26,813 bases of DNA from a virus (IMGVR_UViG_3300046011_002886:1-26813); one strand, 5' to 3'; positions 1 through 26,813 are shown, counted from the stretch's first letter. The notes: generated from the letters alone by a model not told the origin. Numbers and translations are program-made.

Positions 1-583
1 CTTCATTTGTTGTAAATTTATTACGCAAAAAGTTGTTTATATTTTGTGCATCATTATGATAATCTTTTCCAGATTGTAGTGTATCGGAATCTAATTCAAA
101 TGTGTTTAGTATGGTATGTTTTGCAAGAGCAACCGATTGAACTTTTTTAGCGATTCGTACTATTGACTTCATACTGTCTGATGCAACATCTTTTTTATCA
201 GAAGAAACACCCATCATAACACTATCATAGTCCCTAAACCAATCGGTAAAGTTATAGTTTAAAACTTTATCTCGAAGGTCTGGTCGTAATTCTTTTACAG
301 TATCGACTATTTCATCCCGTTCTTTTCCCTTAACAAAATCTACGGGAGTTAATGCTTTATCTATTTTTTCTTCCGATTTCTTTGTATCATCAGTATTTTT
401 TCCAGTATCTTTTTCCTGATTCTTATCTTTTGAAGCAGGTTCGTCTGGTTTTCTATGGATTGTTGAGTCATAACTTTTTTTATTGATATAATATTGTTCC
501 CCACTCTTCTTGTTTACAACAAGGATTTTATCGGGATTTTCTGTATCATCTTGTTCAAGGAGTATGTTTTTTAACTTAATCAT
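1..583 (-). CDS. unrecognised phage protein, C-terminal end cut by window edge
   Basis: Reading the minus strand from an ATG at 583 gives an uninterrupted frame of about 194 codons running off the left edge, so only the N-terminal part is visible. It begins MIKLKNILLEQDD. Residues 1-35 look like a small folded segment (KILVVNKKSGEQYYINKK). Residues 40-75 are a charged, low-complexity Lys/Asp/Glu/Thr linker. From about residue 76 a helical domain begins (TPVDFVKGKERDEIVDTVKEL) and continues through NFTDWFRDYDSVMMG. The ATG lies 8 bases after the stop of the bS21 gene with no good Shine-Dalgarno, so translational coupling to that gene is likely. It sits downstream of the head module, where T4 would have the scaffold and capsid genes, but I do not recognise it as gp22 or gp23. 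Function unknown. Confidence 0.75.
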   Translation of the reverse strand, partial: MIKLKNILLEQDDTENPDKILVVNKKSGEQYYINKKSYDSTIHRKPDEPASKDKNQEKDTGKNTDDTKKSEEKIDKALTPVDFVKGKERDEIVDTVKELRPDLRDKVLNYNFTDWFRDYDSVMMGVSSDKKDVASDSMKSIVRIAKKVQSVALAKHTILNTFELDSDTLQSGKDYHNDAQNINNFLRNKFTTNE

Positions 584-591
584 TGTATTAG

Positions 592-822
592 TTATGTCTG
601 TTCCCTATCTAATTTACGCTGACGTTTCTTTGCAGCATTCTTTTTATCACTTCTTCTTTTTGATGGTTTGATGTATTCTGTCTTTTGTTTATACAATTCT
701 AGAATACCACTTTCCTTAACTTTTCTCTTGAATATCTTCAACATCAAATCGATATTCATCCCGTTACCCTTAACTTTAACATGAGCAGTTTTGGGCGTTG
801 TACTGTAAACTTGATTGTTCAT
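592..822 (-). CDS. rpsU: ribosomal protein bS21 homologue (phage-encoded)
   Basis: A 76-residue, very basic protein matching the bS21 family of the small ribosomal subunit, which sits near the 3' end of 16S rRNA and helps translation start. The diagnostic core spans residues 22-65: a first helix with FKRKVKESGIL, then the YIKPS turn (compare FYEKPS in bacterial bS21), then a second helix rich in Lys and Arg (KKNAAKKRQRKLDRE). The first 20 residues form an extension; family members are usually about 58-71 residues. The ATG at 822 is preceded by AAGGA at 8-base spacing. It follows the DUF3008 gene of the head operon, so it is probably expressed late with the structural genes. bS21 genes are known from some phages, including T4-like pelagiphages. 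The C-terminal tail resembles the proteobacterial type more than the Bacteroidota type, as judged from memory. Confidence 0.9.
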   Translation of the reverse strand: MNNQVYSTTPKTAHVKVKGNGMNIDLMLKIFKRKVKESGILELYKQKTEYIKPSKRRSDKKNAAKKRQRKLDREQT

Positions 823-837
823 AACCTATTCCTTGTA

Positions 838-1452
838 TTATTTTATTTTGTAGTATCTACCGAGTGTTTGACCCAACTCTTCATAAAGAGCTTCTAATCT
901 TTGTTGCAGTTGTGTCATTTCTGTTGCTGTTTTCTCAAATAGTTTAGCAGATTCTTGCATTTTCTTTGAGTGACGTGTAAGAGTTACCTTATCAAACCAA
1001 TCACCAGATTCATCAACTATATTCTTTGATGCAAATTCAACCAATTTTTTGATGTGCTTGATTGTTTGTTCTAAATTTGACTGACGGTATACAGATTTTC
1101 CATATTCGTTAAATCTAGATATTGCTTCCATATATTGTTGTTTTTCTTCTGCGGTCATTTTTGGCTCTTCTTTTTCGTTATCTTGGTCTACGTTTTCACT
1201 TAAAACATTAGACACAACAGAATTTACTATCTTCTTAAATTCCTTAACAGGAATTCTCATCTTTGCTTCTGATTTTGCTTTCTTTGGAAGACCCTTATGT
1301 GGAGTGCTTGCATATTTTTCAAGTTCCTTTTCGGACATTGATGATGCAACTTGTTTTATATTCTTACTTACTTTTGAAGCAGGAATTTCCCCACGTTTGT
1401 AGGCAAGAACAAGTCCCATAAATTTCTGTTGTTTTTGTGATATTGCTGGCAT
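838..1452 (-). CDS. DUF3008-like protein with C-terminal coiled coil
   Basis: A 204-residue protein in two parts. Residues 1-60 match the DUF3008 pattern: MPAISQKQQKFMGLVLAYKRGE, then a SMSEKEL segment and the signature YASTPHKGLPKK. The rest is a charged, mostly helical region (about 70-204) with a likely coiled coil at 150-195 (KKMQESAKLFEKTATEMTQLQQRLEALYEEL). DUF3008 has no firm function; in T4-like phages such proteins occur in the head gene cluster. Its ATG overlaps the stop of the prohead protease gene in a TAATG junction, and a GGAG lies 7 bases upstream, so the two are almost certainly translated together. A role in head assembly, as a scaffold or core component and possible protease substrate, is an inference from position and coiled-coil character only. 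Confidence 0.75.
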   Translation of the reverse strand: MPAISQKQQKFMGLVLAYKRGEIPASKVSKNIKQVASSMSEKELEKYASTPHKGLPKKAKSEAKMRIPVKEFKKIVNSVVSNVLSENVDQDNEKEEPKMTAEEKQQYMEAISRFNEYGKSVYRQSNLEQTIKHIKKLVEFASKNIVDESGDWFDKVTLTRHSKKMQESAKLFEKTATEMTQLQQRLEALYEELGQTLGRYYKIK

Positions 1453-2126
1453 TATTTATCTCCATCAAATAGACAGTCACAGTAATTACCGATTTCACAG
1501 ATAATGTTTGTGATGTTTTCGTTTATTCTTTTAATTTTTGGGTCAATTTTTGCGATTGTTTTTAAGTCAACACTTTCTTTGATTAAACCTTCACCAACTA
1601 CTTCACCACCACCAGCTGGGTACATAAATGCTCCATGTGTGGATGGATTAGATACAAAGTCCCAACCAATCAGTTCAAAATCATCTTGAACTTCTACCGT
1701 ATTTTCGTTAATTTCTTTTACAGAACCAAGACCTCTCGATGAGATACCGAGACGAATTCCAGCTCCAAGAAGATTCTTTAGAATATTACCAGATGGAGTT
1801 GGTAGAATTTCTACCTTACCAATCAAATCATTACCTTGCCAATCACATTCAAGTACATTGTGTGATACATTACGAAGGTTTATAACTGATGAATCCGGAT
1901 GGTCTAATTCACCAAGAGCACGATTTTCTTTTATTTGATTTGCCTTATATTTCTTCACTTCACGGATAAGAATCTCTTTAGGATAAACACGTCCGTTTTG
2001 ATTTTTAGATTCTGCTCGTTGAAGAACACCTGAAACAATAACCTTTCCATCATTTTTTGACATAGATTCGTTTAACTGACGAGGAGTTACTGAAAAAAGT
2101 ATTGTATCTACAAGTAATTGTTTCAT
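1452..2126 (-). CDS. 21: prohead core protease (T4 gp21-like)
   Basis: A serine protease that in T4 cleaves the scaffold and capsid proteins inside the prohead before DNA packaging. Family marks are clear: QNGRVYPKEIL near residue 43, ALGELDHPDSS with the catalytic-type His at about residue 76, GISSRGLGS with the candidate nucleophile Ser at about 129-130, and a WDFVSNPS segment near 155-162. I chose the ATG at 2126 (224 residues) because it starts one base after the stop of the preceding gene and gives MKQLLVD as the N terminus. An in-frame ATG at 2144 would add six residues and overlap the upstream gene by 17 bases; neither has a strong Shine-Dalgarno. Length is close to T4 gp21. The downstream DUF3008 gene overlaps its stop. 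Confidence in family is high, in the exact start moderate. Confidence 0.92.
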   Translation of the reverse strand: MKQLLVDTILFSVTPRQLNESMSKNDGKVIVSGVLQRAESKNQNGRVYPKEILIREVKKYKANQIKENRALGELDHPDSSVINLRNVSHNVLECDWQGNDLIGKVEILPTPSGNILKNLLGAGIRLGISSRGLGSVKEINENTVEVQDDFELIGWDFVSNPSTHGAFMYPAGGGEVVGEGLIKESVDLKTIAKIDPKIKRINENITNIICEIGNYCDCLFDGDK

Positions 2127-2127
2127 A

Positions 2128-2634
2128 TTAGGCACCCAGCTCATTTATTTTTTTACCAATTCTATTTAGACGTTCGCCAATTTTAACAAGTCTATTATGT
2201 GATGACCTCCAAAGTGTTCTTTGGTCTACTGACATTTCTGTTTTTAGACGAAGGGCGTGACCCACTGCACGTTCTACACGGAGAAGTGATTGATTCAATT
2301 CTTTGATAGAAGTGTTTATCTTTTCACTCGTTGTTTTTGTTTTGTCACCCTTGTAATCCTTATAGGAAGCTTCGTGAAGTGATTTCATAGCTTGTCTATA
2401 TGATGACTCGGAAACAGTATGTTTTTTCTTTTTAGTATCTGGTGCGACTGTATATCCAAGAACTTCTGCGGTTTCTTTATTTTTTTCTTTAAAGTCTTCT
2501 GGGTTTGCAGAGAATGCCTTCGGTGTATCATATCCGGCAACCGCACCAGTTACACTGGTTTCGTGCATCTCACCTTTAAACTTTTTATATGATTCGGACA
2601 TTTTAATTTTTTTTATGAAAGATTCTACGTTCAT
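2128..2634 (-). CDS. unassigned head-module protein, possible scaffold/core component
   Basis: A 168-residue, lysine-rich, mostly helical protein. Residues 24-45 hold a short motif with Gly and Pro (ETSVTGAVAGYDTPKAFSAN); 46-100 is charged and flexible (KKKKH, GDKTKTTSEK); the last 60 residues look like long amphipathic helices (ELNQSLLRVERAVGHALRL and RLVKIGERLNRIGKKINEL). I do not recognise a named family, although a V-x-GYxTPxAF motif seems familiar from other T4-like phage genomes. It lies directly before the prohead protease gene, with a 1-base gap to the preferred protease start, and its own ATG has AGG 8 bases upstream. The position corresponds roughly to T4 prohead core genes 67/68, so a core or scaffold role is plausible but only inferred. 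Confidence 0.7.
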   Translation of the reverse strand: MNVESFIKKIKMSESYKKFKGEMHETSVTGAVAGYDTPKAFSANPEDFKEKNKETAEVLGYTVAPDTKKKKHTVSESSYRQAMKSLHEASYKDYKGDKTKTTSEKINTSIKELNQSLLRVERAVGHALRLKTEMSVDQRTLWRSSHNRLVKIGERLNRIGKKINELGA

Positions 2635-2639
2635 GTCTA

Positions 2640-2957
2640 TTACCTAATTAATTGGTTACGAATTAAAGCGTACACAGTTCCAGTATCGACTTTTACACTT
2701 GAAAGGGATAACTCAACAATTCCAATACTTCCAGTCAATGTTGATAGTGGTAAAGTTCCACCATTTGAAAGTGAGGCAGTACCGACCGTTCCAGCAGGGA
2801 CTATAACTCCACCCACACCGAAATTAGAAGATGTAAAATTAGTTGTTCCTGTTGTACAAGTTATGGATTGAAGGAATTTACCAGGATGACCCTTTCTTTC
2901 AAATTCATTTCTGGCATCTGATCCATATCGGTTTGGTTGTATTTCATTTGCTGACAT
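2640..2957 (-). CDS. small beta-rich virion-type protein, unassigned
   Basis: A 105-residue protein. The first 30 residues are polar and probably flexible (NRYGSDARNEFERKGHPGKF). The remainder alternates Thr, Ser, Gly and Val in short stretches typical of beta-strand virion proteins (TTGTTNFTSSNFGVGGVIVPAGTV). No catalytic motif and no membrane segment is visible. The start has an excellent ribosome site, GGAG six bases before the ATG. It lies between two unassigned head-module genes, with 5 bases to the next gene and 11 bases from the previous stop. A capsid decoration or head-completion protein is a reasonable guess from composition and location; nothing in the sequence proves it. Confidence 0.65.
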   Translation of the reverse strand: MSANEIQPNRYGSDARNEFERKGHPGKFLQSITCTTGTTNFTSSNFGVGGVIVPAGTVGTASLSNGGTLPLSTLTGSIGIVELSLSSVKVDTGTVYALIRNQLIR

Positions 2958-2968
2958 TTTTTACTCCA

Positions 2969-3799
2969 TTATAAGTCATTAATCAAATCGTAGTATCTCA
3001 TAAGAGCAGAGACATGATTTTCGTCAACTGTCTTTATTGTCTGATATGAATCAAGAAGTGAGATTACCTCGGTCAATTTGATTTTCATGGTTTTATCGGC
3101 AACTTTCTTAACCTTCTGTTCAAGTATACTCTTGATTTTTTTAGATTCAGTCTGTAAGAATAACTTTAAGTTATTTGTATTACTTACATTACTGATATAT
3201 TCACGAAGAACTGCCTTTTGTTCTTTGGATAATTCGCCGTATTTGCTGTTAAATTTTTCAACCATTATCTTATATGAAAGAAGACGAATTTCTTTTGGTT
3301 CTTTGTATATCGAGTTCATTTCTTCTATGACTGGCTTTTTAGAATCACCCATCATATTTTCTATTATCGTGAATTTTGAACGGGTAATTTCTGAAGGATT
3401 ATCTAATTCGGTATATTCAAAAATCTTGTAGATGGATGCCATCAATTTATAGTTTTGAACTTTAGTCTGGAAGAATGAATTTATATCGAAATTCTCACTT
3501 ATGGCTTTTATAAGTTTGTATTTTTCTTCCTTTAACTTTGATTTGTTTATCTTCTTTCTAGCTTTAAGGACTGCTTCTACGAGCATACTTGACTTTGTTT
3601 CAGAAGATAATCTTTCTTCGGATAACGTCTTATAAAGACCATATTCTTTGAACAACTCAGTATTCTTATTAAAGAAAGTTTTTAATATGTTGGTAGCTAC
3701 CGATTCTCTACCAGCAATAATTTCAGATGTTATTTGTCTCGCTAAAAGTTCAAATAACATCCCTGTATTTTTGTATTTTGAGTGTTTAATTTTCTTCAT
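2969..3799 (-). CDS. conserved T4-like helical protein next to portal, unassigned
   Basis: A 276-residue, lysine-rich and almost entirely helical protein. The N terminus (KHSKYKNTGMLFELLARQIT) is a pattern I associate with proteins encoded beside the portal in marine T4-like phages, though I cannot name the family. The body contains many leucine/isoleucine helices (KYKLIKAISENFDINSFFQ, LREYISNVSNTNNLKLFLQ), with no catalytic motif, metal site or membrane segment visible. The start at 3799 has AGG 8 bases upstream, and the 47-base gap before it carries the recurrent AT-rich motif. Being downstream of the portal gene and upstream of the protease gene, it is likely a head-assembly or core protein. 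That role is inference from context. Confidence 0.7.
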   Translation of the reverse strand: MKKIKHSKYKNTGMLFELLARQITSEIIAGRESVATNILKTFFNKNTELFKEYGLYKTLSEERLSSETKSSMLVEAVLKARKKINKSKLKEEKYKLIKAISENFDINSFFQTKVQNYKLMASIYKIFEYTELDNPSEITRSKFTIIENMMGDSKKPVIEEMNSIYKEPKEIRLLSYKIMVEKFNSKYGELSKEQKAVLREYISNVSNTNNLKLFLQTESKKIKSILEQKVKKVADKTMKIKLTEVISLLDSYQTIKTVDENHVSALMRYYDLINDL

Positions 3800-3828
3800 T
3801 TAAGTTACCTGTTTGTTATCCTTCATAT

Positions 3829-3847
3829 AATAAATATGACTATAAAT
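3829..3847 (-). promoter_or_regulatory. candidate late promoter motif (two overlapping copies)
   Basis: Read on the minus strand the segment gives ATTTATAGT followed at once by CATATTTATT, two partial copies of a motif that recurs in other intergenic gaps of this window (12-mer CATATTTATAGT). It overlaps the portal stop codon and lies about 30-40 bases before the ATG at 3799. T4 late promoters use a TATAAATA element, which matches here only if read on the opposite strand, so promoter function is a guess from recurrence and position. Confidence 0.35.
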
Positions 3848-5730
3848 TAGATTTCATCCAATAAATTATTCTCATCAAGAATACCACCACTCGTATCTAC
3901 TTCATTAGATGATGGTTTTAAACTTTCAGATATAACAGATTTCGTTTTGATTTTAACCCCGCTCATATTTTTAAGAACGTCTGTTATTTCACGAGTTAAT
4001 TTTGACTCATTGGATAACGGCGAGTTCCCCCTATAATTATGTCCTGAACTTAAATTAACATCAAGTGCGCTACCAACACTTTTTCTTCCAATTGGGTCTC
4101 TACCAAAAGGACTATCATCTGTATTATAAGAGAGATTCTTTGCCGGTCTTCCAGCACCGGGCCATCCACCTTCAGGAACTTCTACGTCATTTATTTGTTG
4201 TTGACGTTTACCACCGTGGAGATTCATCATTGCCAAATCATGAGGTGTTCCGTATGATTCTTTTGTTATCTTAGGGTCATTACCTTCATTTTCAATTTGT
4301 TTTTGACGGAATTGCAACTTAATGTCTTCAATTATCTCATTCTTTTCAAAGTCTGCTTGGTCTTGACTCATATTGAAAATGTTAGAATAAATGTAATTCA
4401 AAGACATCAATCTCTTTTCCATCAATGAACCAGCCAAATCTACTTTTTCTTTCATGAGTGCAATCTTCTCTTGTTCATAGATGATAGAAGGACCAGTTAA
4501 AGAAAGTTCAAAATCAACAAGTTCTGCGTTCTCATATCCTTGTGAGTAAAGGTGAACAATTGCAATCTTGGTCAATTCAGAAATAACAATACGTTGTATT
4601 CTTTCGATTGTTCTTGCGAATCGAATGTCAAGTGCAGCAAGTGTTGCCTTTCCTTCAAGTGATTCATCATATCCAAGATATGCCTTTGGAATTTTAAGAG
4701 CAGCAAATATCTTACTCTTTAGATACTCAACGTCTTCGATTGCTTGATATTGAAGACCCGGTAAGGTTTCAATTGCAGTTCCAGCTTGACCACCACGAAC
4801 AGGAAGATAAAAATCTTCCAAGATGTTTTGCATATTATAACGAAGATTGTAATCACCAGTTTGTTCGTTTACAACAGGTGTTTTCTTCATTTGATTCATG
4901 ATGTTTTGCATATACTGGTCAACTTCCGCAGGTGGAATGTTACCAATATCAATCTTGAAAATTCTTTTTTCAGGTGCTCTCATGATTCGGTGAATCAACA
5001 TGGCATCTTCCATAAGAACCAACTGCTTGTAAAGTTTACGAGCACCTTCCAACATCGACTTACCATAAGGTAGGAAGTTGGTATCACCTAAAAGACGGAA
5101 GTGAGCAACTTCATAGTTTTGAAACTCACCTTTACCAAGTGGACCTTCGTAGATAAACTTCGTCATATAGATATGTTCAGGGTCAGTTCCTTCATCACGT
5201 TGCATTTCATATGGTGAAAGTGGAACAACGTTTGTTACACCGAGACCATCTTTTACGTCGAGATACAAGTAATTGTCTCCGTATTTACAAAGATTACGAA
5301 TCCACGGCCAAAGATTATACTCTACGTTAAGAATATCATAAAAAAGATTATGAAGAATCTTTCTAATTGAATCATTATCGGAACGTATTGTTAAAACATC
5401 ACCAATGTCATTTTTTAATGTAGACTCATCTGCATAAATGTCAAGTGCTGAACAAATAATGGCATCCGTGTCCATTGCTTCGTAATCTGTATAAAGGTCA
5501 ATCTTTGTTGCAGAGAACGAGTTGTACTGATTGTAAACAGAGATAGGAGTTCCACGAGTTCCGTGTAATCTTCCATAACGGTCAATAACTTTTGATGTGT
5601 GTGGGTTTCCGTCTGCTTGATAACGAGCAGTATCGACTACTCTGAGTCGTTTACCTCCAACGTTTCTTACCACGACGTTCGTGGAGAAAAGTGTTTTTAA
5701 TCTATCAAACAATGATTTTTTTTCAGCCAT
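3847..5730 (-). CDS. 20: portal protein (T4 gp20-like)
   Basis: The portal forms the dodecameric ring at the capsid vertex through which terminase pumps DNA and to which the tail joins. This 627-residue protein carries typical myovirus portal features: the early YTDYEAMDTDAIICSALDIYADE segment (residues about 78-101), YGDNYLYLDV near 150, and the long conserved stretch around 255-340 with RAPEKRIFKIDIGNIPP and a GTAIETLPG element. IPKAYLGYDE follows near 345. It is longer than T4 gp20 (about 524 residues) because of a C-terminal extension after about residue 490, rich in Gly, Asn, Pro and Ser. The ATG at 5730 has AGG 6 bases upstream. It follows the terminase gene directly; in T4 the tail sheath and tube genes lie between them, and these are missing here. 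Confidence 0.95.
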   Translation of the reverse strand: MAEKKSLFDRLKTLFSTNVVVRNVGGKRLRVVDTARYQADGNPHTSKVIDRYGRLHGTRGTPISVYNQYNSFSATKIDLYTDYEAMDTDAIICSALDIYADESTLKNDIGDVLTIRSDNDSIRKILHNLFYDILNVEYNLWPWIRNLCKYGDNYLYLDVKDGLGVTNVVPLSPYEMQRDEGTDPEHIYMTKFIYEGPLGKGEFQNYEVAHFRLLGDTNFLPYGKSMLEGARKLYKQLVLMEDAMLIHRIMRAPEKRIFKIDIGNIPPAEVDQYMQNIMNQMKKTPVVNEQTGDYNLRYNMQNILEDFYLPVRGGQAGTAIETLPGLQYQAIEDVEYLKSKIFAALKIPKAYLGYDESLEGKATLAALDIRFARTIERIQRIVISELTKIAIVHLYSQGYENAELVDFELSLTGPSIIYEQEKIALMKEKVDLAGSLMEKRLMSLNYIYSNIFNMSQDQADFEKNEIIEDIKLQFRQKQIENEGNDPKITKESYGTPHDLAMMNLHGGKRQQQINDVEVPEGGWPGAGRPAKNLSYNTDDSPFGRDPIGRKSVGSALDVNLSSGHNYRGNSPLSNESKLTREITDVLKNMSGVKIKTKSVISESLKPSSNEVDTSGGILDENNLLDEI

Positions 5731-5747
5731 TTTACACCTATTTTCTG

Positions 5748-5757
5748 TTTATAGTAT
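5748..5757 (-). promoter_or_regulatory. possible T4-late-type promoter before portal
   Basis: The 51-base gap between terminase and portal genes contains, on the coding (minus) strand, AATACTATAAAC, which resembles a T4 late TATAAATA element in the correct orientation, about 17 bases before the portal ATG. The same gap holds a short imperfect palindrome, CATAC-ATATAA-GTATG, at about 5760-5776. Evidence is only resemblance and position. Confidence 0.3.
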
Positions 5758-5781
5758 TCCATACATATAAGTATGTGTTTT

Positions 5782-7374
5782 TTATAGTAACCAAGTTAAA
5801 TCTTCACTATTGTTACCAATTTTCTGTTCCCATCCAGCATCCATTTTTGTATTTCTCATATTTGCAGTATTGAATATACTTGTTGATTTCTGCATATATT
5901 CTAATGCCAATTTTGTTTTCATCATACCTTCTTGACGTAGTTTAAGTGCAGTATCACGAACCCACAATCCCATAGCAAATGACATAACCAAGTCATCGTT
6001 ATATCCTGTTTGAGCTTCGGCTCTACCACCTGACCAAACAAATACGAACATCTCTTCTGCTAAACGATTTGATTTTATAACAGGTGAACGTTCTCTGAAA
6101 TACATCTCATACTTTGATACAACGAGTGGTCTTGTTTTTGATGTCATTGAGAATCCAGGAACCATCTGTGACTTGTCTTTAAGGTCATATCCTTTCGGTA
6201 TGTGAACCGAAGGGTCTGTATAACCATCTTCTTTGTATGTGTAGTAAAGGTTTGGATAACCACGGTCAATTATCTGTTGGATTACTGCCCATCCAATGTT
6301 AGCGTTTTCAACTACAAGAAGTGCATCGTTATATTCTGTTGCCATAGATACAAGAAGATTTCCATATGACTTTGTATCTAATTTACCTTGATACTCCGCA
6401 ACCTGTTCAATATTTTCTATATCCATAACATGAAATGCGGAATAATCCTTACCGTCACCACGGGCAACGTCAGCACATATCATATACGATTTATTAGGGT
6501 CAGGGTCATCCCATATCCATAAGGCACCTTCGGCACCTCTCTTTTCTCTTGGTTCACATACATATGTCTTTTGATACCAGTCGATTGTGTTACCGTCAAC
6601 AACAGATTGACCCGATGAAAGGAAGTCACCGTCACACTCTTGAGCAGCAAGTGCCGGTCCGAGAATGATGTCTTGTTGGTCTCTCCAATCTTGGTCTCTT
6701 TCAGGGTGAACCGTCCAATGAAGGAAGATTGGATTGAAAGCACTCTTCCCAGTCTTTGCATTAACCCATTGTTTATGATAAAAATTACCAACCCCGTTAG
6801 GAGTCGAGTTGATAATTGCAGAACCACCAGTGTTGATTGTAGACTGTGCAGAAGCCCAAATTTCCTCGATGTTATCGATGAACGCCGCCTCGTCAATAAT
6901 GAGAAGTGAAAGTGCTTCCGAACGAGCAGCATCTGCCGCCGCTGATACAGCTTTTATCTGTGAACCATTCTTTAAACGAAGTGAAAGTTTGTTATCTTCT
7001 ACAACCGTGGTTTTTAACCAAGATGGAAGATTATCATACATAACTCTAACCTTCGTTACAAGGTTCTTTGCAGTCTCTTGTTTTGTTGCAATAACGAGAA
7101 TGTTTTGGTCTGTTTGAAACAACATCAACCAAAGAGAATAACCAGCAATAAGAGTTGAAATACCTAACTGACGAGACTTTAGACAGATATTATATCTGTG
7201 GTCTCTGAAATCTTTTAGAACGTCTTCCTGAAAGTTCCATAGTTCGAAGAGAATTTTACCACGAACAGGATGTTGAATCTTTGCATACTTTTTCATAAAG
7301 TAAACGGGGTTTGCCGCACACTTTAGATATTCTTCTTTGATTATATCCCGTAACGTTTTGTTTTGTTGAACCAT
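5782..7374 (-). CDS. 17: terminase large subunit (T4 gp17-like)
   Basis: The DNA-packaging motor: an ATPase that drives DNA into the prohead and a nuclease that cuts the concatemer. With the start used here (530 residues) the Walker A-type motif CLKSRQLGIST is at 64-74, Walker B LLIIDEAAFI at 157-166 and the coupling motif INSTPNG at 188-194. The nuclease part has CADVARGDGKD (300-310), VVENANIG (354-361) and the acidic YNDD (458-461). The open frame extends upstream to 7434, but the extra residues (MVVVWWWCNG...) are just the end of the preceding gene read in another frame. The ATG at 7374 overlaps that gene's stop as TAATG, a coupled start typical of this genome. T4 gp17 is about 610 residues, so this is a somewhat shorter member. 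Confidence 0.96.
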   Translation of the reverse strand: MVQQNKTLRDIIKEEYLKCAANPVYFMKKYAKIQHPVRGKILFELWNFQEDVLKDFRDHRYNICLKSRQLGISTLIAGYSLWLMLFQTDQNILVIATKQETAKNLVTKVRVMYDNLPSWLKTTVVEDNKLSLRLKNGSQIKAVSAAADAARSEALSLLIIDEAAFIDNIEEIWASAQSTINTGGSAIINSTPNGVGNFYHKQWVNAKTGKSAFNPIFLHWTVHPERDQDWRDQQDIILGPALAAQECDGDFLSSGQSVVDGNTIDWYQKTYVCEPREKRGAEGALWIWDDPDPNKSYMICADVARGDGKDYSAFHVMDIENIEQVAEYQGKLDTKSYGNLLVSMATEYNDALLVVENANIGWAVIQQIIDRGYPNLYYTYKEDGYTDPSVHIPKGYDLKDKSQMVPGFSMTSKTRPLVVSKYEMYFRERSPVIKSNRLAEEMFVFVWSGGRAEAQTGYNDDLVMSFAMGLWVRDTALKLRQEGMMKTKLALEYMQKSTSIFNTANMRNTKMDAGWEQKIGNNSEDLTWLL

Positions 7375-7772
7375 TACAATATCACGCCCAAAATGATTGT
7401 TGCAACCGTTGCACCACCACCAAACCACAACCACTTATTGTCATACCATTTTGGCATAAGAATATCGATTGTTTCACGTAGTTTCTTATTTTCCTGTTCC
7501 ATTGTATTTATAACGTTCTGACGGTTATCGAGTTGTTCTTGAAATAAAGAAAAACGTTGTTTTTGTTGTCCGATAAGTGTGTCTTGTTCTGTTATAATAT
7601 TCTTTTGCCAGTTTATTATGTCAAACTGACCACGAACTGTGTCTTTTAGGGCTTGAATCTTATTTGCAAGTGTAATTACATCACTTTTTGGTAAACAAAG
7701 AACTGAGTCTTTGGATTGCCCATTTGATGTAGTAAATGCAAGAAGAAATAAAATTGGTAATGTCCATTTCAT
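7374..7772 (-). CDS. signal-peptide, coiled-coil, C-terminal membrane protein; spanin-like
   Basis: A 132-residue protein with an apparent signal peptide (MKWTLPILFLLAFTTSNGQS), a long coiled coil (about 28-105, with many Gln, Glu and Leu) and a C-terminal hydrophobic segment after PKWYDNKWLWFGGG. There is no lipobox cysteine after the signal, so it is not an ordinary outer-membrane lipoprotein. The arrangement and the WYDNKW end match small proteins I associate with phages and prophages of Bacteroidota, where they sit in lysis regions. Together with the next upstream gene it may form a spanin-like pair that disrupts the envelope at lysis. The start has AAGGAG inside the end of the preceding gene, 1 base after its stop. 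Function is inferred from topology and neighbourhood. Confidence 0.65.
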   Translation of the reverse strand: MKWTLPILFLLAFTTSNGQSKDSVLCLPKSDVITLANKIQALKDTVRGQFDIINWQKNIITEQDTLIGQQKQRFSLFQEQLDNRQNVINTMEQENKKLRETIDILMPKWYDNKWLWFGGGATVATIILGVIL

Positions 7773-7773
7773 G

Positions 7774-8097
7774 TTACTCCTTTATAAAATCTTTTAGGAA
7801 GTGTACCGCCGAATCTGCATTGTTTATTTGAGGTGTTGTTTTGATTACAGGCGGTCTCTTTTTTAGAGAATCTATCTTACTTTCTTGGTTTGCAATTTTA
7901 GAATCCAGTTCACCAGCAACAATCAACAAACTATCATATTGATGATGATATTTGTTTACTTCCGCACGAAGTGAATCGGCTATTCTCATGTTTTCTGTTA
8001 CTCGGTCATCGACCATCATAGAAGAATAAATAGCCATACCAACACCACCGATAGCGATTACTGGTATCAGGATATTCATAATAATGTTCTTTATCAT
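7774..8097 (-). CDS. Rz-like inner-membrane coiled-coil protein (i-spanin candidate)
   Basis: A 107-residue protein with one N-terminal transmembrane segment (MNILIPVIAIGGVGMAIYSS) followed by a predicted periplasmic coiled coil (about 35-80, SLRAEVNKYHHQYDSLLIV, KIANQESKIDSLKK) and a short C-terminal tail after a Pro-rich break (PPVIKTTPQ; then ADSAVHFLKDFIKE). This topology is that of i-spanins such as lambda Rz. It follows the upstream gene with no gap (stop TAA directly followed by ATG) and is followed after one base by the signal-peptide coiled-coil protein, the other candidate half of the lysis complex. Spanins are defined by topology rather than sequence, so the call is tentative. An unrelated membrane-anchored structural chaperone is possible. 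Confidence 0.6.
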   Translation of the reverse strand: MIKNIIMNILIPVIAIGGVGMAIYSSMMVDDRVTENMRIADSLRAEVNKYHHQYDSLLIVAGELDSKIANQESKIDSLKKRPPVIKTTPQINNADSAVHFLKDFIKE

Positions 8098-8442
8098 TTA
8101 CTTACTCGGATTTGTTGATACCATTTTAGCTTTACCACGTCTTGTTGAACCATACTTTCTTTTACGTGTTACCGCACTTTTCTTTTGTTTAGAAGACATA
8201 CGAGAAGCACGTCCTGCTGGTACACATTTTGGATAAGCACGTTTACCACCTTTTCTCGATTTAGAACCGGCAGATGCACCACAGGCAGGATGACCTCCCG
8301 ACTTTGTTTTACGAGATATGTCAACCCACTTTTCCTTGAACCACTTACGAAGTCCACCTGAAGGTTTCTTTCCTTCCATAAGATAGCCTTTCACGTATTC
8401 GCGGATAACTAAACGGGCGATATGTTCTTGACATGGTGTCAT
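8098..8442 (-). CDS. small basic DUF5872-like phage protein
   Basis: A 114-residue strongly basic protein. After a helical N terminus (residues 1-22) it shows a pattern known from many phage and giant-virus proteins that I recall as DUF5872: EKWVDISRKTKSGGHPACG, then KRAYPKCVPAGRASRMSSKQKKSAV and a Lys/Arg tail ending near MVSTNPSK. Two conserved cysteines (in HPACG and YPKCVP) are present. Function of the family is unknown; a DNA-binding or virion-internal role would fit the charge. The ATG at 8442 has no clear ribosome site and a copy of the AT-rich intergenic motif lies only 3 bases upstream. The internal Met-22 (YLMEGKKPSGG) is therefore an alternative start if that motif is a promoter. 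Confidence 0.7.
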   Translation of the reverse strand: MTPCQEHIARLVIREYVKGYLMEGKKPSGGLRKWFKEKWVDISRKTKSGGHPACGASAGSKSRKGGKRAYPKCVPAGRASRMSSKQKKSAVTRKRKYGSTRRGKAKMVSTNPSK

Positions 8443-8444
8443 AA

Positions 8445-8456
8445 AGATAAATATGA
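8445..8456 (-). promoter_or_regulatory. partial copy of the recurrent AT-rich motif
   Basis: On the minus strand the segment reads TCATATTTATCT, sharing CATATTTAT with the exact 12-mers at 14895 and 17377. It falls between the stop of the calcium-repeat protein gene and the ATG at 8442. Its closeness to that ATG makes it either a chance match or a sign that translation begins further in. Confidence 0.2.
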
Positions 8457-8458
8457 TA

Positions 8459-9985
8459 TTACTTCAAACTCTTGAATTTTTTGTATGTATCTAACGGATA
8501 AAATTTTTCAACACCAAATCGGAGTGAAGCGTCATCATAGTTATCTCTAATTAAGAAATATACATTTTTTAATTCAGATGGCAAAATACCTTTGTACCAT
8601 TTATTTACATAAAATTGAAGACCATCGTTTATAACTTGTCCAAGTCTGTATCGATAAGGTTGTTTCATAAGTTCTATTCCTCTCAACCGAGGAGATATTA
8701 TCGGACCACCTTCAAAAATAGATTCTTTTGTTTCAATCGTATCTCTAAAAGTATATCCTGTTGGATTTGATATTGTTATAGGAAGATTTGATTGAGACCC
8801 ACCAAGTCTTTTATCATATCCTAGATTTGTTAGTGTAACTGTTATTGCAAATTGATATTCGTCACTACCAGTTATTTTTTTAACAACAGACTCGTGTAAA
8901 TCAACTGTTATATCCATATATGCGGGTTTTAATCTATCCAAATCTATTGTTAATCCAAACAAATTGTTTTCTTCAAATACCGATTTTGTCTCTTCTTCGA
9001 ATGCTTTAGAAACATCTTCTTGAACCGTACCATACGAAGGTTTATTACTCTTACCAGACCCAGTTCCTGTCCCAGTTCCAGTTCCTGTCCCAGTTCCAGT
9101 ACCTGTCCCAGTTCCAGTACCTGTTCCTGTCCCAGTACCTGTTCCTGTACCTGTTCCTGTACCTGTTCCTGTCCCAGTACCTGTTCCTGTACCTGTTCCT
9201 GTTCCTGTTCCAGTACCTGTTCCAGTACCGGTTCCAGTACCGGTTCCAGTTCCTTTTTTAATTGTACCCGGTTCTTGGTCATTCGGTATTCCATCACCGT
9301 CTTTATCAGAATCTTTGTCATTCGGTATTCCGTCACCGTCAATATCATCATCCAAATAATCCGGTGTACCATCACCATCTGTGTCTTGATTTTTAAGAAC
9401 GTCTGGTATTTTTAATCCTAAATCTGGTAAACTTAATATACCAACCCACGGTAAAATTAATGGTAATGGTGATGGAGCAGATGGGATTAAACCACTATAA
9501 ATACCAGCGATTGTAAACTGATGTTTAATCAAAGCATTTACAAATCCAGATAAAGCCATCTCACTATCTTTTTGTTTTAAGCCATCCTGAAGTTCTTTAT
9601 CAAGTGGGGTTGGTAGCCCAGGAAATACAACTTGACATCCAGCCGTCGGTGCAAACATAGGTGGCATTGGTGGTAACGGTGTAAATGTTGAGTTCAACCA
9701 ATAAAGACAAAAACCAAGAGACATTAACATGAATCCTGGTTCTATCTTATTTTTATCCGTACTTACAGATGTTATTCTTGAATTAACTTCTAATCCAAGT
9801 TGCAGGAATGTTTTTAAAGTATCTTTGTCACCTTTTATTAGTTTAGCACCGAAAAAAGGTCCACTACTACCAATGTTTGACAAATCATATGCCATTGCAA
9901 TTGTATCAGCAGCTTCAGCAGGGTCTTTAATTGATTGTGCGGCTATGTATGGTCGAAGATATGATTTTAAAATTTCTGCATTCAT
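8459..9985 (-). CDS. virion-type protein with thrombospondin-3-like calcium repeats and long Gly-Thr linker
   Basis: A 508-residue modular protein. Residues 1-195 are a globular domain with a hydrophobic, Pro-rich second half ([27 protein letters not shown]). Residues 200-240 carry tandem DxDxDG calcium-binding repeats of thrombospondin type 3 kind ([29 protein letters not shown]). Residues 245-309 are an unbroken Gly-Thr dipeptide run encoded by a 6/12-base tandem repeat. Residues 310-508 form a second domain with an alpha/beta look and a C-terminal segment ([17 protein letters not shown]). I do not recognise a named family; the domain-linker-domain plan suggests an extended virion component. 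The ATG lies 2 bases after the HNH gene stop (TAATAATG) with no Shine-Dalgarno, so coupling is likely. Signs of replication slippage are possible in the linker. Confidence 0.8.
9053..9253 (-). repeat. in-frame Gly-Thr minisatellite
   Basis: About 200 bases built from 6-base units (plus strand CCTGTT, CCTGTC, CCAGTA, CCAGTT and near variants, often alternating as a 12-base unit). On the coding strand every unit is a Gly-Thr pair, so gain or loss of units changes linker length without shifting the frame. Confidence 0.95.
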
Positions 9986-9987
9986 TA

Positions 9988-10599
9988 TTAGTGTCCATCA
10001 TGTTTAGCAGTAATATGTTTCTTTATATTTGAAATATCTATTACTCGTTCGCAATGAGGGCATTGAATTTTTTTCTTTTTTAGTGCCGATTCTGATTTTC
10101 TTTTGTTCGCTAATTCTCGATTTGTTAGATTCATTTTTTTACCACGATTCCATGCCGGCTTTCCACGAGTTGACTTTCCTGGATCTCCTGATGATATTCT
10201 TTTATGCACTTCTTCTGGGTCATACATTTTTGTCCAACTGATAATTCTACCGGACGAATATCCTTCTTTTAATATCTCTGCAAATTTTTTTCTATCTACT
10301 TTTGAAGCTGCATTTTTTGCCCACTTTATTCTTTCTTCTTTTGTTGCAGAATGAAATCCCAACTTCAAATCTCGTGTTAAATCACCACCTTTTTTACCAC
10401 CGATAGACGCCCATTTTGTAAATTCATTTTTATGAATTTTGGTATGTTCTTCTGCACTAACACATTGTAGATTAGAAATATCATTATTAAATGGGTTTCC
10501 ATCTATATGATGTATGTGATAACCTTTGGGTATTTTTCCGTAATAAGATTCGTAAATCTTACGATAATTTACACCAGACTGTTTGTGTTTTTTGCTCAT
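9988..10599 (-). CDS. HNH homing-type endonuclease with C-terminal zinc finger
   Basis: A 203-residue protein with an HNH nuclease core near the N terminus: [19 protein letters not shown] at residues 27-45, followed by [11 protein letters not shown]. The HH pair at 30-31 and Asn-39 are the expected catalytic and metal-binding residues. The middle has a [10 protein letters not shown] element (146-155), like DNA-binding modules of free-standing phage homing endonucleases. The end has a CxxC...H...H finger (Cys-180, Cys-183, His-195, His-200). It fits tightly between two structural-type genes (2-base gaps on both sides), as mobile HNH genes do in T4-like phages. No intron is seen around it. It probably spreads itself and neighbouring DNA between related phages; a packaging-linked HNH role is less likely because the terminase is far away. 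Confidence 0.88.
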
Positions 10600-10601
10600 A
10601 T

Positions 10602-11177
10602 TTAAGTTTTATCTATGGCACCTTTACCACTTGAAGGCCAACCAAATCTACAACTCCAGTATCTTGGTTTCCATCTCTTACCTGGAGAGTGGCACCGATG
10701 TCTTGCACGAAATGACTTACGTCTTGCAGCATTTGACTTTTTAATTTTCATTGTTTTAGTTCCACCCGAACCTTTATGTCCAAAGTTTACTTTTACAACA
10801 TTTCCTTTCGGATTTTTAACATAAACAGCAAACTTTTTTGGACCACCAGCTGTTCTGAATGGTTTACCAAGAGATACCTTACGTCCTCTGTATTCTGCTT
10901 CACCGAGAACTTCTGTTCCTGATTCTTGTAATCCAAAATGAAGTTCAACAATATTTCCACAACTGTTTGTTGAATATCCTTCAAGACGATATACCGGATT
11001 GTTTATTGTCACCGATTCATTACGATAACCACCACCGGCAGCTTTATAAGCTTTTACAAGTGCGGCCGAGGCATAAGCACTCGGCCATACTTTGAATTTT
11101 TTCTTTATACGTGACTTTACACTACTGTATAATTTTTTATTAGTAGGTACCGCACGTTCAATAACAATAGACTTCAT
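10602..11177 (-). CDS. conserved phage structural-type protein (RRKSFRARHxC / PRYWSC family)
   Basis: A 191-residue basic protein with features shared by many phage proteins of unknown function: SRIKKKFKVWPSAYASAALVKAYKAAGGGY (residues about 22-51), an inserted beta-rich part, a GKPFRTAGGPKKFAVYVKNP segment (about 108-127), and the C-terminal signature ARRKSFRARHRCHSP...PRYWSCRFGW with two conserved cysteines. I recognise the pattern from tailed-phage virion or internal proteins but know no established function. The DUF5872-like gene at 8098 has a related flavour (basic, conserved Cys) but is a different protein. The start has AAGG about 11 bases upstream and lies 2 bases after the holin-like gene stop; the HNH gene starts 2 bases after its own stop. 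Confidence 0.75.
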   Translation of the reverse strand: MKSIVIERAVPTNKKLYSSVKSRIKKKFKVWPSAYASAALVKAYKAAGGGYRNESVTINNPVYRLEGYSTNSCGNIVELHFGLQESGTEVLGEAEYRGRKVSLGKPFRTAGGPKKFAVYVKNPKGNVVKVNFGHKGSGGTKTMKIKKSNAARRKSFRARHRCHSPGKRWKPRYWSCRFGWPSSGKGAIDKT

Positions 11178-11179
11178 AT

Positions 11180-11461
11180 TTACATTACCTTGTCTGTGAT
11201 AGATGATACATTTACATCAGTTGAGGCAGAACTACCTTTACGTGAGAACTTCTCGGCAGTAGCAACACCAAGACCGACGATGATGATATACATAAGACCT
11301 TCAAAAATAAACTCTGTTATTTGAAAACCCCAAAAAAGATTTGCACCCCATGTAACTAACATGGCAGCAACACATAAAAACGTAACAACTCTCTTTGATG
11401 ACACCGAACCGTCTACGTCTGAAATCATTGATGACAGACCACTTTTAAGTTGTTCGATCAC
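11180..11461 (-). CDS. small two-helix membrane protein, holin candidate
   Basis: A 93-residue protein with a polar N terminus (IEQLKSGLSSMISDVDGSVSSKR), two hydrophobic segments (about 24-45, VVTFLCVAAMLVTWGANLFW, and 50-68, FIFEGLMYIIIVGLGVATA) and a charged C terminus (EKFSRKGSS...). Short length, two membrane passes and polar ends fit a class II holin, which permeabilises the inner membrane at lysis. The start codon is GTG at 11461, supported by GGAG 7 bases upstream. It overlaps the preceding gene by 17 bases in a different frame. No endolysin gene is recognisable next to it and the spanin-like pair is 3 kb downstream, so the holin role rests on topology only. Confidence 0.6.
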   Translation of the reverse strand: MIEQLKSGLSSMISDVDGSVSSKRVVTFLCVAAMLVTWGANLFWGFQITEFIFEGLMYIIIVGLGVATAEKFSRKGSSASTDVNVSSITDKVM

Positions 11462-12053
11462 TTTCGTTCTCCAATTTTTGAATAAAATCCTGACGAAACT
11501 TTTGAAACTCTTCTTCTATTTTTTGTAAGATTTGTTCTTTTGTTATACCCGAACTCCATTTTTCAGAATCTCCAAAAGAATTTGCAAATTCTACTTTTGA
11601 AAGTTCTTCAGCAATTAAGTTCTTATCTTTCTCTGCTTCTGCCAACCATGATAGTGCATTTTCTTTCATCTTTTCACGTTCGTATTCATCCCATTTACCT
11701 TCTAATCTAATTTTATGTTCCATGTCAATTACACAATCAAAACACATACCATGAATCATTCTCATTTTTTCATCCATACGTTTTGGCATGGTACAGGTAC
11801 AAGTTTCTTTTGGACACTTTGAAAAAGAATTTAAATAGTGGTGTAACTCTTGTTGCCACTCTTTTCCTAATTTCATCGAGTAACCTTCTTTTTGTTCCCA
11901 CTCATTTCCATCAGAATCTGTCCATTTATCTCCTACTTTTCGTATAGGTTTATCGTTTGTTTCTCCACCATACCCAACTTGTATCTGATTTTGAGACTGA
12001 TGTTGGTTATTCAGAAGTTTTTTAACATCCTCTATACTATCAATTTTTACCAT
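11445..12053 (-). CDS. Cys-cluster (zinc-binding) conserved phage protein, unassigned
   Basis: A 202-residue protein. Residues 35-60 contain a small beta module (IRKVGDKWTDSDGNEWEQKEGY), followed by a probable zinc site built from CPKETCTC (Cys-80, 85, 87) and CFDC (Cys-104, 107). Between them lies MPKRMDEKMRMIHGM. A VGDxWTDxxGNxWEQ...C..C pattern is familiar to me from hypothetical proteins of T4-like phages, without an assigned role. The C-terminal 90 residues are acidic and helical, ending in a coiled-coil-like stretch (ILQKIEEEFQKFRQDFIQKLENE). The start at 12053 has only a weak GGTGG ribosome site; a copy of the AT-rich motif lies 28 bases upstream. Its end overlaps the holin-like gene. 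Confidence 0.7.
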   Translation of the reverse strand: MVKIDSIEDVKKLLNNQHQSQNQIQVGYGGETNDKPIRKVGDKWTDSDGNEWEQKEGYSMKLGKEWQQELHHYLNSFSKCPKETCTCTMPKRMDEKMRMIHGMCFDCVIDMEHKIRLEGKWDEYEREKMKENALSWLAEAEKDKNLIAEELSKVEFANSFGDSEKWSSGITKEQILQKIEEEFQKFRQDFIQKLENESDRTT

Positions 12054-12081
12054 ATACCACCAAAATTAAATGAAACTATTT

Positions 12082-12093
12082 ACTATAATTATG
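12082..12093 (-). promoter_or_regulatory. candidate late promoter motif
   Basis: On the minus strand this reads CATAATTATAGT, differing at one base from the exact 12-mer CATATTTATAGT found at 14895 and 17377. It overlaps the stop of the 760-residue enzyme gene and lies 28 bases before the ATG at 12053. The TATAGT part could serve as a -10 element. Confidence 0.35.
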
Positions 12094-14371
12094 TTTTGAA
12101 TTTGAAATAATTCAGAAGTTGATTGATTGGTGCAAATGTACCTGTCAATTTATACGTCTTACCTTTAAAAGAGAAAACAATTCCTTCAAGTGGTACGATT
12201 GAATCAATTCCACCAGCACCCTCTATTCTCTTGAGTTGTTTTTTTAAAGTAGATATATCCTCTAATTTATTAGAATTTGAAAGTGTGTTGATTGCGAGTT
12301 CGACTTCTCTACGAATTTTGTTAGTAGTATTCGTTGGATTTAAAGCCATTACATTTTGAACATTCTTCAAAATTTCTGCACCGAACTCCAAGACCAAAAT
12401 TTCAAATGGAAGAACGTTGGTTTTTACTTGTTCTTCTACTTTAGTTTTATCCATTTCTTTTGCCCACTTCAAAACGTTTGAATCTGGTATGTTTGAACTG
12501 TTTAGTGCAAAAGATTTATCGTTAAATGCCCATCTCTTAACCAAATTATCTTTTACAGAGTTTTCCAACTCCAATCCATTTTCTTTTAGACTTTTATTTA
12601 TGTAACGTTTCCACCATCTTTGATGCCAAACACCGATTGTATCTGTATCAGAACATTTCATTTTATTTTGTAGTGCTGTTAATTTTCCTATGAAATATCC
12701 TAATCTTTCGTTGAACTTTTTGGATTTTGTAACTACTATTCTTTTAGGTTCACTTATTTTAAATGTACTTTGAGTATGAGCATTTGCTTGTTTAATCATA
12801 CCAGCTAAAATTCTAGCATATTGTGGAAAATCTTCTATCTTTTCACCACTATCATTATACAAAGAAACACCGTGAAAAACAATGTATGCACCGTCATAGT
12901 TTATGATGTTTTGACTTTTTGGGTACATTACTTCAAGATTCATCCACGCCTTACCACCTTGAAAAATTTTCTCTTGCTGTTTTGGAGTAAGTTGTTGAAT
13001 TGATTTTTCCAAATCAGAGAAAGCAATTGTAAATGCCTCTTCAATAGCACCACGACCACTAAACTTTGTCTTAATTGTCTGATAGTCCATTCCACCATTT
13101 TTGATGTCTGATTTATTTCTGGCAGCATATAGTTTACCTTCTCTAAATGAAGCAAAAAGATTTTGACCGTCTAATTTTTCAGTTGGATTTCCTTTAACAG
13201 TAATTTCACCAGACAATCCAAGTCTAAACATTTCTTTCATGTCACCAAATGTAAGACCAAAATCTTCAAATGGATGAGCCATGTGTCCAGCAGCACCACC
13301 TTCTGTAATAAGTGGTCTATCATCTTTGGCAACTTCTGTAAATACTTCATTCCAAAATTCTCTACGAACAATATCAAGTCTTTCTTTTTCGGGTTCTGTA
13401 TTTTCTGGGAGAAGATTTATTTTGAATTTTTTAGCAAGTTGGATTATTATCGGAATCATTAACATAGTTCCTGGAATTGGAATCGCTGCTATTGCTCCAA
13501 GTCCAGTTAACTTTAAAAGGTCTTTCATTTGATTTCTAAATAATACCTTTTCACGGTCTGTTATTTGTCCTGTTTTAATAAACTTTTGTAATATTGGAAG
13601 CAAATCCTTTGTATCACCATATTCCTTTTTAAGAATATCGAAGAACATCATACTTTGTTCTTCTGACATATTTAAAAGAACTCGAAACCATTCATTCAAG
13701 TCTTCTTTTAGTTTACCACGTTTTGCATTGAGTTTACCAATAACCATGTTAAAAATACCAGCATCAAACCAACCAAAAATTTGTTTAAATCGATGTTTTA
13801 ATTCGGATAATTTTGCTGTTTGGTCTCCGAGTGCCTTACGAATATTTGTTCCTGACATTTCTCCCGCCGATGGTATGTTATATGATACGTGTGGTGCATA
13901 CACATAGTAGGTGTATGGGTCATCTAAATCTTTTGCTGGAACATATGTGGTTTTATTAAATACCATAAGTCGTTTGAAACCACGGAGTCTTCCCTTATCC
14001 TTTTCACCAATCATATAAACAATAGTAGTTTCTTTTGGATCGAGACCCGATTTTTCAAAGAATTGAAGTGGACTATATGGATTTGTTACTTCTATTATTT
14101 GACTTTCTGGTACACCGTGCTTTAACATTATTCTTTTCTTTTCACTAAATGTGAACGGTGACTTTTGACCATCTACTTTATTAGAAGTTACAATATATGT
14201 GTTTTCTGTTCCAAATTGTTTTCTTAACCAAATATATGAATCTTTGTGATGGACTCCCATTGGTTGAAAACGACCAGGATATACGGCAACAAGATTTCCT
14301 TTATCAGAATTATCTTCATTAAAAATTTGAAGTCTTATTTCTTTTAATATACTTTCGACGAGTTTACTCAT
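12089..14371 (-). CDS. multidomain enzyme: NMNAT-like nucleotidyltransferase + LETM1-like segment + KxDG ligase-type domain
   Basis: A 760-residue protein with three parts. Residues 25-182 resemble the HIGH-type nucleotidyltransferases (NMN or cytidylyl type): YPGRFQPMGVHH at 31-42 and MSGTNIRKAL at 172-181, the counterpart of ISSTxIR. Residues about 235-325 hold a hydrophobic block (GLGAIAAIPIPGTMLMIPIII) ending in KKFKINLLPE, similar to LETM1-like segments. Residues 355-750 carry motifs of the covalent nucleotidyltransferase (DNA/RNA ligase) superfamily: motif I EKLDG (Lys-399), motif III-like WMNLEVMYP (Glu-480), IIIa-like YIVFHG (496-501), motif IV LEGIVF (728-733) and motif V YKLTG (740-744). 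It may work on NAD metabolism and nucleic-acid joining, but no substrate can be read from sequence. The start has GGAG 6 bases upstream and overlaps the chaperone gene by 8 bases. Proteins with the N-terminal part are known in T4-like marine phages as cytidylyltransferase-like. Confidence 0.8.
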   Translation of the reverse strand: MSKLVESILKEIRLQIFNEDNSDKGNLVAVYPGRFQPMGVHHKDSYIWLRKQFGTENTYIVTSNKVDGQKSPFTFSEKKRIMLKHGVPESQIIEVTNPYSPLQFFEKSGLDPKETTIVYMIGEKDKGRLRGFKRLMVFNKTTYVPAKDLDDPYTYYVYAPHVSYNIPSAGEMSGTNIRKALGDQTAKLSELKHRFKQIFGWFDAGIFNMVIGKLNAKRGKLKEDLNEWFRVLLNMSEEQSMMFFDILKKEYGDTKDLLPILQKFIKTGQITDREKVLFRNQMKDLLKLTGLGAIAAIPIPGTMLMIPIIIQLAKKFKINLLPENTEPEKERLDIVRREFWNEVFTEVAKDDRPLITEGGAAGHMAHPFEDFGLTFGDMKEMFRLGLSGEITVKGNPTEKLDGQNLFASFREGKLYAARNKSDIKNGGMDYQTIKTKFSGRGAIEEAFTIAFSDLEKSIQQLTPKQQEKIFQGGKAWMNLEVMYPKSQNIINYDGAYIVFHGVSLYNDSGEKIEDFPQYARILAGMIKQANAHTQSTFKISEPKRIVVTKSKKFNERLGYFIGKLTALQNKMKCSDTDTIGVWHQRWWKRYINKSLKENGLELENSVKDNLVKRWAFNDKSFALNSSNIPDSNVLKWAKEMDKTKVEEQVKTNVLPFEILVLEFGAEILKNVQNVMALNPTNTTNKIRREVELAINTLSNSNKLEDISTLKKQLKRIEGAGGIDSIVPLEGIVFSFKGKTYKLTGTFAPINQLLNYFKFKT

Positions 14372-14873
14372 TTATCACTCCGTTCTCATCTGGTGGTGTT
14401 ATTAATCTATATGTTGGGTCATCCATAGATGGTTTTTCAGGCCATATTACCATATCAGGTGATTCATAATTTGTTATATCACGTAATGCCTGACGGTATG
14501 TTGTCCATTCTAATTTCTTTTCATCTGACATTGGTACATCTGAAAGTTGTGTCCAATCACATTCTTGAAGATAAATTGCTCGTTGAGCACGAATGTTAAT
14601 CCATTTCTGGTTGATTAAATCTTGTATTTCCGATTCTGTTTTTGTTGCAACAGTTTGATACTCAACTACTTCGGTTTCTTCTATTACAAAATAAGAACCG
14701 GTTACTTTATCGTTTTCACCTAAAGTTGCTTCAACAAAACGATGGGGATACCAACCATATAATTTAAGAGTATCATTGTCCAATACTTTAAAGTTGGAAA
14801 TATTCTTCCAATTTATTGGTAACATCACCGGACCTTCTATTACTTGTCCATCTTGGACATACACGTATCTCAT
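14364..14873 (-). CDS. tail-fibre assembly chaperone-like protein
   Basis: A 169-residue protein. Its C-terminal half matches the phage tail assembly chaperone pattern (Tfa/Phage_tail_APC type): RAQRAIYLQECDWTQLSD at residues 95-112, then EWTTYRQALRDIT (122-134) and VIWPEKP (142-148). Such proteins help fold or attach tail-fibre tips. The N-terminal half (1-75) is beta-rich with YGWYPHRFVEATL and is probably the specificity part. The start at 14873 has a strong GGAG ribosome site, with an exact copy of the recurrent AT-rich motif 21 bases further upstream. It sits downstream of the fibre and RCC1 genes but separated from them by the glycosyltransferase cassette. The stop overlaps the next gene by 8 bases. 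Confidence 0.82.
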   Translation of the reverse strand: MRYVYVQDGQVIEGPVMLPINWKNISNFKVLDNDTLKLYGWYPHRFVEATLGENDKVTGSYFVIEETEVVEYQTVATKTESEIQDLINQKWINIRAQRAIYLQECDWTQLSDVPMSDEKKLEWTTYRQALRDITNYESPDMVIWPEKPSMDDPTYRLITPPDENGVINE

Positions 14874-14894
14874 ATTTACTCCGTTATCTTAATA

Positions 14895-14906
14895 ACTATA
14901 AATATG
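14895..14906 (-). promoter_or_regulatory. candidate late promoter motif (exact copy)
   Basis: Minus-strand CATATTTATAGT, identical over 12 bases to the copy at 17377-17388. It lies in the 36-base gap before the chaperone-like gene, 21 bases upstream of its ATG and ahead of a GGAG ribosome site. Confidence 0.4.
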
Positions 14907-14909
14907 AAA

Positions 14910-15686
14910 TTAGACAGAAAACGAATCCCAAAGTTCTTTCCAATCTAAGTAAGGGTCTTTTTGTGTTTCATAAGCCATGTGAAGAGCTACCGATGGAATT
15001 GGAGTGAATAGAGTTACTTCTTCTCTCCATATTTTATTTATCATAGTTGATTCATTGACGTGATTCATTTCACCCCAAAGAGTTCCATACTCTGTTGCCA
15101 TTGTATAAAATACGTGCCATCTGGCTCTAACTATCTCCGGATTACAAAGAAAGGTGAACGTGGTATGTAGATTTGTTCTCCAATGACGGTTTTTACCATA
15201 AACAATACGGCAAGGTTCTATCCAAACAGGTAAATAATTATCAGGGTCATCGAATGGATGAATAGAGATTTCTCTACCCAAATTTTCTTTGAACTTATAA
15301 TAGGAGTCAACCATCTCATCGATTGCAGTCGGAAAGTGAAGGTAATCATCTTCCACAAAGTAAACTAAATCAGCATCCGAATCTCTACCACGTTCAAATT
15401 GAGCCAAACCACTTCCTTGCCAACCTTCAGATTCTAATGGTATGAAATTGTAAGGATGTTTTGTCCCTTTGAAAATCTGATGGAGTTCTTCTATCGTTTG
15501 TTCTGAAGAATGGTCATCGTACCACCAATACGTTATATCGTGTTCCGAATTATTACAAGTTTCTACCAAAGATTTTACACATTTCTTTACCACCGTTGTT
15601 TTATTTGCTTTACAATAACGTGGGTCTTTTGATACGTGAATTTCCCTCTTATCGTGGGTTCGTAAGATTACATCTAATTTAATCAT
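14910..15686 (-). CDS. GT-A fold glycosyltransferase-like protein
   Basis: A 258-residue protein with the plan of a family-2-like (GT-A) glycosyltransferase: a first strand IKLDVILRTHD at 2-12, ITYWWYDDHSSE at 51-62, the donor loop with ESEGWQGSGLAQFERG, and the DxD-like VYFVEDD at 108-114 for metal and nucleotide-sugar binding. It would transfer a sugar from an activated donor to an unknown acceptor in the cytoplasm. I chose the ATG at 15686, which overlaps the methyltransferase stop in an ATGA junction and has GGGA a few bases upstream. An ATG at 15698 adds four residues (MGKR) but has no ribosome site. Part of a three-gene cassette with a methyltransferase and a GT-B enzyme. Confidence 0.82.
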   Translation of the reverse strand: MIKLDVILRTHDKREIHVSKDPRYCKANKTTVVKKCVKSLVETCNNSEHDITYWWYDDHSSEQTIEELHQIFKGTKHPYNFIPLESEGWQGSGLAQFERGRDSDADLVYFVEDDYLHFPTAIDEMVDSYYKFKENLGREISIHPFDDPDNYLPVWIEPCRIVYGKNRHWRTNLHTTFTFLCNPEIVRARWHVFYTMATEYGTLWGEMNHVNESTMINKIWREEVTLFTPIPSVALHMAYETQKDPYLDWKELWDSFSV

Positions 15687-16303
15687 TCTTTTTCCCATAC
15701 CGTCAGTTTTTTATCGTATCTGTTTATGTAATCGTATCGACCAATAAACTTGAATTTCTTACTCACTTCTTCTTCGATATTGATACCATCGTCATTCCAA
15801 ATGATATTACGAGTTTCGTCAATACCACTCGGAACAAATCTCTTTTCTTCGTTCATCAAAACAAACTTACCACCTTTGTTCAGAATCGAATGGATAAACT
15901 CAATATCTTGGATTGGATGTTCACTGTGTTGTAATACAAACAAAGCCATAACAAGGTCGTATTTCATATCTTCCGTCGGTACAAATCCTTTCGAATATAC
16001 CACGGGTGTAAATATTCTACTTAACACAAATTCGTTTGCCCAACCCAACATAGGTTCACTAATATCAAACCCCGTCACGGGACAGCCAAGTCGTTGTATG
16101 AGTGCTTTACTCATACGACCAACACCACAACCAAAATCTGCAACCTTTGAGTAATTGTTCGCCAGATTTTCTTTTAATAGAAAGTCTAATAGAAACATCG
16201 TTTCTTTTGTAAACTTTTGCGGTACTCGACCATCTGGAGTAAGGCAAATATCCTTTGCGTGTTCTAAACTTTTAGGATAAAAAGCTTCCTTCAAGTATGA
16301 CAT
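15683..16303 (-). CDS. SAM-dependent class I methyltransferase
   Basis: A 206-residue protein with clear class I methyltransferase motifs: VADFGCGVGR (residues 54-63, SAM-binding motif I), the acidic end of strand 2 in VTGFDISEPMLGWA (Asp-80), YDLVMALFVLQHSEHP (about 114-130) and LNKGGKFVLMNEE (about 142-154). The family (Methyltransf_11/25 type) acts on sugars, small molecules or proteins and lacks DNA-methylase target motifs such as DPPY or NPPY. Lying between two glycosyltransferases, it most plausibly methylates a glycan made by them. The start has AGGG 8 bases upstream and follows the GT-B gene after 5 bases; its stop overlaps the GT-A gene. Acceptor unknown. Confidence 0.88.
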   Translation of the reverse strand: MSYLKEAFYPKSLEHAKDICLTPDGRVPQKFTKETMFLLDFLLKENLANNYSKVADFGCGVGRMSKALIQRLGCPVTGFDISEPMLGWANEFVLSRIFTPVVYSKGFVPTEDMKYDLVMALFVLQHSEHPIQDIEFIHSILNKGGKFVLMNEEKRFVPSGIDETRNIIWNDDGINIEEEVSKKFKFIGRYDYINRYDKKLTVWEKE

Positions 16304-16308
16304 ACGGA

Positions 16309-17346
16309 TTACCCTTTATGTTCTTCAGCTAACTTTGTAAGGTCTTCTCTAATCTGTTGGAATGGAACATCCCATTCACCGTACTTTACTTGACGGTATA
16401 ATTTTACTGAATCATACCATCTTGAACCGTCACCAGGAACTGCCCATGTATAATAAGGCATAATTGGAGTTAGAACCCAAGTTGGTTTACCCATTGCTGC
16501 TGCAAGGTGTGCAGTCGCGGTACACGAACTAATAATAATGTCACAGTCTGCCATAATGTTTGCGGTATCATCCCACGACTTCATCTGTTCTCTCATGTCT
16601 CCGAACGGTAGACCATCAATTAGATTTTCATCACGTTGAAGTGAATAAAATGTTGTGTTTGGAATATCGTGGAGTCCAATCATTAATTCAGGTGGGAAAC
16701 GGCGATGTTGTTCATCTTCAAAATCAGGACTACCCGACCAACGAACACCAACCTTTAAAGAACCTTTCTTTGCGAAAAGTGTTCTTCGTTCTTTTGGTTT
16801 TAAGAACGGTGAACCATCAAGGTCTTCATATTCCATGTCCAAGATAAATGCAGCTGACATAGCTGGAACCCAATAGTCATAATGAGCACCGAGTGCAACT
16901 TCATTATCAATACAAATATACCCGTGACGAGAAAATAATTCTTTTAGTTCTGGTGCACAAGAAACAAGAACCCTTGCTCCTTTTTCTTCGAAATTTTTTG
17001 CAAAACGGAAGTTAAGAATTTGGTCTCCGTAACCACCTTCACATCTGAAAAGAAGTGTTTTTCCTTCAAGTGGCTCATCCTTCCAAATTTTTCCTGGAAG
17101 TGGTGGTAATCCAAATACATCGATATACCGACCGTAGTTAAAATGTTCCATTGCCTTTTTGAGATTACCGTGTCTCATTTCGTGCCAACCAAGATTAAAA
17201 AGAACCCGTAGGTCATCTTGTGGTTGGGAACGTAGAATATCCTCACTAATTTCAGGATGTCCGTTGATTGAAGCTTGAAGTGCAATATCAAGTGGGTGCA
17301 TTTGACCCGGTTCTATTTTGTCTGCTCGGTTCTTCATATGATACAT
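16309..17346 (-). CDS. TPR-linked GT-B glycosyltransferase (GT9/GT41-like)
   Basis: A 345-residue protein. Residues about 16-75 form paired helices of TPR type (LRVLFNLGWHEMRHGNLKKAMEHFNYG). A GT-B domain follows: TLLFRCEGGYGDQILNFRFA (97-116) matches the GExGxGDxI(Q/L) N-terminal loop of heptosyltransferase-like enzymes. VGVRWSGSPDFEDEQHRRFP marks the start of the C-terminal half, and the donor-site region IISSCTATAHLAAAMGKPTWVLTP is near the end. It would transfer sugars to a protein or glycan acceptor. Two starts are possible: the ATG at 17346 (used here) and one at 17337; AAGG lies 2 bases from the first but 9 from the second, so the shorter form may be the real one. An exact copy of the AT-rich motif lies 30 bases upstream. 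Confidence 0.85.
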   Translation of the reverse strand: MYHMKNRADKIEPGQMHPLDIALQASINGHPEISEDILRSQPQDDLRVLFNLGWHEMRHGNLKKAMEHFNYGRYIDVFGLPPLPGKIWKDEPLEGKTLLFRCEGGYGDQILNFRFAKNFEEKGARVLVSCAPELKELFSRHGYICIDNEVALGAHYDYWVPAMSAAFILDMEYEDLDGSPFLKPKERRTLFAKKGSLKVGVRWSGSPDFEDEQHRRFPPELMIGLHDIPNTTFYSLQRDENLIDGLPFGDMREQMKSWDDTANIMADCDIIISSCTATAHLAAAMGKPTWVLTPIMPYYTWAVPGDGSRWYDSVKLYRQVKYGEWDVPFQQIREDLTKLAEEHKG

Positions 17347-17376
17347 AACCTTTTATTAAACGTAACTTTTTTGTTT

Positions 17377-17388
17377 ACTATAAATATG
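17377..17388 (-). promoter_or_regulatory. candidate late promoter motif (exact copy)
   Basis: Minus-strand CATATTTATAGT in the largest intergenic gap of the window (17347-17432, 86 bases), 30 bases before the GT-B gene start. Identical over 12 bases to the copy at 14895. The rest of this gap is AT-rich and holds only a weak TGGTAT/ATACCA inverted repeat. Confidence 0.4.
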
Positions 17389-17432
17389 GAATGGTATGAA
17401 TATAGTAAAATTTTTTTGGAATACCAATCTTT

Positions 17433-20400
17433 TTATTCTTGACGAATAGCTATGGTATGCGATATACTAGAACATGATTTAATCCACTTAGAGTATGTAC
17501 CGATTTGTACTGGCACAGAACTAGGAAGTAAACTTGTTGGGTTACCAAGTTGACCTTCTGCATTTCTTCCCCATGCCCAAAGTGTGCCGTTTCCACGAAT
17601 TGCAGTTGTGAATAAGTATCCAGAATAAACAGATACCCAGTCTGTAAGTGTTCCAATTTGAACAGGTGATGATCTATTGATGATTGTACCATCTCCCAAT
17701 TGACGAAATGTATTAAGTCCCCATGCCCAAAGTGTTCCATCTGTTTTGATTGCCATTGTATGTGAAACACCAGCAGAAACCTTTGACCAGTTTGTAAGTG
17801 TACCGATTTGAATTGGAGAGGAACGTGTTGTTACCGTACCATCACCGATTTGACCGGCGGTGTTTGTACCCCAAGCCCAAAGTGTTCCTGTTGTTTTTGT
17901 GGCCACACCGTGGTCTCCACCAAGTGATAATTCTGACCAATTTAAATCAGGTTGTACAAGAACGGGTGTTAATACGCTTGCGGTAGACGAGTCTATTGTA
18001 TTATTAAAACCAAGTTGACCTTGAGAATTTCTACCAAATCCATACAAATTACCGGTAGTTGTAATAGCAATAGTGTATGAAAAACCAGATGAAACATTCG
18101 ACCAATTTGTAAGAGTTCCAATCTGGACGGGAGATGATTTTGAAACAGTGGTTCCGTCACCCAATTGAGCACTTGAATTCAGTCCCCATCCCCATAGAGT
18201 TCCATCGGTTTTTATCGCCATAGAATAGTCAGAACCGGCCGATACTTTTGACCAATTTGTAAGAGTTCCGATTTGAACGGGTGAACTTCGATTGATTATA
18301 TTATTTTGTCCAAGTTGTCCTGATCCGTTTGTGCCCAATCCCCAAAGAGTTCCGTCCGTTTTGATTGCGATTGTGTGTGAAACACCACATGAAACATTCG
18401 ACCAATTGGTCAGAGTTCCGATTTGAACTGGAGAATTTTTACTAACAACAGTTCCGTCTCCCAACTGCCCACTCGTTCCTAATCCCCATGCCCATAATGT
18501 ACCATCTGTTTTTATTGCTGATGTATGAGTTGCGCCGCCGGAAATTATTGACCAATTTGTAAGAGTTCCAATTTGAACGGGTGAACTTCTGCTTATAAAA
18601 GTTCCATCACCAAGTTGACCAGATGTATTCCATCCCCATCCCCATAATGTGCCGTCAGTTTTTATAGCCATAGAATAAGATGAACCGGCAGAAATCTTTG
18701 ACCAATTTGTGAGTGTTCCTATTTGAACGGGTGAACTTGTATTCACAACAGTACCGTCTCCAAGTTGTCCTGACGTATTGAGTCCCCATCCCCATAAAGT
18801 ATCGTCGGTTTTTACGGAGAGTGTGTGAGCTTGTCCTCCTGCAATTTTAGACCAATTTGTAAGAGTTCCTATTTGAACAGGTGATGATTTTGATACAACT
18901 GTATTGTCACCAAGTTGTCCTGATCCGTTTAAACCCCATACCCATAGAGTTCCATCTGTCTTTATAGAAAGTGTGTGGGATTGACTGGCCTGTTCTGCAG
19001 GTATTTTTGACCAATTTGTTCCTGAGTCAACTAATCGTGGGGCCGTTGGATATATTCCTAATTTACCACTTGTAATATTACCCCAAGCCCACAAAGATCC
19101 ATTTGTCTTTATAGCCATTGTTATCATTGCCCCATCACCACCACCGGCAGAAATTTTTGCCCAATTTGCATCTGTTCCTATTTGAACAGGAGAACTTCTA
19201 TTAATTATATCACCCTGGCCAAGTTGACCTCTATCATTTGCACCCCAAGTCCAAATTGTGTTATCTGTTTTCAAAGATATTGTATGTGAATGAGAAAGAC
19301 TTACTTGCGACCAGTTTGTGAGTGTACCAATTTGTACAGGTGAACTTCTAAAAACAACAGTATTATCACCAATTTGTCCGGCGTTATTTGCACCCCATCC
19401 CCACAGAGTACCATTTGTTTTAATACCCAGTGCATGCATTCCTAAAGCACCGGTATCAATATTTGACCAATTCGTTAAAGTTCCAATTTGTACCGGTGAT
19501 GAACGTTGCATCGTATATCCGAGTTGACCTGACGTTTGTAATCCCCATGTGTAAAGATTACCACCGGTAGATACGCCGATTGAATGTGAACCGATTCCGT
19601 TTACATCTTTCCAATTTGAACCCGGTAATTGAACAGGTGAACTTCTTGATACAATTGTACCATCACCAAGTTTACCTGTTGTATTTGTTCCCCAACCCCA
19701 AAGATTTCCAGAGGTGGTTATAGCAACAGAATGGTCTATGTTTGAGTTTACTTTTGACCATGACGTAAGGGTGCCGATTTGAACAGGATAACTACGACTG
19801 ATAACTTGACCGTCACCAATACGACCGCCACCACTATTTCCCCAAGCCCAAAGTGTACCGTCATTTTTTACAGCAAGTGTATGGTTAGCGCCAGCAGAAA
19901 CTTCCGACCAGAATCTATCATCGCCAATTTGAACTGGTGAGGAACGTGTGGTTCTTGAGCCTATAAAGTTTAGACCCAATTGACCTTGTGCATTCAAACC
20001 CCAACCTAACATAGAACCATCCGATTTTAAACCGATGATATGGTTTTGTCCACGACCAATTTCAAACCAATTTGTTTTTGTTCCTATTTGGACAGGAGAG
20101 TAACGAGTTGTTGGTGCAGTTGGAAATGTACCAAATCCTACATTTGAGGCAAGTGTATCACCGAGATAGTTTGTTGCAACACCCCATCCCCAAAGTGTTC
20201 CATCGGTTTTTGTAGCATAGGTACGATTGATTGTAGCCCATACATCAGACCAAGTGGTCAGAGTACCGATTTGAACAGGAGAAAGTTGTAACGAATCTCC
20301 GCCACCTATAGTTGAGTTTAGACCTAATTGTCCTAATCCATTTTCACCAGTTGCATATAATCCATTGCCTCCGGCTACAATAGCTGAATTAAATAGTAAA

Positions 20401-23400
20401 TTTACACCGGCATATGTCCAATTTGTTAAAGTTCCAATTTGTACAGGCGAGCTTCTATTAATTATTGATTCTGTACCCAAACCCCCATTTATATTGTATC
20501 CCCATGACCATAAAGTTCCATTGGTCTTTATAGCAAATGTTGAACTTGTACCAACAAATACATTCAACCAATCCGTTAAACTTCCTATTTGAACCGGCGA
20601 GCTTCTTGCGAATCCAGAATTATCACCAATCTCACCATATGTATTTACACCCCAACCCCATAAAGTTCCGTCGGTTTTAATAGCCATACTATTACTTCCA
20701 CCAGCCGATACTTTTGACCAATTTGTAAGAGTTCCGATTTGAACGGGTGAACTTCTATTCACAACAGTACCGTCTCCAAGTTGTCCAGAAGCATTTATAC
20801 CCCACCCCCAAAGCGTCCCATCCGTTTTTACTGATATTGTGTGAGTAGCACCAGAGGATGCAATTGACCAATTATTTAGTGTTCCTATTTGAACAGGTGA
20901 ACTTCTACTTGTTACATTATTTTGTCCGAGTTGCCCAGAGCCATTGTTACCCCATGACCATATTGTATTATTTGTCTTTATTGCAGTCGTATGTATACTT
21001 CCAGCTGATATGGAATACCAATCTGATAGAGTTCCTATTTGTATAGGTGATGAATATGATGTTGTGTTGTTTACTCCAATTTCTCCATTTGAGTTTCTAC
21101 CCCAACCCCAAATTGTACCATCTGTTTTTATTGCCATTGTAGAAGAAAACCCAGTCGATACATTTGACCAATTATTTAGTGTTCCGACTTGAACAGGTGA
21201 ACTTCTATTGATTGTATTATTTAACCCTAATAAACCAAATGCATTACCACCCCAAGCCCAAAGTGTACCATCTGTTTTTATAGCCATGGTTTGTGATGTA
21301 CTTGATATTACAGACCAATTTAAATTATTATCAATTTGTGTTAATTGTAATGGTCGTATTCCAAGTTGTCCATTTGAATCATTACCCCAACCCCAAATTG
21401 TACCATCTGTTTTAATAGCTATAGAGTGGTTCTCACCAGCAGAAACTTTTGACCAATTTGTTAAAGTACCTATCTGTACCGGAGAGCTTCTATTTATGGC
21501 AGTACCATCTCCAATTTGAGCAAATGTTGAATTTGAACCCCATGCCCATAGAGTACCGTCGGTTTTTATTGCAAGTGTATGATTACCACCAGTCGATACC
21601 CTTGACCAATTTGTAAGTGTACCTACTTGAACAGGTGATGATCTTGGTATAACATTGGTTTGACCTAATTCACCATTTGTATTACTACCCCAACCCCATA
21701 AAGTTCCATCTGTTTTTATTGCCATTGAGTGAGAATTATATGAACTAAAATTAGATGTCCAATCAGTTCCTGTTCCAATTTGTGTTGGAGACCATCTAGA
21801 CGATATATTACCCAATCCAAGTTGACCAGTGGTATTAATACCCCATGACCAAAGGGTTCCATCGGTTCTTCTTCCTATTGTGAAGGCGTTAGCTGCTGAT
21901 ATTTTTGACCAATTTGTATCAGTTCCTATCTGAACAGGTGATGACCATACTGTTATATTTGTACCTATTAAATTATTTGTTCCTAATTGACCAAGTGCAT
22001 TATCGCCCCAAACATAAAGATTTCCACTTGTATTTATTGCAGCTACACTTGATGGTAAAGATGCCCAGTTTGTTAGTGTACTTATTTGCACAGGAGAAGA
22101 ACGTGTAATGATAGCACCATCAGTTACAGAATAAGTACCACCTCCAATATACCAAAGGGTTCCATCAGTTTTTATCGCAAGTGTGCTTCCGTATGCTGAC
22201 ATGGATGCCCAATTTGTTAATGTGCCGACTTGAACAGGTGAACTTCTACTTATAGTGTCATTCAATCCTAATAGTCCGGTTGAATTTGAACCCCAAGCCC
22301 AAAGAGTTCCATCTGTTTTAATCGCATATGAACTATCTCTTGATTGATTGATTATTGCCCAATTTGTTAAAGTTCCAATTTGAACAGGAGAACTTCTTGA
22401 TACAGTTGTTCCGTCTCCAAGTTGTCCAGACCCGTTTGCACCCCAACCCCATAGAGTTCCATCTGTTTTTATAGCCATAGAAGTTGAACCATTGGTCGCT
22501 GATACTTTTAGCCAGTTGGTAAGTGTTCCAATTTGAACAGGAGAATTTCTGTTTATAGTAGTTCCATCCCCCACATTACCAGCAGCACTGTTATACCCCC
22601 ATCCCCATAACGTTCCGTCGGTTCTAGTTGCTATTGTGTGAGCGACTCCGCAACTAATATCATACCAACCAGTTCTGGTTCCTATTTGAACTGGTGATGA
22701 CTTATTCACAGATGTTCCGTCTCCAAGTTGTCCATATGTTGAATTCCATCCCCATCCCCACAAAGTACCATCTGTTTTGATAGCCATTGAGTGAGAACCA
22801 CCTATTGCTACTTTTGACCAATTTGTCAAAGTTCCTATTTGAACAGGTGAACTTCTAGATATTGTTGTTATGTCACCTATTTGACCGAATGTATTTTCAC
22901 CCCAAGCCCAAAGAGTTCCATTAGTTTTTATAGCAAGCATATGACGACTTGGACCACTTGCGGTTGCCCAATTTGTGTTATTATCAATTAGTCTTGGAAG
23001 TGAGTAAAATAATCTTATACCAGATTCTCCATTTGTATCATTACCCCAACTCCACAGAGTACCATCTGATTTAATACCCATTGTATAAGAATAACCAGCG
23101 TCGGTATCAGACCAAGTGTCTATATTCAATCTCGTTGGTGTTATTGGTTCGTTACCGAGTTCACCTGATGTATTTAGACCCCAACCATAGAGTGAACCGC
23201 TGGTGTCTATTGCCATGATGTGTGAGGCACCAGCTGATATTTTAAACCAATTTGTAAGTGTTCCAATTTGAACGGGTGAACTTCTACTTATTGTATTATT
23301 TTGTCCAAGTTGTCCGTCCGCATTATATCCCCACCCCCAAAGAGTTCCGTCTGTTTTAATTGCAAGAGTATTAAGATTTCCAGCTGAAACAGATAACCAA

Positions 23401-23858
23401 TCTGTTAAAGTACCGATTTGGACAGGCGATGACCTATTAATAATTGTTCCGTTACCAAGTTGACCATACAGATTATAGCCCCATGTCCATAATGTTCCGT
23501 TAGTTTTTAAAGCAATTGTGTGTGAGCCACCTCCGGAAATATTTAACCAATTACTATCAGTTCCTATTTGAACAGGTGATGATCGAGATACTATATCACG
23601 AAGACCAAGTTCGCCGTTTGCGTTTGCTCCCCAACCCCAAAGAGTTCCATTTGATTTTATAGCAAATGTATTTGTAGTACCAGCACTTCCACTCACCCAT
23701 GTTGTTTCTGAATCAATTTGATATGGAACATATGTCAATATACTATTATCCGTTTGACCGAATGTACCATCACCCCAACCCCAAAGTGTATATTGAGGTG
23801 GAATGTATGGTGTATAACTTCTCGATACCTGTGTTACTATGTTTTTTATAAACGGCAT
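17433..23858 (-). CDS. giant RCC1-repeat protein (42 repeats), probable virion adhesin
   Basis: A 2141-residue protein. After a 22-residue N terminus (MPFIKNIVTQVSRSYTPYIP) it consists wholly of 42 repeats of about 50 residues with the RCC1/ATS1 pattern. The consensus is TLWGWGxNxxGQLGDG, then xxxRSSPVQIGTLTNW, then SKVSAGxSHTMAIKTDG. RCC1-type repeats each form one blade of a seven-bladed propeller, so 42 would build six propellers; this is arithmetic and family knowledge, not seen directly. Blades 5, 6, 17 and 32 lack the SSPVQ segment and blades 12 and 24 are degenerate. No signal peptide, membrane segment or enzyme motif is present. It lies directly after fibre genes, which suggests an extended virion protein binding the host surface. 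The start at 23858 follows the previous stop by 3 bases. Confidence 0.9.
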   Translation of the reverse strand: MPFIKNIVTQVSRSYTPYIPPQYTLWGWGDGTFGQTDNSILTYVPYQIDSETTWVSGSAGTTNTFAIKSNGTLWGWGANANGELGLRDIVSRSSPVQIGTDSNWLNISGGGSHTIALKTNGTLWTWGYNLYGQLGNGTIINRSSPVQIGTLTDWLSVSAGNLNTLAIKTDGTLWGWGYNADGQLGQNNTISRSSPVQIGTLTNWFKISAGASHIMAIDTSGSLYGWGLNTSGELGNEPITPTRLNIDTWSDTDAGYSYTMGIKSDGTLWSWGNDTNGESGIRLFYSLPRLIDNNTNWATASGPSRHMLAIKTNGTLWAWGENTFGQIGDITTISRSSPVQIGTLTNWSKVAIGGSHSMAIKTDGTLWGWGWNSTYGQLGDGTSVNKSSPVQIGTRTGWYDISCGVAHTIATRTDGTLWGWGYNSAAGNVGDGTTINRNSPVQIGTLTNWLKVSATNGSTSMAIKTDGTLWGWGANGSGQLGDGTTVSRSSPVQIGTLTNWAIINQSRDSSYAIKTDGTLWAWGSNSTGLLGLNDTISRSSPVQVGTLTNWASMSAYGSTLAIKTDGTLWYIGGGTYSVTDGAIITRSSPVQISTLTNWASLPSSVAAINTSGNLYVWGDNALGQLGTNNLIGTNITVWSSPVQIGTDTNWSKISAANAFTIGRRTDGTLWSWGINTTGQLGLGNISSRWSPTQIGTGTDWTSNFSSYNSHSMAIKTDGTLWGWGSNTNGELGQTNVIPRSSPVQVGTLTNWSRVSTGGNHTLAIKTDGTLWAWGSNSTFAQIGDGTAINRSSPVQIGTLTNWSKVSAGENHSIAIKTDGTIWGWGNDSNGQLGIRPLQLTQIDNNLNWSVISSTSQTMAIKTDGTLWAWGGNAFGLLGLNNTINRSSPVQVGTLNNWSNVSTGFSSTMAIKTDGTIWGWGRNSNGEIGVNNTTSYSSPIQIGTLSDWYSISAGSIHTTAIKTNNTIWSWGNNGSGQLGQNNVTSRSSPVQIGTLNNWSIASSGATHTISVKTDGTLWGWGINASGQLGDGTVVNRSSPVQIGTLTNWSKVSAGGSNSMAIKTDGTLWGWGVNTYGEIGDNSGFARSSPVQIGSLTDWLNVFVGTSSTFAIKTNGTLWSWGYNINGGLGTESIINRSSPVQIGTLTNWTYAGVNLLFNSAIVAGGNGLYATGENGLGQLGLNSTIGGGDSLQLSPVQIGTLTTWSDVWATINRTYATKTDGTLWGWGVATNYLGDTLASNVGFGTFPTAPTTRYSPVQIGTKTNWFEIGRGQNHIIGLKSDGSMLGWGLNAQGQLGLNFIGSRTTRSSPVQIGDDRFWSEVSAGANHTLAVKNDGTLWAWGNSGGGRIGDGQVISRSYPVQIGTLTSWSKVNSNIDHSVAITTSGNLWGWGTNTTGKLGDGTIVSRSSPVQLPGSNWKDVNGIGSHSIGVSTGGNLYTWGLQTSGQLGYTMQRSSPVQIGTLTNWSNIDTGALGMHALGIKTNGTLWGWGANNAGQIGDNTVVFRSSPVQIGTLTNWSQVSLSHSHTISLKTDNTIWTWGANDRGQLGQGDIINRSSPVQIGTDANWAKISAGGGDGAMITMAIKTNGSLWAWGNITSGKLGIYPTAPRLVDSGTNWSKIPAEQASQSHTLSIKTDGTLWVWGLNGSGQLGDNTVVSKSSPVQIGTLTNWSKIAGGQAHTLSVKTDDTLWGWGLNTSGQLGDGTVVNTSSPVQIGTLTNWSKISAGSSYSMAIKTDGTLWGWGWNTSGQLGDGTFISRSSPVQIGTLTNWSIISGGATHTSAIKTDGTLWAWGLGTSGQLGDGTVVSKNSPVQIGTLTNWSNVSCGVSHTIAIKTDGTLWGLGTNGSGQLGQNNIINRSSPVQIGTLTNWSKVSAGSDYSMAIKTDGTLWGWGLNSSAQLGDGTTVSKSSPVQIGTLTNWSNVSSGFSYTIAITTTGNLYGFGRNSQGQLGFNNTIDSSTASVLTPVLVQPDLNWSELSLGGDHGVATKTTGTLWAWGTNTAGQIGDGTVTTRSSPIQIGTLTNWSKVSAGVSHTMAIKTDGTLWAWGLNTFRQLGDGTIINRSSPVQIGTLTDWVSVYSGYLFTTAIRGNGTLWAWGRNAEGQLGNPTSLLPSSVPVQIGTYSKWIKSCSSISHTIAIRQE
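17436..23792 (-). repeat. 42 tandem ~150-base RCC1-coding repeats
   Basis: About 6.4 kb of tandem, imperfect repeats, one per RCC1 blade. DNA as well as protein is conserved: the 20-mer GACCAATTTGTAAGAGTTCC (plus strand) recurs near-exactly around 18100, 18250, 18550, 18850 and 20717, among others. Other blades use different synonymous codons for the same residues, so copies of different ages are mixed. Confidence 0.93.
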
Positions 23859-23861
23859 AAC

Positions 23862-24227
23862 TTATAAATTTTGTCCTCCTACAAATGAAAACCAAGTTGT
23901 ACCACCATCTATCGTTACGAATGAAAATATATCTTCTTTACCATTTGTAGAAGTAAGTGTTGGTGCAGCTGCACTTGGCCATAAAAAACTAGCTGGCCAT
24001 GTAATTGATCTTGCAGTTCCATCGGCAGTAAATATAATTGTAAAAGAAGATGCAGCGATTGGTTGAGTATTTGATATTGTCAAAGTAGTTACGTTTGCAT
24101 TTAAATTTACATAAAAAATACCAGCGGTACTCAAATTCAATGTAAGTGTGCCACCACTAATTGATGCACTCGCACTTACTTCTGAAAGGGTTTGTACTCC
24201 ATCAAGAGACCGAGACCAATTTGACAT
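23862..24227 (-). CDS. small beta-rich virion/tail-fibre-type protein
   Basis: A 121-residue protein of a kind common in tailed phages, with a beta-strand-rich fold and the conserved ending: DGTARSITWPASFLWPSAAAPTLTS, then NGKEDIFSFVTIDGGTTWFSFVGGQNL. Homologous domains are found in tail fibres and other exposed virion proteins. The open frame begins at a TTG at 24233, but the ATG at 24227 is the better start because GGAG lies 9 bases before it and only 3 bases before the TTG. A variant of the AT-rich motif lies about 19 bases upstream. It stands between the second fibre gene and the RCC1 giant, with 3 bases between its stop and the next ATG, so it is probably part of the same host-contact structure. 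Confidence 0.75.
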   Translation of the reverse strand: MSNWSRSLDGVQTLSEVSASASISGGTLTLNLSTAGIFYVNLNANVTTLTISNTQPIAASSFTIIFTADGTARSITWPASFLWPSAAAPTLTSTNGKEDIFSFVTIDGGTTWFSFVGGQNL

Positions 24228-24245
24228 AAACAATTACTCCTTTTT

Positions 24246-24257
24246 ACTATAATTATC
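24246..24257 (-). promoter_or_regulatory. candidate late promoter motif (variant)
   Basis: Minus-strand GATAATTATAGT, two bases different from the exact 12-mer. It overlaps the stop of the fibre gene and lies about 19 bases before the ATG at 24227, upstream of a GGAG ribosome site. It would serve the small fibre-type gene and the 6.4 kb RCC1 gene. Confidence 0.33.
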
Positions 24258-25167
24258 CACTAACCTGAACAATATGTGTTACGGCATTCCAATAAATTGT
24301 TTTTGCAGTTTCACCCGTTACTCGTAATACTAATCTACCACCAATAGCAACCGCAGTTGCTGCCCATGCCGGTGTATCTTCTATTGCCGTGACTTGAACA
24401 GCCCCTACAAGAGCAACTGCCCCTGCATTATTATCTATAGCACCTTGTAACCAATAAGCAGCACTTTCATTATCAGCATCCGTTCTTCTTGCAACAATAT
24501 ACGAAGTAAACATCCAAGTTGTATCATTTGGAACAGCAAGACCAGCTGGATTGTTCCATACGTTAAATTGAAGTGATGTTTGATTTCCATCTGTTGTACT
24601 ACCCGACGCATAAACTTTATATTCTGGAAACGCAGCTGAGAAATCTCCTAATTGTGGTGTTGCAGATATAAGTCCACCGTTGAATGAACCAATAACACCA
24701 GGACCAAACATATGAGAACGGACAGAAGTTCCTGTATCTTTAAGAGTTATTTCCGATTGACCCCATTCGCTTCCATTTGTGTGTGTTGTCCATACATAAT
24801 CAAGAAAACCAACGGTTGTGTTTTCCGTTGTACTCGTTTCTGATTCAAACTCGATGCCAACACCAAAACTTTGTGTGGCAGTTCCTGTTGTGTTGTTTAT
24901 TAAATTTAGGTTTCGTATCGGTGCATTTGCAGTAGATGTACTCGATGAAACTGTAAGTACAGAACCGTTAAACGTTATATTTGCAGAACCAGTTAAGTCG
25001 GAACTACTTGGCCCACTCAATACCAATCTACTACCACTAAAGTTTGAAACACTTGCTCCACCACCGCTACCAAGTTGACTTGTAAGTGCAAAAGTTCCAG
25101 AAGACGTTGGATATGTTAGTGTTACGTCTACTGATGCTGAAATATATTTCGATAAGTATCTACCCAT
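24253..25167 (-). CDS. tail-fibre protein
   Basis: A 304-residue Ser/Thr/Gly-rich protein. Residues 1-95 have the repetitive beta pattern of phage fibre shafts (LTYPTSSGTFALTSQLGSGGG, then ANITFNGSVLTVSSSTSTANAPIRN). A middle domain (95-200) follows with TTVGFLDYVWTTHTNGSEWGQ. The C-terminal part (about 205-304) carries a TSYIVARRTDADNESAAYWLQGAI block, ending VLRVTGETAKTIYWNAVTHIVQVSG. This C-terminal domain is clearly related to that of the neighbouring collagen-type fibre at 25432, so the two arose by duplication or share an exchangeable tip. No catalytic motif is visible. The start lies after the 83-residue gene with a weak GGA ribosome site. Likely binds or supports host-receptor contact. 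Confidence 0.82.
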   Translation of the reverse strand: MGRYLSKYISASVDVTLTYPTSSGTFALTSQLGSGGGASVSNFSGSRLVLSGPSSSDLTGSANITFNGSVLTVSSSTSTANAPIRNLNLINNTTGTATQSFGVGIEFESETSTTENTTVGFLDYVWTTHTNGSEWGQSEITLKDTGTSVRSHMFGPGVIGSFNGGLISATPQLGDFSAAFPEYKVYASGSTTDGNQTSLQFNVWNNPAGLAVPNDTTWMFTSYIVARRTDADNESAAYWLQGAIDNNAGAVALVGAVQVTAIEDTPAWAATAVAIGGRLVLRVTGETAKTIYWNAVTHIVQVSG

Positions 25168-25172
25168 TTATT

Positions 25173-25424
25173 TCATCCAAAGGATATTCCAAGTTTTTGA
25201 AGAGCAAGTTCCAATACATAATTATCATCCATACCCCATGAATTTAGTTCTTCAAGTGTAAAATCAACATCATTTACAGAAACGATGGTGTTGTCTTCAT
25301 CTAATAATGACAATCTACCGTAAGCGTATTTATCAGAAGAAAATTCTATTGTAACAAAATTCATAACAGCTTTTACTGCCGGTTTTGAAGTTTGTATTGG
25401 TTGTATGTTTATATTTGGTTCCAT
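25173..25424 (-). CDS. small unrecognised protein between two fibre genes
   Basis: An 83-residue acidic protein with a polar N terminus (MEPNINIQPIQTSKP), a beta-like segment (AVMNFVTIEFSSDKYAYGRLSLLD) and a helical end (FTLEELNSWGMDDNYVLELALQKLGI). I do not recognise a family. Its ATG has GGAG about 10 bases upstream and lies 7 bases after the stop of the collagen-type fibre; the next fibre gene begins 5 bases after its own stop. This placement suggests a fibre accessory or attachment protein, but nothing in the sequence shows that. Confidence 0.6.
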   Translation of the reverse strand: MEPNINIQPIQTSKPAVKAVMNFVTIEFSSDKYAYGRLSLLDEDNTIVSVNDVDFTLEELNSWGMDDNYVLELALQKLGISFG

Positions 25425-25431
25425 TATTAAA

Positions 25432-26813
25432 TTACTCCGATATTTTCATAAACGTTATAGTAGACGACCATCGTATTGTCTTACTAGTTTGACCAGTTAC
25501 ATATAATCCAAAATTAGAAAAGTTAGAAATTTCTATCGAAACATCCCATGCACCACCAGATGTATCGGCTATACTTTCTATAAGTGGTGAACCAACGATA
25601 TATGCAGTTCCACTATCATTTGAAATAAGACCACTAACTCTCCACATCGCAGATTCTCCATCTGCATCAGTTCTTCTGGCAACTACCATACCTGTGAAGG
25701 CATATGTTGCAGGGGAAGAAAGTGAAAATCTAGTAGACACAAAATCCCCGTCTACAAATAATTCGGTTTTTGTATTTGTATATGTAGTTATATAAAATTG
25801 TGTTTGATATTCTTGATTGTCCCCATCAGTAGAAAATCTACCACCAGACCAAATACGTGAATACGGTATATCACCTTTTGCACGGTTTCCACCTACGAGT
25901 GAGTAATATCCATTATTTGATGCAGAAACATAATATCCTATTGTTGTTGCACCAACTCCTTCGTTTCTATTATTTACTCCCAATGAAACAGCATTGGTTG
26001 CAGTAACGATACTACCGTTTCCAAGTGCAATACTCGTTTGTCCTGTTGCATATACACCATATCCAATAGCAACAGCACCTAATGCAGATGCTCGGTTGAA
26101 TGAACCTATGAGTATAGAGTTATTACCACTTGCAACATCAGCTGCATTTATTCTTGTAGTTCCTAAATCAACAGCATTTTGTCCACGTTTATTTCCACCT
26201 GTTGTAGTTGAATCGGGAAGTTGTCCAAGAATAGCACCTGAACCTTTTGGTTGGATAACAACATCAATATTTGTTGCAGAACCGCTAGCAAGTAATCTAG
26301 AAGCAAAAACTGTATTATTTGGACTAGTCGTTTCTAATGAACTTGTAAATCCAGTTACTACACCACTTAAACCAGATGTTCCTGAAGAACCAGATGTACC
26401 CGAACTTCCCGAAGTTCCCGAAGTTCCCGAAGAACCAGATGTTCCCGAAGTTCCCGAAGTTCCCGAAGAACCAGATGTTCCTGATGAACCTGATGTTCCC
26501 GAAGTCCCCGATGAACCAGAAGTTCCAGAAGAACCTGAAGTTCCTGATGAACCTGATGTTCCGGATGTACCTGATGTTCCGGATGTTCCCGATGAACCAG
26601 TTTGTCCTGATGTTCCTGAAGAACCTGATGTTCCTGATGTTCCTGAAGAACCGTTGGCTCCAGATGTTCCTGAAGAACCGTTGGCTCCAGATGTTCCTGA
26701 TGAACCAGTTTGTCCTGATGTTCCTGAAGAACCGTTGGCTCCAGATGTTCCTGATGAACCATTGGCTCCAGATGTTCCCGATGAACCTGATGTTCCTGAA
26801 GAACCTGTTCTCC
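25432..26813 (-). CDS. collagen-like tail fibre with YadA-like head, N-terminal part cut by window edge
   Basis: The frame is open from the right edge to a stop at 25432, giving about 459 residues of a longer protein. In order: about 149 residues of Gly-X-Y (GSS, GTS, GAN, GQT triplets) forming a collagen-like stalk; a linker region containing VVIQPKGSGAILGQLPDST; a YadA/Hep_Hag-like head with the repeating pattern SILIGSFNRASALGAVAIGYG and TSIALGNGSIVTATNAVSLG; and a C-terminal domain with MVVARRTDADGESAMW, ending GQTSKTIRWSSTITFMKISE. Collagen stalks and YadA-like beta-rolls are trimeric, so a trimeric fibre is expected. A shorter frame beginning at 25983 would start on an internal TTG and is not a separate gene. 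The C-terminal domain is shared with the next fibre gene. Confidence 0.88.
   Translation of the reverse strand, partial: RTGSSGTSGSSGTSGANGSSGTSGANGSSGTSGQTGSSGTSGANGSSGTSGANGSSGTSGTSGSSGTSGQTGSSGTSGTSGTSGTSGSSGTSGSSGTSGSSGTSGTSGSSGTSGSSGTSGTSGTSGSSGTSGTSGSSGTSGSSGTSGLSGVVTGFTSSLETTSPNNTVFASRLLASGSATNIDVVIQPKGSGAILGQLPDSTTTGGNKRGQNAVDLGTTRINAADVASGNNSILIGSFNRASALGAVAIGYGVYATGQTSIALGNGSIVTATNAVSLGVNNRNEGVGATTIGYYVSASNNGYYSLVGGNRAKGDIPYSRIWSGGRFSTDGDNQEYQTQFYITTYTNTKTELFVDGDFVSTRFSLSSPATYAFTGMVVARRTDADGESAMWRVSGLISNDSGTAYIVGSPLIESIADTSGGAWDVSIEISNFSNFGLYVTGQTSKTIRWSSTITFMKISE
26365..26813 (-). repeat. collagen-like Gly-X-Y coding repeat
   Basis: About 450 bases of 9-base-based tandem repeats (plus-strand units such as CCTGATGTT, CCCGAAGTT and CCAGATGTT) encoding roughly 50 uninterrupted Gly-Ser/Thr-Ser, Gly-Ala-Asn and Gly-Gln-Thr triplets. 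A longer unit (GANGSSGTSG type) recurs about four times near 26640-26770. The repeat continues past the right edge. Confidence 0.93.

Follow-up and report, generated by a model that had tools for sequence, protein, structure and literature searches.

The locus described here raises the question of why a phage gene encodes 42 RCC1-type units, exactly six times seven, and what the resulting protein is for. The window, meaning the whole stretch of DNA that was analysed, consists of 26,813 nucleotides of viral sequence (IMGVR_UViG_3300046011_002886:1-26813). Judged by its terminase, the phage has Microcystis phage Mel-JY01 as its nearest isolate (66%), followed by Flavobacterium phages (56%).

The array gene and its tail-fibre surroundings

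The RCC1 array gene (17433..23858) lies on the minus strand, with its ATG at 23858 and its stop codon ending at 17433, and encodes 2141 amino acids. Splitting the protein with a regular expression gave 42 units. A wrap-around alignment to a 50-column unit profile also gave 42 units, over residues 23-2141, with zero gap between units and zero residues past unit 42; this profile was trained on the array's own 42 units and serves as a check of the boundaries, not as an independent discovery of the repeat. The real protein scored 2917 against the profile, while five shuffled sequences scored 166-222, less than one-tenth of that value, and contained no strong unit. The Pfam RCC1 model, PF00415, scored 1059.7 bits against a cut-off of 21.7. 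Used by itself, the Pfam model lists 32-37 units in the array protein, because several of the units are short or degenerate. The same 42-unit gene is present in two other metagenome assemblies (L009 and L010). The original prediction, that 42 units fill residues 23-2141 with nothing after the last, is confirmed, the count by both the split and the profile alignment and the extent by the alignment. The array is preceded by a 22-residue leader, MPFIKNIVTQVSRSYTPYIPPQ (23793..23858, minus); within this lineage, comparable leaders stand ahead of arrays that range from 7 to 56 units.

By sequence, the nearest solved relatives of the array are UVR8, HERC, RCC1 and RPGR, and BLIP-II has been placed in the RCC1 group (PMC9218822). 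All of these proteins are built from the same repeat as the array, but their domains have about seven units, whereas the array has 42 in a single chain and is encoded in a phage tail-fibre locus. Phages also encode other RCC1 proteins, named 'regulator of chromosome condensation', which include PHROGs families 7220, 4219 and 16766, GAP32 gp001, the 121Q gene cluster, and proteins of S-SRM01 and BUCT-ZZ01.

The genes on either side of the array belong to a tail-fibre module. Starting 3 bp upstream, a short protein (23862..24233, minus) resembles the C-terminal parts of tail fibre families (phrog_7760, 7.8e-18; phrog_9017, 3e-17). It is followed by a 304-aa protein of the fibre region that has no family match (24253..25167, minus) and by a collagen-like tail fibre protein (25432..26811, minus; Collagen, 1.1e-21, and tail fibre PHROGs), which runs off the contig end. 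On the downstream side, beyond a cassette of putative transferases described below, there is a tail-fibre assembly chaperone, identified by family matches to Phage_tail_APC (14364..14873, minus). In T-even phages, the gene for the gp38 adhesin sits after the distal fibre gene. The array gene occupies a comparable position, and an adhesin made by the array would be built of propellers.

Relatives of the array are joined to domains of a similar kind. In one locus (L026), the propellers are inside a protein that ends in an S74 chaperone domain, which is typical of tail fibres and spikes, and propellers are also seen joined to a laminin-G-like domain. In the isolate S-SRM01, the RCC1 genes come after a gene annotated as the long tail fibre distal subunit. 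GAP32 gp001, a distant RCC1-like protein, is reported to be a structural protein of virions, identified by mass spectrometry (cited in PMC5259590). Gene context and domain fusions thus support the view that the array is a host-recognition tail-fibre protein, a role already proposed in the original prediction; the reading is drawn from sequence. The protein would be carried in the virion and would bind a receptor. An intracellular or DNA-binding function, as suggested by the name of the family, has a basis in annotation, since PHROGs, going by the name, places the family in DNA metabolism and the 121Q homologues are annotated 'DNA condensation'. However, the position of the gene between fibre genes and a tail-fibre chaperone, the fusions to S74 and laminin-G-like domains, and the GAP32 homologue in virions all speak against this function, and we regard it as highly improbable.

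Several other genes were noted in this region. A 728-aa protein with no family match (L179:4870-7053) fills the slot of the RCC1 and transferase genes in one relative and is a candidate alternative adhesin. In the window, a 760-aa protein (12089-14371, minus) shows weak NMNAT/cytidylyltransferase-like similarity at its N-terminus and carries a ligase-like EKLDGQN motif in its C-terminal part; it is conserved beside the RCC1 cassette, is shorter in some relatives, and had no solved relative in our search. In the protein encoded at 8459-9985 (minus), many GT dipeptides in succession come after a DxDxDG-type stretch that resembles a calcium repeat, and the gene differs widely in length among relatives. 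An HNH-endonuclease-like gene (9988-10599, minus), found only in the closest relatives of the window (L009 and L018), is probably a recent insertion.

Unit counts among the relatives

Any single count has a chance of one in seven of being divisible by seven. The significance of 42 comes from the relatives, whose countable intact arrays of more than seven units are all multiples of seven. The relatives were taken from 53 IMG/VR loci, with more from two scans that included the neighbouring genes. Automatic counting gave a multiple of seven for 74 of 94 non-redundant open reading frames with at least three units. The remaining 20 were read by eye, with knowledge of the hypothesis; the 74 automatic counts are independent of this reading. 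Of the 20, 13 are also multiples of seven when flanking domains, a weak unit or half-units at both ends are considered, while the other seven give no count, being cut, split or too degenerate.

Among intact continuous phage arrays of more than seven units, none of the 30 non-redundant cases is off seven. These arrays have 14 units (n = 14), 21 (4), 28 (7), 35 (2), and 42, 49 and 56 (one each); three of the 30 (L150, L172 and L177) were counted by eye. Many other intact relatives are genes with exactly one block of seven units. Among single-propeller proteins the rule has one clear exception, gp335 of the isolate S-SRM01 (L231, 17329-18363), whose RCC1 gene is intact and encodes six units. The divisibility of 42 by seven, noted in the original prediction, extends to the intact longer arrays of the relatives.

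Other apparent departures were traced to flanking domains scored as weak units, to arrays whose start is shifted by half a blade, to contig ends (L218) or to split genes (L059 and L226). In L172 and L177, for example, the array starts half a blade later and the total is still 14. Outside the countable set are L060, L061 and a fragment in L051, and the RCC1 units of 121Q are too divergent for the unit counter. A retrained unit profile became inflated to 73 columns and was dropped, and the exceptions were read by eye instead. Bacterial relatives appeared irregular at first count and became regular once linkers and terminal half-units were taken into the count (eye reading of six loci, of which L065 is ambiguous). 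Two of the bacterial arrays have about 14 blades (L066) and about 28 (L069, Ruminiclostridium sufflavum); by eye, they have no linkers, and their starting point lies half a blade beyond that of the phage class. A different arrangement is seen in L022 and L023, where seven to ten separate genes stand in a row, each encoding exactly seven RCC1 units with a leader of its own, which is often proline-rich.

In the T4-like lineage of the window, arrays of 7, 14, 21, 28, 35, 42, 49 and 56 units share one locus order wherever their contigs extend far enough: the fibre end, the RCC1 gene and the transferase, then in some loci a methyltransferase and a second transferase, and after these the chaperone, the NMNAT-like protein, the terminase and the portal. 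The series is formed by 7 units (L039, L040, L045), 14 (L028-L030, L032, L033), 21 (L017, L119, L125, L152), 28 (L016, L021, L048), 35 (L012, L014), 42 (the window), 49 (L011) and 56 (L013). On a tree of the adjoining transferase (34 rows), at least 16 changes of unit count are needed, a number that is an estimate since many inner branches are weakly supported; counts of 21, 35, 42 and 49 occur within one clade. The probability of sixteen hits on a multiple of seven by chance is 7^-16, or about 3e-14, if each change is free over the remainders, a figure that ignores moves in blocks of seven.

Proposed closed rings and the possible origin of the number seven

The counts suggest that the array forms closed seven-bladed rings, six of them in the window protein. 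Blocks of seven units are found parted by other domains, as 7+7+7 in L052 and 7+7 in L026, and in two Clostridioides phages insertions occur at units 8, 15 and 22. These observations and the counts in relatives favour the six complete propellers of the original prediction. The AlphaFold models give a divided result. A 21-unit model reached a pLDDT of 33.5. A 14-unit model, from a register-checked alignment, is locally confident (pLDDT 82.3, pTM 0.51), and stretches of about 200-260 residues, or four to five blades, fit RCC1-type viral models at 2.2-2.5 Å. The same model, however, fits whole seven-bladed domains poorly: among the matches listed against RCC1-family domains in the PDB, rmsd values are 12.8-21.8 Å and target TM scores 0.34-0.68, in match lists that are ordered by E-value and carry neither coordinates nor aligned ranges, so that a break in the aligned stretch looks the same as an open arrangement. 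Closure at every seventh unit is thus a prediction from the unit counts and the separated blocks, and the 14-unit model would also be compatible with a spiral.

The pattern of strands suggests that the chain begins halfway through a blade, the missing half of which lies at the chain's far end. Either each ring would close across this half-blade point, or the two ends of the chain would together complete one ring, with the others inserted between them. No position-specific linker signature was seen at boundaries of the 7|8 type; the usual turn between units runs unbroken across 7|8, 14|15 and the later boundaries, where a link from bead to bead might be expected.

An open right-handed RCC1 superhelix, with about seven blades per turn and a count fixed by whole turns, would account for the unbroken unit pattern, free of linkers over 42 units, and for the 14-unit model that is not superposed on closed seven-bladed domains among the listed matches. 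Against it, many intact relatives are single genes of seven units, the size of known closed RCC1 propellers, seven-unit blocks stand alone between other domains, the insertions fall at units 8, 15 and 22, and an exact multiple of seven has no obvious reason in a spiral. We find the superhelix unlikely. The rule of seven could also come from mutation, if arrays gained and lost whole blocks of seven units with no selection on folding. Such a process agrees with intact lengths that are all multiples of seven and with some exact repeats, as units 7 and 14 of L119 share 83 nt exactly and units 9 and 30 of L013, at a lag of 21, share 99 nt. However, similarity between units has no excess at lag 7 in nine arrays, and exact repeats of at least 45 nt show none either, with three pairs at lag 0 mod 7 against 2.5 expected. 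Exact repeats occur also at lags 1, 2, 3, 4, 6, 8, 11-13 and 16, and related arrays could not be aligned as a single inserted block of seven. The block explanation is weakened by these results, and we judge it improbable, although fast turnover could hide a history of blocks. Since neither similarity nor exact repeats have a period of seven units, selection on folding is the likelier counter than duplication of seven units, and selection for closed propellers is likely the simplest account of the lengths.

Known amplified propellers provide a comparison. WRAP, a recently amplified propeller, has 14 blades in two seven-bladed rings (PMC9218822, PMC6805158), and it resembles the array in having many similar blades per chain. 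Work on recently amplified propellers found variable and in many cases odd numbers of blades, 47 at most, and saw 'no counting system' in their amplification (PMC9218822). The lineage of the array, with multiples of seven up to 56, goes against this expectation.

The glycosyltransferase-like partner and the proposed adhesin

The gene located 86 bp downstream of the array (16309..17346, minus) encodes a 345-aa protein that we call GT9-like only, as its match to the GT9 family (PF01075; E 0.03, 14.1 bits) is below the cut-off of 22 bits. It also has a weak TPR match (PF07719, E 0.021), again below cut-off, and a profile search found no solved relative. Its counterpart in L178 matches GT9 with an E-value of 8.9e-11 and 42 bits. 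The same cassette includes a SAM methyltransferase (15683..16303, minus; Methyltransf_23, 4.3e-14) and a family 2 glycosyltransferase-like protein (14910..15698, minus), whose match to PF00535 (E 6.1e-4) is below cut-off. Homologues of the partner are less than 100 bp from the RCC1 gene in most loci, including those of unrelated phages that have several single-propeller genes. In a second clade, a GT8+GT9 fusion takes the partner position, and the homologue in L050 carries a sulfotransferase domain; L019 and L036 align with this homologue over the same extra part.

Among 63 syntenic loci with enough upstream sequence, the RCC1 and transferase genes are both present in 61 and both absent from two; nine of these loci, in which the array start is over 9 kb away, were re-read by eye, and the count includes some repeat fetches of one contig. 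Among isolates, the transferase occurs in 5 of 50,697 phage records. Four of the five records, which belong to three phages, come from RCC1 phages in which the two genes lie close together; BUCT-ZZ01 (14 units) and S-SRM01 have the partner nearby, as in the window. This pairing suggests that the GT9-like transferase may glycosylate the propellers. It is also quite possible that the protein is an adhesin while the target of the cassette is the host surface or some other phage molecule, the link between the two reflecting no more than a shared relation to the host surface. Lipopolysaccharide heptosyltransferases are known GT9 enzymes to which the L178 counterpart is similar, and the substrate of the cassette is a prediction from gene pairing. 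An action on another substrate agrees less well with the tight pairing of transferase and RCC1 genes across unrelated phages and with their joint absence where the adhesin slot has been replaced.

Taking glycosylation of the propellers as the working model, we propose that the array is the fibre-tip adhesin of a T4-like phage, encoded between the fibre genes and the fibre chaperone. Its 42 blades would close into six RCC1 propellers of seven blades each along a single chain, which the 22-residue leader may attach to the fibre. The units would recombine freely, and the length of the array could therefore shift fast; arrays short of whole propellers would misfold and be lost, leaving multiples of seven. 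The GT9-like transferase, often accompanied by a second glycosyltransferase and a methyltransferase, would add sugar to the propellers. Taken jointly, a tail-fibre-tip adhesin with six closed propellers, attachment by the leader, a fold-closure filter on length and glycosylation of the propellers appears on the whole probable. More tentatively, the system may be a glycosylated, length-variable string of propellers at the fibre tip, recombined at the level of the unit, counted by closure (one to eight propellers) and served by a dedicated glycosyltransferase cassette.

A string of propellers had been expected to be unusual for a phage host-recognition fibre, an expectation that holds only in part. 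RCC1 proteins as such are already known in phages, as the PHROGs families and the protein reported in GAP32 virions (PMC5259590) show. What is new here is the partnership with the transferase and the series of 7 to 56 units at one locus, neither of which was reported in the open literature searched. The partnership connects one specific gene, glycosyltransferase-like in sequence, with the RCC1 propellers encoded at tail loci of phages and suggests that phages may encode the modification of their own adhesins. The natural series of 7 to 56 blades changes rapidly between close relatives, and every intact array of more than seven units counted in it is a multiple of seven, so that natural variants could serve to test whether the closing of the fold filters the number of repeats.
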